A DNA stretch of 64,000 nucleotides from Opitutia bacterium (GTDB taxonomy: Bacteria; Verrucomicrobiota; Verrucomicrobiia; Opitutales; Opitutaceae), in assembly GCA_947472765.1 (NCBI GenBank), contig CANJCM010000009.1:28923-92922 (forward strand). The letters are read 5' to 3'. Positions 1 to 64,000 of this stretch are shown here, one piece after another (the first letter of the stretch is position 1; each line of letters opens with the position of its first letter). The position numbers were made by a program, and so were the translations under genes. The notes under the pieces were generated by a model. The model saw only the letters and a list, made by a program, of their open reading frames with translations. It made no database searches and was not told where the DNA came from.

Positions 1-114
1 GAGCTGGTCGCGAAGTTGCAGGAAAAGGGCATCACGATCGCCCGCCGAACCGTGGCCAAGTACCGCGAGGAACTCGGAATTCTCCCGAGCAACCTGCGGC
101 GCGACTACAAATAG
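1..114 (+). CDS. rpoN: RNA polymerase sigma-54 factor, C-terminal fragment
   Basis: The window opens inside this gene; only the last 37 codons and the TAG at 112-114 are visible. The fragment contains ARRTVAKYRE (about its residues 14-23), the RpoN box. In sigma-54 this C-terminal signature recognises the -24 element of sigma-54 promoters. The residues after it (EELGIL, then a basic tail ending RRDYK) also fit the usual end of RpoN. Sigma-54 directs RNA polymerase to promoters opened by AAA+ activators. The rest of the protein lies outside the window, so nothing can be said about its N-terminal or core-binding domains. The short length is due to the window edge, not a truncation. Confidence 0.9.
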   Translation, partial: ELVAKLQEKGITIARRTVAKYREELGILPSNLRRDYK

Positions 115-188
115 CCCACTCAGCGGCCGCGGGGCGACGGACGTTCACCTTCGCTCCACGCCCCCCGGGTCGATCCCCTTTTCACCCC

Positions 189-995
189 ATGAATCGAAAA
201 CGCATTCTGCTGACTGGTGCCGCCGGCCGGGTGGGTCGATTGCTGCGTCCGCTGCTGCAGGCGCGCTATGCGCTCCGCCTCTGTGATGTCGCCCCGCTCT
301 CGGCCGTGGCCCACGACGATGAAATCATCTGCGGCGATCTCGCCGATCCCGCGGTCGCCACCGGAGCCGTGGCCGGCACCATCGGCGTGGTGCATCTCGC
401 CGGGTTGGTCGCGCCGGCGGTTTCCTTCGAGGACACCCTGGCCCCCAATTATCGCGCGGTGCTCGCGCTGCTCGAGGCCTGCAGGCATCAGGGCTGCGAC
501 CGCTTCATTTTCGCCAGCAGCCACCACATCGTCGGACTGCACGCACCCGCTCCCCTGCCCGACGATCCCACACTCGCGCCGGATGGATTCTACGGCCTGA
601 GCAAAGCGTTCGGCGAAGCGGCCACCGCGATGTATGCGCGGCGTTTCGGCATCCGCGGCCTCATCGTCCGCATCGGCAACGCGGATCCCGCGGTCGTCGA
701 CGGCCGGCGCGAACGGCTTTGGGTCAGCGGACGCGACCTCACGCAGTTGATCGCCATTGGACTCGAGCATCCCGGCCTCGGATGCGAAATTGTCTACGGC
801 ACGTCGAACTGCCCGGACGCGTTTTTTCCAAATTCAGCCGCCCAACGGCTCGGCTATCGGCCGCAGGACTCCGCCGCCGATCACCACGCGCCGGGTTTTC
901 GTCCGCTCCAAGCGATGACCGCCGCGGACGGCGCGGGTCACGTGGGCGGACTGTTCGCGGCGAGCGTGCTCCCGCCGCCCTTCGCGCGAACCTGA
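189..995 (+). CDS. NAD-dependent epimerase/dehydratase, uronate dehydrogenase-like
   Basis: 268-residue short-chain dehydrogenase of the extended (epimerase) class. A Rossmann dinucleotide motif GAAGRVG is at residues 10-16, SSHHIVG at 110-116, and the catalytic pair is Y135-xxx-K139 in YGLSKAFGE. Length, the SSHH segment, the RIGN segment near 161 and the WVSGRDL segment resemble uronate dehydrogenases, which oxidise galacturonate or glucuronate to the aldarolactone with NAD. The substrate is inferred; other small NAD-dependent sugar epimerases are possible. The ATG at 189 follows rpoN by 74 nt on the same strand. The neighbour downstream is on the opposite strand, so it is probably monocistronic or co-transcribed with rpoN. 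Confidence 0.75.
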   Translation: MNRKRILLTGAAGRVGRLLRPLLQARYALRLCDVAPLSAVAHDDEIICGDLADPAVATGAVAGTIGVVHLAGLVAPAVSFEDTLAPNYRAVLALLEACRHQGCDRFIFASSHHIVGLHAPAPLPDDPTLAPDGFYGLSKAFGEAATAMYARRFGIRGLIVRIGNADPAVVDGRRERLWVSGRDLTQLIAIGLEHPGLGCEIVYGTSNCPDAFFPNSAAQRLGYRPQDSAADHHAPGFRPLQAMTAADGAGHVGGLFAASVLPPPFART

Positions 996-1048
996 ACCAT
1001 CCGCGGACGCCTCCTGCGCCGCGCTCAGATCCGCCTGCAGTCGCAGGG

Positions 1049-1546
1049 TCAGCCCGCTCCCACCGGCACAGATCGCCGCGCGGAGGCCGGCTTTGCCCGA
1101 GCCGCCGGGGGCCGCTGCCGCGGCACGATCACCACGGGACACGGCGAGTGTCGCAAAATCGCCCCCGCGGTGCTGCCAACAATGAGATCGAACAAAGCCG
1201 TGTGCCCGTGCGAACCAAGCACGACGTAGTCCGCGGCGAGCTTCTTCGCCTGCTCGAGAATGATCACGACCGGATCGCCGGTCTGATGGATGATGTCACA
1301 GTGGACGTTATCTTCCTCCAACGCGTCTTCCAGGCGCTCGAGTTCCTGAATCGCGGCCTCCGTCGCGGCCTCGCTCATCCGAACGACCTCGGCGCCAAAT
1401 CCGCCAGGCTCGGCCACCACGGGCGGCGGAGGCGTGACATTCAGCAGCACCACGCGCCCGTCGATCGAGCGGGCGAGCGAAGAGGCAGACGCGACCACCA
1501 CGGTAGTCGCAGGGGAGAAATCGATGGCGGCGAGGATCGTTTTCAT
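1049..1546 (-). CDS. Universal stress protein (UspA family)
   Basis: 165-residue single-domain universal stress protein, a normal length for the family. It begins MKTILAAIDFS, the usual first beta strand with the ATP-contacting Asp. It carries the ATP-binding loop G-2x-G-9x-G-S at residues 111-125 (GSHGHTALFDLIVGS), followed by the typical HSPCPVVIVP strand at 133-142. These proteins bind ATP and are induced under starvation, oxidative stress or low oxygen; the molecular target is usually unknown. It stands alone, convergent with the epimerase upstream in the window, so context gives no further hint of its role. Confidence 0.9.
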   Translation of the reverse strand: MKTILAAIDFSPATTVVVASASSLARSIDGRVVLLNVTPPPPVVAEPGGFGAEVVRMSEAATEAAIQELERLEDALEEDNVHCDIIHQTGDPVVIILEQAKKLAADYVVLGSHGHTALFDLIVGSTAGAILRHSPCPVVIVPRQRPPAARAKPASARRSVPVGAG

Positions 1547-1637
1547 GTCGGTTTGAGGGTGCGGTCACTCTATTCCGCCGCCGCCAGCCGGGCTCCGCAC
1601 CCCTTGTGATTTCACCCGCTTTACTTGTCGCGGCCGC

Positions 1638-2804
1638 TCACGATTCCACGCCGCGGAGATGCCGCCGTACCTGCTCCACCATTTCAAGGGTCCGGGCGAT
1701 GCGCCGGGCATCCAAAGGAGCCGCCTGCGACGACACCTTTGCGATCACAATTTCGGCCGTCGGGTCGACGAAGAGATGTTGCCCGTGGATCCCGAAGCCG
1801 AACAGGAGTGGCTCGGGGCCGCGCACGACGTAGCACTTGCTCCGGTAGTGAATGGGAAGCCCCGGGAAGTACGGCACGAATGGCCCCTGCTTCCAGGCCT
1901 CGGGATCGCCCGCCGAGAAAATATCATCGATCCAGTCCTTCGGCACCACCTGCACACCCCGGTGCCGCCCACCTTCGACGATGAGCTGGCCGACCCGCGC
2001 CAAGTCACGCGTGGTGACGCAGATCCCGCCGGCGCAGCGCGGTGCCCCGAGGCGATCCACCGTGATGTAGGCGGCGTGCTCGGCGCCCATGGGACGCCAC
2101 AGCAGCTCGCTCATCAGGTCGGCGTAACGCAGGCCGGACGCGCGTTCGAGCACCCAGCCGAGAAGATCGGTGTTGGGCGAGACATAGTGAAAACGTCCGC
2201 CGTGGGGTCCGTCGGGTTTCGTGAGATGCTGGAAGAACGAGCGCAAGTCCGACGGCGATTCGCCGGGGGCGAGCGGATTCCAGCCCGTGGATTTCCGGTA
2301 CTCGATAATCGGACCGGACGTCGCGAGATAGTTCTCGTCGAAGGCGACGCCCACCCGCATATCGAGCAACTGGCGGATGGTGGCACCTCGATACGCGGTG
2401 CCGGCAAGCTCGGGAATCAGCGCCGTGACGGGCTCCTCGGGATCCAGTTGCCCGCGGCCCACGAGGACGCCGGCGAGCAGTCCGAGCAGCGACTTGGAAA
2501 CGGACATCAGGATGTGCGGCGTTTCGGCGGCAAGTCCGTGGGCGTAGGTTTCCCGCACCAGCCGGCCCCGGTGCAGGATCACCAAGCCATCCGTATCGGT
2601 GGCCGCAAGATCACCGACGGGCAGGTCGCGGTCGGCGCGCGTCCACGGTTCATGCCCCGCGCGCGGGGCGGCAATCTCGGCGGACGGAACCAGTTCCCGC
2701 ACGTGGTGAAATGCCCAGCGGTTGAAGGGCGCTGTCCGCCAGTTGGCGAGCGTAACCTGGCCGGTGAGCGCGGGCGGAAAACCATGCATCAGGGATGACT
2801 TCAC
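1638..2804 (-). CDS. Serine hydrolase of the beta-lactamase class C / NylB-like family
   Basis: 388 residues with the class C beta-lactamase/esterase fold. The nucleophile motif SxxK is S101-V-S-K104 (LMSVSKSLLG). The second-box tyrosine is probably Y207 in HYVSPNTDLLGW, which resembles 6-aminohexanoate-dimer hydrolase (NylB) and esterases more than true beta-lactamases. There is no hydrophobic signal peptide at the N-terminus, so a cytoplasmic location is likely. Substrate is unknown: this family includes amidases, esterases and peptidases, and drug resistance should not be assumed. The ATG at 2804 gives the full-length domain; a second Met at codon 6 is possible. The gene stands alone between the stress protein and a methyltransferase on the same strand. 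Confidence 0.82.
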   Translation of the reverse strand: MKSSLMHGFPPALTGQVTLANWRTAPFNRWAFHHVRELVPSAEIAAPRAGHEPWTRADRDLPVGDLAATDTDGLVILHRGRLVRETYAHGLAAETPHILMSVSKSLLGLLAGVLVGRGQLDPEEPVTALIPELAGTAYRGATIRQLLDMRVGVAFDENYLATSGPIIEYRKSTGWNPLAPGESPSDLRSFFQHLTKPDGPHGGRFHYVSPNTDLLGWVLERASGLRYADLMSELLWRPMGAEHAAYITVDRLGAPRCAGGICVTTRDLARVGQLIVEGGRHRGVQVVPKDWIDDIFSAGDPEAWKQGPFVPYFPGLPIHYRSKCYVVRGPEPLLFGFGIHGQHLFVDPTAEIVIAKVSSQAAPLDARRIARTLEMVEQVRRHLRGVES

Positions 2805-2904
2805 GGGAGGAGTGAAGGAGGCCGGGCATCAGTGAGACAATGCAATCCGGCCTCGAACCACTGTACCTCGAGCTACCGATCGCGGATGCACCCTGACCGC
2901 CGAA

Positions 2905-3984
2905 TCATCCGACGGGGGAAAGCTGACCGGCCGGACGCCGGGACTGACTCCATCGCCAGGTGTCGATCGTGGTCCAACGTTCCACCGTGAGCCGCGCGTC
3001 AATCTGATCGCCCGCGGCGAAGTCCATTCGCTCGGCGCGCAGGATCCGGAAGCCCCAGTGCGGGGCGCGTCCGCGGTCGAGCGGACTCGAACTCAGCGAC
3101 AGATCGCCATCCACCTTCGCCCGGAAGAAAACCGCATAGCCATCCATGCGACCGGGATTCACCACGGTGCGGGTGAACGCAATCTCGGTCGGCAGTTTCG
3201 ACTCCTGCAAGGTGTTCAGATCGATCGTCAGGAGCGGCTCGGGCTGCCCGAGGAAGTGTTCCACCAGATTGAGGTCGCTGCTGACGAGGTGGTAGTAGCC
3301 GGGATTTTGCGGGCGGTGCCGTTCGAGGCTCGCGTAGTCATAGCCGAGCACCTCGAGTTCCCAAATGAAGGGGACCAGCCGCGCGTCGTTGATCTTGATC
3401 GGTTCGCAATAGAGTTCGAACACGCTCGGGACGATGAGCCCGCCGGGCTTCAACAGGCGGTCGCGCAGGTCGGTGACGTTCGCCACCATCGACTCGTCGA
3501 AGAGACAGTCGCCCATCTGCTCATGCACGATCACATCGACCGGCTCCGGCAGGTTGAACTCTGTGCTGTGTGTGGCGACGAACTCGACGTTCTCGATCCG
3601 GTTGGCTCGCGCGAGGCTGCGGGCGTGCTCGAGAATTTCGGAGTGATCGATCGCGTAGACTTGCGCGGCCCCGCGCCGGGCGGCGAGCGCCGCAAGGATG
3701 CCAGTACCGGTGCCGAGATCGATTACCCGGTCACCCGGCTGGACGTGCCGCGCGATGGCGGCGTTGTAGAACGCCATCCGGGGACGGTCGGCCAGCATGC
3801 GCTCCTGCTCATGAAAATTGGCGAACATCCGGCCATTGTGCGCGCGATAGTCGTGCTGCCCCGCGGGATAAATCCACTCTGCAACCGCCGGACGATCGTC
3901 GAGCCAGTCGCGAAACGCGTCCAAACCGCGGCGCAAGGCGGAGAAAAGACGCAGGCTGAGACGCTGAGGGAGTGAGAGTGCCAT
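2905..3984 (-). CDS. Protein arginine methyltransferase-like SAM-dependent methyltransferase
   Basis: 359 residues. SAM motif I is VIDLGTGTGIL at 87-97 and the acidic ribose-binding loop is AIDHSE at 111-116. Residues 154-166 read HEQMGDCLFDESM, which matches the double-E loop of eukaryotic PRMTs in spacing and residues (E155 and E164). A His-Trp pair (H309-W310, PHWGFRIL) lies where PRMTs have the THW loop, and the N-terminal DYRAHNGRMFANFHEQERML segment resembles the PRMT YFxxY region. The expected reaction is methyl transfer from SAM to protein arginine; this is inferred from motifs. It could also act on another guanidino or small-molecule substrate. Neighbours (hydrolase, lipocalin) do not define the target. 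Confidence 0.78.
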   Translation of the reverse strand: MALSLPQRLSLRLFSALRRGLDAFRDWLDDRPAVAEWIYPAGQHDYRAHNGRMFANFHEQERMLADRPRMAFYNAAIARHVQPGDRVIDLGTGTGILAALAARRGAAQVYAIDHSEILEHARSLARANRIENVEFVATHSTEFNLPEPVDVIVHEQMGDCLFDESMVANVTDLRDRLLKPGGLIVPSVFELYCEPIKINDARLVPFIWELEVLGYDYASLERHRPQNPGYYHLVSSDLNLVEHFLGQPEPLLTIDLNTLQESKLPTEIAFTRTVVNPGRMDGYAVFFRAKVDGDLSLSSSPLDRGRAPHWGFRILRAERMDFAAGDQIDARLTVERWTTIDTWRWSQSRRPAGQLSPVG

Positions 3985-4150
3985 CGAATCCCGGCGCGAT
4001 CAGAGTGCCGAGTGGTCAAACGTACGCCCTCCACCTCGCATGTGCAATGTCCGTCGCGGTCCGGCACAAATTAGCGCCTTAGTCTCCAGCCCCGGCGTGG
4101 GATGCGATTCGCCTGACGCGCCGGCGCTCGCGCAGCGCGGAGCTGCGCTT

Positions 4151-4690
4151 TCAAGCCGCCGGCTGCGGCACGGGGACAATCTTTCCGCGCTCATAGCCCT
4201 GAGCTTCGATCAGGCGGAGGATCCGCTCGTAATCGGCCGGGGTCAGCGCCCGATCACGGGCAAGAATCCAGAGCAAGTCGCGACCCGGCGTGCCTACCAC
4301 CGCCCACCGATAATCCGGGTCCAGTTCCAGCACCAGATAGGTCGTCGAAAGCGGCCAGATGAACCGAACCTTCCACTCGGCGTTGGTCGCCGGGTTCGTG
4401 ACCCAGGCCGTGCCGTGCCAGCTGGTTTCCGGCGCATCGAATCCGCCTTTGCGGAAGGTAAAGATGTTGTCGAGTTTGCCGTCGGGTCGCTTCGCGTAGG
4501 TGTCGTAGCTGGCGACTTTTCCCTTCTCCAGAAAGTAAGGGATGTTCGCGATCACGTACCACCGTCCAAGATAACGGTCGAGGTCGACATGCGAAACAGT
4601 GCGGAGCGGCGGAGTGGACATGGTGGAGCAACCGGAGAGCACCAACATGGCCAGCACACTCCAAAGCGCGAATCGAAGGGGGATAAACAT
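4151..4690 (-). CDS. Bacterial lipocalin, outer-membrane lipoprotein (Blc-like)
   Basis: 179 residues. A lipoprotein signal peptide ends in the lipobox L18-S-G-C21, so the mature protein should be acylated on C21. The lipocalin signature G-x-W is in LGRWYVIANIPYFLEKG (about 41-57), and a YDTYAKRPDGKLDNIF strand follows, as in Blc. Residue 22 is Ser, so Lol sorting to the outer membrane is predicted. Blc-type lipocalins bind lysophospholipids or fatty acids and are linked to membrane repair; the ligand here is not known. The 269 nt upstream of its start (to the tsaD stop) contain no other gene that I can support. Confidence 0.9.
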   Translation of the reverse strand: MFIPLRFALWSVLAMLVLSGCSTMSTPPLRTVSHVDLDRYLGRWYVIANIPYFLEKGKVASYDTYAKRPDGKLDNIFTFRKGGFDAPETSWHGTAWVTNPATNAEWKVRFIWPLSTTYLVLELDPDYRWAVVGTPGRDLLWILARDRALTPADYERILRLIEAQGYERGKIVPVPQPAA

Positions 4691-4959
4691 GTGGCACCGT
4701 ACCGGTCATGGCTTCTGGCGCAAACGGCAGGTTCTCCGGCGGCCTCGACAAGAACTGCCGGGCGCGCACGACGCACGCCCCTGCGAGTGGGGTGTAGGGG
4801 CAGGGCTCGGGCACTCCGAATGCCGCTGCGGCTCTTCGCGATCCGCGCTAGTTTTTTTCCGAGCGCGATCCCATCTGGATCGGATTGCGCGTGGGCGGAC
4901 ATCTCCGCGCTAACCGCCTTCAACCCGCTCCCTCATCCTGCGAATCCTGCCATCCCGTC

Positions 4960-6003
4960 TCAGGCCGGGGCCAGCGCGGCGCTCGGCTCAATGCGCAGTG
5001 CGAATCCCGCGTCCCGGTTCGTTCCCGCTGCATCGGCCCACGCGGCGAATGCAATCATGCCGGCGTTGTCCCCGGTATGCCGCGGCTCCGCGGCGAACAG
5101 CGGGATCCGCTGGCCGCGCGCAACCTGCTCGAGCGCGGCCCGGAGCGCCCGATTGTTCGCGACGCCGCCAGAAAGCCCGACGCTCCGGAATTCCCCCTCG
5201 CCCATCCGGAGCGCGGCGGCGGTCTTGCGCGCGAGTGCGTCGATGACGGCCTGCTGGTAGCTGGCACAGAGATCGGCCATGCGGACCTGGACCTCGTCGG
5301 CCGGCATTTTTTCGATTAGATAACGCAAGCTCGTCTTCAAACCCGAGAAGCTGAAATCGAGATCATCACGCCGGCCGATACCGCGCGGAAAATCGTAGGC
5401 ATCCGGACGCCCGCCAGTCGCCTGCTTTTCGATCAACGGGCCGCCCGGATAACCGAGGCCGAGCAACTTCGCGCCCTTGTCCAAGGCTTCGCCGGCCGCG
5501 TCGTCGCGCGTCGACGAGAGCACCCGCACGGCCCGCGCGGCATCGATCGCAAACAACAGGGTGTTTCCGCCCGAAACGATTAATCCCAGATGCGGCAGCA
5601 GCGCTGCCAGTCGCGTCTCAAACTCCAGGGGAGCCGCCGCATGCAGCGGGATGAACGGCGACCACACATGACCCCGCAGGTGATTCACGCCGAGCACCGG
5701 CACGTGCCACGCCAGTGCGAGTGACTTGGCAGCGGCGACGCCGATCGCGAGGCATGCGGCGAGGCCCGGGCCGTTCGTCACGGCCACCGCGCTGACCTGA
5801 CCGAAACCCACCTCGCTCCGCGCCCGCTCCAGCAGCGGACCAAACGCGCGCAAATGCTCCCGGGTCGCGAGATCGGGGACGACCCCGCCGTACTTCCCGT
5901 GCAGCGCGATCTGGCTGTGAATCCACTCTCCGACCATGCCCCGGCCCGGATCGAAGAGGGCCGCCGCCGTTTCGTCGCAGGAACTCTCGAGCGCGAGAAT
6001 CAT
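4960..6003 (-). CDS. tsaD: tRNA N6-adenosine threonylcarbamoyltransferase TsaD
   Basis: 347 residues, standard for the Kae1/TsaD family. It starts MILALESSCDETAAA, the ASKHA-fold phosphate loop. The metal-binding histidines are H108-xxx-H112 in NHLRGH, and the VSGGNTLL and LSGGVANN segments are the expected later nucleotide-site motifs. With TsaB, TsaC and TsaE it transfers the threonylcarbamoyl group to A37 of ANN-decoding tRNAs (t6A). Its ATG (6003-6001) overlaps the TGA of the upstream protease gene by 4 nt (ATGA), so the two are probably translationally coupled. TsaB, TsaC and TsaE are not in the window. Confidence 0.97.
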   Translation of the reverse strand: MILALESSCDETAAALFDPGRGMVGEWIHSQIALHGKYGGVVPDLATREHLRAFGPLLERARSEVGFGQVSAVAVTNGPGLAACLAIGVAAAKSLALAWHVPVLGVNHLRGHVWSPFIPLHAAAPLEFETRLAALLPHLGLIVSGGNTLLFAIDAARAVRVLSSTRDDAAGEALDKGAKLLGLGYPGGPLIEKQATGGRPDAYDFPRGIGRRDDLDFSFSGLKTSLRYLIEKMPADEVQVRMADLCASYQQAVIDALARKTAAALRMGEGEFRSVGLSGGVANNRALRAALEQVARGQRIPLFAAEPRHTGDNAGMIAFAAWADAAGTNRDAGFALRIEPSAALAPA

Positions 6004-7313
6004 CTCGCAGCCGTCATCGCCGAAGCGTTCACCGGGGCGGTGAACCGGCGTGCCCCGCGCAAGACCGCGAGGGCGGTTTCGAGCTGCCGATCGACCACCG
6101 GCTCGAAGCCAAAGCGTTCCTTGAATTCCGCCGGATCACGCAAGTCCGACCGCGAGCGTTGCCAGGCCAGTTTGGTGTCCTCTTCCGGAGACATCACCAC
6201 TTCGACATGTGGCGTGATTCCCTTCTCGTGAATGCTCACCCCACCCGGCGTGTAGTAACGCGCCGTCGTGAGTCGCATGCCCTCGCCGTTCTCGAGCCGG
6301 AAAACCGATTGGACCGACCCCTTGCCAAAGGACCGCTCACCCACGATCACCGCGCGGCCGGTGTCCTTCAGCGCGCCCGTGACCACCTCGGCCGCGCTGG
6401 CACTGCCGGCATTGATGAGGACGGCGAGCGGCAGCGAAAGGCGTTCGCCGCGGTTCTTCGCCCGGTACTCTTCCCGCTCACTTTCCTTGCGGCCACGCGT
6501 GTAGACGATGAGTTCGCCCGGTGAAAAAAACGGCTCGGCCACGGCGACCGCCGCATCGAGCAACCCGCCCGGATTGTTCCGCATGTCGATAATCAGACCC
6601 TGGGCGCCCTGGTCCTGCAATTGCGCCAGCGCCTGCAAAAACTGCTCCGAGGTATGATCGGAAAACTCCGTCAGCTGCACATAGCCGATGCCGTCATCGA
6701 GCAGCGCCACGTTGCGCACGCTCTCGATCCGGATGATTTCGCGCACGAGTGAAAGACTGAGGGTTTCCTTCGTGCCGGGACGGAAGACGCCCATCTGCAC
6801 GCTGGTTCGCGGTTTGCCGCGCAGGCGGTTCGCGATCGCCTCGACGTTGGCACTGCCCTCGAGCGGCTTGCCATCAATGCTGACAATCTCGTCGCCGCGC
6901 CGCACGCCGGCGCGTTCACTCGGCGTTCCGGCCAGCGCCGCAATCACGACGATTCGATTCTGCCGCGTCTCCACCTGGAGACCGACTCCGCCAAATTCTC
7001 CGGTCAACTCGGCTTCGAACTCCTCGTTGTCCTTGGCTTCGAGAAACTCGGAATGGGCGTCGAGCGATTCGAGCATGCCGTGCAGGGCGGAACGGGCGAG
7101 TTCGTCATACGCCACGGACTTTTCGTCGACGTAGTTCTCGTTCACCAGCCGCATCACTTCGCGGAGATAGCTGGAGTTCCGCGACAAATCGCGACTCGGC
7201 CAAAGGTTCCACGCGGTGGCTACGCGCGCGGCACTGAAGGTCAGGGCGACCCCGAGTACGGCGCCGGCGGAGACGCTCAGAATCCGTTTGAACACGCCGC
7301 GCAGTGTGGCCAT
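6000..7313 (-). CDS. S41-family C-terminal processing peptidase (CtpA/Prc type)
   Basis: 437 residues from the ATG at 7313. I chose this start because it is followed directly by a signal-anchor helix (RILSVSAGAVLGVALTFSAA); the reading frame stays open further upstream but that part looks non-coding. A PDZ domain (GGVGLQVETRQNRIVVIAAL through the GDEIVSIDGKPL segment) precedes the S41 catalytic domain. The catalytic Ser is in GSASAAEVV, with the Lys in GKGSVQSVF. Such proteases trim the C-termini of periplasmic or membrane proteins. It ends 4 nt inside tsaD, forming a two-gene unit, and its start is only 16 nt from the divergent MidA-like gene, so the two promoters must overlap coding sequence. 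Confidence 0.93.
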   Translation of the reverse strand: MATLRGVFKRILSVSAGAVLGVALTFSAARVATAWNLWPSRDLSRNSSYLREVMRLVNENYVDEKSVAYDELARSALHGMLESLDAHSEFLEAKDNEEFEAELTGEFGGVGLQVETRQNRIVVIAALAGTPSERAGVRRGDEIVSIDGKPLEGSANVEAIANRLRGKPRTSVQMGVFRPGTKETLSLSLVREIIRIESVRNVALLDDGIGYVQLTEFSDHTSEQFLQALAQLQDQGAQGLIIDMRNNPGGLLDAAVAVAEPFFSPGELIVYTRGRKESEREEYRAKNRGERLSLPLAVLINAGSASAAEVVTGALKDTGRAVIVGERSFGKGSVQSVFRLENGEGMRLTTARYYTPGGVSIHEKGITPHVEVVMSPEEDTKLAWQRSRSDLRDPAEFKERFGFEPVVDRQLETALAVLRGARRFTAPVNASAMTAAR

Positions 7314-7329
7314 CCGGTTCGGTTTGTAA

Positions 7330-8343
7330 ATGGGTTCGTTTATTTCAGCGTCCGCGGGCGCCTCGGCCGGGTTCCTCGGGGTGTTTCGCCAGCACGCGGA
7401 TGCCTCCGGCACGATGCCATTCGCCGATTTCATGCGGCTGGCCCTCTACGATCCCATCGTGGGCTACTACCGCCAGCCGCGCCGGCGCGTCGGCTACGGC
7501 GCAGGCACGGATTTCTTCACCGCGAGCACCAGTGGCCCCGTCTTCGGCGAACTCGTGGTGGCGGCGTGCGTCGCCCTCCTGGCCGGACGCTCCGCCGCGG
7601 ACTTCACGTTCGTGGAAATTGGGGCCGAACCCGCGGCAGAGTCGCAATCGGGCGGCATCCTCGCCGGAGTGGCCCATCCATTTCGCGCCGTGCGGACAGT
7701 CGGGCTCGGCACCGAGCCGGAATTGCAGGGACGCTGCGTCGTGTTTTCGAACGAGTTGTTCGATGCGCAGCCGTTTCGGCGCTTCGTCTTTCGCGGGCAA
7801 AGTTGGCGCGAACTCGGCGTGCAGCTTTCTGGGGAGACGCTCACCAACGTCGAGTTGCCCGCGCAGCTACTGCCCGGACTGCCGGCCACCGCGCCGGAGG
7901 GCTATTTCATTGATGCCCCCCTCGCCGCCCGCGAACTCGCCAGCCAACTCGCCGCGCAGCCGTGGACCGGATTGTTCGTCGCGGCCGATTACGGGAAGTC
8001 TTGGCGCGAACTCACGGAAGCGACGCCGGAGGGAACGGCCCGGGCCTATTTCCGGCACACCCAGTCGAACGACCTGCTGGCACGGCCCGGCGAACAGGAC
8101 CTCACCTGCCACGTCTGCTGGGACTGGCTCGAGGAGGCGCTCGCCCGGCAGGGCTTTGCGCAGCCCCAACTCGAGACCCAGGAAGCGTTTTTCCTGCATC
8201 ATGCGGTGGCGGCGATTGCCGCCATCAGCACGGCCGAGGCCGCGCGCTTCAGCCAGAAAAAGCTCAGTCTACTCCAGTTGCTGCATCCCGGGCAGTTGGG
8301 CCAAAAATTCCAAGTCCTCCATGCCTTCCGCGATCAGGCTTGA
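7330..8343 (+). CDS. MidA/NDUFAF7-like putative SAM-dependent methyltransferase
   Basis: 337 residues of the COG1565 (MidA, mitochondrial NDUFAF7) family. The N-terminal signature PFADFMRLALYDPIVGYY is at residues 30-47, followed by GTDFFTAST and GPVFGELVVA (59-78). In the family the next element is a glycine-rich SAM loop, E-x-G-x-G-x-G. Here it reads FVEIGAEPAAESQSGG (95-109), with only the first Glu and Gly kept, so cofactor binding may be altered or lost. NDUFAF7 methylates an arginine of a complex I subunit; the bacterial role is not settled. The ATG at 7330 keeps the helix that precedes the signature; ATG 7414 would cut into it. Confidence 0.75.
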   Translation: MGSFISASAGASAGFLGVFRQHADASGTMPFADFMRLALYDPIVGYYRQPRRRVGYGAGTDFFTASTSGPVFGELVVAACVALLAGRSAADFTFVEIGAEPAAESQSGGILAGVAHPFRAVRTVGLGTEPELQGRCVVFSNELFDAQPFRRFVFRGQSWRELGVQLSGETLTNVELPAQLLPGLPATAPEGYFIDAPLAARELASQLAAQPWTGLFVAADYGKSWRELTEATPEGTARAYFRHTQSNDLLARPGEQDLTCHVCWDWLEEALARQGFAQPQLETQEAFFLHHAVAAIAAISTAEAARFSQKKLSLLQLLHPGQLGQKFQVLHAFRDQA

Positions 8344-8442
8344 AGGCACGTTTGGGCGATCCTGAACTCGACCGGGAAAAACCTCTTGCTTCGCTTCGCG
8401 GCGGGCCTTTACTCCCGACCCTTTAACCAACTCGAAACCATC

Positions 8443-8673
8443 ATGGCCAGAATCTGTGCAATCACCGGTCGCCGTCCCGTCAAGGGCTCGATTATCAACC
8501 GCAAGGGTCAGTCCAAGAAGAGCGGTGGCATCGGCACGCACGTAACGAGCATCACCAAGCGCAAGTTCCGCCCCAATCTCCAGCGCATCCGCGTCAAGAT
8601 GCCGAATGGCGGCGCGAAGCGGATCTGGGTGTCCGTCAAGGCAATCAAGGCTGGTTTGGTCGAGAAGGTATAA
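8443..8673 (+). CDS. rpmB: 50S ribosomal protein L28
   Basis: 76-residue L28. It begins MARICAITGRRPVKG and has the basic core TSITKRKFRPNLQRIRV, which binds 23S rRNA, and ends VSVKAIKAGLVEKV. The start at 8443 is certain from alignment to the family N-terminus; the frame is open upstream but that is not part of L28. The 20 nt before the ATG (CCAACTCGAAACCATC) show no Shine-Dalgarno motif although ribosomal proteins are highly expressed. An intrinsic terminator follows at 8704. Family members often carry a zinc-binding Cys set; here only one Cys (in ICAITG) is visible, so this is a zinc-free form. Confidence 0.98.
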   Translation: MARICAITGRRPVKGSIINRKGQSKKSGGIGTHVTSITKRKFRPNLQRIRVKMPNGGAKRIWVSVKAIKAGLVEKV

Positions 8674-8703
8674 CCTCAGCGCCAATCCGCATCGTCGTTT
8701 TTC

Positions 8704-8735
8704 GCCCGCGCCCCTTCCGGTCGCGGGCTTTTTGT
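8704..8735 (+). terminator. Rho-independent terminator after rpmB
   Basis: A 7-bp GC stem, GCCCGCG (8704-8710) with CGCGGGC (8722-8728), and an 11-nt loop are followed by TTTTTGTTG. It lies 31 nt after the rpmB stop and before the sensor-kinase gene, so the two are likely separate transcription units. Confidence 0.85.
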
Positions 8736-8772
8736 TGCCAAACGTAACTAGTTGCCGCCAAGAACTTACATT

Positions 8773-10317
8773 GTGACCCGGCTCCCTAGTGCCCGTGTAA
8801 GTCCTCCTCGGGCCGGACCGCTCCTGCTGGCCACGGAGCCGACCCCGCAGATCACGGAAAAGGTCGAGGCGGAGATGACCCGCCTGCTGTACCGGTCAGC
8901 GGGATTCGGTTTGTTTTCCAACTTTGTGCTCGGGCTGGTTTTGGTGGCGGGAAGCTACCCATTCCACCCTTTGCGGCGCCACGTCCTCTGGCTCGGAGCG
9001 CTTTTCCTCGTTTCTGCCGGCCGTTTCGGGATCAACCTGGCCTTCGAACGTTCGCAGCCTACCGTTGAACAACTCGGCCGCTGGCGCGCGCTCTTCCTCG
9101 TCGGCGTCTTCATGGCGGGTATCATCTGGGGCTGCGCCGGCTGGATCTACTTCGAGACTGAGGAACTGCTCCCGCTGATGCTCATCGTGATGATTATCGC
9201 GGGCATGAACGCAGGCGCCGCGCGGTCGCTCGCACCCGTGCCGGCGAGCTATCGAATCTACGTTACGGCCAGCATGACGCCGCTGTTTTTCCGGTTCATC
9301 CTGCAACCGGATGCCACCGGCTGGACGCTGGGGCTCGCTTTCGTGACCTATGCGCTCTTCCTGCTGAAGACCGCCAAGCTGCACCAAGCCGATCTGCGCC
9401 AGCTCTGGCGGCTGATCTTCGAGCATGAGGCGCTGGCGATCAGCCTGAGCGAGGCGAAAGAGCAGGCGGAAGCCGCCAGTCAGGCCAAGAGCGAGTTCCT
9501 CGCGACGATGAGTCACGAAATCCGCACGCCCATGAACGGCATCATGGGCATGCTGCAGGTGCTCGAAAGTTCCCCGCTCAATCCCGATCAAAAGGCGCAG
9601 GTCGACACCGCGGCCGGCTCGGCGGACACGCTCATGCGGCTGCTCAACGACATTCTCGATTTTTCGAAAATCGAGAGCGGCAAGCTGGACTTCGAGTCGA
9701 TCTCATTCCCCCTCGGCTCAACGGTCACTCAGGTCGTCGCCCTGCTGCGGGCGCGGGCGGTACAGAAGCGGCTCGAGCTGACCCTCGACCTTTCGCCCGA
9801 TCTGCCGACTCACCTCGTCGGCGACGCCGTGCGCCTCAAGCAGGTGCTGCTCAATCTCGCGGGCAACGCGATTAAGTTCACCGAACGCGGCCGGGTCGAA
9901 ATTGCCGTGCGGACGGTACGGCGGGAGGACGCGGTCGCGACGCTGCGCTTCAGCGTGCGCGACACCGGCATTGGCATGGACGCAGCCACGCAGACAAAAC
10001 TTTTCCAGATCTTTTCCCAGGGAGACAGCTCCACGACCCGCCGCTTCGGAGGCACGGGGCTCGGCCTCGCCATTTCGCAGAAGCTCGTCAACCGCATGGG
10101 CGGCCACATCGTCGTCCAGAGCGTGCCGGGCGCCGGCTCCGAGTTCAGCTTCGAACTCACCCTGCCGCTGAGCGTCGCTCCGAATCGCAATTCGCGGGCC
10201 CCATTCCCCGTGGTTCCCGCCCAGCTCCTGGCCGGACGGGTCCTCGTCGTGGAGGACGATCGGGGCAACCAGCGCGTGATCGAACTCCTCCTCGAGAAAC
10301 TGGGACTCAGCAGCTAG
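8773..10317 (+). CDS. Hybrid sensor histidine kinase, truncated in its receiver domain by an in-frame TAG
   Basis: Order of parts: 5-6 transmembrane helices in roughly the first 220 residues, then HisKA with phosphoacceptor box [14 protein letters not shown], then HATPase_c with [19 protein letters not shown] and [11 protein letters not shown] receiver domain begins [27 protein letters not shown] and is stopped by TAG at 10315-10317. The same frame continues with the rest of the receiver. The start is uncertain: GTG 8773 and TTG 8752 are possible. ATG 8875 would remove the conserved ITEKVEAE segment before the first helix. The kinase core is complete, so the product may still autophosphorylate but cannot make the internal phosphorelay step. 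No HPt or response regulator is adjacent. Confidence 0.8.
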
Positions 10318-10614
10318 ATCGTTGCCGACGGAGTCGCCGCCGTCGAAGTCGCGACCTTGGAAAAATGGGACGCCATCCTGATGGATTGTCAGATGCCGGG
10401 CATGGACGGCTTCGAGGCCACCCGCCAGATCCGCACCCGCCTGCAGGGCCGCCCGCTGCCCATCATTGCCATCACCGCCAATGCGATGCCGGAGGATCGG
10501 GAGGCGTGTCTCGCCGCGGGCATGGATGACTTCATCGCCAAGCCGATTCGCCAGGAAGAGCTGCGCACGTGCCTGAAGCGCTGGATCCGGATTCCCGCCC
10601 CCGTTCGGGGCTGA
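10318..10614 (+). pseudogene. Remainder of the receiver domain beyond the in-frame stop
   Basis: This frame is a direct continuation of the hybrid kinase after TAG 10315-10317. It contains the missing parts of a canonical receiver: phosphoacceptor Asp in AILMDCQMPGMDGFEATRQI, the Thr in PIIAITANAM, and the conserved Lys in DFIAKPIR. Every key residue is intact, so apart from the single stop the domain looks recently functional. It could be a recent nonsense mutation, a sequencing error, or a read-through site. Independent translation is unlikely because the first receiver strand and its acidic pair lie before the stop. Confidence 0.75.
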
Positions 10615-10754
10615 GGCCGCATGCGGCGCCCACCGGGGCCTTTCGTCCAAGGGCGATCCGGGCGGCGACACCGAACAAAGACTTCCCCCATACCCGTGTT
10701 TCAGAACACCCGCCCGCGGCGACCGCCGGGGAAGTGAACCAGCGGGAGGCCGGA

Positions 10755-12005
10755 TCAGAGAGTCCGGAAAATCACCGCCGCATTCTGTCCGCCAAAGCCG
10801 AGGTTGTTGCTCAGGACCGCGCGGACCTTCGCCGCGCGCGCGACGTTCGGCACGTAGTCGAGATCGCACTCCGGATCGGGATCCTCGAGGTTGATGGTCG
10901 GCGCGATCGTTTGGGACTGCAGCGTCTTCACCGCGATCACCGATTCGACTCCGCCCGCGGCACCGAGCAGGTGGCCGGTCATCGACTTCGTCGAACTGAT
11001 CGCGACCTTCCGGGCGTGGTCGCCAAAGACCTTCTTGATCGCGAGCGTCTCGAACTTGTCGTTATACGGCGTCGAGGTCCCGTGCGCGTTGATGTAGTCG
11101 ATTTGTTCGGGGGCCATCGCCGCGCTCGCCAGGGCACGTCGCATCGCCAGCGATAGTCCGCGCCCTTCGGGATCCGGTTGCGTGATGTGATACGCGTCCG
11201 AGGTTGCGGCATAACCGGCCAGTTCGCAGTAGATGCGGGCCCCGCGGGCCTGGGCATGTTCGAGGGACTCCAGCACGAGCACGCCGGAACCCTCGGCCAT
11301 GATGAAGCCGTCACGCTGGCGATCAAACGGCCGGCTGGCCTTCTCGGGCGCATCATTGCGCGTGCTCATCGCCTTCATCGCGCAGAAGCTCGCGTAGGCA
11401 AACGGTGTGATCGCGGCCTCACTGCCACCCGCAATCATGACGTCGGCGTCGCCGCGGCGAATCGCATGGGCGGCCTCACCGATCGCGTGCGTGCCCGTGG
11501 CACAGGCGGAAACGACCCCGAAACTCGGACCGCGGGCGCCGTATTCGATCGAGACCAGGCCGGCACAAATATTGCCGATCAGCGACGGGATCGTGAAGGG
11601 CGAGACCTTGCGCGGCCCCCGCTCCGTCAGCACCTTGAGTTGCGACTCGTAAGTGTACATGCCGCCAATCCCCGAGCCGATGATGACGCCAACGCGATCG
11701 CCGTCCTCCTTCTCCATGTCGAGGCCTGAGTCCGTCACGGCCTGCCGGGCGGCTACAAAACCGAAATGCGTGTAGCGATCGTTTCGCCGCGCTTCCTTGG
11801 GGTCCATGTGCTGGGCGGCATCCCAGTCGCGCACCTCTCCGCCAATCTGGCTGGCGAACGGCGAAGGATCGAAAAGCGTGACGCGACTGACCCCCGAGCG
11901 GCCCGCCACCAATGAGGCCCAGAACGCCTCCACGTTGTGGCCAAGGGCGGCAACCGCCCCCAGACCAGTCACTACGACCCGCCGCGAGGAAGATGGATAT
12001 TCCAT
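10755..12005 (-). CDS. fabF: Beta-ketoacyl-ACP synthase II
   Basis: 416 residues from ATG 12005; a TTG three codons upstream (12014) is also possible. The Cys-His-His triad of condensing enzymes is present: C168 in [14 protein letters not shown]308 in [11 protein letters not shown] and H345 in [11 protein letters not shown]. FabF elongates acyl-ACP with malonyl-ACP in fatty acid synthesis and favours the C16:1 to C18:1 step. It is the last gene of the minus-strand set fabG-acpP-fabF. The spacers to acpP (99 nt) and from acpP to fabG (39 nt) contain no gene. It converges with the kinase remnant; the 140 nt between them hold a 12-nt palindrome (GCCGCATGCGGC, about 10617-10628) but no T-tract. 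Confidence 0.97.
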
Positions 12006-12104
12006 AGTCGCCAAAGACGCCGACGAATTCCGCCAACAAAAAGGCGTTCTGCCGAAAATTTCCGCGAGGGAAACGGGCAGAACGCCAAAAAAACGGGAGC
12101 CAAC

Positions 12105-12368
12105 TCAGCTCGGACCAGCCTTGGCCTTGATGTAGTCGATCACCTGTCCGACGGTCTGAAGCTTCTCGGCGTCGGATTCGGGAATTTCGCCCTTAATCTC
12201 GTCCTTGAACTCTTCTTCGAAGGCCATGATCAGCTCGACGGTGTCGAGTGAGTCCGCTCCGAGATCGTCGAGAAAAGAGGCCGTCGGCGTAATCTGCTCC
12301 TCGTTAACATTGAGCTGATTAACGATGATCTCTTTGACGCGTTGTTCGATGGTTTTTGATTCAGCCAT
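12105..12368 (-). CDS. acpP: Acyl carrier protein
   Basis: 87 residues, an acidic four-helix protein. The phosphopantetheine attachment site is S40 in [20 protein letters not shown]. The carrier shuttles acyl chains between the Fab enzymes. It lies between fabG and fabF on the same strand, the common bacterial order. The 20 nt upstream of the ATG have no purine-rich Shine-Dalgarno sequence. The C-terminal tail ([10 protein letters not shown]) is slightly longer than in E. coli AcpP, which has 78 residues. Confidence 0.98.
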
Positions 12369-12407
12369 TTGGACGGAATTAGGGGGCAGAAACGATGTGC
12401 GGAGGGT

Positions 12408-13157
12408 TCACATCGCCATTCCACCGTCAACGTTAAAAACTTGTCCAGTGATGTAGCCGGCCTCTTCCGAACAGAGGTAGGTCACCAGATTCGCGATGTC
12501 AGCGGCCTCGCCAAAACGTTTGAGCGGGACGGCCTCGAGAATCTTCACCGAGGCTTCGGGGTTGTTGACGAACTCGGTCGTCATATCGGTCTTGATGAAA
12601 CCCGGCGCCACCGCGTTCACGGTCACGCTGCGGCTCGCGAATTCACGCGCGAGCGTTTTGGTCAGGCCGATCATGCCTGCCTTCGCCGCGGAATAATTCG
12701 CCTGGCCGGCGTTGCCCATCACGCCACTGACCGAGGTGATATTAACGATGCGTCCCCACCGCGCGCGCGTCATCGGCCGGCCGACAAGCTTGGTCCAATG
12801 GAAGCAGCTCGTGAGGTTGGTGGTCAGGACGTCATTCCAGTCCGACTCGCTCATGCGGAACAGCAGGCCGTCGCGGGTGATGCCGGCGTTGTTCACGAGG
12901 ATATCGATCGTGGGAAATTCCTTGAGCAAGGCTTCCGACGCCGCGGCAATCGCCGCGCCATCGGCCACGTCCACGGCGAGCGCCCTGGCCTTGCCCCCAC
13001 TCGCCACGATTGCGGCCGCGACCGCGCCACAGGAGTCGGCGGATTTCGAAACGCAAATCACCGTGACGCCGTGACGGGCGAGCGTCTCGGCAATGGCCTT
13101 GCCAATTCCGCGACCGGCGCCGGTCACGAGGGCGGTACGATTGGTAAACGTCAGCAT
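12408..13157 (-). CDS. fabG: 3-oxoacyl-ACP reductase
   Basis: 249 residues from ATG 13157, chosen because the next residues LTFTNRTALVTGAGRGIGK form the first strand and NADPH loop TGAGRGIG; the frame is open upstream without family similarity. NNAG near 90 and the catalytic Ser/Tyr/Lys in the SVSGVMGNAGQANYSAAKAG segment are present, and it ends GQVFNVDGGMAM as FabG proteins do. It reduces 3-ketoacyl-ACP with NADPH. It is the first gene of the fabG-acpP-fabF set. Confidence 0.96.
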   Translation of the reverse strand: MLTFTNRTALVTGAGRGIGKAIAETLARHGVTVICVSKSADSCGAVAAAIVASGGKARALAVDVADGAAIAAASEALLKEFPTIDILVNNAGITRDGLLFRMSESDWNDVLTTNLTSCFHWTKLVGRPMTRARWGRIVNITSVSGVMGNAGQANYSAAKAGMIGLTKTLAREFASRSVTVNAVAPGFIKTDMTTEFVNNPEASVKILEAVPLKRFGEAADIANLVTYLCSEEAGYITGQVFNVDGGMAM

Positions 13158-13241
13158 GCGGTCGAAAAGTAGCGGGCAGCCGGGAGAAGCTAGCGAGGAG
13201 AAAATTTGCCTCGCCTTGGCCCCGAAAATCCCGGGCACCGC

Positions 13242-14411
13242 TCAGTACACGTCGCGCTGATACCGACGATCCTTCTTCATCTGCTTCACATACACCTCGG
13301 CCTCCGCCGGCGTAAGGCTCCCCTGCTCCGCGATGATCGCATGGAGGGCCACGTCGACGTCCTTGGCCATCCGCTTGCCGTCACCGCAGACATAGAAACA
13401 GGCGCCGCCCTTGATCCAGGTCCACAATTCCGCCGCCTGCTCGCGCATCCGATCCTGGACGTACACTTTGACCGATTGATCCCGCGAAAACGCCGTATCA
13501 ATTCGGGCGAGCTGGCCCCGGCTTTGGAATTCCTGCCACTCGTCCTCGTAAAGAAAATCCGTCGCCCGCCGCTGGTCGCCGAAGAAGAGCCAGTTGCGTC
13601 CCGAGGCCCCCGTGGCCGCCCGCTCCTGCAGAAACGCCCGGAAGGGCGCGATGCCCGTCCCCGGCCCAACCATGATGCAATCCTTCGCCGGATCCGCCGG
13701 CAGCCGGAAATGCGAAGGCGCGACAAACACCGGCACCCGCGTCGTTCCGACCGAAACGCGATCGGCGAGAAACGTGGAGCAAACCCCGTCCCGTTGACGG
13801 CCGTTCGTCGAGTAGCGGACGACCGCCACGGTCAGGTGCGGCGTCGTCGGGTGTACCATTGGCGACGACGCAATTGAATACAGCCGCGGCATCAACCGCC
13901 GGAGATGGGAAACGAACTCGCCCGGCGACAAGCTTGCGCTCGGAAATTCCTCAAGCAAATCAACGAATTCGCGGGCCTCGAGAAATGCAGCGAGGACCTC
14001 CGGCGACTCGGGAGCGAGCAACCCAGAGAGACGCGCCCGTTCATCCGGTGCCGTTGCCCGTGTAACGAGAAACTCGAGGAAGGAGCGCGCGGGCTTGGCC
14101 AGCGCGAGTCGGTTGAATAATGCGTCCCGCAGGGGCAGCGGTGCCGGGAGACGGAGCACGGGAGGCGAAACCAGCTCCGCACCGGTCGCGCCCAACCGCC
14201 GCAGGATCGCATCGACGTCGACCGAGCGATTCTCGGGAAAAATCCCCAGCGAATCGCCCGCGGTGTAGTGCAGGCCGCTGCCAGCGAGATCCACCACGAA
14301 GTGCCTGGTCTCCTTGGCGGAGCCGGTCTTGGTCAGGAGCCGGCTCTCAACGAGGCGCGCATAAAACGGTTGATCTTTGGAATAGCCTGGGGCGGCGGCA
14401 GATCCGGACAT
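13242..14411 (-). CDS. CysJ/CPR-like FAD-NADP reductase lacking a flavodoxin domain
   Basis: 389 residues from ATG 14411. FAD binding: RLYSIASS (176-183) and GVCSTFLAD (209-217). NADPH binding: GPGTGIAPFRAFLQER (249-264) and FFGDQRRATDFLYEDEW (276-292). The C-terminus is RRYQRDVY; the terminal aromatic, which stacks on FAD in this family and is usually Trp, is Tyr here. The protein covers the FAD-connecting and NADP domains of sulfite reductase alpha or cytochrome P450 reductase but has no N-terminal FMN domain. It may reduce a separate flavodoxin or a sulfite/nitrite-type reductase partner; no partner is adjacent. It may share a transcript with fabG (84 nt downstream). Confidence 0.85.
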   Translation of the reverse strand: MSGSAAAPGYSKDQPFYARLVESRLLTKTGSAKETRHFVVDLAGSGLHYTAGDSLGIFPENRSVDVDAILRRLGATGAELVSPPVLRLPAPLPLRDALFNRLALAKPARSFLEFLVTRATAPDERARLSGLLAPESPEVLAAFLEAREFVDLLEEFPSASLSPGEFVSHLRRLMPRLYSIASSPMVHPTTPHLTVAVVRYSTNGRQRDGVCSTFLADRVSVGTTRVPVFVAPSHFRLPADPAKDCIMVGPGTGIAPFRAFLQERAATGASGRNWLFFGDQRRATDFLYEDEWQEFQSRGQLARIDTAFSRDQSVKVYVQDRMREQAAELWTWIKGGACFYVCGDGKRMAKDVDVALHAIIAEQGSLTPAEAEVYVKQMKKDRRYQRDVY

Positions 14412-14514
14412 AACGAGGTTGGCGGGATGAAGGGCGGGGAGCCTTCGCCAAGCAAGCGTTTCGTGGCGGCCAAGCTTGCAGCACCCGGCGATTTGCCGCC
14501 CATTGTGGTGATCC

Positions 14515-15315
14515 ATGGCCCACGCCGAACCCGTCCGATTGCAAAAATTCCTCGCCGACGCGGGCGTCTGCTCGCGGCGCGCGGCGGAAGCCATGATCGC
14601 ACAGGGCGAGGTCCGCGTGAACGCGGCCGCCGCCACGCTCGGGCAGAAGATTGTGCCGGGCGTCGATCACGTCACCGTCAACGGCAAGGCCGTGCGCACA
14701 ACAGCGCAGCCGCGCATCACCGTCGCGGTGCACAAGCCGCGCGGCCTCCTTTGCTCCAACGACGATCCGCACCACGCGGAAACGGTGTTTGCCCTGCTCC
14801 CGCGGGAGTTCGCCAAGTTCCGTTTCTTCTGCGCCGGGCGGCTCGACCTCGATAGCGAGGGCCTCGTGATTCTCACCACAGATGGCGATCTTGCCCATCG
14901 GTTGATGCATCCCTCGAACGTGGTGGTGAAACGCTACCACGTCGTGCTCAAGCGGCCGTTTCCCGCGGGACGCCTGATCCAACTCGTGCGCGGAGTCGTG
15001 CTCGAAGGCGAAAAGCTGCGCGTCGAACGTGCGGCGCTGATCAACGCGAACGTCGAGCAGGCCTCCACCGATCTCGATGTGCACATGCATCACGGAAAAA
15101 AGCGGGAGATCCGGCAGTTGTTCACCGCCTTGGGCTTCGATGTGAAACGTCTGCGCCGGTATCAAATTGGCGCGCTGCAGTTGAAGGGAATCCCGTTGCG
15201 CGCCGGAAAAGTTCTTTCTACGAAGGACATCGACTCGCTCTTCCGCAATCCTCGCACGCCGCACGCGCCTTTCGAGGCGGCCGCCCGGCCCGCCCCATCC
15301 GCCGATGAAACGTAA
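14515..15315 (+). CDS. rRNA pseudouridine synthase, RsuA/RluB/RluE family
   Basis: 266 residues. An S4 RNA-binding domain at about residues 7-65 (RLQKFLADAGVCSRRAAEAM) is followed by the pseudouridine synthase domain. The catalytic Asp is in GRLDLDSEGLVILTTDGD; later KRYHVVLKR and HHGKKREIRQLF are family motifs. It isomerises one uridine of 16S or 23S rRNA. The motif set and S4 domain place it among RsuA/RluB/RluE, but the exact target site cannot be read from the sequence. The last 11 nt overlap the next gene. It diverges from the CysJ-like gene across 103 nt. Confidence 0.93.
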   Translation: MAHAEPVRLQKFLADAGVCSRRAAEAMIAQGEVRVNAAAATLGQKIVPGVDHVTVNGKAVRTTAQPRITVAVHKPRGLLCSNDDPHHAETVFALLPREFAKFRFFCAGRLDLDSEGLVILTTDGDLAHRLMHPSNVVVKRYHVVLKRPFPAGRLIQLVRGVVLEGEKLRVERAALINANVEQASTDLDVHMHHGKKREIRQLFTALGFDVKRLRRYQIGALQLKGIPLRAGKVLSTKDIDSLFRNPRTPHAPFEAAARPAPSADET

Positions 15316-16114
15316 TTTCATTTCCGCCCTGCTCTTCGCCACCGCCAGCCAGCTCGCAGCCGCGCCGCTCGCCGAGACGAAGGCCGTGCATACGCGTCCC
15401 GATCCGGCGTCGCCCGCCATCACTTACCTCAAGGCCGGCACCGAGCCGAAGCCGCTCGCGAGCGCGACCGCCGACACCCCCGCGGGGTGGATGGCCGTCG
15501 AACTCCCCGGACCGTTTGAAGGCTACGTGGAGAACAAGGATCTGACGAAGGGCCTCGACGTAAAACCCGGTGCCCCAATCCGCCTCGAGCCGAAGGTGGA
15601 CGCCGGCATTCTCGTCACGTCCCAAAAGGATGATAAAACCACCATCACCGGCCTGCGGGGAAAATGGACCCAGGTCAGCCTCGAGAAGAGTTTGACCGGC
15701 TACATCAACGTGGGCGCCGCACCGGGCTACGTGCCCCCGATCGCGACCACACCCGCGGCTGCAGCAGCACCGATGTCCCCCGCCCCGGTCGCACCCACGG
15801 CCTACGGCTCCGCCATCGGCGGACAGGCCGCCCCGATGGTTGATCTCGGTGACGGCGGCAGCGCCACTCTTCCGCGGCAGTTTGCGGGTCGGTTCGTCTC
15901 GACGCGCCGGCCACTGACGCCGCGCCGGCCGTACGATTACGCCCTCAATGACGACGCGGGCCGGCGGTACGCTTATCTCGATACGTCGAAGCTGCTCCTG
16001 ACCGATCAAATCGAAAAGTACGTCAATCACTCGATCGTCGTCTTTGGCACCGCCAAGACCACCGTTGGCGGCAAGGACCTCGTGATCGAGGTCGAGTCGC
16101 TCCAGCTCCGGTAA
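15305..16114 (+). CDS. Secreted SH3-like domain protein of unknown function
   Basis: 269 residues. A cleavable signal peptide is likely: basic MKRN, hydrophobic core [14 protein letters not shown], then AAAP. The mature N-terminal half resembles bacterial SH3 repeats ([20 protein letters not shown] and the [18 protein letters not shown] strand), usually found in cell-envelope proteins that contact peptidoglycan or other ligands. A Pro/Ala-rich linker (about 138-165) leads to a C-terminal domain that I do not recognise. The start at 15305 overlaps the end of the pseudouridine synthase by 11 nt, and folD follows within 16 nt, so the three form an operon. Function is not known. Confidence 0.8.
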
Positions 16115-16130
16115 CCGCGCGCAATCCCTC

Positions 16131-17009
16131 ATGGAACTCATCGACGGAAATGCGATCGCCGCCGCCATCGTCGCCGAACTGAAGCAGGAAGTTGCCGCCC
16201 GTCCGGGCCGCAAACCCTGCATCGCACTCGTCCGCGTGGGCGAAGATCCGGCGTCCGTCTCCTACGTTCGAAAAAAGGAGAAAACTGCGGCGGAGATTGG
16301 CGTCACCAGCCGCGTGATTCTCCCGCCCGAAACAATCTCGCAGGCGGAACTTTTCACGTTGCTCGATGAGCTGAATACCGATCCCACGGTCGATGGCATC
16401 CTCGTGCAGTCTCCGCTGCCGAAGCATATCGACGAACTCGCGGTGTTCCGGCGGGTGTCACCCGAGAAGGACGTCGATGGCTTCAACACGCTGAATCTCG
16501 GCAAGGTCGCGCAGGAGGATGAGACGGGCTTTGTCGCCTGCACGCCGGCAGGCATCATGGAGTTGCTCGCCCGCAGCGGCGTCGATCTGAAAGGCCGCCA
16601 CGTCGTCGTCCTCGGCCGCTCCCTCATCGTGGGCAAGCCCGTCGCGCTGCTTGCCCTGCAAAAGAAGGCGGGAGCGAACGGCACGGTTACCATCTGCCAC
16701 TCCGCCACGAGCAATCTGTCCGCGCTCACCCGTCAGGCGGACGTGCTCATCGCGGCGATCGGCCGGGCGGAGTTTGTCACCGCTGACATGGTCAAGCCCG
16801 GTGCGGTCGTGATCGACGTCGGCGTCAACCGCGTGCCGGATCCCACGAAGAAGACCGGTTACCGGCTCACCGGCGACGTTCACTTTCCCACCGTCGCGCC
16901 CCTCTGCTCCCGCATCACACCGGTTCCGGGAGGCGTGGGACCGATGACGGTGGCGATGCTGATGAAGAACACGGTGAAGGCGCACCGACTTCGCACTGAG
17001 GCGGGCTGA
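16131..17009 (+). CDS. folD: Bifunctional methylenetetrahydrofolate dehydrogenase / methenyltetrahydrofolate cyclohydrolase
   Basis: 292 residues, the usual FolD length. The catalytic Lys is probably K49 (Y45-V-R-K-K49, spacing as in E. coli Y50/K54). Signature segments are [14 protein letters not shown], the [15 protein letters not shown] nucleotide loop and [15 protein letters not shown] near the C-terminus. It interconverts methylene-, methenyl- and 10-formyl-THF with NADP(H), feeding purine, thymidylate and formyl-Met synthesis. It lies 16 nt after the SH3 protein gene on the same strand. Confidence 0.97.
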
Positions 17010-17070
17010 CGGAATTCGGCCCGACACCAAATCTTGCGCCCGTCGCGGCCAGTCGCTCTTCTGAAGTGAC

Positions 17071-18201
17071 ATGGCAGCCCCGTTCATCCTGGTCGTCGAT
17101 GACCAACCCATCAACGTCCAGCTCCTGAAGCGGAAGCTCGAGCGCGAGGGAATTCGGATCGCGGCGGCCTATAATGGCATTGAGGCCCTGGATCTCGTTA
17201 AGAAGGAGAAGCCCGATCTGATCCTGCTCGACGTCATGATGCCCGACATGGACGGCATCGAAGTATGTGAGCGTCTGCAGGCCAGCGATGACACGCGCGG
17301 CATTCCGGTGATTTTCATCACGGCCCGGACCACGAAGGCGAGCAAGCTCGAGGGCCTCGGTGTGGGAGCGGTCGACTACATCACCAAGCCCATCGACCTC
17401 GATGAAACGCTGGCCCGGGTGCAGACGCAGTTGCGCTTCGTCACCATCAACCGGCAGATGGTGGATCTGCAGCGGCGGCTGGAGGAGTCACGCAAGGCGG
17501 CGACCATCGGTGCGGTCACGCAGGGCATCGCGCACAATCTCAATAATCTGCTCGGGGTCGTCATCGGTTACCTCGATCTCGTCAAGGCCTACTACGACAA
17601 GCCCGAGCAGGTGCGGAAGAACGCCCAGCACGTCGAGGACGCCGTGCAGCGCATCGTTTCGATCATCAAGCAGCTCAGCACCCTGGTCGTGAAATCGCGG
17701 CCTCCGCTGATCAAGGCCAGCGTCCAGCGCCTCCTCGAGGGCGGGATCAAGCGCTTCCACGAGGACTACCGGCTGACGGCGCCGGTCACGATCGACAATC
17801 CGCTCGGCGATCTGCTGATCGACACGAATTACGAGATCGCCGAGGAAGTCCTGGCCAAGTCGCTGATCAACGCCTGGGAAGCGTACGATAACAAGCCCAC
17901 CGATCCGCGGCCGATTTCGCTGCACACGCGGACCGTCGACAAACCGGACGAGGGACGGTTTGTCGAAATTCGCGTCACCGATCACGGTCATGGCATCGAC
18001 CACGACATCCGCGACAAGATGTTCGAGCCCTTCGTCAGCTCGAAGAATACCGTTGGCGTCGGCATGGGTCTGACCGTGGCGCGTCATGCCCTGCGAAATT
18101 TGGGTGGCGAGGTCACGATGACGGACACGCCCGGAGGCGGGGCAACGGCGATTCTCATGCATCCGGTCGAGAAGCGCGCGAAGCGCACGATCGAGGAATA
18201 G
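17071..18201 (+). CDS. Receiver-histidine kinase fusion (REC-HATPase)
   Basis: 376 soluble residues. An N-terminal receiver domain (1-120) has acidic residues D10/D11, phosphoacceptor D54 in ILLDVMMPDMDG and K106 in YITKPID. A coiled linker leads to a kinase domain whose likely phosphoacceptor is H155 in AVTQGIAHNLNNLLGVVIGY. The ATPase part has DHGHGID and GVGMGLTVARHALRNLGGE. A receiver placed before the kinase suggests that this kinase is itself controlled by an upstream phosphodonor. There is no transmembrane segment. No cognate regulator is adjacent; whether the broken hybrid kinase at 8773-10317 was a partner is only speculation. Confidence 0.9.
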   Translation: MAAPFILVVDDQPINVQLLKRKLEREGIRIAAAYNGIEALDLVKKEKPDLILLDVMMPDMDGIEVCERLQASDDTRGIPVIFITARTTKASKLEGLGVGAVDYITKPIDLDETLARVQTQLRFVTINRQMVDLQRRLEESRKAATIGAVTQGIAHNLNNLLGVVIGYLDLVKAYYDKPEQVRKNAQHVEDAVQRIVSIIKQLSTLVVKSRPPLIKASVQRLLEGGIKRFHEDYRLTAPVTIDNPLGDLLIDTNYEIAEEVLAKSLINAWEAYDNKPTDPRPISLHTRTVDKPDEGRFVEIRVTDHGHGIDHDIRDKMFEPFVSSKNTVGVGMGLTVARHALRNLGGEVTMTDTPGGGATAILMHPVEKRAKRTIEE

Positions 18202-18263
18202 ACGTCCGCGCGCGGCGTTTTTCCATTTGCGCCGCTGACATCGTCTCCCCCCTACTCTTCGCG

Positions 18264-19070
18264 ATGCCCAGAATCGCATTCCTTGGTGCCGGTCGCATGG
18301 CTTCCGCGATCGTCGATGGACTCCTCGCCCAAAAAATCTGCACGCCGGGCGAGCTGACCTGTATCGACGGCGGCGACCAGACCGCCCGCACGCTGGCCCA
18401 GCGCACCGGAGTCGAGGCCGCCCCTGATCTCGCCGGCTTGCTTGCCGGAGCTGACACGCTGGTGCTCGCCTGCAAGCCCCAGCAACTCGCGGGTCTTGAT
18501 CCGCGTCTTGCGCAGCTCGCCAGCGGTAAGCTCATTCTCTCGATCCTCGCTGGCAAGAAGCTGGCAAGTCTGTCGGCTGTGTTCCCGCAAGCCCGCAACA
18601 TCATCCGGTCGATGCCGAACACGCCGGGCCAGATTGGGGCCGGAATCACCGCGTGGAGCGCACTGCGGCCGCTCGCCGATACCGATCGGCGAATAACCGA
18701 CTCGATTCTCGGCGCACTCGGCCAGGGGCTCGAAGTGGAAGAAGGCCAGCTCGACGCCGTCACTGGCCTCAGTGGCAGCGGTCCCGCTTACGTGTTCGAA
18801 TTCGCGGCTGGGCTGCGTGACGCCGGCGAGGCGGCCGGCCTGCCGCGTGCCATCGCGTGGAAGCTCGCACTCGAGACAATTCTGGGATCCGCGCGGTTGA
18901 TGGCCCGGACCGGCACCGAGCCTGAAATATTGCGCGACCAGGTGACCTCGCCCAACGGGACCACCTTCGCAGGCTTGCAGCGGATGGCCGCGCGCGACTT
19001 CCGCGGCCTACTCCGCGAGACCGTGGTCGCCGCGACCGAGCGCTCGAAGGAGCTTTCTCAGGATCGCTGA
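18264..19070 (+). CDS. proC: Pyrroline-5-carboxylate reductase
   Basis: 268 residues, standard for ProC. The NADPH loop is AFLGAGRMASAIVDGLL at the N-terminus. Conserved segments follow: SMPNTPGQIGAGITAW, LDAVTGLSGSGPAYVFEFA and the C-terminal DQVTSPNGTTFAGLQ helix. It reduces pyrroline-5-carboxylate to proline. It precedes hldD by 12 nt on the same strand, suggesting co-transcription, although the two pathways are unrelated. Confidence 0.97.
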   Translation: MPRIAFLGAGRMASAIVDGLLAQKICTPGELTCIDGGDQTARTLAQRTGVEAAPDLAGLLAGADTLVLACKPQQLAGLDPRLAQLASGKLILSILAGKKLASLSAVFPQARNIIRSMPNTPGQIGAGITAWSALRPLADTDRRITDSILGALGQGLEVEEGQLDAVTGLSGSGPAYVFEFAAGLRDAGEAAGLPRAIAWKLALETILGSARLMARTGTEPEILRDQVTSPNGTTFAGLQRMAARDFRGLLRETVVAATERSKELSQDR

Positions 19071-19082
19071 TCCCGGCGGCCG

Positions 19083-20144
19083 ATGAGTTCGCTCGAAGGA
19101 CGCATTCTCGTCACCGGCGGAGCCGGTTTTATCGGCAGCGCACTTATCTGGGCGCTGAACCAGCGCGGCCACCGGGATATCGTGGTCACCGATTTCCTCG
19201 CCCCGGCCAAAGCGTGGCAGGGCGTGGTGCCGCTCAGCGCGAATCGCGAAGAAAAGCGCCGCAACCTGGAGCCACTGGCGTTTGCCGATTTCGTCGAGGC
19301 CGACGAATTCCGGACCCGAATCGCCCGCGAGCCCGGCGCCTACGGCCGCTTCTCCGCCGTGTTTCATCTCGGGGCCTGCTCCTCCACGACCGAGGCGAAC
19401 GCCGCCTACCTCGCCGACAACAATTTCGCCTACACGCGGGAAATGGCTTCCTGGACCCTCCAGCAGGGCGGGCGTTTCATCTATGCGTCGTCCGCAGCCA
19501 CCTACGGCGACGGTACGGCCGGAATGTCGGATCAGGAGGAGGATCTGGCGCGGTTGCACCCGCTGAACCTCTACGGGCAATCGAAGCAGGACTTCGACGT
19601 GTTTGCCCAGCAGCACGGTTGGCTGAAGCGAATCGTCGGCTTGAAGTACTTCAATGTCTTCGGACCAAATGAGGACCACAAGGGCGACATGCGCTCGCTC
19701 GTGAACAAGGCCTACCAGCAGATCCTCACCACCGGCCGCGTGCAGCTTTTCAAAAGCCATCGGCCGGACTACCGTGACGGCGAACAAAAGCGCGACTTTC
19801 TCTACGTAAAGGACGCGGTCGAAATGACCCTGCACTTCGCGACCACGGCGCCGAACGCCGGCGGACTATTCAATCTCGGTAGCGGCGAAGCCAATACCTG
19901 GCTGACTCTGACCCGGGCGATTTTTGCTGCCTTGGGTCGCCCGCCGGAAATTGACTTTATCGCCATGCCCGAGCTCCTCCAGGGCAAGTACCAGTACTTC
20001 ACACAGGCCGACATTTCGAAACTGCGCGCTTCGGGATACGACAAACCGATGACGCCGCTCGCCGAGTCCGTGAAGGACTACGTGCAGAATTATCTGGTGC
20101 CTCGCCGGAAACTTGGAGCCACCGCGGCCGCCGGATCCGTCTAA
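19083..20144 (+). CDS. hldD: ADP-L-glycero-D-manno-heptose 6-epimerase
   Basis: 353 residues. The Rossmann loop is LVTGGAGFIGSA (9-20). The SSAATYG strand and YGQSK supply the catalytic Ser/Tyr/Lys. The segment FNVFGPNEDHKGDMRSLVNK is typical of HldD rather than of general UDP-glucose epimerases. It makes ADP-L,D-heptose for the LPS inner core, which implies an outer membrane with heptose-containing LPS. It is some 30 residues longer than E. coli HldD (310 aa), mostly at the two ends. It converges with the respiratory operon; the 55 nt between them contain a weak hairpin (GGGCGG with CCGCC) without a T-run. Confidence 0.92.
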   Translation: MSSLEGRILVTGGAGFIGSALIWALNQRGHRDIVVTDFLAPAKAWQGVVPLSANREEKRRNLEPLAFADFVEADEFRTRIAREPGAYGRFSAVFHLGACSSTTEANAAYLADNNFAYTREMASWTLQQGGRFIYASSAATYGDGTAGMSDQEEDLARLHPLNLYGQSKQDFDVFAQQHGWLKRIVGLKYFNVFGPNEDHKGDMRSLVNKAYQQILTTGRVQLFKSHRPDYRDGEQKRDFLYVKDAVEMTLHFATTAPNAGGLFNLGSGEANTWLTLTRAIFAALGRPPEIDFIAMPELLQGKYQYFTQADISKLRASGYDKPMTPLAESVKDYVQNYLVPRRKLGATAAAGSV

Positions 20145-20199
20145 AGCGGCTCTGTCCGGCGTAAGGAAACGGGCGGATTACCCGCCAACGAGAGAACCC

Positions 20200-20868
20200 T
20201 TACGGGATCTTCTGCAGTTCATCCACTGTCCAAGGCTTCCGATCACCTTCCTTGGTACGAATCTCAGTCACCTTGGCGGTGGTCACCGGCGGGGCCTGAT
20301 TACCCCATTCCTGACGGACATAGGTCAGGACCGAAGCGACTTTATCGTCACTCCAGTTGAAACCCGACCCCGCCACGCGACCGAAAGGCGGCATGGCAGA
20401 ATTGTAATTCGCCCCGTTGACCGTAATCGGTCCCTGCAGGCCGTGCAGCACGATGCGAATTGCGCGTTCCTCGGAACCCGTGACCCATTCGGAACCAACG
20501 AGCGGCGGAATCGCACCCGGCTGCCCAACGCCGTTGGCCATGTGACAGGTGTTGCAGGCTGCGTTGTTGAATAGCTTCTTGCCTGCGACCACAGGATCGA
20601 CGGCGACGGCGGCCACCGCGCCACCTTTTACCGGGTGGGCATTCTCGTCGTAGATGTGCGGATCAAAATGCCCGGAATAGCGATTCAGGTAAGTGCCCGC
20701 GAAGAAGATCAAGCCGCTGAAGAGAAAGAGCAGATTAAGCGGGAGGAGTTTGTACCGCGCCTTCTCGTCAGGCTGCTTTCCGAGCATGGCCTCATGGACC
20801 GAGAGGAGACTCTCGTCGGTGACGGCGGCCTGGTCGATACGGGGATCTGAATTCAACGGCGCGCTCAT
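20200..20868 (-). CDS. Membrane-anchored monoheme cytochrome c (CcoP-like position)
   Basis: 222 residues. A cytoplasmic N-terminal segment is followed by one transmembrane helix (LLPLNLLFLFSGLIFFAGTY, about 41-60) and a periplasmic class I cytochrome c. The heme site is C105-N-T-C-H109, and the Met ligand is probably in NSAMPPFG. It is the last gene of the operon; its ATG overlaps the CcoO-like stop by 4 nt. In position it corresponds to CcoP, but it has one heme where CcoP has two. It probably passes electrons to or from the CcoO-like cytochrome and the ACIII complex; this is inferred from the operon. Confidence 0.85.
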   Translation of the reverse strand: MSAPLNSDPRIDQAAVTDESLLSVHEAMLGKQPDEKARYKLLPLNLLFLFSGLIFFAGTYLNRYSGHFDPHIYDENAHPVKGGAVAAVAVDPVVAGKKLFNNAACNTCHMANGVGQPGAIPPLVGSEWVTGSEERAIRIVLHGLQGPITVNGANYNSAMPPFGRVAGSGFNWSDDKVASVLTYVRQEWGNQAPPVTTAKVTEIRTKEGDRKPWTVDELQKIP

Positions 20869-21569
20869 TTCTTGGCCTCCTGCTTCATCTCACTCTTTGC
20901 GGCGGGCGCAGCATGGGTTTCAGCATGCCCGGCAGCCGGCGCAGCTTTGGCCGGCGGCGGCAGGGGACGTGATTCCGGATAATCGTAGGCCGTATTCAGG
21001 CTGAGGAGATAAGCCACGAGGGTCTGGGCACGTTCCGAAGGTACAATTTCGTGTCCTGCCGCGACCGCACCAGCTCCCGAAACGCGCAGCGCCCGGGCCG
21101 AAGACTCGCCGACGATCTGCTTCTCCACAAAAAGGAACTTGTAGGAAGGATGAGTCCCACTGCCCACGTAGAGTAACTTCATCAGGTCCTCGGAATCCAT
21201 CGCCGACGGCTTGCGTCCGGCAAGGTTGGTGAGATCCGGACCAATCCGCGAAGCGCCGAGCTGCGGACGGGCTTGATGAATATAATCACGCGCCACGCTC
21301 TGGCGGTCACCCCAACCGCGAGCCTGATCGGAACCGTAATCCGGCCGGCGAACCTGCTGGGTGTGACAGGCGGCGCAACCGAGATCCGCGTAAACCAACT
21401 GCCCGCGAGCCGCGAGGCCCGTGGTGCGCTCCGGAAAGGACTTACCCTCGGTATCGTCGTAGTACGGCGTCAAGGACCCGAGTTGGGCATGGGTTCCGAG
21501 GACAATGCCACCCCAGGACATGGCGATGGCGGCAAAAAGCCCGACGAGGAAGATGAAACCGTTCTTCAT
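20865..21569 (-). CDS. CcoO/FixO-like membrane-anchored cytochrome c
   Basis: 234 residues. An N-terminal transmembrane helix (FIFLVGLFAAIAMSWGGIVL) precedes a monoheme cytochrome c domain with C65-A-A-C-H69 followed by TQQVRRPDYGSDQARGWG, and IGPDLTNLAGR further on. This is a CcoO/FixO pattern. The C-terminal tail is Ala/Lys-rich with several His (HAETHAAPAAK). In cbb3 oxidases CcoO relays electrons from CcoP to the CcoN active site. Here the adjoining CcoN-like subunit lacks metal ligands, so the electron route must differ. The start overlaps the CcoN-like stop by 4 nt and its stop overlaps the next cytochrome. Confidence 0.88.
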   Translation of the reverse strand: MKNGFIFLVGLFAAIAMSWGGIVLGTHAQLGSLTPYYDDTEGKSFPERTTGLAARGQLVYADLGCAACHTQQVRRPDYGSDQARGWGDRQSVARDYIHQARPQLGASRIGPDLTNLAGRKPSAMDSEDLMKLLYVGSGTHPSYKFLFVEKQIVGESSARALRVSGAGAVAAGHEIVPSERAQTLVAYLLSLNTAYDYPESRPLPPPAKAAPAAGHAETHAAPAAKSEMKQEAKK

Positions 21570-22993
21570 GACGCGTGCGCCTCCAGCGCGGCAGGCTGAC
21601 GGAAAGCAGACTCGGCCGCAGCGGATGTGCCACAGCAGACAACGGCGCTCCGGATAAAGTTAACCAGGAGGAAAAGATTGGCGGCCAGAAGCGCGACGTT
21701 GGCCGCGGTGCCGATCATCAGCGACAGTTTCAGCTGGGTGTAAATCGTCCCCACGCCGAGCTTCGGATTCAAGAGTTCATCCCCCTGGGTCCATCCACCG
21801 ACAGCGAGCGTGACGATGAGCAGGACAACGCCGAGTGACACCAACACGCGATGTCCGGAGGTCAGAGCACCGGAGGCCCAAGGACGTCCCGTGAGGCGCG
21901 GCACCATGTAGTAGATGCCACCAAAGATCATCATCGAGATACCACCATAAAGACCCAGCTGTTCGAGTGCCGTTGCGAGCAAAGTGAACTGCCATTCGAC
22001 GGCGACTCCGCGGAAGGAGCTCAACGCGTCGAGCAAACCGGTGAGGGAATAGGCGACGAGGCCAAAACGAATGAAGCGAATCGCGGTGCCACTACCGTGG
22101 CTGGCAATTCTCAGGTTAAGCGCCACGACGATATAGTGGAAAAGCATCATCGAGCAGGCGACCACCGCCATGGTCGCAATCCACGCCGGAACCGGGCCGC
22201 CGACTAGGTGACGGCCACCCGTCCAGCCGCCGATAACAACCAAGGTCCAGAATCCGAGGGACGAGAAATCATAGCTCGGCATCGACCGACCCGCGACCTT
22301 GGGAACAATATAGTAGGCACCGGTCAAAGCGAGCGGAGCCAGCCAGAGCGACCAGAGGCTCTGCGTGTACCACCCGGCCGCCACGGCCTGGAGTGTCCCG
22401 CGAAGCGGGGCCCACAAGAGGACGATCTGCGCCGCAGAGAACAACCACGGGAAAAGAAAAAGAGCTGCAACACCGTACCACTGCGAGGCGTAAAGCCCAC
22501 TCGTCCGACGTCCACTCCAAGCCAATACTCCGGGGAGTGCGATGGCGCCGTAGGCGATTAACATCAAGGGCTGCACATAGCGCGGAAGCTGGAAGAAACC
22601 GAACGAAGTCATGTCGCCCGTCCCGATGCCGATCAGACCGATTGTCAGGCCGAGATTCCAGAAAAGCGCACCGGCAACCGCCCAGTTAAGAACACGCAAA
22701 GGGGAACCGCCGAGGCGTCCCAACACCCAAAGGGCGACCGCCAAACCGGAGTTCGCGATCCAGCCGTACAAAAAAGACGTCTCCCGAAGCGCCTGCGCGC
22801 GACCGAAGGTCAGAAAAGAGCAATCGGCCAGAAACCCGGGCGTGTGCAGCTGAATCGACGTAATCACGCCCAGCACCCCGCTGATCACGAGCCAAGCGAG
22901 ACCCGACGCGAGCAGGACGCAAAGCGGCCCGCGCGCCTGGGAGTCGATGGCAGTGACTTCGGCCGAAGTGGCGTGAGTCGAATCGTTGGTCAT
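21566..22993 (-). CDS. CcoN-like heme-copper oxidase subunit I homologue without heme/CuB histidines
   Basis: 475 residues with about 12 transmembrane helices. Landmarks of cbb3 subunit I can be recognised: FGRAQALRETSFLYGW (64-79), AYYIVPKVAGRSM (226-238), GGRHLVGG (259-266) and GGIYYMVPRLTGRPW (358-372). Alignment by eye to CcoN gives these changes: the low-spin heme His is R70; the WWYGHN CuB motif is WYTQSLWSLW; the CuB HH pair is R261-H262; and the HxH that binds both hemes is A340-T-A342. The protein has only seven His in total. It can hardly be a catalytic oxidase; a structural or quinone-binding role in an ACIII-cytochrome supercomplex is an inference. The stop overlaps the CcoO-like start. 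Confidence 0.88.
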   Translation of the reverse strand: MTNDSTHATSAEVTAIDSQARGPLCVLLASGLAWLVISGVLGVITSIQLHTPGFLADCSFLTFGRAQALRETSFLYGWIANSGLAVALWVLGRLGGSPLRVLNWAVAGALFWNLGLTIGLIGIGTGDMTSFGFFQLPRYVQPLMLIAYGAIALPGVLAWSGRRTSGLYASQWYGVAALFLFPWLFSAAQIVLLWAPLRGTLQAVAAGWYTQSLWSLWLAPLALTGAYYIVPKVAGRSMPSYDFSSLGFWTLVVIGGWTGGRHLVGGPVPAWIATMAVVACSMMLFHYIVVALNLRIASHGSGTAIRFIRFGLVAYSLTGLLDALSSFRGVAVEWQFTLLATALEQLGLYGGISMMIFGGIYYMVPRLTGRPWASGALTSGHRVLVSLGVVLLIVTLAVGGWTQGDELLNPKLGVGTIYTQLKLSLMIGTAANVALLAANLFLLVNFIRSAVVCCGTSAAAESAFRQPAALEAHAS

Positions 22994-23022
22994 CTCGAAA
23001 GGGAGTTTTGAAACGCGGACGT

Positions 23023-23355
23023 TTACTTCTTGGCGCCGTACTTGGCCGCAGTGAGTTCCATCGCCCGGTCAATCGGGAGGCGCACGATTCCGGCTTTCTG
23101 GTCAACCCAGCCATACGAATTAGTCTGCTTGGCTTCGTTGGCGCGCAGGTCCTGCAGAGTGGCCCGACGAGCGGCATTGGTCGCCTTCCACTCGAGTTCC
23201 TTGGAGAGGTTTTCCGCAGCCGCGTTTTGAGGCGAGGTCGAGGTCGGGACGTAGAAGTGCCGCACCACGAAGACGAACGCCACAAACAGCGCCAGAATGA
23301 ACACGGTCGTGATCAACGAAACCGGGCGTGCCGGCGTGTCGGATGAATCACTCAT
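23023..23355 (-). CDS. Small single-TM protein of the ACIII/CcoN-like operon
   Basis: 110 residues. One transmembrane helix (LITTVFILALFVAFVFVVRHFY, about 14-35) is followed by a periplasmic or cytoplasmic helical part rich in Ala, Glu and Arg. The C-terminal segment SYGWVDQKAGIVRLPIDRAM looks conserved; I recall similar YGWVD...IPIDRAM proteins beside respiratory cytochromes in related phyla, but have not checked this. Its start overlaps the end of actF by 8 nt and the CcoN-like gene follows at 30 nt, so it is part of the operon. It may be an assembly factor or small accessory subunit; function unknown. Confidence 0.8.
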   Translation of the reverse strand: MSDSSDTPARPVSLITTVFILALFVAFVFVVRHFYVPTSTSPQNAAAENLSKELEWKATNAARRATLQDLRANEAKQTNSYGWVDQKAGIVRLPIDRAMELTAAKYGAKK

Positions 23356-24619
23356 GATGGGTCAGGCTTTCCGCTATGCGCGGGTCGCGAATGGGGATCA
23401 ACTTGGTGGTCGGGAAACTGCGGAGGTAAGCCCAAACGCAGACGCCACCGACGCCGGCCACGGAAGTGAGCACCCAGAGCAGGTTGATGGAAAGGAATGG
23501 GAGCGAGTCGCCGTGCGAATCCTTGAGCGCCGGAAGGACGTTGTAGCAGATGTCGATCAGGATGCTCGTCAGTATCGCGAGGGCGATGCGCCGGATGATG
23601 TGCGGTGTAACCTTGAAGCGATACGACAACAGGGCGAAGAACGGCAGGAAGAAGTGGCCGAAGAGAATAACCAGTCCGACGTACCACCATTGGTTGGTCG
23701 TACCGTCGTGATTCAATTCACGCAGGTTATACCAGAAGGTTTCCTCGGGCACGTTCGCATTCCAGATGAGGAAATACTGCGAGAAGGTCACGTAGGCCCA
23801 GAACACCGTGAAGGCGAGCATGAGCTGGCCGATGCTGTGAAAGTGATTCGAGTTCAGCACGCCCTTGTAATTTCCCCGGCCGAGCAGCCAGACCATGATC
23901 AGCACGCCGCAGCAAAGTGCACCACGGATGCAATTCGCAAAGAACCAGACACCGTACATCGTCGAGAACCAGTGGTACTCCAGGCTCTTCACCCAGTAGA
24001 TGATGGCCGCCGTGAGGGTGAGGGCCACGATCGGCAGGCCAAACGCCGCCGTCTTCCGGTTCATGAAGGTCCAGCGGGTGTCGCCGTCCGCATCCTGCGA
24101 GAACGACGCTTTCCGCAGGCGGGCGGAGATCCAAATCCAGAGGAGAAAAAATGCGGCCGTACCGATGACGAAGGCCCGAACATTAAGAAAACCTTCCTTC
24201 TTTAGGTAAAGCGGGTCGTGGCCGACAGTGTGGCCGCCATGCAATTCACGGGCCGTGTTCATCCACGGCCAAACCAGATCCGATTGGTAGAAGAGCGAGA
24301 CGAGGATCAGCGGCAGGAAAAGCACGCCGAGCCACCGAAAGGCCATCAAGCCGTGTTCCCACTGCCGGCGAATCACCACCGACCACGAAGCATCGACGAT
24401 ATGGTGAATCAGGATGAGCAGCAGCATGCCGAGGGCAATGGCTGTCCAGTAGGTGAGCCCCACCAGGTAGGAGAGTGCCACCGCCGAAGCAGGTGAAACC
24501 AGCAGCCCGAGCGCGGTGGCAGCGAGGCCGATCAGCCCAATGACGAGTGCCCGGCTCGCCTCAGGGGCGGCGGAGGACTCGGCCGGCATGGCCGTGGCGG
24601 TGACAGCGTGAGAGCTCAT
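23348..24619 (-). CDS. actF: Alternative complex III membrane subunit ActF
   Basis: 423 residues with about 10 transmembrane helices, NrfD/PsrC-like. Segments such as ILIHHIVDASWSVVIRRQWE and the FSQYFLIWNANVPEETFWY loop are typical of ActF. ACIII oxidises menaquinol or ubiquinol and reduces cytochrome c or an oxidase, replacing the bc1 complex; ActC and ActF are the two quinone-related membrane subunits. The first 4 nt overlap the end of actE (ATGA). Some His and Asp residues in the helices could serve proton conduction, but no site can be assigned from sequence alone. Confidence 0.92.
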   Translation of the reverse strand: MSSHAVTATAMPAESSAAPEASRALVIGLIGLAATALGLLVSPASAVALSYLVGLTYWTAIALGMLLLILIHHIVDASWSVVIRRQWEHGLMAFRWLGVLFLPLILVSLFYQSDLVWPWMNTARELHGGHTVGHDPLYLKKEGFLNVRAFVIGTAAFFLLWIWISARLRKASFSQDADGDTRWTFMNRKTAAFGLPIVALTLTAAIIYWVKSLEYHWFSTMYGVWFFANCIRGALCCGVLIMVWLLGRGNYKGVLNSNHFHSIGQLMLAFTVFWAYVTFSQYFLIWNANVPEETFWYNLRELNHDGTTNQWWYVGLVILFGHFFLPFFALLSYRFKVTPHIIRRIALAILTSILIDICYNVLPALKDSHGDSLPFLSINLLWVLTSVAGVGGVCVWAYLRSFPTTKLIPIRDPRIAESLTHHE

Positions 24620-25269
24620 TGAATCCCGAGAGTTTGCCGCGCCGCGGCATCTGTAACATCAGCAGCAGTGCCTTGATGGGCCCGCTGCAGGGCGCGGATG
24701 TAAGCGACCACCGCCCACCGGTCGGCCGGCTCAAGCTTGTCGGCGTAGGGCAGCATGACCTTGCTGACCGAGCCGTTGGTAATCGTGTTGAAAAGCTCGC
24801 CCTCGGTCATGTTGCGAAGACGATCCGTGTGATAGTTGCCATTGGTGGTCAGCGACCCCATCCCGTAACGCAAGGTGATGCCATTGCCGTCGCCGGCCGC
24901 CCCGTGGCAAACCTGGCAATAGATCGTATACCGATCGCGGCCGCGCTCCAGCAATTGACGGTCGACGGCGATGGCGGCCGGGAAAGTCTTCACCCAGGCG
25001 CCCGCAGCGTCCTTGCCACGAAACAGGTGATCGTCTTCCGCGAGCATTCCGCGCATGACGGTATTGGCCGGCGGCATCCGGTCGGCGCGGCCATCCGCGA
25101 AAAATTCGCTGGAGGACTGCGGGCGGAACTTCGGCTGATACTTCATGCCCGGGAATGCCCACTCCGGGAACACATCAAGTGGCGGAGAGGTGAATGCGAC
25201 GCCCCGCAGTCCAAGGATGGACACGAGCAACGCGGCAACGAAGAGAGTGACGAGGTAGACGTGGCGCAT
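24616..25269 (-). CDS. actE: Alternative complex III monoheme cytochrome ActE
   Basis: 217 residues. The N-terminal hydrophobic segment LVTLFVAALLVSILGL anchors or exports the protein. The heme c motif is CQVCH near residue 120 (RYTIYCQVCHGAAGDGNG), followed by a possible Met ligand in SKVMLPYAD. The FPGMKYQPKFRPQSSS region before the domain is typical of ActE. The cytochrome is likely to carry electrons from the ActA/ActB part to the terminal acceptor. It starts 2 nt after actD and overlaps actF. Confidence 0.92.
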   Translation of the reverse strand: MRHVYLVTLFVAALLVSILGLRGVAFTSPPLDVFPEWAFPGMKYQPKFRPQSSSEFFADGRADRMPPANTVMRGMLAEDDHLFRGKDAAGAWVKTFPAAIAVDRQLLERGRDRYTIYCQVCHGAAGDGNGITLRYGMGSLTTNGNYHTDRLRNMTEGELFNTITNGSVSKVMLPYADKLEPADRWAVVAYIRALQRAHQGTAADVTDAAARQTLGIQ

Positions 25270-25271
25270 GG

Positions 25272-25805
25272 TCAGGCCTCCAGCTCCGAAATCGCACGTC
25301 CCCCGGCCTGCTCCAGCAGCGCCTTGGTATTCGCGAGGTTGAACCGGGGATCCCGGGCTTCGATTACAATGAAGAAGGTATCGTCCATCCCGCGCCGGAT
25401 CTGATCGTACTTCAGGACCGGGTGGTAATGCATCGGCAGTCCGTTAACCACGAACATGCCAATGATGGTCGCGAAGGCAGTAAACAGAATCGTGAGCTCG
25501 TAGCTCACCGGGAAAGCGAACATCGGACTGAACAACGGTTTTCCGCCCACCACCAACTGGTAGTCAACGGCGCCCGTCCACCAGATCATCGTCATACCGG
25601 TAAAGAAACCGGTGATGCCGCCGGCGAGTGAAATGCGGGGGACAATGGAACGCTTCAGGCCCATGGCTTTGTCCAAGCCGTGCACCGGCATCGGCGTAAT
25701 GCAGTCCCAGTGCCGGAAACCGGCATCACGAACCTTCTCCGCCGCGTGATAAACGTCACGGGCGGTGTCGAAGCTGGCAATCAGGCCGTAAAGTGGTGCA
25801 GCCAT
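25272..25805 (-). CDS. actD: Alternative complex III subunit ActD (DUF3341)
   Basis: 177 residues from ATG 25805, which lies 7 nt after the actC stop; the in-frame ATG at 25853 would overlap actC by 41 nt and add 16 polar residues. The protein begins MAAPLYGLIASFDTARDVYHA, the family start, and has two transmembrane helices (ISLAGGITGFFTGMTMIWW and ELTILFTAFATIIGMFVV) joined by a short loop. ActD is a small membrane subunit of ACIII whose cytoplasmic domain packs under ActC/ActF; it binds no known cofactor. Confidence 0.9.
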   Translation of the reverse strand: MAAPLYGLIASFDTARDVYHAAEKVRDAGFRHWDCITPMPVHGLDKAMGLKRSIVPRISLAGGITGFFTGMTMIWWTGAVDYQLVVGGKPLFSPMFAFPVSYELTILFTAFATIIGMFVVNGLPMHYHPVLKYDQIRRGMDDTFFIVIEARDPRFNLANTKALLEQAGGRAISELEA

Positions 25806-25812
25806 GGTGGAA

Positions 25813-27255
25813 TCAGTGGGCTTGGCCCGAGGAGCCTTCGTGGGCGTGGACATCGGCCTGCGGAGTCACGGCCTTGAGTTCCGCCATCGGCATGACCGGC
25901 AGGAACCGGATGAAGAGCAGAAAGAGCACGGAGAATACGCCGAAGGTCCCAAAGAAGGTGAAGATTTCCACGATGCTGGGCGAGTAATAGCCCCAGCTCG
26001 ACGGCAGGAAGTCGCGGGCGAGCGAGGTCACGATGATGACGAAGCGCTCGAACCACATTCCGACGTTTACGAAAATCGAGAGCACCCAGACCATCGTGGT
26101 GTTCTGACGCACCTTCTTGAACCAGAAGAACTGCGGCGTGATCACGTTGCACGAGATCATGATCCAGTAGGCCCACGCGTAGTGACCGAAGGCGCGATTG
26201 ATGAAGGCGAACCCTTCGTACGGGTTCGTACTGTACCACGCGATGAAGAACTCCATCCCGTAGGCGTACCCGACGATCGTTCCGGTCGCCAAAGTGATCT
26301 TACACATGCAGTCGATGTGGTACTGCGTGATCAGATCCTCGAGTCCGTAGATGGCGCGCAACGGCAGCATCAGCGTGAGTACCATCCCGAAACCGGAGAA
26401 AATGGCGCCAGCGACGAAGTAAGGCGGGAAAATCGTCGTGTGCCAGCCCGGCAGCAATGAGACGGCGAAGTCGAACGAAACGATCGTGTGCACCGACAGC
26501 ACCAGCGGCGTCGAGATGCCGGCGAGGATCAGGTACGCCATCTCGTAGTTGCTCCAATGACGGTTCGACCCACGCCAGCCCATCGCGAAGAGGCCGTAGA
26601 GGAAGGAGCGGAATTTGTTTCCGGCGGCGTAGAAGCGATCGCGCAGCACCGCGAGGTCAGGTAGAAGTCCGATGTACCAGAACAGGACCGAAACCGTACC
26701 GTACGTCGAAACCGCAAACACGTCCCACTCGAGGGGCGAACGGAAGTTCTGCCAGATGATGTTCGAGTTCGGAATCGGGAAGAGGTACCAGGCGTACCAA
26801 ACGCGACCGACGTGGAAGACTGGGAAAATCGCCGCACAGACGACGGCGAAAATCGTCATCGCCTCGGCCGCACGATTGATCGAGGTGCGCCATTTTTGCC
26901 GCAGGAGACAGAGAATGGCCGAGATCAGGGTGCCGGCGTGGCCGATGCCGATCCAGAAGACGAAATTGACGATGTCCCACGCCCAGTTGACCGGATTGGC
27001 GTGACCCCAGACGCCGACGCCCGTGGCGACGAGGTAGGTGATACCCCCGACGGTGAAGCAGGCGATAAACGCGGCGACCGCGAAACACACCCACCACCAA
27101 GTCGGAGTCTCGTCCTCAATGATCCCGCAAATCTTGTTCGTGATCCAGGAGAAGCTGCGGTTGTTCTCAACGAGCACCGCACGCGGGAGTACCGCGGGGT
27201 TCACTTCCCGAAGGATGGCCGGAGTGACGGCGGAGGAATCGGCGACGTGAGCCAT
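25813..27255 (-). CDS. actC: Alternative complex III membrane subunit ActC (NrfD family)
   Basis: 480 residues with about 10 transmembrane helices. The N-terminal [20 protein letters not shown] and later [39 protein letters not shown] and [20 protein letters not shown] are conserved in the NrfD/PsrC quinone-site subunits of ACIII. It is thought to hold the quinol oxidation site next to the ActB iron-sulfur arm. It follows actB by 51 nt. The C-terminus ends in a His-rich tail ([12 protein letters not shown]). Confidence 0.94.
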
Positions 27256-27306
27256 TAGGAAAGTCCTCCCGGGCGGAGCGCCATGGTTGATTCAGCGGTA
27301 TGCATC

Positions 27307-30300
27307 TCAGTGCCCACCCTTCTTGACTTCGGTGTCATGGCCGCCGGCATGCGGAGCCGCCGCCTCGTGCGCGCCACCGTGGGTGTCCGGCACGTTTTTC
27401 TTGTTATACTCCACCCGGCTAAGCGGGAGGCTGCCATAATCCGGCATCTTGGGATTGGGATTCCTCAGCTTGCCCGAATAAGTGGTCCGCGGGCGGGTGT
27501 TGAGATAACCCAGTACCGCATAATCCTGCTCCCGGGCCTTCGCCTTCGAGACCGCGCTATTGGGATCGAGAATGTTGCCGAAGACGATCGCGTCGACCGG
27601 GCAGGTCTGCGCGCAAGCCGGCTTGACCGCACCATCGGGGACGACGACGTCACCCGGGCGGCCGGCTTGGGTCATCTTCACCTTGTGCTGAATCTTGGCG
27701 TTCTGGATGCGCTGCACGCAGTAGGTGCACTTTTCCATCACGCCGCGCATCCGGACCGATACCTCGGGATTCTTCGCCATCTTCACGAGTTCCGGCATGC
27801 CGAAAGGAGCAAGCTGGCCCATGTAGAGCTGGTCGAGGGAGCGCTGATTCCAGTCGAAGAAGTTAAAGCGCCGGACCTTGTACGGACAATTGTTCGCGCA
27901 ATAGCGGGTACCGATGCAGCGATTGTAGGCCATGACGTTCAGGCCTTCGTCGTCGTGCACGGTCGCATTGACAGGGCACACCGTTTCACACGGCGCCAAC
28001 TCGCAATGCACACAGGTCATTGGCTGCAGCGAAATCTGCGGATCCTCCGGCAACTCGCGATTGCCTTCGCCGCCGAATGCCCCGGCGTCTGCCGTCCCGC
28101 TGGAATAATAGCGGTCCAAGCGGATCCAGTGCATCTCGCGACCCCGCATGACCTGCTCCTTGCCCACGATCGGAATGTTATTTTCCGCCTGGCAGGCCAC
28201 CACGCAGGCGTTACAGCCGATGCAGGTGTTGAGGTCGATCGACATGCCCCACTGATGGTGACCGTCGAGCTTGGGCGTCTGATAAAGGGAATTGCCGCGC
28301 GGAATCTGCGTCGCCCGCTCCGCCGGCGTCATCTTTTCGCCGTATTCGCCCAGAATTGTCGGGGAGTGTGACTCCATGCCGATCTTCGTCACGAAAGCCG
28401 GATCGTCCTGGTAGCTGTTCGCGCCTTCGTAATTGGCTTCGCGAACGATATCACGGCCTTCCATCGACCAGTGCTCCTGGGTGTTCGCAAGCAGCATGCG
28501 GTCACCGGTAGCCGTGAGCTTCCCACCTGTCGCGACGTTCATCGCGCCCGAGGTCCGCAGCGCGTAGCCGTTAAAGCCGGCACCCTTGCCAACGTGACCC
28601 GCCACCGTCCGGCCGTAGCCGAGCGGAACGACAATCGTGTAATTCGAGAGACCCGGTTGGATGTGCACCGGGCCGCGAATCTTGCGGCCACCCACCGTCA
28701 ATTCGAAGACGTGCGCGTTTTCTTTACCGATGCTGAAATCGTTTTCTTCCTTCCGGACGACTTGGATCAGGGATCCCTTCGGATCGATGCCGAGATCCTT
28801 GCCGAGGCGGGGACTCACCAGGATCGCGTTGTCCCAGGAAATTTTCGTGATCGGATCCGGACACTCCTGCAGCCAGCCGTTGTTGGCAAAGCGGCCATCA
28901 TCCATCTTGTGGTCGGCCACAAAACGGACCTCGAGATTGTCCTTGCCCAAGGCCACCGGCGTGGAGGACCGGAGGAGCGCCGTGACGCCCTGACGGTTGA
29001 AATTCACCGTAGCCTTCTCGTAGGCGGAACCCGCGATCAAGCCGTCGTGCAGGAACCGGCGAACGGCCTTTTCGGCATTCGCCCCCGCCGTGGCGGAAAT
29101 CGTCTCAACGACCAACGCGTAGGCATCGGCGGTAGCGTTGCCAGCAATCCGCGCCAGCACTTCGATCTGCGTCAGCCCGCCAAAAAGCGGGAGAATCATC
29201 GGCTGAATCGCCACGATCGTACCGTCCGCCGTGCGGGCATCGCCCCACGACTCGAGGTAGTGCGCGGCCGCGAGATGCGTCACGTTCGCCGCCGAGGAGG
29301 TTTCGTCCAGGGAGTAGCCGAGACGGACGACTTCGCCGACGCTCTTCTGCAGCGCAGCCCACTCGAGGTCCGCCGGCGCATTGTAGGCCGGATTGCCACC
29401 GAGGATGACGAGCGTGCGGATGGACCCGCCCTTGATGGCAGCGGCGAGTTCAGAGATGGACGCCGCGGAAGTAGCGGGAACGCGCACCAGCTCCAACGTC
29501 TGGCCCACATTACCGAGGGCTGCGTTGATCGCGTAAGCCAGAGCGTGCACTTCGGCCGGGAGATGCGCGCCGGCGACCACGAGGGACTCACCGCGATGCG
29601 CCAGCAAATCCGCGGCACATTCGGCGACCCACTGCGGCTTGACGTCGAGGCCGGCGCCCAGCGCCTGCACCGAACTGCGGAGATTGGAATCCACGGCGCC
29701 GGCCAGCTGCGCCGCCAGAGCGAGCATGTGGCTGGTGGCAAGCCGCAGGCGGTGATCCGCCATGCTGCCGGTGAGCGTCAGCGCGCTCTCCGCCACATAC
29801 AGGCGGTTCATGGGATCGTCCTTCTTCGCCACCCGGCGGCCCTGGGAGAATGCCCGGGCGTAGGCGAGGCTGCCGGCTTCGGCATGCAGGAAATCGCAAT
29901 CGAGCGAAACAATGCGCTTCGCCTTGGCGAAACGGTAGACCGGCTTCACGCCGGCACCAAAGGCAGCCTGCGTCGCCGCGACGGGCGCCTCGTCGGAAAT
30001 CGGCTCGTATTCCGACCAGATCGCACGGGGAAACTTGCTGCGCAATGCGGCCACGAGGCGGGCGCGGGTCGGCGACGACGATTCGTCCGCCAGAAAAGCG
30101 AGACCGGTGCCCTGGTTCGAGGCGTAGTTCTGGCCAATGCCGGCGAGAAGCGCGTTGACTGCATCCGCCTTGATGATCGCTCCACCCTTGGTGTGGGCGG
30201 TCGAGCGATCCGGATCGTAAAGATCCAGCAGGGATGCCTGGGCAGCAAGCGAAGCCGCGCCACCATGCGGCTCGTAGGTGGGATTGCCTTCGACCTTCGT

Positions 30301-30663
30301 CGGACGGCCTTGATGGGTTTCCGCGAGCAGCGGGATGGCCCATTTGCGCACCGGAAAAGCGGTCGCGTAATATTGGGGAAGACCGGGAATGACCCCCTCG
30401 ACCGACTTGCCGAATGGCAGGATATTGCGTTCCGGGCGGCGGCAGCCCGCCACGCCCACTCCACCGAGCGCAAAAGACGCCGCCATCAACTTCATGAACT
30501 GCCGGCGATCAACGCCCGTCAGCTCCGAAGCACCTTCGGGAAATTCGCGCTGCAACTGCGCCTTGAAACCGGGCGTTTCGGCCAGTTCGTCGAGGCTGCG
30601 CCAGTACTTGGGCCCGGTCAGCTCGCGTTCAGAAGGCGCCGGATGTTCAAATTTGCGTTTCAT
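27307..30663 (-). CDS. actB: Alternative complex III molybdopterin/iron-sulfur-type subunit ActB
   Basis: 1118 residues. A Tat-like N-terminal segment [17 protein letters not shown] (about 52-68) precedes a molybdopterin-oxidoreductase-like domain; in known ACIII complexes this part binds no molybdenum. The C-terminal third carries four Cys clusters: [11 protein letters not shown] near 811, [13 protein letters not shown] near 886, [11 protein letters not shown] near 921, and CTYC with CAQTC near 979-1018. These hold the [3Fe-4S]/[4Fe-4S] chain to the hemes of ActA. The length fits a fused ActB1-ActB2. The start overlaps the actA stop by 4 nt. A large open frame on the opposite strand is a shadow. 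Confidence 0.96.
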
Positions 30664-31313
30664 CGATGACAGCCGGAACAGCTTTCCGGGGCCTTGACCT
30701 TCCAGTTGTGCAAGAATTCCTGCGCGTCCTTTTGACGCCCCTGTTCCGCCAGCGTCTTCGAATCCAGATTGAAGACATCCTTCGGGTCGCGAATCCGGTT
30801 TTCCGGATTACGATGGCACTCGATACAAAACGCCATGCTCAGCGGCTGCGCGTGGCGGACCGTATCCATTTCGTTGACCTTGCCATGGCACTCAACGCAC
30901 GAAACGCCGCGGTTTACGTGGATCGAGTGATTGAAGTAGGCGTAATCCGGCGTCGTGTGAATCCAGACCCACGGAACCGGTGTGCCCTTTTCGTAGCTCT
31001 CGCGCACCGGGGCCAGCAGCGGGCTGGTGGCCTTTACGACGCTATGGCAGTTCATGCACGTCTGCGCGGTGGGAACGTTGGAATGGCCGGACTTGTCGAC
31101 GTTCGAGTGACAATAACGGCAATCCAAGCCGACTTCCTGGACGTGCTTGGCGTGGCTGAAGGGCACGGGCTGGACCGGCGCATAGCCGACCCGCGTGTAC
31201 TTCGGCGTCATGTAGTAGGTCACGCCGGCGGTGGCGATCCCGACGAGCACGCCCAGATAAACGATAATCTGGAGCGGCAGCTTGTTGACCGACTTCGGGA
31301 AAAGTTTCGACAT
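30660..31313 (-). CDS. actA: Alternative complex III pentaheme cytochrome ActA
   Basis: 217 residues. An N-terminal transmembrane helix (LQIIVYLGVLVGIATAGVTYY) anchors a periplasmic domain with five CxxCH sites: CRYCH, CMNCH, CVECH, CIECH and CSGCH, the last only one residue from the C-terminus. Several extra His (HAKH, HSNVDKSGH, HTTPDYAYFNHSIH) can serve as distal ligands, as in the cytochrome c7/NapC-like fold. It collects electrons from ActB. It is the first conserved subunit in the operon and overlaps actB by 4 nt; a small leader-like gene lies 27 nt upstream. Confidence 0.95.
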   Translation of the reverse strand: MSKLFPKSVNKLPLQIIVYLGVLVGIATAGVTYYMTPKYTRVGYAPVQPVPFSHAKHVQEVGLDCRYCHSNVDKSGHSNVPTAQTCMNCHSVVKATSPLLAPVRESYEKGTPVPWVWIHTTPDYAYFNHSIHVNRGVSCVECHGKVNEMDTVRHAQPLSMAFCIECHRNPENRIRDPKDVFNLDSKTLAEQGRQKDAQEFLHNWKVKAPESCSGCHR

Positions 31314-31340
31314 GAGCGGAGAATGTCGGAGGCCGGTCCG

Positions 31341-31544
31341 TTAGACGGAGTCTGAGCGACGGGCGACCGCCCGCGAATCCGGGCGCACCGCGAAGGGGAG
31401 CGCCGGGGTCCCGGTGGAGTCGGCGGCAGGTGAATCGACCGTTGCCACGGCCGAGCGGGCGAACAGACGCGGAAAGAAACTGGAAATGGCGACCACTCCG
31501 AGCAGCTTGGCGAAGAATTCTTTCCGCGATGAGTTGTGTGTCAC
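31341..31544 (-). CDS. Small Tat-signal-like protein upstream of actA
   Basis: 67 residues from a GTG start at 31544. The residues SSRKEFFAKLLGVVAISSFF resemble a twin-arginine signal with Arg-Lys in place of Arg-Arg, followed by a hydrophobic stretch and a Pro/Ala/Ser-rich, low-complexity remainder with no recognisable domain. It is 27 nt upstream of actA on the same strand and would be the first gene of the operon. The start is uncertain; the frame stays open to an ATG at 31640, but those residues look non-coding. It may be a real small secreted or anchored protein or a spurious frame. Confidence 0.45.
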   Translation of the reverse strand: MTHNSSRKEFFAKLLGVVAISSFFPRLFARSAVATVDSPAADSTGTPALPFAVRPDSRAVARRSDSV

Positions 31545-31797
31545 GGGACGGGTGAGTGAGGAGGAAAAATCGCTGGCGAAACAAGGGAGCGGCGTTTCGC
31601 TTGTAAACCAAAATTTCGGCGCCGGGTTTTTCGCGACCATTAATTAGGCGGTGCGGCCACTCCAAATGCTGTCGCTAATCTTGATAAAATTTCCCGGCCT
31701 TCACTCGCAACCCGCCGGGGATCGGCTGCGCGCCGGGTCCGTGGAACTACCGGCAGATCTTTTTTCGGCTCGGGGCCGAAATCGCGCACGTTGGAAA

Positions 31798-32511
31798 TTA
31801 AACAAACACCCCGTCCCGCATCGGACGGGTCAAATCGCAGCGTTGCGCGATCTCGGGATTGTGGGTGACCAGTACCACCGCCTGGTTGTTTTCCTTGGCA
31901 AGCTGGGTCAGCAGGTCGAAGACCATCGCCGAGTTCTTGACGTCGAGGTTTCCGGTCGGTTCATCGGCGAGAATCAGGGCGGGTTCGTTCGCCAGCGCCC
32001 GCGCGATGGCCACCCGCTGTTGCTCGCCGCCGGAGAGTTGCGTGCCCAAGCGGTGGGTTTTCGCACCGAGTCCGACCGAACCGAGCAAGGCGTGCGCCCG
32101 TGCCTCCATTTCCGCCGGCTGCAACTTCGCGAGCTTGCGCATTGGCATGAGGACGTTTTCCAGCGCGGTGAACTCGAGCATCAAAAAGTGAAACTGAAAC
32201 ACGAATCCGATGTGGGCTCCCCGCGCGGCGGTGCGAGCGACGTCGTCGTGATTGGAAACAGTCTGTCCGTTCAACTCGATTTGACCGTCATCCGGCCGGT
32301 CCAGCAGGCCCATGAGGTAGAGCAGGGTGCTCTTGCCGCAACCTGACGGCCCAACAATGGCGCAAACCTTGCCCCGCTCCCCTTCGAACGAAACCCCTCG
32401 CAGGACGTGCACTCTCCCCTCCCCCTCTCCCAGATAACGGTGCAGGCCAGTGCAACGCAGCACGACGTCGCCTCGGTTGGCCAAAGCTGACTGGGGGCGG
32501 GTCTGGCTCAT
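31798..32511 (-). CDS. ABC transporter ATPase, LolD/MacB type
   Basis: 237 residues from ATG 32511, which overlaps the permease stop by 4 nt (ATGA). Walker A is GPSGCGKST (54-62), the Q-loop is in FVFQFHFLML, the signature is LSGGEQQ (159-165), Walker B is ILADEPTG (180-187), and the switch His is in LVTHNPE. The MGLLDRPDDGQIELNGQ segment is characteristic of the LolD/MacB (MacB-FtsE) group. It powers the FtsX-type permease encoded just upstream. The 253 nt between its stop and the small gene at 31544 hold no gene and no clear terminator. Confidence 0.93.
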   Translation of the reverse strand: MSQTRPQSALANRGDVVLRCTGLHRYLGEGEGRVHVLRGVSFEGERGKVCAIVGPSGCGKSTLLYLMGLLDRPDDGQIELNGQTVSNHDDVARTAARGAHIGFVFQFHFLMLEFTALENVLMPMRKLAKLQPAEMEARAHALLGSVGLGAKTHRLGTQLSGGEQQRVAIARALANEPALILADEPTGNLDVKNSAMVFDLLTQLAKENNQAVVLVTHNPEIAQRCDLTRPMRDGVFV

Positions 32512-33749
32512 TGGGCGGTGCCGCGGACGATGTCGCCCGGCTCCAGCCGCGCAGCGCGCCGGGCGGGAATGATGCTCGCGACCATGACCATCACCACGGC
32601 GGTCGCCACCGCCTCGAAATAGTGCATCGGGTCCCACGCCACTTGGAACGTGCTCGTCGTAAAGATGCCCGTAATCGACAGCGGCAGTTGCGAAACGGCA
32701 AAGGTCACGGCCGCGCCAAACAGCGCTCCCAACGCGGATCCGATGCCCAGCACAATACCGGCCTGCCAGAGGAAAATCTGCGTAATATCGCGCCGCTCGT
32801 AACCCATCGACCGCAGGATCGCGATGTCCTTGGTCTTCTCGATCACGATCATTGCCAGCGTGTTGAACATGGCGAGGCTCGCGATGAGGGTGAACACGGT
32901 CACCGTGATCCCGCTGGAAATCTGCAGCGCGTCGAAGACCCCCAACCACACTTCCTCGCGCTTTTGCCAGGGCGTGACGCTGTGCGACAGCACCTCCGTC
33001 ATCCGCAGCGCATCGGCCGGCGCCTGATTCGGGTCGAACAGGCTGACCTGGATGAACGAGGCACCGGACGGGCGTTTCAGCAGCGAACGCGCCTCGCTCA
33101 GGTCAACGTAGAGGCGGGCCCGGTCGATGTCGCGCACGCCGGTTTCGAAAACGGCTGCCACGCGGTAACGCCGGGATTCGCCCCGGGCGGTGACGGTGAA
33201 CCAGTCGTTGATCGCGAGCTGGAGGCGATCCGCGATCACGCGGCCCACAATCACATCCGAGGGCGACCGCCGAAAGTTATCCAGGTTGCCCGCGGCAATT
33301 TGCTGCGCGAGGTCCGAGACCTGCAGGTGATCCTCGATCTGGACCCCATAAGCCTGCGCATCGGTCGAGCGAAACGAGCTCGTCAGCTGGACGTTGCCGT
33401 GCAGCACCGCCGAGGCCCCACGCACATTGGTGAACTCGCGCACCGCGGCAATCACCCGCCTCGGCTCCTCGACCCCCTCGATGTATTGCACGCCTTCCTT
33501 CTGCAAAATCTGAAAGTCCGAACCCCCGGGCGCACTCATGCTGCGCATGGTGTCCTGAATTCGATCCTCCACCCGAATCGCGCCATTGGTGCCGAGGAGC
33601 GTGCGCAGGAAGACAACTTTGAAGCCGCTGGTCGTGGCCTGCGTAACGACGAACAAGCCCACGCCCAGAATCGTGCAGGCCAGGCTCATCAACATCGCCC
33701 GTTTCTTCGCCGTCAGAAAACGGAAGCCGATGCGCAGGTTGTTCGACAT
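32508..33749 (-). CDS. FtsX-like ABC permease (LolC/E, MacB transmembrane type)
   Basis: 413 residues with four transmembrane helices: one near the N-terminus (LACTILGVGLFVVTQATTSG), a long periplasmic domain (about 45-280), then three C-terminal helices (ITVTVFTLIASLAMFNTLAM and two after ARRAARLEPGD-type loops). The DIAILRSMGYERRDITQIFL segment between helices 2 and 3 is the FtsX-domain signature. These permeases use mechanotransmission to drive lipoprotein extraction or TolC-linked export. The presence of adaptor and TolC genes points to the latter. It ends by overlapping the ATPase gene. Confidence 0.9.
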   Translation of the reverse strand: MSNNLRIGFRFLTAKKRAMLMSLACTILGVGLFVVTQATTSGFKVVFLRTLLGTNGAIRVEDRIQDTMRSMSAPGGSDFQILQKEGVQYIEGVEEPRRVIAAVREFTNVRGASAVLHGNVQLTSSFRSTDAQAYGVQIEDHLQVSDLAQQIAAGNLDNFRRSPSDVIVGRVIADRLQLAINDWFTVTARGESRRYRVAAVFETGVRDIDRARLYVDLSEARSLLKRPSGASFIQVSLFDPNQAPADALRMTEVLSHSVTPWQKREEVWLGVFDALQISSGITVTVFTLIASLAMFNTLAMIVIEKTKDIAILRSMGYERRDITQIFLWQAGIVLGIGSALGALFGAAVTFAVSQLPLSITGIFTTSTFQVAWDPMHYFEAVATAVVMVMVASIIPARRAARLEPGDIVRGTAQ

Positions 33750-33776
33750 CGCCGGAAACGGGGCGCCCAGACGGCG

Positions 33777-34916
33777 TCAGCGTAGAGCCTGAACCCGGAC
33801 GTTCTGTCCGTCGCGAAATTGATCCGGATTCTCGACAACCACCTGCTCGCCGGGCGCCAGGCCTTTGACGACTTCCGCGGTATTGAGCGCCCGGTAGCCA
33901 ATCTCGACCTGCCGGCGTTCGACCCGTCCGCTTTTGACCACGGCGACCGTGACGCCACCGACGCCGTTGAAGATCGCCCGGCGCGGCACCAGCGCCACCC
34001 GGTCCCGGCTGCCCACCGTGATCGTCACTTCGCCGGTGCTGTTCGGCCGCAAATCCGCCAAGTCTGCCTTGATCTCCAAGTAGACGGTGTAACGCCGGGT
34101 TTCCGGATCGGCGAAGGGCAGGATCTTGCTCACCCGCGCCTCAAAGTCCCGCCCGGGAAGACTCAGCAGATTCACCTTCGCCGGGTCGCCAATCTTAACC
34201 TTCGCGATGTCTTCCTCGCTGATCCTCGCCGCGACGATTCGCTCGTTGGCGTAGAACGCCCCGACGGTAGCTCCCGCGTTGACCAACGCACCGACGCTGA
34301 CGCGGGCGCTCTCAATCATCCCGTCAACCGGGGCCACGACCATCATCCGTTTCAGCTCCAATTTGTGCGCCTCTTCGGCCCGGGCCAGGTTCTCGGCTTC
34401 AATCCGCGCCTGGAAGGCCGCCTCCGTCTGGGCCGTGAGGACCGCATCGAGCGCACGCTGGGCCGCATTCACATTCTCGGTCGAGGCATTGCCGAGCTCA
34501 TGGAGACGCCGCACATTTTCGAGATTCTGACGCGCCTGCCCGAGGTCCGTGTTCTTCTCGGTCCGGATGCGCAGCAGCTCGCGATCGATTTCGTAACGCC
34601 GCCTGGCATCGGCTTGGGCGCGTTCCAGTTCTGTGGTGTCGAGTTTCACCAGCAGGTCGCCAGCACGCACCGCGACGCCCGGCTCCAGCCGGGCGCAGTC
34701 CACGACGCGGCCGGCGCCTTCGATCCGCAATTCCTGGAGATCTTTATCCGCGTAAACGACCACGCTCCCCGCCACCCCATCGACCGCGCGGCCTTGCTGC
34801 ACGGTGGTGACCAGCGCCTCTCGCCGCGTTCCAACCAAGGTGGCGTACGCGCCCGCGCCGAGCACGGCGAGCACGAGCAGGATCTTGGTGGCGGCGTTAC
34901 CGCGAAGAGGGCGCAT
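33777..34916 (-). CDS. Periplasmic adaptor protein (HlyD/MacA family)
   Basis: 379 residues. An N-terminal membrane anchor (ILLVLAVLGAGAYATLV) is followed by a lipoyl-like beta domain (GAGRVVDCARLEPGVAVRAGD), a long helical hairpin (about 95-180, rich in Glu/Ala/Arg: AQADARRRYEIDRELLRI) and beta-barrel parts ending KGLAPGEQVVVENPD. Adaptors of this family link an inner-membrane ABC or RND pump to an outer-membrane TolC channel. The N-terminus overlaps the end of the TolC gene by 20 nt, and the permease follows after 27 nt. Confidence 0.92.
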   Translation of the reverse strand: MRPLRGNAATKILLVLAVLGAGAYATLVGTRREALVTTVQQGRAVDGVAGSVVVYADKDLQELRIEGAGRVVDCARLEPGVAVRAGDLLVKLDTTELERAQADARRRYEIDRELLRIRTEKNTDLGQARQNLENVRRLHELGNASTENVNAAQRALDAVLTAQTEAAFQARIEAENLARAEEAHKLELKRMMVVAPVDGMIESARVSVGALVNAGATVGAFYANERIVAARISEEDIAKVKIGDPAKVNLLSLPGRDFEARVSKILPFADPETRRYTVYLEIKADLADLRPNSTGEVTITVGSRDRVALVPRRAIFNGVGGVTVAVVKSGRVERRQVEIGYRALNTAEVVKGLAPGEQVVVENPDQFRDGQNVRVQALR

Positions 34917-36306
34917 GGTGGGAAACCGCGACGTTATTCAGGACCGGATCCAATCCGGCGAGCGAAACCAGTTCCGCCCAACGTGAGAGATACGCCGCCC
35001 GCGCGCCGGCACTCGCGGCCTCGCTCGACGACACCCTGTTTTCAGCGCCGGTCACGGCACTGCGGGCGACCCTTCCCAGCTCGAACTCCTGCTGCAACTG
35101 GCGAAGTCCATCTCCCGCCATCCGCTGCTGGATTTCATCGATCTCCATCGCCTCGGCATCAATCGCCAGCTGGCGCGCGAGCTGGTTCGCCCGCTCGAGG
35201 GTCTCGACCGTGAAGCTGGCCATCCGGTTTTCCTGCTGCCGGCGCGTGGTCAGCGCCTCCTTCTTCGCCCCGCGGGTGGCGAGCCCGTCGAAGATGTCCC
35301 ACTGCGCATTGAGGCTCGCCGTCTGCCGCGTCACCGCCTGCTGGGTCACGTTGTTCGTGGTCGCGGTCGTCGCGTTGTCGAGACTCGAGCCGAGGCTCGC
35401 AAAAATCTTCGGCCGCAACCGGACCTTCGCGATCTCGTAGCGCAAATCGGCCTCCCGCGTTCGCAGCGCGATTATTTCCGATTCAAAGAGGCTGCGGCCG
35501 CCATCGCGGCTCAGCGTCGCGACGACCGCAGTGGCCGTGGCAGCGACATCAGCCGGCTTCGGGATGGCCATCGGAATGGCCGAATCCGGCAGATCGCCGA
35601 GCCCTGCCATCCGCGCGAAACGCCGGCGATCCGAGGCAAAATCCTCCTCCACCCTTGCGACCTGCAACCGCGCCTCGCGCAGGCCGAGCTCGCGGGCCTC
35701 CACCTGCGTCCGGGGCACCAGTCCGCGGCTCAGCTGCTCCCGCTCGAGCGCTTGGGCGGCTTCCGCCTGCGGGAGCGAATTGCGAGCCTGGGTTATCGCG
35801 AGTTTCCGGGCGATCAGCGCGAGGTATTGCTGCCGGAGATTCAGCGCCAGCAGTCGGTGCGCCTCGGCGTGGTTCTTCTGGGCAATCTGGACATTGATGT
35901 CGGCGATCGCGCTCTGGTTCTTGAGCGCGCCCCACTGGAAAATCGCCTGGTTCAACGTCACCAGATAGAAAAAACCCTGGTCGCGATTCTGCGTGCTGTT
36001 GTCACCCGAGACCGCGGTCTGGCTCGTCGCGAAATTGAGATTGGCCGCCAGCTTGGGAAGCCGCGGGGCATCGGCCGCATAAACCCGGGCCTCGCTCAGC
36101 GCGATTTCGATCTCGGACGCGATGACCTGGGGCGATCGCTGCCGCGCCGTTGCCAGGATTGCTTTAAGCTCCGGCAGGTAATCCTCGGGCAGCGTCCCCG
36201 CCACCAGCGGCGCCTCCGCACCGTGGACCCCATGCGGCGAAACTGACGCCCAAATTACGAGCGCCCACCCGATACTGCGCCACAGTCTGGGACCCGACAG
36301 AAACAT
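34897..36306 (-). CDS. TolC-family outer-membrane efflux protein
   Basis: 469 residues from ATG 36306, where a signal peptide begins (RLWRSIGWALVIWASVSPHG). Two repeated long helical segments with Ala/Gln/Arg heptads and alternating strands (YLALIARKLAITQARNSLP; QQEFELGRVARSAVTGAEN) are the OEP repeats. It would form the trimeric outer-membrane channel. It is first in the exporter operon TolC-adaptor-permease-ATPase. Substrate is not encoded in the sequence; macrolide, lipid or peptide export are all possible for MacAB-like systems. Confidence 0.9.
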   Translation of the reverse strand: MFLSGPRLWRSIGWALVIWASVSPHGVHGAEAPLVAGTLPEDYLPELKAILATARQRSPQVIASEIEIALSEARVYAADAPRLPKLAANLNFATSQTAVSGDNSTQNRDQGFFYLVTLNQAIFQWGALKNQSAIADINVQIAQKNHAEAHRLLALNLRQQYLALIARKLAITQARNSLPQAEAAQALEREQLSRGLVPRTQVEARELGLREARLQVARVEEDFASDRRRFARMAGLGDLPDSAIPMAIPKPADVAATATAVVATLSRDGGRSLFESEIIALRTREADLRYEIAKVRLRPKIFASLGSSLDNATTATTNNVTQQAVTRQTASLNAQWDIFDGLATRGAKKEALTTRRQQENRMASFTVETLERANQLARQLAIDAEAMEIDEIQQRMAGDGLRQLQQEFELGRVARSAVTGAENRVSSSEAASAGARAAYLSRWAELVSLAGLDPVLNNVAVSHHAPSSR

Positions 36307-36422
36307 GAATGAGGGGGAAAGTTGAAAGCGCAGACCGCGGGAGATCACCAGCGATTGCAACAGGTTTTTACGACGTGGAAACCAATGAATTCTCGACTGC
36401 CCCCGGCGGGCGGCTGCTACAA

Positions 36423-37979
36423 ATGTGGTTGCGCGTGCGCCGCCTGTCCATCGTCGGCGAAGCCGCGTTTCCCATCGGCGGAATCTCTCCTTTGAATCCA
36501 GGAACCCAACTCGCGCCCCCCGATTCTCCGCCTCCCGCGGCGAAGGCCGCACCCGCATCAGGCCCCGACTTGACGGTCGAACATCTGGATCGCGTCCGCT
36601 CGTTTTATGAGTCCGCTCCGACCGCTTCGCTCGGCGGGGCGCGCGCCTACCGCCGGCTGCTCGCCCACTATTACAATCTCCTGATCCCGCCCGATGCCTC
36701 GGTGCTGGAGATCGGTTGCGGCTCCGGAGAATTGCTTGCGCTCCTCCACGCCGGGCGCAAGTCGGGCATCGATCTCTCAGCCGCGCAGATTGCCGCGGCC
36801 CGCCAGCGCCTGCCGGACGCGACGTTCTTCCTCCAGGCCGGTGAGTTCCTCGAGCTCACGGAGAAGTTCGACGTCATCATCATCTCCGACACGCTCAACC
36901 TTGCGGCCGACGTGCAGCGCTTGCTCGAGCGGTTGCATGCGGTTTCGCACCCCGGCACGCGGCTGCTGCTGAATTTTCAGAATACCCTCTGGCGGCCGTT
37001 GCTCTCGCTCGCCCGCGGACTCGGCCTGAAAGCTGGTCAGCCGCAGAACAGCTGGCTCGCGACTTCCGACGTGCTGAACCTGCTCCGGCTCGCCGGCTGG
37101 GCGCCGGTTTCACGGATGAACCGGATCCTGATTCCGTTCGCCGCCCTCGGAATCGGCGCCGGGTTGAACCGCTGGCTCGCGCCCCTGCTGCAGTGGTTCT
37201 GCCTGACGATTTTCATCGTGGCCCGGCGCGACCGGCGCGAGGCCGGGTCCGGACGGCGCGGCCTGACGGTGTCCGTCGTGATTCCGGCGCGCAACGAGGC
37301 CGGCAACATCGATGCCGCGATCGCCCGCACTCCGCCAATGGGGGAAGGCACGGAACTGATTTTCGTCGAGGGCCACTCAAAGGACGACACCTGGGCCCGC
37401 ATCCAGCAGGCCACCGCCGCCCACCCGGAGTTGAAGATCAAGATTCTTCAGCAGACCGGCCGCGGCAAAGGGGACGCGGTCCGGGCCGGCTTCGCCGTCG
37501 CGACCGGCGACATCCTCATGATCCTCGATGCGGATCTCACGATGCCGCCCGAGGAGTTGCCCAAATTCTATGAGGTCCTCGCGAGTGGCCGCGCCGAATT
37601 CGCGAACGGGGTCCGGCTTGTGTATCCGATGGACGAGAAAGCCATGCAGTTCCTGAATCTCTGCGCGAACAAGGCGTTTGGGCTCATCTTCACTTGGCTC
37701 CTCGGCCAGCCGGTGAAGGACACGCTCTGCGGCACGAAGGTTCTGCTGCGTGCCGACTACGAGCGCATCGCGGCCAACCGCGCCTATTTCGGGGACTTCG
37801 ATCCCTTCGGCGATTTCGACCTGCTCTTCGGCGCCGCCAAGCTGAACCTCGCGATCGCCGACGTACCGATCCGGTATCGGGAGCGGACGTACGGTTCGAC
37901 GAACATCCAGCGCTGGCGCCATGGCTGGCTCCTTTTGCGGATGGTAATGTTCGCGGCCCGGAAGCTGAAGTTCGTCTGA
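36423..37979 (+). CDS. Methyltransferase-glycosyltransferase (GT2, DPM1-like) fusion
   Basis: 518 residues from ATG 36423; ATG 36309 and TTG 36492 are alternatives, and residues before about 36540 show no conservation that I can see. First a class I methyltransferase domain with [15 protein letters not shown] and [12 protein letters not shown], then a hydrophobic segment, then a GT2 domain: [33 protein letters not shown] (the DxD) and [15 protein letters not shown]. The end, [20 protein letters not shown], resembles polyprenyl-phosphate mannosyl/glucosyl transferases. It may transfer and methylate a sugar on a lipid carrier. It is divergent from the TolC operon and opens the polysaccharide island, with the next gene 18 nt away. 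Confidence 0.85.
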
Positions 37980-37996
37980 GCCCCGGCACGCAGCCC

Positions 37997-39118
37997 ATGC
38001 GAATTCCGATCCTCGACCTCAAGCCCGCCTACGAGGAACTGCGGGCCGAACTCGATGCGGCCTATCACCGTGTGATGGCGTCAGGCCGGGTGTTGCTGGG
38101 CCCGGAGTTGGAGGCGTTCGAGACCGAATACGCCCAAAGCGTCGGTGTCGCCCACTGCATCGGCGTCGCGAACGGACTCGAAGCGCTGCAGCTGGCACTG
38201 ATGGCCCGTGGCATCGGTCCGGGCGATGAAGTGATCGTCCCGTCGCACGGCTATATCGCCACGTTTCTCGCCGTGACGCACACGGGGGCGAAGCCGATTC
38301 CGTGCGAACCCGATCCCGCGACCTACAACCTGGATCCGACGCGAATCGCGTCCCTCCTCACGCCGCGCACCAAGGCCATTCTCCCGATTCACCTCTACGG
38401 CCAGCCGGCCGACGTCGAGGCGATCAGCGCGATCGCCCGGCCCCGCGGCCTTTTCGTCCTCGAGGACGCCGCCCAATCGCACGGCGCCCGGCTGCGGGGA
38501 CGATTTGCCGGTTCCTTGGGCGATGCGGCCGGAGTCAGTTTCTACCCGAGCAAAAATCTCGGGGCGCTCGCCGACGCCGGCGCGGTCACGACCAACGACG
38601 GCGCCCTCGCCGAGCGGCTGCGTCACCTGCGCAACTACGGATCGAAGGTCCGCTACCAGCATGAGTTCATCGGCCTCAATTCGCGCCTCAGCGAACTCCA
38701 GGCCGCCTTTCTCCGGGCCAAGCTTCCTCATCTCGCCGCGTGGAATGCGCGTCGCGCGAAACTCGCGGCGCATTACCTGAGTCGGCTGGCGGGAGTCGGC
38801 GATCTCGTGCTGCCCCATGTGCCCACGTGGACGGAGCCGGCGTGGCACCTGTTTGTCGTCCGCACCGGTCACCGCGCGGCACTGCAGTCTCATCTCACCA
38901 CCCGCGGAATCGGCACGCAGGTTCACTACCCCACGTCGCCGCACCTCACGCCTGCGTATCGCGAAGCCGGCTGGCGGCGCGGCGACTTTCCGCTTGCTGA
39001 ACGGCTGGCCGACGAAGTCCTGAGCCTCCCGATCGGACCGCATCTGACCGCGGAGCAAGTCGAAGAAGTATGCTTGGCGATCCGGGAATTTTTCGCCGGA
39101 CTCCGCGCCATCTCATGA
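37997..39118 (+). CDS. DegT/DnrJ/EryC1 (WecE-like) nucleotide-sugar aminotransferase
   Basis: 373 residues from ATG 37997, where the family N-terminus [17 protein letters not shown] begins; the frame is open further upstream inside the preceding gene. The PLP Lys is in [16 protein letters not shown], the cofactor Asp in [10 protein letters not shown], and [13 protein letters not shown] is the phosphate-binding helix. The enzyme moves an amino group from glutamate to a 3- or 4-keto nucleotide sugar, giving an amino sugar for the glycan. The sugar identity cannot be read from sequence. It overlaps the Wzm-like gene by 4 nt (ATGA). Confidence 0.92.
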
Positions 39119-39945
39119 ACGAATCGGCGTGGAATCCGCTCGCCCCGCTGCGGCCGCTCCTCCGGCACCACGCGCTGCTCCGGCAGTTTGCCCGGCGGAT
39201 GATTGAGCAACGCCACCGCGGAAGTTTCCTCGGCCTCGCCTGGACGGTGTTGAGCCCGCTGTGCTCGCTCGCCATCTACACGTTCGTCTTCGGCTTCGTC
39301 TTCCGCGGCCGTTTCACCGACTCGCCGACCGAGACCAATCTCGACTACGCGCTCGGCATCTTTCTCGGCCTCGTGCTGTTCAATTTCCTCGGGGAAGTGC
39401 TTTCCCAGTCTCCGGGAGCGATCGTCACCCAGCCCAATCTCGTCAAGAAGGTCGTCTTCCCCCTCGAGATTCTTCCCGCGGCCGCCGTCGCCTCCGCGCT
39501 CTTCACCGCCGGCATCACGCTGGGCCTCGCCCTCGTGGGCGTGGCCGTGCTGGGGGACGGACTCGATGCGCATGCGTTCCTCCTGCTGTTGATCATCCCG
39601 CCGGTGGTTCTCATCGGCATGGGCTGCGCCTGGTTTCTCGCGGGGCTGGGCGTCTTCATCCGCGACATCTCTGCGGGCATGCCGTTCGTGATTCAGATTC
39701 TCGTCTACATGAGCGCGGTCTTTTACCCGCTCCGTCTGATCGAGAAAGCGCCCCCGCTGCTGCAGAAAATCGTCCTGGCCAATCCGCTGCTCCACGCCGT
39801 CGAAAGCACGCGGCGCGTGGTCCTCTGGCATCAGACCGTCGAGGCCTCCACGTTAGGCATGCTCTGGCTGACCGGCATCGTGCTCTGTCTCGGCGGTTAC
39901 GCGGTTTTTCATAAACTCCGACCGGCGTTTGCCGACGTCGTGTAG
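39115..39945 (+). CDS. wzm: ABC-2 type polysaccharide export permease (Wzm-like)
   Basis: 276 residues with six transmembrane helices. The N-terminal [20 protein letters not shown] (interface helix) and later [18 protein letters not shown] and [22 protein letters not shown] are typical of Wzm/KpsM/TagG permeases, which move O-antigen or other undecaprenyl-linked glycans across the inner membrane. No ATPase is adjacent; the matching Wzt-like protein is at 59388-60707, about 19 kb away. The start overlaps the aminotransferase stop. Confidence 0.92.
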
Positions 39946-40085
39946 GTCGGGGATGCCGGAGTCCGGCCGAGTTCAAATGTGACTTGAACGGTATCCGCCG
40001 TTGGGGTGCGATGGTCCGTTTCCCGGCCCACCAAGCCTCGATGTCATTGAATACTTGGATTCCGAAGTTAAACGGTTCGGCGTGG

Positions 40086-40157
40086 CCCTGTCCGTGAGGA
40101 CAGGGATTTCTCCCTCGCTTCGCCTAAAGCTGTCCCGCTGCTCACGCAGCGGGCTAC
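40086..40157. repeat. Two REP-type palindromes downstream of wzm
   Basis: First palindrome 40086-40105: stem CCCTGTCC/GGACAGGG with loop GTGA. Second 40132-40157: stem CCCGCTGC/GCAGCGGG with loop TCAC, then CTAC. They lie in the 272-nt gap between wzm and the next methyltransferase; the rest of that gap shows nothing else. The second is the inverse of the copies at 51143 and 54319. Confidence 0.85.
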
Positions 40158-40217
40158 TTGGCCAACTTCGGAATGCAGTTAACAGATGACAACGAGGCTT
40201 GGGGTCCGAAGATTTCC

Positions 40218-40823
40218 ATGACGCCGCTCGAGCAATATCCGCACGCCCCCGACTTCTTCCATGCCTACCGGCACTGGCTGTCGTTTCCCGACGTGCAACG
40301 CCGGGCCGGCGGCTGGGAATACGAGAGCCGCTTCTATCCCGACTACCTTTTCGTCGGTGGCGCCTCCTTCGCGATCCATCGCACCGCGTTGCAACACTGC
40401 CGCGGTGAAGGTCTCGACATCGGCGCGGGGCTCTGGCCGCTGCCCGGGGCCGTGGCCGTGGATCTCGAACGCGGTCCGGGCGCGGGCCGCCTGCTGAGTT
40501 CGATTCCGGATCACTCGCAGGATTACGTCTTCAGCTCGCACTGCCTGGAGCACATCACCGCGTGGGAAGACGCCCTTCGCGAATGGATCGCGAAGCTCAA
40601 GCCAGGCGGGCGCCTCTTTCTTTACCTGCCCCATCCCACCTGCGGCATCTGGCGGCCCGGTTCGCCGTTCGTCGGCGACGGCCACAAATGGGCACCAACG
40701 CCCGTGGGTATCCAGATGACCCTGACTCGCCTCGGTGGACGCGTCCGCGCCCACGATGACGGCCCCGATGCCATGCAGAGCTTTTTCGTCTGCGCGGAAT
40801 TTGGCGGGGAGCGACGGCTGTGA
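40218..40823 (+). CDS. Class I SAM-dependent methyltransferase (type 11-like)
   Basis: 201 residues from ATG 40218. A shortened Rossmann methyltransferase: GEGLDIGAGLWPLPGAVAVDLE (motif I and the acidic loop), VFSSHCLEHI (motif corresponding to the D/NxLxH of type 11 enzymes) and LKPGGRLFLYLPHPT. A C-terminal SFFVCAEF strand ends the fold. It lacks the N-terminal helices of many methyltransferases but is complete as a core domain. Target unknown, presumably a sugar of the glycan. The stop overlaps the next gene by GTGA. Confidence 0.78.
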   Translation: MTPLEQYPHAPDFFHAYRHWLSFPDVQRRAGGWEYESRFYPDYLFVGGASFAIHRTALQHCRGEGLDIGAGLWPLPGAVAVDLERGPGAGRLLSSIPDHSQDYVFSSHCLEHITAWEDALREWIAKLKPGGRLFLYLPHPTCGIWRPGSPFVGDGHKWAPTPVGIQMTLTRLGGRVRAHDDGPDAMQSFFVCAEFGGERRL

Positions 40824-41098
40824 TCTGTCCTTTGTCGACCGCTCCATTTCGCATGCGTCCGCCAGAGTCCGCCAAATTCCTGGGCCCGCTGCGCGGGCTG
40901 GGTTGGATTCATGACCACGGGGATTGTCTGGCGATTGTCGGTCCCAGCGTTTCGCTCTCGCGGATGCTGAGAATTTACCCGCTGTCACTGGCCCCACGGG
41001 CCGGTTTAGGAATTGGCCAGGGATGGCATGCCCGATTCGCCCCGGAGCTCCGAACACTGGCCCGCCGTTCCGCCGCGCACCCGGCCAATTCCTTGTGA
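40820..41098 (+). CDS. Small protein of unknown function, coupled to methyltransferase and sulfotransferase
   Basis: 92 residues from GTG 40820. GTGA overlaps occur at both ends: with the preceding methyltransferase stop (40821-40823) and with the GTG of the sulfotransferase (41095). That arrangement is the main reason for calling it a gene. The sequence IHDHGDCLAIVGPSVSLSRM includes a His/Asp cluster and a glycine-containing turn; no family is recognised, and no signal peptide or membrane helix is evident. It might be a remnant of a larger enzyme or an intact small partner. Confidence is limited. Confidence 0.5.
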   Translation: MICPLSTAPFRMRPPESAKFLGPLRGLGWIHDHGDCLAIVGPSVSLSRMLRIYPLSLAPRAGLGIGQGWHARFAPELRTLARRSAAHPANSL

Positions 41099-41835
41099 GC
41101 CCGGAAAGCTATCATTTCGGCACGCGGCTCGCCGTCCGCTGCGACTACTACGCCTTCCCGCGCACCGGCAGCCATTACCTCTGGGCGTGTCTGACGGGGT
41201 TGCTGGACCTGGTGTTCTTCCCAAATGAATTTGTGGACAACCCCGAGGCGCGGCAGCGGGCCGAGGAACTCAACCCCCACGCCTACTACGCGCTGCGGTT
41301 GCGCGAGGACGGAGCGCCCTTCCAGCCTGTTTACATCAACGCCGCTCCGCAGGGCGTGCACGGGGATCCGGCTCCGGCGGCGGGCGACTGGCCGGTCATC
41401 ATCCTCATCCGCGATCCGCATCCGACGATCTACAGTTGGTATCACACGGCGACGGAACGCTGGGGCGCACAAGTGCCGGATCGCGTGGCCTGGATGCGCG
41501 ACGCCTACGCGAAGTATCGAACCTTCTATGACGCGGCCCTGAGCATCGTGGAGCAGAACCCCAAGCGCACCCACCTCCTCCGCTTCGAAAACTTGAAGGC
41601 AGATCCGCTCGTCCTTCGTCAACTGACCGACTTTCTCGGGGTGCAGCCCAAACTCTCCCCGGAATTCGTCCACTGGTGGACTGACTTCGAGCGCATGACC
41701 AAGCCCGGCCCGCGCACCTTTCATCGCGGTGGCAACAACGAGCAATGGCGCCGCGACGCGGCGTGGGTCGCCGATCTCGAGCGGGCCGCGCCCGGTGACT
41801 TCAGCCGCTTCGGCTACCCGGCGGCGCAGCCATGA
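41095..41835 (+). CDS. Sulfotransferase family protein
   Basis: 246 residues from GTG 41095. The PAPS 5'-phosphosulfate loop is FPRTGSHYLW (21-30), where many family members have PKSGTTW. The 3'-phosphate site is ILIRDPHPTIYSWY (Arg, Asp, Ser). The LLRFENLKADP segment is the typical following strand. It would transfer sulfate from PAPS to a hydroxyl, probably on the glycan made by the island. GTGA coupling upstream and an ATGA overlap with the next methyltransferase downstream put it in one translational chain. PAPS synthesis genes are not in the window. Confidence 0.82.
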   Translation: MSPESYHFGTRLAVRCDYYAFPRTGSHYLWACLTGLLDLVFFPNEFVDNPEARQRAEELNPHAYYALRLREDGAPFQPVYINAAPQGVHGDPAPAAGDWPVIILIRDPHPTIYSWYHTATERWGAQVPDRVAWMRDAYAKYRTFYDAALSIVEQNPKRTHLLRFENLKADPLVLRQLTDFLGVQPKLSPEFVHWWTDFERMTKPGPRTFHRGGNNEQWRRDAAWVADLERAAPGDFSRFGYPAAQP

Positions 41836-43346
41836 GCGCGGTGCGGCAGGCGGTTGACGAGAACTGGTTCGAAGCCACGCCGGGCTGCTGGTGCGGTGGA
41901 CGCAGCATCACGGTCAGCCCGCATTCGGCCGCCTACCGCGTCTGTCCGCGCTGCGGTGCCCACTACGCCGCGCGCCGGCTCCGGGCCGATTGCATCGGCA
42001 AGTTCTACAGCTTCGAGGGCTACTGGCAGCAGCGCCAGCAAAGCAAACACCACCCGGTGCTGCTCGAGCGTCAGCAACTGCTCGAAGCCGACGGCCGCGT
42101 CACGTTCTGGCTCGACGCCATGGCGCGGCACCTCCCGCCGAAACCCGGCACCGCCGTCGAGGTCGGCTGCGCCGAAGGCACGTTGCTCCTCCACTTGCGG
42201 CAACGCGGCTGGCAGACGATCGGCATCGAGCCGGACGCCCAGACGGCGGCCACTGTCAGCACCGGCACGGGTCTCGATATCCGCGCCGGGGTGTTTCCGG
42301 AAATCTCCGCGCCGCCGTGCGATCTCTTCATCGCCAACGATGTCCTGGAGCACGTCCCGGAGCCCTTGGGTTTTCTCGCCGCCGCTCGCAACGCGCTGCG
42401 GCCGGGAGGCATTTTGTTCCTCCAACTACCGATGTTGGAGAAACAGCAACCCGACTTCGGCGCGATGACCGACAAGGTCTTCGATCCGGAGGAACACGTT
42501 TTCATCTATTCGCGCTCCGCCGTCGCGACCCTGCTCGAAACCGCAGGCTTCGAGATTCTCGACAACCAGACCGCCTGGCGACGCGCCCATGAGATCGTCG
42601 TCGCCCGCCGGTTGGAGCGGCCGACGCGCCCCGTGCGCCACCTCGCGAACCTCCCCGAGATGTTCTCGCGCCCGTGGATCGACTTCATCGACCAACTCAA
42701 CGCCTTCGCCGCGCCGCTCGGCCTGCGGCAGTTCACCAACTGGTCGAAGCTCTGGGAGTATCCGTGGCTCTGGCACAATGGCCTCAGCGCCCTCAATTGG
42801 CGCGGACTGCGCGTGCTCGATCTCGGATCCGAACAGTCGCCGTTCCCGTGGTGGCTGGCGCAGCAGGGAGCCAAAGTCTCACTCGTGGAAGCCGGCCGGA
42901 ACTGGGTCGAACAGTGGGAAGCAGTCCGAGCCGCTCTCGCTCCCGTCGAAGTCGACTGGCAGATCGTCGACGGCTGCCGGCTGCCGTTCGCGGACGCGAC
43001 CTTCGACGTCGTGACGAGCTTTTCCGTCATCGAACATCAGGACGACAAGGCCCTCGCCGCCGCCGAGGTCGCGCGCGTGCTCAAGCCCGGTGGGGTGTTC
43101 GGAATCTCGTTCGACATCTGCGAGCCGGAACTCGGGATGACCTTCCCCGCCTGGAATGGCCGCGCGCTGACGATGGCGGAGTTCGAGTCCACGTTCTGGC
43201 GGCAGCCCGCCTTTGGCCAAACTGGATCGCCGGAATGGAATCGCGAGGACATCGGGCCGTTTCTTCGCTGGCACCGGCAGACCGCGCCGCATCACAATTA
43301 CGTCACCGCCGCCGCCCTGCTGCGTAAACCGCCCGGGCCAGCCTGA
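41832..43346 (+). CDS. Two-domain methyltransferase
   Basis: 504 residues. An N-terminal zinc-finger-like set (C19, C21, C38, C41) precedes methyltransferase domain 1: AVEVGCAEGTLLLHL, FIANDVLEHVPEP and LRPGGILFLQLPMLE. Domain 2 (about 315-490) has LRVLDLGSEQSPFPWWL, FDVVTSFSVIEHQDDKA and LKPGGVFGISFD. Both cores keep motif I, though domain 2 is atypical (LGSEQSPF). The arrangement suggests double methylation of a sugar or capping of a glycan chain. The start overlaps the sulfotransferase stop by 4 nt. Confidence 0.85.
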   Translation: MSAVRQAVDENWFEATPGCWCGGRSITVSPHSAAYRVCPRCGAHYAARRLRADCIGKFYSFEGYWQQRQQSKHHPVLLERQQLLEADGRVTFWLDAMARHLPPKPGTAVEVGCAEGTLLLHLRQRGWQTIGIEPDAQTAATVSTGTGLDIRAGVFPEISAPPCDLFIANDVLEHVPEPLGFLAAARNALRPGGILFLQLPMLEKQQPDFGAMTDKVFDPEEHVFIYSRSAVATLLETAGFEILDNQTAWRRAHEIVVARRLERPTRPVRHLANLPEMFSRPWIDFIDQLNAFAAPLGLRQFTNWSKLWEYPWLWHNGLSALNWRGLRVLDLGSEQSPFPWWLAQQGAKVSLVEAGRNWVEQWEAVRAALAPVEVDWQIVDGCRLPFADATFDVVTSFSVIEHQDDKALAAAEVARVLKPGGVFGISFDICEPELGMTFPAWNGRALTMAEFESTFWRQPAFGQTGSPEWNREDIGPFLRWHRQTAPHHNYVTAAALLRKPPGPA

Positions 43347-43373
43347 GCGTTCACGATTCCGCGCCACTCCGGC

Positions 43374-45686
43374 ATGAGACTGCTCCTTTCCAAGCCTGAC
43401 TCGCTGGGCGATCAAATCATCGCCGCCGGACTCGTGCAGGCTCTGCAGCGCCTGCAGCCGGACTGGCAGATCGTCTGGCATGTGCGCGCCGGCCTGGAGG
43501 TCATCGCTCCACTCGTCGGAGCCGAGGTGTTCACTCCCGAGTTGCTGAATCCGCCGCGCGCCGAGGCAGCCCGCCTCGCGGCGCATCGGGGTAAACTGGT
43601 GCTTCTGCCTTTCCCGTTGTCACCAGGCGAACCTTGGACCGCGGATGTGCGACAGCGGGTGACTTGGTGGTCGGAGTTCCTGCAGGCGACAACTTGGGAC
43701 GCGACCGCCCTCGCCTTGGTGAATCGGAACTGGGTCGGAGATCTCACGGTCTCCCGGGCGCCTGCTCCGATCCGAGTCGGGTTCACGCCCAACGCGGCCC
43801 GGCAACCGCTCGTGAACGAAGCCGACGCCCTCGCCGGACCGGCAGCGCCGCACTTCACTCGCACGCTTGCCCCGTCGTTTACGCGCGGCGAATCAGTGCA
43901 GCTTCAGGACTTGCTCGCGTTGCTGGAGCCGCGCCTCGGCGATCTCCAACCGGCACCCGCGTGGCGGTCCAGCGAGGCGGCGGCTCCGACCAACCCGGGA
44001 CCGAAACGCATTTGCATCGCACCGGGAGTCGGCGGCGATTCGCGCAAGGCGTGGGGACTCCCGCGCTTTCGCGCCGTGGCGGAGAAATTGCGCGGGCCCG
44101 ACACTCAGATCGTCTGGCTCGAAGGTCCGGGTGACGCGCCGTATCTCGCCGATTTGCCCGCGAACGAAACTCGCGAGCGCTTCCGCGCCGACGCACTCCC
44201 CGCCCTCGTGGCGAGCTTGCGGCAGTGCGATCTGCTGCTCTGCCACGACACCGCGTACGTTCACCTGGCGGCCGCCTTGAACGTGCCGACCGTCGCGATC
44301 TACGGTGCGGGCCAACACGCCCGCTTCCACCCGGCGAGCGGTCGCGTGAAAATCGTGACGTCCGAAATCGCGTGCGCGGGCTGTCAGTGGCACTGCCTCT
44401 GGGACCGCTTGGTGTGCGTCACCGATATCCCGGTCGAGGCCGTGACGACGGCGGCGATGGAAATGTTGGCGGGCAATGCGGCCCCGACCGTGATCCCGCT
44501 GCCCACCCCGGTGGCCGGCGCGGCGGAGGGCGAACTCCCTGCGCTCCGGACCCGGCTGCAGGCAGAAATCCTCGCGCTCAACGCGGATCGCTTCGCGCGA
44601 TTGCAGATCATCCAGAGCCTGACCGCGCCGGCTGCGACCCCAGCCACACCTCCCTCGCAGCCCGGCACGCCCAGCCTTTCCGTCATTGTGCCGATGGGAC
44701 GGCCCGAGCGGGTCGAGCCCACGCTCGCATCGCTCACGGCCCAAACCCTGAAGCCGAACCACTGGCAGATCATTCTCGTCGGCGTTGGCGCGGATAACGT
44801 CGCGCGATTCCATCCGGAACTTCCGATCGTGCCGGTGGCCCTCGCGGCCAATGTCCTGCCCCCACGCACCCGTTGTCTCGGCGTCGAGCAGGCCCGCGGC
44901 GACTGGTATCTCTTCGTCGATGACGACGTGGAACTGGCGCCCGACTGTTTCCAACGCTTCCAGGAATGGTTGCCCAACGCCGGCGGCGACACGCCGGTGG
45001 GTGCCGTGGGTTTTCGGCTGCCGGGCAAGTCCGGTCGCTTCTTTGAGCGCTTGACGGACCTCTCGAACTTCTGGGCGCAACAAGGCGTGTTGCCCGAGGC
45101 GCGTGACTGGCTCTACAGCGCGGCCATCCTGGTGCGGGCGGAGGCGTATCACCGGAGCGGCGGCTTCAATCCCGATCTCCCCAATGGCGAAGATGTCGAC
45201 CTCACGCGTCGCATCGTCGGCGCCGGTTTCCGCCTCCGTTACGAACCGACCTTCGTGGCCCGCCATGACCACCGCCGTGACACGCTGATGTCGATGTGGC
45301 GGTACTTCTGGCGCAACGGCAACGCGGCGCGGTATTTCTTCGCCGGTCATGGCGGCGCGTGTCCATACAGCATCAAGACGGTCTGGCTGAAATCGTGGAG
45401 CGACCTGCGCATGAACCAAGATTTCCAGCGGGAACGCGACACGCCGCTTGGACTGATCACCCCGTTCGTCTGGCTGAACTACCTGATCGTCGAGGCCTCG
45501 CTGGAATGGCACTGGCAGGAATACCTGCATGAGGAGCAACGTTACAGAGCGCTACCCGCCCGGGCCCGGAGCGACACCACGTACGTCCGGGCCTTGGACG
45601 CGTTGAATGCCGGCCGCCGCCTGCGCGGCGCTCTCCGCTACGCGTGGGCCATGCTGCAGGATTTCGCCAACCCCGTTCGCCGGTGA
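43374..45686 (+). CDS. GT9 heptosyltransferase-like / GT2 glycosyltransferase fusion
   Basis: 770 residues. The N-terminal part (1-365) is a GT9 (WaaF-like) domain: MRLLLSKPDSLGDQIIAAGL, ICIAPGVGGDSRKAWGLPRF, LLCHDTAYVHLAAALNVPTV and a CAGCQWHCLWD tail. The C-terminal part (about 425-660) is a GT2 domain: SLSVIVPMGRPERVEPTLAS, DWYLFVDDDVELAP (DxD) and NGEDVDLTRRIVGAGF. Two sugars might therefore be added by one protein. The ATG at 43374 follows the methyltransferase by 27 nt. A long antisense frame over this gene is a shadow. Confidence 0.88.
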   Translation: MRLLLSKPDSLGDQIIAAGLVQALQRLQPDWQIVWHVRAGLEVIAPLVGAEVFTPELLNPPRAEAARLAAHRGKLVLLPFPLSPGEPWTADVRQRVTWWSEFLQATTWDATALALVNRNWVGDLTVSRAPAPIRVGFTPNAARQPLVNEADALAGPAAPHFTRTLAPSFTRGESVQLQDLLALLEPRLGDLQPAPAWRSSEAAAPTNPGPKRICIAPGVGGDSRKAWGLPRFRAVAEKLRGPDTQIVWLEGPGDAPYLADLPANETRERFRADALPALVASLRQCDLLLCHDTAYVHLAAALNVPTVAIYGAGQHARFHPASGRVKIVTSEIACAGCQWHCLWDRLVCVTDIPVEAVTTAAMEMLAGNAAPTVIPLPTPVAGAAEGELPALRTRLQAEILALNADRFARLQIIQSLTAPAATPATPPSQPGTPSLSVIVPMGRPERVEPTLASLTAQTLKPNHWQIILVGVGADNVARFHPELPIVPVALAANVLPPRTRCLGVEQARGDWYLFVDDDVELAPDCFQRFQEWLPNAGGDTPVGAVGFRLPGKSGRFFERLTDLSNFWAQQGVLPEARDWLYSAAILVRAEAYHRSGGFNPDLPNGEDVDLTRRIVGAGFRLRYEPTFVARHDHRRDTLMSMWRYFWRNGNAARYFFAGHGGACPYSIKTVWLKSWSDLRMNQDFQRERDTPLGLITPFVWLNYLIVEASLEWHWQEYLHEEQRYRALPARARSDTTYVRALDALNAGRRLRGALRYAWAMLQDFANPVRR

Positions 45687-45724
45687 GGACTGTTTTTGGT
45701 CGTTTGACCCCTCCTCTGCGATCG

Positions 45725-45885
45725 GTCCCTGCGCTCACGCGCAGGGCTACAACGGCAGCCGTTACGCCAAACCTCGTGGCCCGCTCCGTGAGGAGCGGGA
45801 TGAATGCTGACCTTGCCCTCACGGTCAGGACTACACTGCCACCCCTAAATCGGGGCTTCGTAGCCCGCTCCGTGAGGAGCGGGAC
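45725..45885. repeat. Cluster of four REP palindromes upstream of the RAYT gene
   Basis: Copies at 45725-45750 (CCCTGCGC/GCGCAGGG, loop TCAC), 45776-45801 (CCCGCTCC/GGAGCGGG, loop GTGA), 45809-45834 (degenerate) and 45860-45885 (same stem as the second copy). Orientation alternates between copies. They fill most of the 215-nt gap before the RAYT start at 45902. Confidence 0.88.
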
Positions 45886-45901
45886 CCTTCATAAGGTCGC
45901 C

Positions 45902-46552
45902 ATGACCTTTAAACCCAAATCCACGCTTCCCCGGCTGAGCCGGGAGTTCTACCAAGGGCAGGCGTTCGTCCTGTGGACGCATACGATTGAAGGCCGAACC
46001 ACAGGTTGGCTGAACGATGAATTTCACCTGCATTTTCGCGAACTGCTGCTCCACACCTGCCACCGCTTTGAACTCGCGACGGCGACCTATGTTTTGATGC
46101 CCGACCACTTTCACCTCGTCTGGCTCGGCCTGGGCGCAGCGAGCGATCAGTGGTTGGCAACGGCTTTCTTCCGGAAGCACCTCGCCCCTCAACTTGGCGG
46201 GCATCGGCTTCAGGATCGCGCCCACGACCACGTGCTCCGGGATGCGGAGCGGGAGCGGGGAGCCTTGGCAGACTCGTGTGCGTACGTTTGCCAAAATCCG
46301 GAGCGCGCCGATCTGACCCGGCAATGGCGGGATTGGCCCTATGTGGGAGCGGTTGCCTCTGGCTATCCCGACCTTGATGTCCGCACGGCCGATTACTGGG
46401 CGCGTTTCTGGAAGATCTACAACCGTCTGATCGACTCGCCGAATGCCGTCCCTGCCCTCACGGGCAGGGCTACGACTGAAACCGGACCGCGCAGCCGTTG
46501 TGGCCCGCTCCGTGAGGAGCGGGAACTTCGCGACATGAATCGTTCCCCATGA
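45902..46552 (+). CDS. REP-associated tyrosine transposase (RAYT, Y1_Tnp family)
   Basis: 216 residues. The HUH metal site is H69-F-H71 in YVLMPDHFHLVWLG, and a candidate nucleophile is Y128 in CAYVCQNPERADL, which is the family's YIxxNPxRA-like region. RAYTs nick single-stranded REP sequences and are thought to be domesticated IS200/IS605 relatives that spread REP palindromes. The start lies 16 nt after a REP copy. Two further REP copies (46448-46473, 46500-46525) are inside the 3' end of the gene and encode about the last 34 residues. The stop overlaps the next glycosyltransferase by 4 nt. Confidence 0.9.
   Translation: MTFKPKSTLPRLSREFYQGQAFVLWTHTIEGRTTGWLNDEFHLHFRELLLHTCHRFELATATYVLMPDHFHLVWLGLGAASDQWLATAFFRKHLAPQLGGHRLQDRAHDHVLRDAERERGALADSCAYVCQNPERADLTRQWRDWPYVGAVASGYPDLDVRTADYWARFWKIYNRLIDSPNAVPALTGRATTETGPRSRCGPLREERELRDMNRSP
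46448..46525. repeat. Two REP palindromes inside the 3' end of the RAYT gene
   Basis: 46448-46473: stem CCCTGCCC/GGGCAGGG, loop TCAC, ending CTAC. 46500-46525: stem CCCGCTCC/GGAGCGGG, loop GTGA. They are in opposite orientation with a 26-nt spacer and are translated as VPALTGRAT and CGPLREERE at the C-terminus of the transposase. Confidence 0.88.
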
Positions 46553-47775
46553 GAATCGGCATTGGGTTAAACCTGCTCGCGCCGGATAATGGCGGCGTCA
46601 CGAACTACGTGCTGACGCTGCTGCGGCACTGGCCGGAGTACGCGCCGGAGCACCCGATGGTGCTCTTCAGCTTCGCGCACAACGAATCGCTGCTCAGCAC
46701 GCTTCCGCCCGAATCGCGCCGTCATGAAATTCGGCTGCAGACGCAGGAAGAGGCCCTCCAGCATTTCGACAAAATCGACGTCTACTTTTGTCCGTTCGGC
46801 ACGCTCTGGCCGCGCCCGGTGCGCAAACCCTCGGTGCTCACGTTTCACGACATGCAGGAACGGTTCTATCCCGAGTTCTTTACCACGAAGGAACACGAGG
46901 AGCGGTTCTTCCACTACGATTGGTCGTTGCGAATGGCGGATGCGGTGATCGCGATCTCCGAGTTCACGCGCGAAATGGCCGTGCAGATCACGGGCGTGCC
47001 CCGCCGCAAATTCCGGGTCGTCCATCATGTGCCGGACGCTCTTCCCGCACCCGAACGTCCCGCCTCCGACCACGCGGCGCTCGAGTCCCGTCCGTTTGTT
47101 TTCTACCCGGCGAATTTCTGGCGGCACAAAAACCACCGGGCGTTGCTCGAGGCGATGGGCCGGGTGAGGCAGCAGGGGACGGACGTGCACCTCGTCTGCA
47201 CCGGCAGCCGGCTCGGACGCGAAGCGGAATGGCAAAGCCTCGTGGACCAGTTCGGCGTGGCCGACCGCGTTCTCCATCTCGGCAAGGTCCGCCGCGAGGA
47301 GATCAGCTGGCTCTTCCAACACGCGCGCGGACTCATCTTCCCGTCCCTCTTCGAGGGTTTCGGCATTCCGCTGCTCGAAGCCATGCAGACGAACTGTCCG
47401 ATCGCCTGCGGCCACAACACGAGCCAGCCCGACGTCGCCCGCGAAGCCGCGCTCTACTTCGACGCGGCGAGGCCCGAATCCATCGCCGCCGCGATTGTTC
47501 GCCTCGCCGAGGACGGCGCCCTGCGTGAGCGGCTCGTCGCCGCGGGACAGACACGGCTCCAGGACTTCACCGTGCGAAAGCTGATCGACGGCCATCTCGC
47601 CGCCTTCGCCCTCGCCCGCCGCCGCCACAATCCTCTCCGGGCCTGGTACAACGAACGCATCCTCCTCCCCCGCTCGCTCCAAATGCGAACCCAGCTCACG
47701 GAACGCGAATCACAGGTCGCTGCCGCATTGCTGGCGACGCGCGCCAAAATCCCCATGAGCTACGAACGGATTTAG
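46549..47775 (+). CDS. GT4-family glycosyltransferase
   Basis: 408 residues of GT-B fold. It begins MRIGIGLNLLAPDNGGVTNY. The C-terminal domain has RPFVFYPANFWRHKNHRALL, the ADP/UDP-sugar site FPSLFEGFGIPLLEAM (E-x7-E) and the REAALYFDAARPESIA segment. It is likely to transfer a retaining-type sugar from a nucleotide donor to the growing glycan. The ATG at 46549 overlaps the RAYT stop (ATGA), so the transposase gene now lies directly in the glycosyltransferase transcript. A 135-nt gap with an inverted repeat follows. Confidence 0.9.
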   Translation: MRIGIGLNLLAPDNGGVTNYVLTLLRHWPEYAPEHPMVLFSFAHNESLLSTLPPESRRHEIRLQTQEEALQHFDKIDVYFCPFGTLWPRPVRKPSVLTFHDMQERFYPEFFTTKEHEERFFHYDWSLRMADAVIAISEFTREMAVQITGVPRRKFRVVHHVPDALPAPERPASDHAALESRPFVFYPANFWRHKNHRALLEAMGRVRQQGTDVHLVCTGSRLGREAEWQSLVDQFGVADRVLHLGKVRREEISWLFQHARGLIFPSLFEGFGIPLLEAMQTNCPIACGHNTSQPDVAREAALYFDAARPESIAAAIVRLAEDGALRERLVAAGQTRLQDFTVRKLIDGHLAAFALARRRHNPLRAWYNERILLPRSLQMRTQLTERESQVAAALLATRAKIPMSYERI

Positions 47776-47791
47776 GCATAAACGCGAAACA

Positions 47792-47892
47792 CGCCCAAAC
47801 TTGAACCACGAAGGCACAGAGGCACAAAGCGCCGGTTTGGACCCTGCCCGTCCTTTGTGTCTTCGTGCCTTCGTGGTTAAACGTCTGGGGCG
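47792..47892. repeat. Gene-less CACGAAG inverted repeat (MITE-like)
   Basis: Core arms 47804-47829 and 47853-47878 (26 nt each, 23 of 26 complementary) start AACCACGAAGGCAC and end GTGCCTTCGTGGTT. Outside them, CGCCC at 47792-47796 pairs with GGGCG near 47888-47892 with some mismatches. The 23-nt centre encodes nothing. It has the same arm sequence as the ends of the GxxExxY element at 48873-49440. Confidence 0.8.
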
Positions 47893-47910
47893 AGAGCCCG
47901 CACGAGCCGC

Positions 47911-48864
47911 ATGAGCACTCCGCGTTTCAGCATCGTGATGCCGACGTTCAACCACGGCCGGTGGATCGAAACGGCGTTGCGGAGCATCTTCGATCAGGGG
48001 GTGGTAGACGCCGAGGTGATCGTGATGGACTCGGTTTCGACCGACGATACGCCGGAGATCCTCACGCGCTTCGGCGCTCGGATTCGCTGGCAGCGCCGCA
48101 AGGACAAGGGCCAGGCCGATGCCATCAACCAGGGCCTCGCTCTCGCCCGTGGTGAGATCGTCGCCTGGCTGAATTCGGACGACACGTACCTGCCGGCCGC
48201 CTTCCAACACGTGCAGGCAGCCTTTGCCGCAGATCCGACGCTGGACTTCGTCTACGGCGACGCGCTCGAGATCGATCAGGACGGACGCATTCTCACCCCG
48301 AATCTCTTCACCGAGGACTGCAGCCGCGAGCGATTCTACTTTTCCCACGACTATATCTGCCAGCCGACCCTCTTCGTCCGACGCGCTGCCTTGGAGCGCG
48401 TGGGACCGCTGCGCGCCGACCTCCGCTGGTTTCTCGACTACCAGTGGCTCACGCGCTTCTTCGCCGCCGGTTTGAAGGGTCAGCGCCTGCCGCACTTCCT
48501 CGCGGCGAATCGGGATCATCCCCAAACGAAAACCAATTCCGGCGGACTGCGCCGCTGGTGGGAGATCATGAGCGTGCTCGCCGCGAATCCGGGACCGGGA
48601 CCCTTCCTCCTCCGGCGCAACTGCATCTGGATCTACTCCCTCGAGTTCGTGATCAAGACGATCAACGCCGCCCCGTGGGGAGCCGGTCCCGACGCCTCGC
48701 CGGAAGGGATCAAAACCCGTGCCGTTGTCCTGAACGCGCTGAACCGCCGGTTCATGAAATTAGTCAGCCCCCGCTCCTTCGACGACATCGTCCAGCGTTA
48801 CCACCGGGACGTGGCCGCGCGTGGAAAAACGGTGGGGGACCTTTGGGCTCGGGAGAGTAGTTAG
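47911..48864 (+). CDS. GT2-family glycosyltransferase
   Basis: 317 residues, GT-A fold. RFSIVMPTFNHGRWIETALR opens the nucleotide site. SVSTDDTPEIL and the DKGQADAINQGLALARGEIV segment are typical of the WcaA-like subgroup. The DxD equivalent is WLNSDDTYLP, and YQWLTRFFAAG lies near the acceptor base region. It adds one sugar to the glycan; donor unknown. A second protein of the same subgroup is at 51294-52166. It lies between two CACGAAG repeats. Confidence 0.9.
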   Translation: MSTPRFSIVMPTFNHGRWIETALRSIFDQGVVDAEVIVMDSVSTDDTPEILTRFGARIRWQRRKDKGQADAINQGLALARGEIVAWLNSDDTYLPAAFQHVQAAFAADPTLDFVYGDALEIDQDGRILTPNLFTEDCSRERFYFSHDYICQPTLFVRRAALERVGPLRADLRWFLDYQWLTRFFAAGLKGQRLPHFLAANRDHPQTKTNSGGLRRWWEIMSVLAANPGPGPFLLRRNCIWIYSLEFVIKTINAAPWGAGPDASPEGIKTRAVVLNALNRRFMKLVSPRSFDDIVQRYHRDVAARGKTVGDLWARESS

Positions 48865-48872
48865 GGCAGTAT

Positions 48873-49440
48873 GGCCAATCCGGTTTAACCACGAAGCCAC
48901 GAAGAACCCTGATTTAGGGGCATTTCTTCAGTTGGGGCCCTCGCCGCTCCGTGGTCCGTTCGGACCGTCGGATGAATCTAAAAACCAGCTGCTCAACCGG
49001 AGACCGAATTAACGAACTCAGTTATCGGGTCATTGGTCGGTGCCTAGAAGTGCACCGACACCTTGGACCCGGGCTGCTGGAATCAGTCTACGAAGAGGCC
49101 CTCGCCCACGAGCTGAAATGGGCCGCCATTCGATTTGTACGCCAAGAGCCGATTCACGTGGTCTACAAGGGCGCAGATTTGGACTGTGGGTTCAGGGCGG
49201 ACCTCGTGGTCGAAGACGATCTCATCGTGGAACTGAAGTCGGTCACCGAAATTACCGCCGTTCATCAGGCGCAAATTCTGACCTACCTGAAGCTAAGCCG
49301 CCGCTCACTCGGCCTGCTCATCAACTTCAACGTACCCACCCTGAAGAACGGAATCCGTCGGGTTGTCGCCGGTGCCCTCTTCAAATCGGACTGATCAAGA
49401 GCTTCGTGCCTTCGTGTCTTCGTGGTTAAACGGATTGGCC
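48873..49440. mobile_element. Putative GxxExxY element with terminal inverted repeats
   Basis: A 568-nt unit. Left end 48873-48904 and right end about 49410-49440 are inverted copies: GGCCAATCCG, then TTTAACCACGAAG, then one variable base, then CACGAAG. They differ only by one inserted G (48883) and one substitution. Between them is a single gene, 48972-49394. The outermost 10 nt of each side (48873-48882 and 49431-49440) are exact reverse complements, so the unit may have inserted at the centre of a 20-nt palindrome. No direct target duplication is seen. That it moves is inference. Confidence 0.6.
48972..49394 (+). CDS. GxxExxY protein (PD-(D/E)XK nuclease-like)
   Basis: 140 residues from ATG 48972. 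The family-naming motif is GLLESVYEEAL, within INELSYRVIGRCLEVHRHLG. Nuclease-like acidic positions are in DCGFRADLVVEDDLIVELKS (D, then E-L-K as the (D/E)xK), followed by HQAQILTYLKLSRRSLGLLI and a FNVPTLKNGIRRVV end. The fold is related to PD-(D/E)XK nucleases (PF13366); no activity has been established that I know of. It is the only gene between long inverted repeats, so it may act on those ends. There is no partner methylase, so a restriction role is not supported. Confidence 0.85.
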   Translation: MNLKTSCSTGDRINELSYRVIGRCLEVHRHLGPGLLESVYEEALAHELKWAAIRFVRQEPIHVVYKGADLDCGFRADLVVEDDLIVELKSVTEITAVHQAQILTYLKLSRRSLGLLINFNVPTLKNGIRRVVAGALFKSD

Positions 49441-49502
49441 GCACCGGGTTTGCCGTTGCGTCACCGATTCGTCCGCTGTGCGCTTGGTTCCGCGATTGCT
49501 GC

Positions 49503-50246
49503 ATGACTCCGCTCGAGCCGAATACCGTCCTCAAGTACCCGCCCCTCGTGCGCGAGATGCACGACGCGCTGCGCACCCTGCTCTTCCCGCGGCTCCCCGA
49601 GCAACCTGGCCGCACCGACCTCATGGCGAAGCTGCTCGGCACGGGCATCAGCGAAGCGATGTATGTCCTCTCCGAATTGCACGCATCCCTCGGCGAACCG
49701 GGCGATGTCTGTGAATTCGGCGTGGCGCAGGGAGCGACTTCTGCGCTCCTCGCCAACGAAATCCGCGGCACCAACAAGCGGCTCTGGTTGTACGACTCGT
49801 TCAGCGGGCTGCCCAAGCCCTCACCGAAGGATCAACTGAAGGACGACATCTTCGGCCTCGGCAGCATGGAGAAATACGAGGGAGAAATGCGCTGCGATGC
49901 CGCGGAGTTCGCGGTCCGGCTTGCGCAGATCGGATTTCCACCGGAGCGCTACCGCGTCTGCGCGGGTCTCGTGCACGAGACCCTTCGGGAGGGCAGCGGC
50001 CCGGATCCGGTCTGCTTCGCGTACGTCGACTTCGATTTCTACGAGCCGATCGCCCACGCCCTCGACTACCTCGATCGGCACCTCAGCCCGCGGGGCAGCA
50101 TCGTGGTCGACGATTACGACTTCTTCTCCACCGGCGCCAAAACGGCCGTCGACGAATTCATGCAGAGCCGGCAAGGCCACTTCGAGTTGATCAAGCCGAT
50201 GCATTTCGCCGGACATTTCTGTATTCTCCGGCGGCGCCAGACCTGA
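49503..50246 (+). CDS. TylF/MycF-family O-methyltransferase
   Basis: 247 residues from ATG 49503. Key segments: DVCEFGVAQGATSALLANEI (SAM loop), RLWLYDSFSGLPKP (acidic loop), CFAYVDFDFYEPI (metal/acceptor Asp) and IVVDDYDFFSTGAKTAVDEF. TylF/MycF enzymes are Mg-dependent and methylate sugar hydroxyls in macrolide deoxysugars and in polysaccharides; the role here is probably glycan methylation. It starts 62 nt after the GxxExxY element, so its original promoter or operon link was interrupted by that unit. Confidence 0.88.
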   Translation: MTPLEPNTVLKYPPLVREMHDALRTLLFPRLPEQPGRTDLMAKLLGTGISEAMYVLSELHASLGEPGDVCEFGVAQGATSALLANEIRGTNKRLWLYDSFSGLPKPSPKDQLKDDIFGLGSMEKYEGEMRCDAAEFAVRLAQIGFPPERYRVCAGLVHETLREGSGPDPVCFAYVDFDFYEPIAHALDYLDRHLSPRGSIVVDDYDFFSTGAKTAVDEFMQSRQGHFELIKPMHFAGHFCILRRRQT

Positions 50247-50290
50247 ACGTGAGAACCGACGTGCACTCACGAGGCCACATCCAACCCGCT

Positions 50291-50362
50291 GTAGGGCCGG
50301 CGCTCGTCGCCGGGCCTGCCTTTCCATCCGCGAAGTGGCCCGTCGGCGAGCGACGGCCCTAC
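50291..50362. repeat. Inverted pair of GTAGGGCCG palindromes
   Basis: Two 26-nt units facing each other: 50291-50316 (GTAGGGCCGGCGCTCG...) and 50337-50362, the latter read on the minus strand as GTAGGGCCGTCGCTCG.... Each is itself a hairpin (GGGCCGGCG/CGCCGGGCC type). They occupy the gap between two methyltransferase genes. A third copy is at 52300-52325. Confidence 0.8.
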
Positions 50363-50381
50363 ACCCGCTGACTCTTTACTC

Positions 50382-51047
50382 GTGGAACTCTGGCAACAAC
50401 CGACCTTGGCAGGATTCCTTACGCGACTTGGTCGGTACGGGATCGAATTCAAGACCGTCATCGACGTCGGGGCGTCGAACGGCATGTGGACGAGGGAGGT
50501 GCTGCCGCACTTCCCGAATTGTGATTACTTCCTCGTCGAGGCGCGTCGCGAGCATGAGCCGGCGCTGGCCGCGTTCGCCGCGGAAAACTCCCGCGTGCGT
50601 TACACGATTTGCGCCGCCGCGGACAAGCCGGGCCAGGTGCACTTCCACGCGGGCGATCTCTTCGGTGGCCTCGCAGCCCACACCGCCTTCGCCGAGCACG
50701 ACCTTGTGGTGCCATCGCGGACGCTCGACGAATTGGCGGCCACGCACGCGCTGGCCGGTCCGTACCTCCTGAAACTCGATACGCATGGCTTCGAGGAGCA
50801 AATCCTCGCCGGCTCCTCCAACCTCCTCGCCCACGCGAACCTCCTCGTCATCGAGGCGTATAATCACCGCATGGGATTCGGGAATCTCCTCCTCCCCGAA
50901 CTCTGCGCGCATCTCGATGCCCGCGGATTCCGCTGTCTCGATTTCTTCGACCCGCTGTATCGGCCGCACGACGCGAGCTTCTGGCAGGCCGACCTCGCGT
51001 TCGCGCGGAAGGACTGGCCCGGCTTCAAGCACGGAGCGTACGTTTGA
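50382..51047 (+). CDS. FkbM-family methyltransferase
   Basis: 221 residues from GTG 50382. TVIDVGASNGMWTREVLPHF is motif I, followed by DYFLVEARREHEPALAAFAA, and VPSRTLDELAATHALAGPYL with LLKLDTHGFEEQILAGSS, the FkbM-specific acidic segment. FkbM enzymes O-methylate sugars or polyketides. With the TylF enzyme and others it makes a methylation-rich glycan likely. No other start codon nearer the conserved segment is better. REP repeats follow it. Confidence 0.85.
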   Translation: MELWQQPTLAGFLTRLGRYGIEFKTVIDVGASNGMWTREVLPHFPNCDYFLVEARREHEPALAAFAAENSRVRYTICAAADKPGQVHFHAGDLFGGLAAHTAFAEHDLVVPSRTLDELAATHALAGPYLLKLDTHGFEEQILAGSSNLLAHANLLVIEAYNHRMGFGNLLLPELCAHLDARGFRCLDFFDPLYRPHDASFWQADLAFARKDWPGFKHGAYV

Positions 51048-51142
51048 CCCGAACGATGAAACCGCCTGCAGGGCCGCCGCTCGCTCAAGAATCTCCGGCC
51101 CGGCGACGCGTGTCGGCCGTATACCTCCATGGAGTGGCCTTT

Positions 51143-51218
51143 GTAGCCCGCTGCGTGAGCAGCGGGACTGCTTTGAGCGAAGCAATCACGGAGTCCCTGC
51201 CCTCACGGGCAGGGCTAC
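51143..51218. repeat. Inverted REP pair (BIME-like)
   Basis: 51143-51168: GTAGCCCGCTGC, loop GTGA, GCAGCGGGAC. 51193-51218: GTCCCTGCCC, loop TCAC, GGGCAGGGCTAC. The spacer is 24 nt, the same as in the pair at 54319-54394. It lies in the 246-nt gap between the FkbM and GT2 genes; a degenerate GGGCCGCCGCTCG-type copy is at about 51070-51115. Confidence 0.9.
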
Positions 51219-51293
51219 GCCCAACCGGTTCGCCCATGATGTTGCGCCGCATCGTTGCTGGCTAGACGGCCGGGTCCGGCCTGAAGCACGCCC

Positions 51294-52166
51294 ATGTCCA
51301 CCCCTCGCCTGAGTGTCGCGCTCGTCACTCCGTCGTACAACCAGGCGCCGTTCCTCCGCGCATGCCTCGAGAGTGTGCGAGCGCAGTCTGGCGTTGAGAT
51401 TCATCACGCGGTTTGGGACGGCGGCTCGACTGACGGTTCCGTCGAAATCCTGAAGTCGTTTGGGTCTCCCCTCTCCTGGCGCAGCGGGCCCGACGGCGGA
51501 CAGGTTCGCGCGATCAACGCCGGCCTGCAGGAACTCCCAGGCGACATCTGCGGTTACCTCAACAGCGACGATGTGCTCCTGCCCGGCGCGGTCGCGCAGG
51601 TGGTGAAGACCTTCGCGGAGAATCCCGACGTGGACGTCCTCTACGGGCGCGCGTGGTGGATCGACGCCGGAGGAAAGCAGACCCGCGAATATCCCACCCT
51701 GCCCTTCGACGCGGCGGCGCTCGTGCAGCACTGCTTCATCTGCCAGCCCGCAACTTTCTGGCGGCGCCGCGTCCACGAGCAGCACGGGTGGTTCGCTCCG
51801 GAGTTCGATCACACCTTCGACTACGAGTTCTGGCTGCGGTTGATGAAGGCCGGAGTGAGGTTTCACCATCTGCCCGAGTTTCTCGCAGGCTCCCGCGAAC
51901 ATCCCGCCACCAAATCGGCCCGCGCCCGCGGCCAAATCTTTCGGGAGATCCGCGCGATGCAGTTCCGTCACTTCGGCTACTGCGGCCGCAACTGGTGGGA
52001 GCAGCAGCTGCGTTACTGGCGGGATGAATCAGGCAGCGCTTGGGCACGCCTGCTGCCTGGCAAGAAGGACGAGCGAATGTACCGCCTCGCCTGGTGGCCG
52101 TACGCGCTGTTCCGCCGACGCCTCGGCGGTCCGCTCTTCTATCGGCCCGGAGACTTTCGCTGCTGA
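51294..52166 (+). CDS. GT2-family glycosyltransferase
   Basis: 290 residues. LSVALVTPSYNQAPFLRACL opens the nucleotide site; DGGSTDGSVEILKSF and SGPDGGQVRAINAGLQELPG follow, then LNSDDVLLPG (DxD-like) and FDYEFWLRLMKAGVRF. It belongs to the same WcaA-like subgroup as the protein at 47911-48864. It should add one sugar to the glycan; donor and linkage are unknown. It is the last plus-strand gene of the island before the convergent methyltransferase at 52389-53990. Confidence 0.9.
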   Translation: MSTPRLSVALVTPSYNQAPFLRACLESVRAQSGVEIHHAVWDGGSTDGSVEILKSFGSPLSWRSGPDGGQVRAINAGLQELPGDICGYLNSDDVLLPGAVAQVVKTFAENPDVDVLYGRAWWIDAGGKQTREYPTLPFDAAALVQHCFICQPATFWRRRVHEQHGWFAPEFDHTFDYEFWLRLMKAGVRFHHLPEFLAGSREHPATKSARARGQIFREIRAMQFRHFGYCGRNWWEQQLRYWRDESGSAWARLLPGKKDERMYRLAWWPYALFRRRLGGPLFYRPGDFRC

Positions 52167-52205
52167 ACAGGCTGGTTCCCGGTGGCGGCGAGCATGTTCC
52201 TTTTT

Positions 52206-52284
52206 TGTCATTCTGAGCGCAGCGAAGGATCCATGTCTTCGACGAAGATGAGCGCGTGGATTCTTCGCTCCGCTCAGAATGACA
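52206..52284. repeat. TGTCATTCTGAGCG inverted repeat
   Basis: Arms 52206-52233 and 52257-52284 (28 nt each, 26 complementary) start TGTCATTCTGAGCG and end CGCTCAGAATGACA. They surround a 23-nt centre. A single related arm lies at 54183-54210. I recall similar sequences as dispersed repeats in several bacterial phyla. No gene is present. Confidence 0.8.
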
Positions 52285-52299
52285 GGGTATGACGAACCC

Positions 52300-52325
52300 G
52301 GCCCGGCGGCGAGCGCCGGCCCTAC
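52300..52325. repeat. Single GTAGGGCCG palindrome
   Basis: 26 nt, read on the minus strand as GTAGGGCCGGCGCTCGCC... with the stem GGGCCGGCG/CGCCGGGCC. It is the third copy of the family at 50291-50362, placed 15 nt after the TGTCATTCTGAG repeat in the 222-nt gap between the last GT2 gene and the convergent methyltransferase. Confidence 0.75.
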
Positions 52326-52388
52326 ATCCCGCTAAGCCAGACGGCGAAGCCCAATCGAAATTCGAGAATCGAAAATCCCACCGCCTGC

Positions 52389-53990
52389 TCAGGGCGCGAA
52401 AAATCCGTGCTCCGCCAGCCGTTTCACCACGCCTTCCACCTGCGGCTTCAGGAGTTCCCGGAGGCGACTCTCGTCCGTGACCGGCTTGTCGCCTTCCTTC
52501 ACGCCCAATTTGTCGGCCTTCACCTGCTTCACCAACTCTTCCACAATTTCAGGCTCCGTACGCGTGCCATCGCAGGCCGCGATCACGAAGCGGGCGAAAA
52601 CGTCCGCCGGGACGCTAACGTGAATCAGGTTCGTGAGGAAGCGGGCGTTGCTTGCCGCCCAAAAGCGCGCCAGCCGACCCATCAGGGGTTTGGCCGGACT
52701 CGTCGTCACGACCGGGACCGGTTCGGCGGAGATCTCGAGGAATCCCTTGGAATAAAGGTTGAGCAAATTACTCTGCAATGTCGCGTCGTCGATCAGATCG
52801 CGATTGGCCGGCAGGGCGCCCAGAAACGGGCGTGACTGCGTCCGAGCCGTCGCAAGGACTTCCTGGTAACCGATCAAGCCCGGCGCCGCCATGGCAATGG
52901 CCTGAAAGGCGGCCTTCAAATAGCTGTCCGCGGTATTAATCGTCGCACCCGCCGTGCTGACAAAGCTGACCTGAACACCATGCGTGAGGTCAACGGGCGC
53001 CGCGGGACGCTTCAGGTACGACTGGTACGCGAAGCTGGCCATCACCGTCGGCTGCACCTGTCGGGTAACGGTCTGGGACTTGTGGCAGAGGAGCGTTTGC
53101 CGGAAGAACCGGTTCCGCAGGAAATCCATGTACTGCTCCTGAGCGACGACCGTCGTGCCCACCCGGTTCAAGGTATCGCGGACCTTTTCCGGGAAATTGG
53201 CCGAAAGCATCTGTGAGAGGCTGGGTTCGCCCAGATACTGCAATCCCTGGCTCTCGGCCCGGGCGACAAACTCATGGAGATAAAACGGGGTGTTTTCTTC
53301 CTCGAGGATGTCGTGGGCGAGAAAGCTGTCCACCTGCTTGGACAGGATGTCGGACTCGCTCTTGAGGAGCATGCCGAAGGCACTATTTTCCGTCGGGACC
53401 GACTCCGACATAAAGGCGAGAAGGGCCCGGGCCTGCTTCACCTTCATCGCCGGTTCGGCGAACTGCCGGGTGTGGAAGAGCATCATGTCGCGCAACGAGC
53501 GCCGCATATTCCAACCGGGCAGCGCGTTGTAGCTGATATACGCGATGCCGGTCTCGGCCAAATGAGCAGAACAAATCTGCATGATCTTCTGTCGGACCGG
53601 TTCGGGCACCCAGGAGAAGATCCCGTGGACGATGATGTAATCGAATTTTCCCTCGCTCGCGGGAAAATCCAGGATGTTTTGGCACCGAACTTCGACATTC
53701 TTCAGCCCAGCTCCTTCAATCGCTTTTTGCGCCGCCGCGACCTGGACCTTGGAGGCGTCGAGGCCGAGATAGGAAGCCTGCGGAAAGTGTTCTGCCATCG
53801 GCAGGAGGTTGGCTCCGTCGGCACAGCCAAGCTCGAGCACACGCGCCTTGGCCGGCGCCACCGTGTTCACTCCCATCAGGCGCCCCATCGCCGCGAGTCG
53901 CAGCGGATGGCTTTGCGGAAAAGAGGCACTCGGGTAGGGAACAACGTCGTAGGCGGTGGGCGCGGCAGCGGAGTCTCCGGAGGTTGACAT
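52389..53990 (-). CDS. Methyltransferase with regulatory domain (MethyTransf_Reg)
   Basis: 533 residues. The N-terminal class I methyltransferase (about 15-190) begins AYDVVPYPSASFPQSHPLRL and has ARVLELGCADGANLLPMAEH, SYLGLDASKVQVAAAQKAI and FDYIIVHGIFSWVPEPVRQK. A middle regulatory-type domain (about 215-310) includes HDILEEENTPFYLHEFVARA. The C-terminal part (about 330-533) is helical and not recognised by me. The substrate is unknown; these proteins often sit in polysaccharide or secondary-metabolite loci. It is convergent with the GT2 gene and separated from the S-layer gene by 546 nt of repeats. Confidence 0.87.
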   Translation of the reverse strand: MSTSGDSAAAPTAYDVVPYPSASFPQSHPLRLAAMGRLMGVNTVAPAKARVLELGCADGANLLPMAEHFPQASYLGLDASKVQVAAAQKAIEGAGLKNVEVRCQNILDFPASEGKFDYIIVHGIFSWVPEPVRQKIMQICSAHLAETGIAYISYNALPGWNMRRSLRDMMLFHTRQFAEPAMKVKQARALLAFMSESVPTENSAFGMLLKSESDILSKQVDSFLAHDILEEENTPFYLHEFVARAESQGLQYLGEPSLSQMLSANFPEKVRDTLNRVGTTVVAQEQYMDFLRNRFFRQTLLCHKSQTVTRQVQPTVMASFAYQSYLKRPAAPVDLTHGVQVSFVSTAGATINTADSYLKAAFQAIAMAAPGLIGYQEVLATARTQSRPFLGALPANRDLIDDATLQSNLLNLYSKGFLEISAEPVPVVTTSPAKPLMGRLARFWAASNARFLTNLIHVSVPADVFARFVIAACDGTRTEPEIVEELVKQVKADKLGVKEGDKPVTDESRLRELLKPQVEGVVKRLAEHGFFAP

Positions 53991-54110
53991 GACCTCCTAG
54001 GCAAACAGGCGGAAAGTCGTTGTAAAGGGACTTTGACGAAGCGCACCTCACCTTCGGTGACAGCCCTGGACGCTCGCCTCTTGGTTGGACCCAAAACAGC
54101 GGACTTTGCT

Positions 54111-54136
54111 GTAGCCCTTTCCGCGAGGACAGGAAC
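54111..54136. repeat. Degenerate REP palindrome
   Basis: GTAGCCCTTTCC, then GCGA, then GGACAGGAAC: 26 nt with several stem mismatches compared with the copies at 51143 and 54319. It lies in the 546-nt gap between the methyltransferase at 52389-53990 and the S-layer gene. The sequence 53991-54110 shows no other feature. Confidence 0.65.
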
Positions 54137-54182
54137 CCACTTACTCGAGAGATGGCATGAAAAGGCAAAAGGGACGCTCCCT

Positions 54183-54210
54183 TGTCACTCTGAGCGCAGC
54201 GAAGAATCCA
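54183..54210. repeat. Single TGTCACTCTGAGCG arm
   Basis: 28 nt, a near copy (2 differences) of the left arm at 52206-52233. About 70 nt downstream the sequence CTTCGCTGCGCGCAGCA may be a decayed partner. Confidence 0.65.
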
Positions 54211-54318
54211 TGTCGTCGTGGGAGCGTCGCGGATGGATCACCGAGTCGGTCGCGCCGCTTGCAACTTCGCTGCGCGCAGCAGGACGGAAGTTCAAACCTG
54301 GATTCTGAAATTGGCCTG

Positions 54319-54394
54319 GTAGCCCGCTGCGTGAGCAGCGGGACGACAGCATGCGGAGTATTCGAGAAGTCCCTGCCCTCACGGGCAGGGCTAC
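54319..54394. repeat. Inverted REP pair (BIME-like)
   Basis: 54319-54344: GTAGCCCGCTGC, loop GTGA, GCAGCGGGAC. 54369-54394: GTCCCTGCCC, loop TCAC, GGGCAGGGCTAC. The spacer is 24 nt. Both copies are identical to those at 51143-51218, while the spacers differ. A half-copy (CCCGCTGCTCAC, about 54425-54437) follows. Confidence 0.9.
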
Positions 54395-54460
54395 GCGAGC
54401 CGTTCAAGATCGAAATCCACGCCGTCCCGCTGCTCACGACGCGGTCCACCTCACAAAGCC

Positions 54461-54495
54461 AAAAAAAAGCCCCGTCCCTTGGCAGGGACGGGGCT
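54461..54495 (-). terminator. Strong rho-independent terminator of the S-layer gene
   Basis: Read on the minus strand: AGCCCCGTCCCT (54495-54484), loop GCCA, AGGGACGGGGCT (54479-54468), then a run of T (54468-54461). The 12-bp perfect GC-rich stem lies 42 nt after the stop of the large surface-protein gene. Confidence 0.95.
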
Positions 54496-54536
54496 GAATT
54501 TTATCCCGCGCATCAAGCACGGGAGTGGGTATCCAC

Positions 54537-57500
54537 TTAGACGATCAACAGCGTAGCAGACGTGCTGTTGAAGGATGCCGTCGACAGGTCCTTCAGACCG
54601 GAGATCTTCACGATTACATCCTCCGTATTCACGAAGGAACTCGCGCTATCACCGGCACCCGCATCTTGAACGACGTAGGTGTTACCGTTGTATTGGAACC
54701 ACGAGACTGCGCCGTACGCTGAGCCAGCGACCGCCGCATTCGCGTAGTCTTGGAAGACCGCCGTCGTCGGATCCAGCGTGATGGCCGCCGCCTTGAAGGT
54801 CGGAGCACCGACCACCCCGAAGGTGATCTTATCGGTAGACTCAAGGTCCGTGATCGTCGCATACGAATTCACGTTCGTCGTAGCCGTGCTCACGTTGAAC
54901 GAGTCAGCGCCGGTGCCGCCCGTAAGCGTCACCAGGCTCTTGCCGTTCGCGTTGAGCGTGTCGGCGCCCGCGCCACCCTGCAGCGTGTCACCTTGGTAGC
55001 CAGCCGTGAGGCTGTCCGCCGCGGTACCACCCTTGATGGTCTGAGCCACCGAGGTGTTGCCGGTGACGGTCAGAGCCGTCGTCAGCGCGGAACCGTCGAT
55101 CATCGACAGCTTGGCGGTCGCCGCGTCGAAGGTCAGCGTCAGCTTCGCCGTACCCGCGAGGGTCAGCGTGGTCGCGTCCGCCGCCTTGATGTTCAAGGTG
55201 TGCGTGTCGACCGTCGACGTCGTCGTGTCCGTGGCCGTCAACTTGATCGTCTCGACGCCCGCCGCGATGACCGTACCGAGGTTAACGGTACCCGAGTTCG
55301 TCGTGATGACGTTGAGCGTGTCAGCCGTGCCCGTGGCGTCCGTCAGGACAACTTCGGTGGTGCCCGCGGCGGCGGCGTTGAGTTCCAACGTGCTGTTGGC
55401 GGCCATGCCGGAGAGCGTCAGCGCACCGGTGGAGCCAGCGCTGATGACGTAGTTGATCGCATCGAGGTTATTGAGCTTAACCTCCTGGGCACCGGCACCA
55501 GCGATGAGGCTGATCTTCTCGAAGCCCGTGATGGAGTCGGCAAACGTCGCCGTGCCCGAAGCCGTGACGGCGTCAGCCACCGCACCGAACTTGAGGGTAT
55601 CGGTGCCGTCGCCGGCGTTGATCACCGCGCCGAGGGTCGTGGTACCGGCGAACAGATTAACGGTGTCGTTGCCGGCACCGGTGCTGATCGCCTTGGAAAC
55701 GGTCCCGCCCGTGAGCGTCACCGTGTCGGCGCCAGAACCACCAGTGAACGTGCCGACGTTACCAATCAGCGAGGAGGAAACCGCGCCGGAGGTACCGGAA
55801 GCATCAATCGAGGTGATGGTCGTAGAACCGTTCGTGCCCAGCGTCAGGCCAGCCGAACCCGTCACGGTGACGGTGGTCAGCGCGCCCAAGCTCGAAGTTT
55901 CGCCAGTGACGGTGCTACCGACATTGGTGACCGCCGAACCGGAAACGTTCAGGTTCGTGACGCCTGCCCCACTCAACGCCAGCCAGGAAGCACCAGCGGA
56001 GTTCAGGTTGACCGTGGTGTAGGTCCCACCGAGGGAGACGCCACCCGCGTTCGAGGTCGAGGTACCGACCGCATTAACGGTCAGACCCAGCGTCGTCGCC
56101 GTGGCATTCGTGACTGCGACGTCGGCATTGCTCCTCGAGAGCGAGAGCGAGGTCAGCGCGTCCGACGAAACCGTCGAGTTGCCGCTACCCTGCACCGTGA
56201 CGACTGCGCCCGTAACCAGCGCTCCCGCGGTACCGGTGAAGTCACCCGTAACGGTATCGGCCACGTTGGTCGAGTTCTTGGCCTCGAACGTAATCGTCGT
56301 GGCATTGCTGCTCGAAACGATCCAGTTCGTGTAGGTCTTGCCAGCGGCGGCGGTGATCAGCTCGGCCAACGTCGGGGTGACGTCAACATAAGTGGTCGTC
56401 ACGCCGTCGAAGATCAGGGTATCACCGTTGACGGGCGCACCCGCGAGGGTCACCACGACGCGCTCCTTGGCACCGTAGCCACTGAGGGAGACGGTCGCGA
56501 TGGTCTTGTCCGTGCTATCGGCAACGGCGACCATGCCACCCGCCACACCCATGACGCCCGCGGTCGTGGTGACCGTGGAAGCGCCATCCGTGTTGGCGGA
56601 GATCGTCGGATCCACGATACCCGCCGTAACGGCAATGTTGAGATTGCCGTTGGAGGCACCCGTGAAGGTGACCTTGGTCGCGGAGGCGGCGCCCGACACG
56701 AAGCTGGCGCTCAACACGCCCGAGTAGACACCGTTCGAAACCGGTGAGGTGCCCTGCGTGGCAGAGGCAGCGAGGTTGGCAAAAGCCGCAGCAGCCTGCT
56801 CGGCGGTAAGAGCCTTCGCCGCGGTGAAGGTCAGGCCTTCAATCGTGGTGGTATCATTCGCCACCATAGCCGCGAAGGTGAGTTCGGAAACTTCCTTCGA
56901 GCCAGCCGCAGCGACGTAGTTAACCTGATTGACCGGGGCGCTCTGCGTCACGGAAACGGAGGTCGTGGCCTTCGTACCCGTGATCGAGACCGCGCTCTGC
57001 GTGATCGTGGCCGCAGTCAGGTCCGTCGCCGCGTCCGCCGAAGAGGAGGCCGCAGTTTGGGTGACCGTGACGGAGGTGCCGCCCTTGGTGGTGATGCCGC
57101 CCAAGGAGAGGCTGGCCGCGGTCGCGTCGTAAGCCGCGCCCGTGGAGTTGATCGTGATCATGCCGGAGGGCTGAGTCGTGGCGCCAACATTGATGGTGCC
57201 GCCCGCGCCCGCGCCGGTCGTGGTAACGGAGACATTGGTGCCGCCATGGATGACCACATCCGTGCCCGCCTGCTTGGAGTCGGTAACCGAGATGGCCCCC
57301 GCCGGAGCGGTGGTGCCACCGACGGTGACATCGCCGGCTTCCGTGCTGATGGTCAGCATGGAGCCGCCGTCGGCGACAACCGCACCGGTAATGCCGGAGA
57401 TGTTGATCGCCGTCGTCTTCGCGCCCGTAACGGTCGCGGAGGTACCCTGCGTGACATTCAGCGTCGTAACGTCAGCTTGGGAGCTGGTGTCGATCGTCGC

Positions 57501-58640
57501 ACCACCGGCCGAGCGGAAGTTGACCGTTTCAACCGAGGAGAGCGTCACGCCACCAGGGATCGCCGTGTTGTTGCCCAAGTCCAGGAGGACGAGGGTGTCG
57601 GTGCCCTTGCCGCCGTTGATGCTGTCGAGAGCCGTCAGCGTCGGGGAACCACCGCCGATGGTGCCATTGATGGTGTCATTGCCACCGTTGCCCGTGCCGG
57701 CCGTGCCGGAGAGGCCAGGGATGGTGTCAACGCCGGTCGTCAGCGTGAAGCTGTTGGCCGTGGCGTTGAACGGATTGCTGCCGGTGAAGGAACCAGCCGC
57801 GGTGGCGTCCGCCGCCGCAATGGTCGTGCCGCCGGACGTGGTGCCGGCGGTCAGATTGACGCCGAAAGCGTAGGAGCCGGTGTTGTTGACCGACTTGCCG
57901 TTATCCGAAACCAAATCGCCGCCAGCGACGGAGACCGCGCCGAATTGCGATTGGGTGCCGAAGATCAGGGTCGGGGTCGCGGTACCGGAAGCATTGAGGT
58001 CACCGACGGTGACGACGTTCTGGACCTGAACATTGGCGGCCGAGATACCGACCGGGCCTTCAGAGCCACCGAACACGGCATTACCGGCGCGGATGCCACC
58101 GAAGGTCGAACCATTCGGGTTGGCGGGATTCGCGACGACCGTGAGGCGCGCGACGTCGGCGGTGTTGTTACCACCGGTCAGGCCACCCGCGAAGATCGGG
58201 TTGTCCTTGCCGGCATTGGCCGTGGAGGAACCGACGGAGAACACCGAGAAGTTGGTGGTCGAATCAGAACCCTGGATGGTGAAGCTCGCGAGACCGGAAA
58301 CGTACTGCACGCCGGGCTGGGCGTACTTGGTCGCTTCGGCGGGGCCGGAGTAATTGTCGAGGGAGATGGACAGCTGGCCCGCGCCGGAGAACTCGGCCTG
58401 GACGATGTCACCCTGGAGGTCGAGGAAGGAGACGCGCGTGATCTGACCCGCGTCATTGGAGATCGTGATGGCCGAGCTCTTCAGGAGAACTTGGTCATAC
58501 ACGTTACCGTTCGCGTGAACGATGTTAGAGAACTCCGTGCCTTGCGCCGTGGTAAAGCCGCCAGCGAGAAGCTGACGCTGTTCCAGAGCCTCAAGCTTGA
58601 GGAGGGGACGAGCGGACTTAATCTTATTACGTTTAGCCAT
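54537..58640 (-). CDS. Giant S-layer / RTX-like surface protein
   Basis: 1367 residues, rich in Thr, Ala, Gly, Ser and Val, with no Cys. The N-terminus MAKRNKIKSARPLL is followed by LEALEQRQLLAG (16-27), which resembles the LEPR-XLL sorting-type motif known from planctomycetes and relatives. Most of the protein is short beta-strand repeats. The C-terminal 250 residues contain RTX-like turns (GGTAADSL, GGAGADTLNANG, GGTGADSF) and end DVIVKISGLKDLSTASF, as in RsaA-like proteins exported by type I systems. It is probably a highly expressed S-layer protein or adhesin that binds Ca2+. A strong terminator follows. No type I secretion genes are nearby. The 20 nt before the ATG lack a Shine-Dalgarno sequence. 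Confidence 0.85.
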   Translation of the reverse strand: MAKRNKIKSARPLLKLEALEQRQLLAGGFTTAQGTEFSNIVHANGNVYDQVLLKSSAITISNDAGQITRVSFLDLQGDIVQAEFSGAGQLSISLDNYSGPAEATKYAQPGVQYVSGLASFTIQGSDSTTNFSVFSVGSSTANAGKDNPIFAGGLTGGNNTADVARLTVVANPANPNGSTFGGIRAGNAVFGGSEGPVGISAANVQVQNVVTVGDLNASGTATPTLIFGTQSQFGAVSVAGGDLVSDNGKSVNNTGSYAFGVNLTAGTTSGGTTIAAADATAAGSFTGSNPFNATANSFTLTTGVDTIPGLSGTAGTGNGGNDTINGTIGGGSPTLTALDSINGGKGTDTLVLLDLGNNTAIPGGVTLSSVETVNFRSAGGATIDTSSQADVTTLNVTQGTSATVTGAKTTAINISGITGAVVADGGSMLTISTEAGDVTVGGTTAPAGAISVTDSKQAGTDVVIHGGTNVSVTTTGAGAGGTINVGATTQPSGMITINSTGAAYDATAASLSLGGITTKGGTSVTVTQTAASSSADAATDLTAATITQSAVSITGTKATTSVSVTQSAPVNQVNYVAAAGSKEVSELTFAAMVANDTTTIEGLTFTAAKALTAEQAAAAFANLAASATQGTSPVSNGVYSGVLSASFVSGAASATKVTFTGASNGNLNIAVTAGIVDPTISANTDGASTVTTTAGVMGVAGGMVAVADSTDKTIATVSLSGYGAKERVVVTLAGAPVNGDTLIFDGVTTTYVDVTPTLAELITAAAGKTYTNWIVSSSNATTITFEAKNSTNVADTVTGDFTGTAGALVTGAVVTVQGSGNSTVSSDALTSLSLSRSNADVAVTNATATTLGLTVNAVGTSTSNAGGVSLGGTYTTVNLNSAGASWLALSGAGVTNLNVSGSAVTNVGSTVTGETSSLGALTTVTVTGSAGLTLGTNGSTTITSIDASGTSGAVSSSLIGNVGTFTGGSGADTVTLTGGTVSKAISTGAGNDTVNLFAGTTTLGAVINAGDGTDTLKFGAVADAVTASGTATFADSITGFEKISLIAGAGAQEVKLNNLDAINYVISAGSTGALTLSGMAANSTLELNAAAAGTTEVVLTDATGTADTLNVITTNSGTVNLGTVIAAGVETIKLTATDTTTSTVDTHTLNIKAADATTLTLAGTAKLTLTFDAATAKLSMIDGSALTTALTVTGNTSVAQTIKGGTAADSLTAGYQGDTLQGGAGADTLNANGKSLVTLTGGTGADSFNVSTATTNVNSYATITDLESTDKITFGVVGAPTFKAAAITLDPTTAVFQDYANAAVAGSAYGAVSWFQYNGNTYVVQDAGAGDSASSFVNTEDVIVKISGLKDLSTASFNSTSATLLIV

Positions 58641-58722
58641 GTTAGTTGGTTTTTATACGAGCAGATTGAAAACTGCGGACTTGAGAACCTCAGATCGGCA
58701 ACCCGCTCGCAAGAAGAAATCC

Positions 58723-58740
58723 ATCATCCCTAGGGATGAT
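58723..58740. promoter_or_regulatory. 18-bp perfect palindrome upstream of the S-layer gene
   Basis: ATCATCCCTAGGGATGAT is a perfect dyad centred about 90 nt upstream of the S-layer ATG. It could be a dimeric repressor or activator site. No repeat of the site is seen elsewhere in the window and no promoter boxes can be assigned with confidence; a TATAAA at about 58652-58657 on the minus strand is rather close to the start codon. Confidence 0.4.
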
Positions 58741-58894
58741 TTCAGGAGTGATGAAGGGGCGTATATTTCTGTCAAACCAGCCCGGGTTGCGGATCGAAAA
58801 TTGGAGTCATTCTTCGGGATGATCGATACTACGCTTCCAGGATTTGCGGACTCAGGGAAGTTGAACGAGCGACCCACGCCGGTTCTGCGGGCCA

Positions 58895-59089
58895 CCCCTC
58901 TCGACCCGAACCCATACAGTGGAAGCAACCACAGATGGACACAAATGGACACGGATTCAGCGGGATCGATGCAGTTCAGGGCGGTTGAAATCAGGCCCAC
59001 CGTCCAGTGAGCGAAGCCGGGGACTTCACCCATCTGTGTACATCGGTGTCCATCTGTGGTTCAACTGCATGGTTCCGGCTCGAGAGGGG
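58895..59089. repeat. Gene-less inverted repeat with CACAGATGGACAC arms
   Basis: Inner arms 58927-58956 and 59032-59061 (30 nt, 26 complementary) start AACCACAGATGGACAC. Outer flanks are also inverted: CCCCTCTCGA at 58895-58904 matches TCGAGAGGGG at 59080-59089 exactly, with imperfect pairing between. The 75-nt centre contains no gene. It has the same AACCAC start as the CACGAAG repeats but a different body. It occupies part of the 747-nt gap between the S-layer and Wzt genes; 59090-59233 holds further hairpins (GGGGACC/GGTCCCC) and nothing else. Confidence 0.7.
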
Positions 59090-59233
59090 ACCCTGCGGAA
59101 GTGCCTCACGAAGGTCCCCTCTTGGAGAGGGGTGCCCGCAGGGCGGGGCGAGTGGCTCGGGGGTTGGCCAGCCCCCGCGTGATTTTGTACTTTGATTGTA
59201 TTAGCACGGCAGCGGGAGGGAAAACGGGGGCGC

Positions 59234-59277
59234 TTATCCTTCGGTCATCCTCCGGTTATCCTTCGGCTATCCTTCCT
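59234..59277. repeat. Four 11-nt tandem repeats upstream of the Wzt-like gene
   Basis: Units TTATCCTTCGG, TCATCCTCCGG, TTATCCTTCGG, CTATCCTTCCT, in tandem without spacers, 111 nt before the Wzt start. The first and third are identical. They could be a protein-binding array or a slippage-prone tract. Confidence 0.75.
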
Positions 59278-59387
59278 GAGTCCCTTCTGAACTGCCGGAG
59301 CCAAGGACTACCGGCCGTGCGCTCGGAAAGAGTGCCAGCCCGATTTGACGTTGCTTCCGACGGGAGCGGCGACGTGCAATCAGCTCG

Positions 59388-60707
59388 ATGTCTGAAGCCC
59401 TGCTGCAAGCGACCGACGTGTCCAAGGTTTACACCTTGTGGCGGCGCCCGTCGGATCGGCTGGTGGCCCCCGGGCTGAAATCGATCGCCCAAGCCTTCAA
59501 CTGGCTGCCGTCCATCGGTATGTGGGCCACTCGACGGGCTGCCACGCTAGCCCGCCCATTCCCGGCGCTGCAGCCGATGACCCTATCCATCCGGCGCGGG
59601 GAAAGCCTCGGGATTATCGGTCGCAATGGGTCCGGCAAGAGCACCTTATTACAGATCCTGGCCGGTACGCTCACGCCGACGACGGGACGCGTGGAAAGAA
59701 ATGGCCGCCTGGCAGCGCTGCTGGAGCTGGGTTCCGGCTTCAATCTGGAGTTCACTGGACGCGAGAATGTCTATCTTCAGGCCGGCATCTACGGGATCCC
59801 CGCCGCCGAGATGGATGCCCATTTTGCCGAGGTGACTGCCTTCGCCGAGATCGGCGAGTTCATCGACCAGCCGGTGAAAACGTACTCGAGTGGCATGCTC
59901 GTGCGGCTGGCGTTTGCGGTTCAGGTCATCCTCCGGCCGGATGTGTTGATTGTCGACGAGGCCCTCGCGGTCGGGGATGTCTTCTTCCAGGCGAAGTGCG
60001 CAGCGTACTTTCGCGAACGGCTGGCGGCGGGCATGTCGCTGATTTTTGTCAGCCACGATCTGGTCTCCGTAAAAGCACTCTGCCGCGAAGCGATTGTGCT
60101 CCACCGCGGGGTGGTCCGATTCCGCGGCGACAGCAAGGAGGCGGCGAGCGTCTATCACGCCGTGCACGCCGCCGAGGCCCGCCAGGCGCTGCCGAGTCGA
60201 CCGAGCACATCCAGCCCCACTCCACCGCGACGCAACTGGACGACGACCGACGAAGTCGGTACGCGCGAAGTCGAGTTCACCGCGTGTGACGTGACCGACG
60301 ACACCGGGCAGTCACGCCGGCATTTCGGCGAGGGTGAAGTCATTCGCGTGCAACTCACGGTCTCCGCCCGCGACCCTGTGCCGGTCCTGCATGCCGCGTT
60401 TCAAATTGTCGATCGGCACAACCGTGCGCTGTACGGAATTTCGACCCTGCATCAAGAAGCCGAGGGTATCGCCTTGGCCGCCGGGGCGGAGACGGTCCTG
60501 GAAATCGAAATCCCCGGTCGTCTCGGTGCAGGCGAATACCTGGTGGACGTGGCGCTCGGCTGGGGCGACCGCGGCGACGGCGCGTTCACCCATCATGCAC
60601 ACCGGCTCGGTGGAATCGTCTCGATTTCGGTGGGACGCGTAACGCCGCGCGCGACTTTCCTTGGACCCGCGAACCTGGAAGGAAAACTTAACTGGATCTC
60701 TCGTTGA
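59388..60707 (+). CDS. wzt: Wzt-like polysaccharide ABC ATPase with C-terminal glycan-binding domain
   Basis: 439 residues. ATPase domain: Walker A GRNGSGKST, the ELGSGFNLEFTGRENVYLQA segment, signature YSSGMLVRLAFAV, Walker B VLIVDEALAVGD and switch His in FVSHD. These are the hallmarks of the Wzt/KpsT/TagH group. A linker (about 265-285) leads to a C-terminal beta-sandwich (about 290-430: REVEFTACDVTDDTGQ to GEYLVDVALGWGDRGDG), the Wzt_C type that reads the chain-end modification of O-antigens. It is the likely partner of the Wzm permease at 39115-39945. The end overlaps the convergent TPR gene by 20 nt. Confidence 0.93.
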   Translation: MSEALLQATDVSKVYTLWRRPSDRLVAPGLKSIAQAFNWLPSIGMWATRRAATLARPFPALQPMTLSIRRGESLGIIGRNGSGKSTLLQILAGTLTPTTGRVERNGRLAALLELGSGFNLEFTGRENVYLQAGIYGIPAAEMDAHFAEVTAFAEIGEFIDQPVKTYSSGMLVRLAFAVQVILRPDVLIVDEALAVGDVFFQAKCAAYFRERLAAGMSLIFVSHDLVSVKALCREAIVLHRGVVRFRGDSKEAASVYHAVHAAEARQALPSRPSTSSPTPPRRNWTTTDEVGTREVEFTACDVTDDTGQSRRHFGEGEVIRVQLTVSARDPVPVLHAAFQIVDRHNRALYGISTLHQEAEGIALAAGAETVLEIEIPGRLGAGEYLVDVALGWGDRGDGAFTHHAHRLGGIVSISVGRVTPRATFLGPANLEGKLNWISR

Positions 60708-62802
60708 GGGATGCCGGTTCAGTCAGGGCCGAACGGGCGCGGCAGACCACGTCGCTCCAATCCCCCGGTGCATTCTGACGAAAGAGTCGGGCGGTCGGAT
60801 ACCAGGGGCTGTCAGAGCGATCACAAAACCAACGCCAGTCCGCGCCATAAGTAAGCAGCACCCAGGTGGGACGACCAAGAGCCGCGCTCAGGTGCGCGAC
60901 GCTCGTACACACGGACACTACCAAATCGAGCAGTTCGCAGACCGCGGCGGTGTCCGAAAAGCTCTCGAGATGCCGATCGAGGTTGTGCACTCCATGAGCC
61001 TCCAGTAGGGCATTTTCGGATTCGGTCACATCTTTCTGGAGACTGAAATATTCGGCGTCCGGCAACAGGAGCGGGATCAGCTCGGCGAGTTTCGTGCTTC
61101 GGTGGCGATCGTTCGCCTGGCGGGGATTTCCGCGCCAAACCAAACCGATTCGACGCCGCTGGCGGGGCCCAAGTCTGGCCCGCCAAAGCGCGACGGATTC
61201 GGAACCCGCTTCCAGATATCGCGCCTGGGCCGGGATCGAAGCGAAGTCACGCGTGAAGACCGAAGGCAGCGTGAGGAGAGGACACTCAAAGTCACAGGCC
61301 GGCCGCGGCTCACCTCGCGGCAACAACGTGGCGATTCCGGCCAAGGTCCCCAGCAGCGGTACCAAAGCGGGCTGAACTTCGAATACGACCCTCGCGCCCC
61401 TTGCCGCAAGCAGGGGTAAATAGCGGCAGAACTGCAAGGTGTCGCCGAGCCCCTGCTCCGCGTAGACGAAAATGCTTTTCCCCTCGAGCGACGCCGTGCC
61501 GGTCCAACGTGGATACGGAAACTCGGGCGGAGTCAGACCGTCCAGGTACCAGCGCTGCTCATAAAGAGGCCATCCCGGCGAAAACTCACCGCGCAGCAAG
61601 TGAATGAGCCCCTTGTTCCACAGTGCTATATGCGAGTCGGATTGGGTGACGATCGCCCGGTCGTAGTCCGCCACCGCTTCATCAAAACGCCGAAGCTTCT
61701 GCCAGGCTCCCGCCCGATGTTCATGGAGGCGGGCTGACCCGGGCTGGAGTTCCAGGCCGCGGGTGTAATCAGCGATTGCCAGTTCCAGCCACCCGGCAAG
61801 CGAACGGGCGTTACCGCGATTCAAGTACCCGGCGGGGTTTTCGGGTTCGAATTGAACGAACCGATCAAAGTCCGCGATGGCCGCCGGCGCCTGTTTCAAC
61901 GCGAGCCAGAGGGTGCCGCGATTGAGATACGCCGCGGCATGATCGGGGCTTGATTCGATCACCCGGTTATAGCCCGCCAGGGCGGCATCGAGCTGACCCA
62001 GATTGAACAGCGCGTTCGCGTAATTGTAGCGGGCCTCGACATAGTTTGGTCGCAGCGCGAGAGCCTGCTCGTAACTGGCCACCGCATCGTGAATTTTTCC
62101 GAGTTCCTGGAGTGCGATCCCGCGGTTGGAAAACGCCTCGGCATAGTCCGGCCGGAGTGCAATCGCCCGGTCGTAGCTCTCCACCGCCTCGGAGGATTGC
62201 TTCAACTCGCGCAATGCCGTGCCGCGATTGCAGTGCGCCTCGGCGTAGTCCGCCCGGAGGGAGATCGCCCGATCGAAACTGGCGAGTGCGGTCACGAATT
62301 GGGCCAGCCGCACGAGCGCGACGCCGCGATTGCACCAGGCTTCCGCATAGGACGGCTGAACTCGAAGCGCTCGTTCGTAGTCGTCGACTGCCGCCTGCCA
62401 GCGCCCGAGGGCGAAGTAGGCATTGCCACGATTATAGCTCGCGTCACCGGCCTTCGGGTTTAGCTCCAGGGCCTTCGTATAGTCCCGCACGGCAGCTTCG
62501 AGGTCGCCCAGCCGATGGTATGCGCTGCCACGGTTATAGTAGAACGCAGGGTTCCCCGGCTGCCGGTGGATGGCCCGGCCGATCAGGTCAATCGCCTCCC
62601 GGTATTTCTCCCGCTGAATAAAAAGCACGCCGAGCAGGTGCAGGGCGTCCGGATGCCCGGGCTGCGCTTCGAGCACGTCCTCGTAGAGCGCCTGAGCCCG
62701 GTCGAGTTCACCCTGCTGGTGCAAGGCGAGCGCCTGGCGGAGCTGCGTTTGAACGCGCACCGAGTGCTGCCCGGAAACTGGTTTCGATGGACGCGGGGGC
62801 AT
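60688..62802 (-). CDS. TPR protein with C-terminal GT9-like glycosyltransferase domain
   Basis: 704 residues. About 11 tetratricopeptide repeats span residues 20-400 (for example AEAWCNRGVALVRLAQFVTA; AEAFSNRGIALQELGKIHDA). The C-terminal 280 residues have FVYAEQGLGDTLQFCRYLPL, RRRIGLVWRGNPRQANDRHR and VVSVCTSVAHLSAALGRPTW, the pattern of the ADP-heptose-transferase-like (GT9) domain often joined to TPRs in bacteria. It may glycosylate proteins or a glycan. The adjoining Wzt gene and S-layer gene make a surface-glycan role plausible, but this is inference. The 3' end overlaps wzt by 20 nt on the opposite strand. Confidence 0.88.
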   Translation of the reverse strand: MPPRPSKPVSGQHSVRVQTQLRQALALHQQGELDRAQALYEDVLEAQPGHPDALHLLGVLFIQREKYREAIDLIGRAIHRQPGNPAFYYNRGSAYHRLGDLEAAVRDYTKALELNPKAGDASYNRGNAYFALGRWQAAVDDYERALRVQPSYAEAWCNRGVALVRLAQFVTALASFDRAISLRADYAEAHCNRGTALRELKQSSEAVESYDRAIALRPDYAEAFSNRGIALQELGKIHDAVASYEQALALRPNYVEARYNYANALFNLGQLDAALAGYNRVIESSPDHAAAYLNRGTLWLALKQAPAAIADFDRFVQFEPENPAGYLNRGNARSLAGWLELAIADYTRGLELQPGSARLHEHRAGAWQKLRRFDEAVADYDRAIVTQSDSHIALWNKGLIHLLRGEFSPGWPLYEQRWYLDGLTPPEFPYPRWTGTASLEGKSIFVYAEQGLGDTLQFCRYLPLLAARGARVVFEVQPALVPLLGTLAGIATLLPRGEPRPACDFECPLLTLPSVFTRDFASIPAQARYLEAGSESVALWRARLGPRQRRRIGLVWRGNPRQANDRHRSTKLAELIPLLLPDAEYFSLQKDVTESENALLEAHGVHNLDRHLESFSDTAAVCELLDLVVSVCTSVAHLSAALGRPTWVLLTYGADWRWFCDRSDSPWYPTARLFRQNAPGDWSDVVCRARSALTEPASLNERSS

Positions 62803-62891
62803 GCGGAGACGGACGGTGAATCAGGTTTCCGACGGAACAATACCCGCCAGCGGGTTCGCCCGCCGGCCGCTGCTTTTTTTCTCCCGGACGG

Positions 62892-63998
62892 TCATGCGGG
62901 CCGGCAGAGTCCAACGAACTGCAGCCGGGTCTTTACGCCCGCCTTGTGCAGGATGTGGCGGATATGGGTCTTCACCGTGGGCAAGGCGATCTTGAGCTGG
63001 GTGGCAATCTCGCGGGCCGAGCTGCCCCGGACAATCAAGCCGGCCAGTTCCGTTTCGCGCCGGGAGAAGCCAAGCTGCTCGGCGATGCGCGCGAGCGTGG
63101 CATCGCTGCTCGAAGCGGCCTGGGTTTGCAGGGTCGAAGTGAGCATCAAATACGGCCGCACGCCGAGCGCGCTCTGGAAGGCGAGATAGCGCACCGCCCC
63201 CTCGATCCACCGCGCCGGATCGAGCGGCTGCTTGAGCGACGAGACCGAGCCCTGCGTCACCACCATGCGCCCGGATACCGCGGGAAATTTCACCTCGCGA
63301 AAGGCCTGAAACGAATGATCGCACGCGTCGCGCCAGACATCGGGGAGTTCCGACTGCTTCGGCAGATTCAGGTTCTGGAGCGCGACGACGCCGTGATTCC
63401 ACACGTGCATGTGCTCCTTGAATTTTCGGTTCTCGAAGAGCACCCGCAGGCGGTTGTCGAGGACACAGACGCCTTCCGGATGGAGATTGCCGACGAGCCG
63501 GAAAAGTCCCGCTTCGAACTGGTGTTCCTGATCCTCCGCGATGGCGAGAAAGCAGCGATCGAGCACGCGTCCGACCTGCACCAGCAACTCCAATTCCGCC
63601 GGCGCAAAGTCAGGGGCGGACCGGTCGCGATAACAGAAGAGCACAAAGTCGCCGGCCTTGTCGCGGGGCACCCGGAGGAGCCGGCAGCGCTCCGTCGGAT
63701 TCGGGGAAATCTCGCGCGCCAGCGTCGTGAGCACCCGCGGCGCCGGTCCTTGCGCCGGGTAGATTTTGTCGAAGCCCTCCTTGGAAGCCAGCGCCAGCAG
63801 CGGGCTGGCCGCGCTGCGAATTCCATTCGCCATGAAGACGGGACGACCATCGACCGCGGCCGTCGGCGGAAAAATCACGGCCCAGGCCGACAAACCGAAC
63901 TGGTCCAGCGTCCGCCGCAGCCCCTGCTGAAATCCCGCCAGATTGCGCTGCAGCGCGAGATCCAGCAGGCATTCATTCAGCGCGGAGGTGACGACCAT
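62892..63998 (-). CDS. LuxR-type transcriptional regulator
   Basis: 368 residues from the ATG at 63998, two nt from the window edge, so a start further out cannot be excluded. The N-terminal 290 residues form a GAF/PAS-like sensory region (LFRLVGNLHPEGVCVLDNRL is PAS-like). The last 65 residues are a LuxR helix-turn-helix: LGFSRRETELAGLIVRGSSA, then REIATQLKIALPTVKTHIRH. There is no receiver domain. It may regulate the nearby surface genes, but its targets are not shown by the sequence. It lies 89 nt upstream of the TPR gene on the same strand. Confidence 0.85.
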   Translation of the reverse strand: MVVTSALNECLLDLALQRNLAGFQQGLRRTLDQFGLSAWAVIFPPTAAVDGRPVFMANGIRSAASPLLALASKEGFDKIYPAQGPAPRVLTTLAREISPNPTERCRLLRVPRDKAGDFVLFCYRDRSAPDFAPAELELLVQVGRVLDRCFLAIAEDQEHQFEAGLFRLVGNLHPEGVCVLDNRLRVLFENRKFKEHMHVWNHGVVALQNLNLPKQSELPDVWRDACDHSFQAFREVKFPAVSGRMVVTQGSVSSLKQPLDPARWIEGAVRYLAFQSALGVRPYLMLTSTLQTQAASSSDATLARIAEQLGFSRRETELAGLIVRGSSAREIATQLKIALPTVKTHIRHILHKAGVKTRLQFVGLCRPA

Positions 63999-64000
63999 GC

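Follow-up and report, generated by a model that had tools for sequence, protein, structure and literature searches.

A cbb3-type oxidase subunit I homologue with five of six metal-ligand histidines missing, encoded in the alternative complex III operon of an Opitutaceae bacterium

The window analysed here, a stretch of 64,000 nucleotides from an Opitutaceae bacterium (contig CANJCM010000009.1), carries on its minus strand an operon for alternative complex III (ACIII). ActA, a multiheme cytochrome c named by position (30660..31313), is followed by ActB (27307..30663; molybdopterin-like and Fe-S domains), ActC (25813..27255; NrfD family), ActD (25272..25853; PF11821, 214 bits), an ActE-like monoheme cytochrome c (24616..25269; named by position) and an ActF-like membrane subunit (23348..24619), which is likewise named by position and has no Pfam or NCBIfam match. 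A small protein of 110 residues, probably membrane-anchored and also without a match in either collection, is encoded at 23023..23355, and downstream of it, at 21566..22993, lies the subject of this work, a 475-residue homologue of CcoN (cbb3-type oxidase subunit I) characterized through its open reading frame, Pfam match, alignment and a structural model. Two further genes complete the run: a FixO/CcoO-like monoheme cytochrome c (20865..21569) with a CAACH motif and a histidine at the axial methionine position, and a membrane-anchored, weakly CcoP-like monoheme cytochrome c (20200..20868) with a CNTCH motif and its axial methionine retained. An initial annotation of this DNA had placed the CcoN-like gene within an ACIII operon, which the ordered run of ActA-F beside it bears out; it had also described the genes on either side as overlapping, which holds for the downstream CcoO homologue (4 bases), whereas 29 bases separate the gene from the small one upstream.

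There is little question as to the ancestry of the protein. It matches the Pfam COX1 family with 95.4 bits against a cut-off of 34.8, the solved structures nearest to it in sequence are cbb3 CcoN chains (approximately 21% identity), and its AlphaFold2 model superimposes on cbb3 CcoN at 1.8 A across 438 residues, so that the CcoN fold is predicted to be kept. Its score with the NCBIfam ccoN equivalog TIGR00780 is 79.2 bits, below the cut-off of 583. Ligand sites were read from an alignment with the cbb3 CcoN encoded in the same genome (L002, in which the six ligand histidines are all present) and with PDB chains, and are given in what we take to be the numbering of P. stutzeri CcoN, of which H60 can be counted directly in the alignment. 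At these sites H60 is replaced by R70, H207 by Q211, H257 by R261, H345 by L343 and H347 by Q345, and only H258 is retained, as H262, where two hemes and CuB call for six histidines; the position of the active-site tyrosine, presumably Tyr251 in CcoN, is occupied by G255. As such, the earlier description of a CcoN-like protein with a single ligand histidine left survives alignment and modelling, as do its count of seven histidines (residues 7, 50, 262, 286, 299, 381 and 473) and its readings of R70 and R261-H262, but not its reading of the last pair as A340-T-A342, since H345 and H347 fall at L343 and Q345. We also considered that the ligands might merely have shifted, and rejected this, as H262 alone among the seven histidines aligns to a ligand site. 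A cbb3 subunit I without the ligands for its hemes and CuB is not expected to act as an oxidase, and catalysis by this protein has almost certainly been lost, to judge from its sequence; we infer that it binds neither heme b nor CuB. The genome also encodes a COX1-family protein (L001, 517 bits), which we read as an A-type heme-copper oxidase, the fused cbb3 oxidase L002 and a cytochrome b.

These substitutions are not a peculiarity of one genome. In 145 close rows of the alignment, comprising 120 database proteins of at least 61% identity and 25 loci (with some duplicates between them), R261 is found in 145, G255 in 144 and Q211 in 143, a conservation not attributable to chance, and the ligands are lost in every one of 24 loci from the same genus (L028 being partial). 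His286 (window positions 22136-22138) is present in 144 of the 145 close rows, and the corresponding residue in ligand-bearing relatives is a proline.

Among 57 genomes drawn from the genus, family and order, 48 contain a match at E <=0.001, some of these only to an ordinary cbb3 gene. Twenty loci were examined at the level of the order, and in 19 of them ActA-F, CcoN, CcoO and the cytochrome occur in this order, while in the twentieth (L046) the contig starts just before ActC; 15 of the 20 have a homologue of the 110-residue protein in the corresponding position. ActABCDEF-CcoN-CcoO-cytochrome c is thus the usual operon of this bacterial order. The six histidines and the tyrosine are kept in nine of these 20 CcoN proteins and are not in 11, and when the 20 are taken together with 80 further loci and the window, the 101 classified loci divide into 48 with an intact CcoN and 53 in which ligands have been lost. 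One of the 48 intact loci, L180, has no act genes beside it. The initial annotation proposed that a non-catalytic subunit had been recruited to ACIII, a view at odds with the 48 intact loci; since a fully liganded CcoN occurs in this operon in relatives, 77 of 80 loci from named genomes selected for likeness to an intact protein among them, the protein appears instead to descend from an oxidase linked to ACIII whose metals were later lost. Coraliomargarita and Cerasicoccus are among the ligand-bearing relatives (L085, L102, L104). Beside the ligand-less CcoN of its ACIII operon (L179), the genome G059 has another set of CcoN, CcoO and cytochrome with all ligands present, namely L180 (G059:C93:34600-49500, with CcoN at approximately 10370-11974).

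The losses are distributed over ten family groups (f1, f2, f5, f8, f9, f11, f12, f18, f19 and f24), three of which (f1, f11 and f24) hold both intact and ligand-less proteins. The residues found at the lost sites vary by lineage; in the order H60, H207, Y251, H257, H258, H345, H347 they read, for example, QQAHHHN, YGGARHF, AAGVNQQ, QQAASQQ or RQGRHLQ. The first of these strings belongs to the 13 loci of group f2 (L042, L195, L197-L206 and L212), in which both low-spin heme ligands, H207 and the tyrosine have been lost and H257, H258 and H345 are kept; all three ligand histidines are present in 12 of the 13 rows and two in the other (L206, with asparagine for H257), the first site being uncovered in L212. 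The CcoO of this group has a cysteine at the axial methionine position in 13 of 13 rows. Judged from its sequence, the fixed partial site of f2 might still bind a metal, and "metal-free" may not be an apt description for all lineages, given that some retain part of the site (QQAHHHN, Y-x-GARHF). Partial losses of another kind come from named genomes, where 77 of 80 loci are intact, a proportion that is biased and not a frequency, as these are the best 80 of at least 575 confirmed matches, picked by likeness to the intact protein (the first query row being a ligand-bearing protein). The remaining three have lost the CuB side only (HHYSHHH, HHQRHHH and HHSARHH), which suggests that His257 and the tyrosine can be the first to go. 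As a general rule, loss of the copper site first was rejected, because f2 keeps H257 and H258 without its low-spin heme ligands and L181 keeps H257.

The partner cytochromes have changed as well, and the counts that follow are per row and not per event. The CxxCH motif is present in 100 of 100 CcoO rows (47 from intact and 53 from ligand-less loci) and in 96 of 96 rows of the cytochrome c. Residue 109 of CcoO, within the RTGPDL motif, is a threonine in 45 of 47 intact rows versus two of 53 lost rows, in which it is mostly isoleucine, valine, leucine or phenylalanine; the two lost rows with threonine are the sisters L173 and L175, the former of which has four of the six ligand histidines (YHTRHHH). 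The axial methionine of CcoO is kept in 47 of 47 intact rows versus 30 of 53 lost rows (cysteine in 13, histidine in four, other residues in five and a gap in one), and its replacement by histidine or cysteine is conserved in two lineages. One of these is the genus of the window, where the residue is histidine in the window as in all of the other 23 loci, and the CxxCH motif is present; the sister-genus locus L027 has methionine. The CcoO heme of this genus would, by its predicted ligands, be bis-His and of lower potential. The axial methionine of the downstream cytochrome c is retained in 43 of 43 intact and 47 of 53 lost rows. That CcoO changes in step with ligand loss in CcoN is in keeping with continued contact between the two, and the earlier suggestion that this CcoN docks the CcoO-like cytochrome is plausible on these residue patterns. 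For quinone binding, put forward as the other option, no evidence came to light. Replacement of the axial methionine in 22 of 53 CcoO rows and six of 53 cytochrome c rows argues against an electron relay that has remained unchanged in those loci.

How often the ligands were lost depends upon which genes are consulted. A tree of ActA-F from 21 operons requires eight changes of ligand state, seven of them forced by starred branches, and a quick tree built on ActB, ActC and ActF of 97 operons requires a minimum of 13, at least 11 of which are so forced; a strict-loss count on the operon tree gives 15, or 13 and 12 when branches under 80 and 95, respectively, are collapsed. The individual gene trees give three changes for CcoN, six for CcoO, nine for the cytochrome c, 12 for ActF and 14 for ActE, such that the Act trees, with approximately 12-15 loss branches, conflict with the three of the CcoN tree. 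Long branches and shared relaxation could be the cause of the low CcoN count. Our claim is accordingly limited to a minimum of three losses, rising to about a dozen if ccoN followed its operon. Should this be so, the ACIII oxidase module would have been converted to a metal-free pseudo-oxidase some dozen times within one order, with the copper site going first in several lineages and the hemes next, while the scaffold and a cytochrome-c relay were kept and the relay heme was re-tuned (methionine to histidine or cysteine), a scheme that we offer tentatively, its chances falling slightly short of even. Were it true, the module could do without oxygen reduction, and electron export would be what is essential in it.

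The alternative is that losses were few and that a ligand-less ccoN allele then spread among ACIII operons by gene replacement, with the same end product; we regard this as rather unlikely, although it accounts directly for the three changes in the CcoN tree, and for the two in a tree of 30 rows. The 30-row CcoN data moreover reject a clade uniting the intact and ligand-less rows of the family (p-AU 0.001) and do not reject a single ligand-less clade (p 0.23). The Act genes of 21 operons, by contrast, reject the grouping of all ligand-less operons into one clade (p-AU 5.7e-6), and replacement would have to swap a single gene of 1.4 kb within a tight operon among ligand-less lineages that are at most approximately 54% identical. 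The CcoN tree joins long branches, and removal of state-associated columns raises its count from three to seven, eight or 11, as opposed to three to five for random removal, though such removal would weaken a true clade too, and without these columns the CcoN tree shows no clear approach to that of the operon. By identity, the ligand-bearing relative that the operon tree predicts is the nearest in nine of 16 lineages (several of them near ties), and in the other seven a different one is nearest.

As to what the protein now does, we consider it probable, with some reserve, that the CcoN homologue of the window is a metal-free membrane scaffold for the CcoO-like and CcoP-like cytochromes c on ACIII. 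In the ancestral state it would have been subunit I of an ACIII-linked cbb3-type oxidase that later became metal-free, and it would now take the position on ACIII that is held by the oxidase in known ACIII supercomplexes. In R. marinus the oxidase has been fitted to a position flanking ActC, its heme-c domain adjoining the cytochromes of ACIII (PMC5928083). At the corresponding place, the scaffold would keep the CcoO homologue and the membrane cytochrome c in position as a way out for electrons, and those from menaquinol would leave ActA/ActE by way of the hemes of these two proteins for a separate terminal oxidase. It is improbable, in our estimation, that the protein still works with a cofactor of another kind, be it one heme on new ligands, a non-heme metal or a quinone site. 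The conservation of His50 and His381, and of the new His286 in 144 of 145 close rows, might invite such a reading, as might the f2 lineage (QQAHHHN), which has three ligand histidines, or two in one of its 13 rows, but His50 and His381 are common to ligand-bearing relatives and hence do not count as new ligands, another residue takes the place of H262 in three of the 25 loci of the genus and sister genus and in 62% of 50 ligand-less rows, and the alignment offers no second conserved histidine at a ligand position.

In the genomes covered, the gene is retained wherever the complex is. Across 135 genomes of the order with completeness of >=90%, the ACIII subunit ActD occurs in 92 and this CcoN in one more (93), the sole mismatch being G072, whose CcoN lies on a cut contig of 5 kb, such that the two co-occur in 92 of 92 ActD-bearing genomes. 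Pairwise dN/dS is 0.020-0.224 in eight ligand-less pairs (0.118 for the window and its nearest relative) versus 0.014-0.074 in the seven of eight intact pairs for which it was computable, some with saturated dS, and is thus approximately twice as high in the ligand-less proteins. Over 50 ligand-less rows from about 15 lineages, 39 columns are at least 94% conserved, and 118 columns are invariant in the intact rows, among which the H60, Tyr251 and H347 sites and their neighbours are included in those most changed in ligand-less proteins. The gene is under purifying selection. That it is a slowly decaying relic, kept merely by lying inside the operon, is very improbable, as the initial annotation had also judged, since the roughly two-fold weaker constraint relative to ligand-bearing orthologues is outweighed by the absence of internal stop codons among the matches listed, the dN/dS of 0.02-0.22, the conserved columns and the presence of the gene in each of the 92 genomes, and outright decay to a pseudogene was rejected on the same observations.

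In fold, length and its neighbouring CcoO-like and cytochrome c genes, the protein resembles CcoN of cbb3 oxidases (e.g. PDB 3mk7), but the latter has six ligand histidines and the tyrosine, of which five histidines and the tyrosine are missing here. Known ACIII-oxidase clusters and supercomplexes, namely ACIII-caa3 of R. marinus and ACIII-aa3 of F. johnsoniae, likewise have oxidase-derived genes after the act genes; there the oxidases are of the aa3 or caa3 type and catalytic, whereas here the subunit is cbb3-derived and ligand-less in about half of the loci examined (PMC5928083, PMC8552683). Within ACIII itself, ActF offers a precedent, being a PsrC/NrfD-like subunit described as keeping its fold without the quinol site of ActC, although its fold differs from that of the CcoN homologue, which descends from a terminal oxidase (PMC5928083). 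More generally, pseudoenzymes are described as proteins whose catalytic residues are gone and whose genes are conserved (PMC10211241), and the present case conforms to this pattern.

We know of no described pseudoenzyme among heme-copper oxidases. None turned up in our searches of open-licence papers, nor did any paper listed by these searches deal, by title or abstract, with a ligand-less CcoN or with cbb3-type CcoN in ACIII operons. The fold and the operon themselves belong to known kinds; what appears to be new, in that it is not described in the open-licence papers found, is the retention of a ligand-less heme-copper oxidase subunit I in ACIII operons. Subunit I of such an oxidase is commonly taken to indicate aerobic respiration. 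Of 970 database relatives, 120 were listed, and those of the 120 that are named by their source bear the name cbb3-type cytochrome c oxidase subunit 1 or I, with the exception of one hypothetical protein (P0076), so that the number of oxidase genes in these bacteria may be overestimated. Horticoccus and Opitutus, of the window's group, are named among the relatives. Provided that the scaffold proposal is true, these operons form a graded natural series, from full ligation through loss of the CuB side to loss of most or all ligands, with which one could ask what non-catalytic use an oxidase fold has for ACIII, and by what route electrons exit. That route is still under study (PMC8552683).

The possibility that ligand loss was driven by compensation from another oxidase was rejected, as one was found in 46 of 48 versus 40 of 43 genomes (p = 0.66) in a sample of 91 of the 93 CcoN-bearing genomes, G045 and G091 being excluded for a fragmentary gene. 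In the ligand-less genomes G072 and G153 (91% complete) no other heme-copper oxidase was seen. Within the 91 genomes, CcoN is both intact and the sole heme-copper oxidase only in G046, G108 and G154, which share one genus and as such count as one event and not three; G041 (80% complete, intact CcoN) likewise showed no other heme-copper oxidase. Three genomes with a ligand-less ACIII CcoN (G029, G070 and G032) hold an extra COX1-family gene (L216, L217 and L218, respectively; a frame of 550-634 residues), which shares approximately 31-34% identity with ligand-bearing CcoN of the order. Behind it lies a frame in which CxxCH occurs twice, possibly a CcoO-CcoP fusion. A second ActD-family gene lies near another COX1-family gene in G070, G075 and G101, and these genomes perhaps hold a second ACIII operon with a different oxidase.
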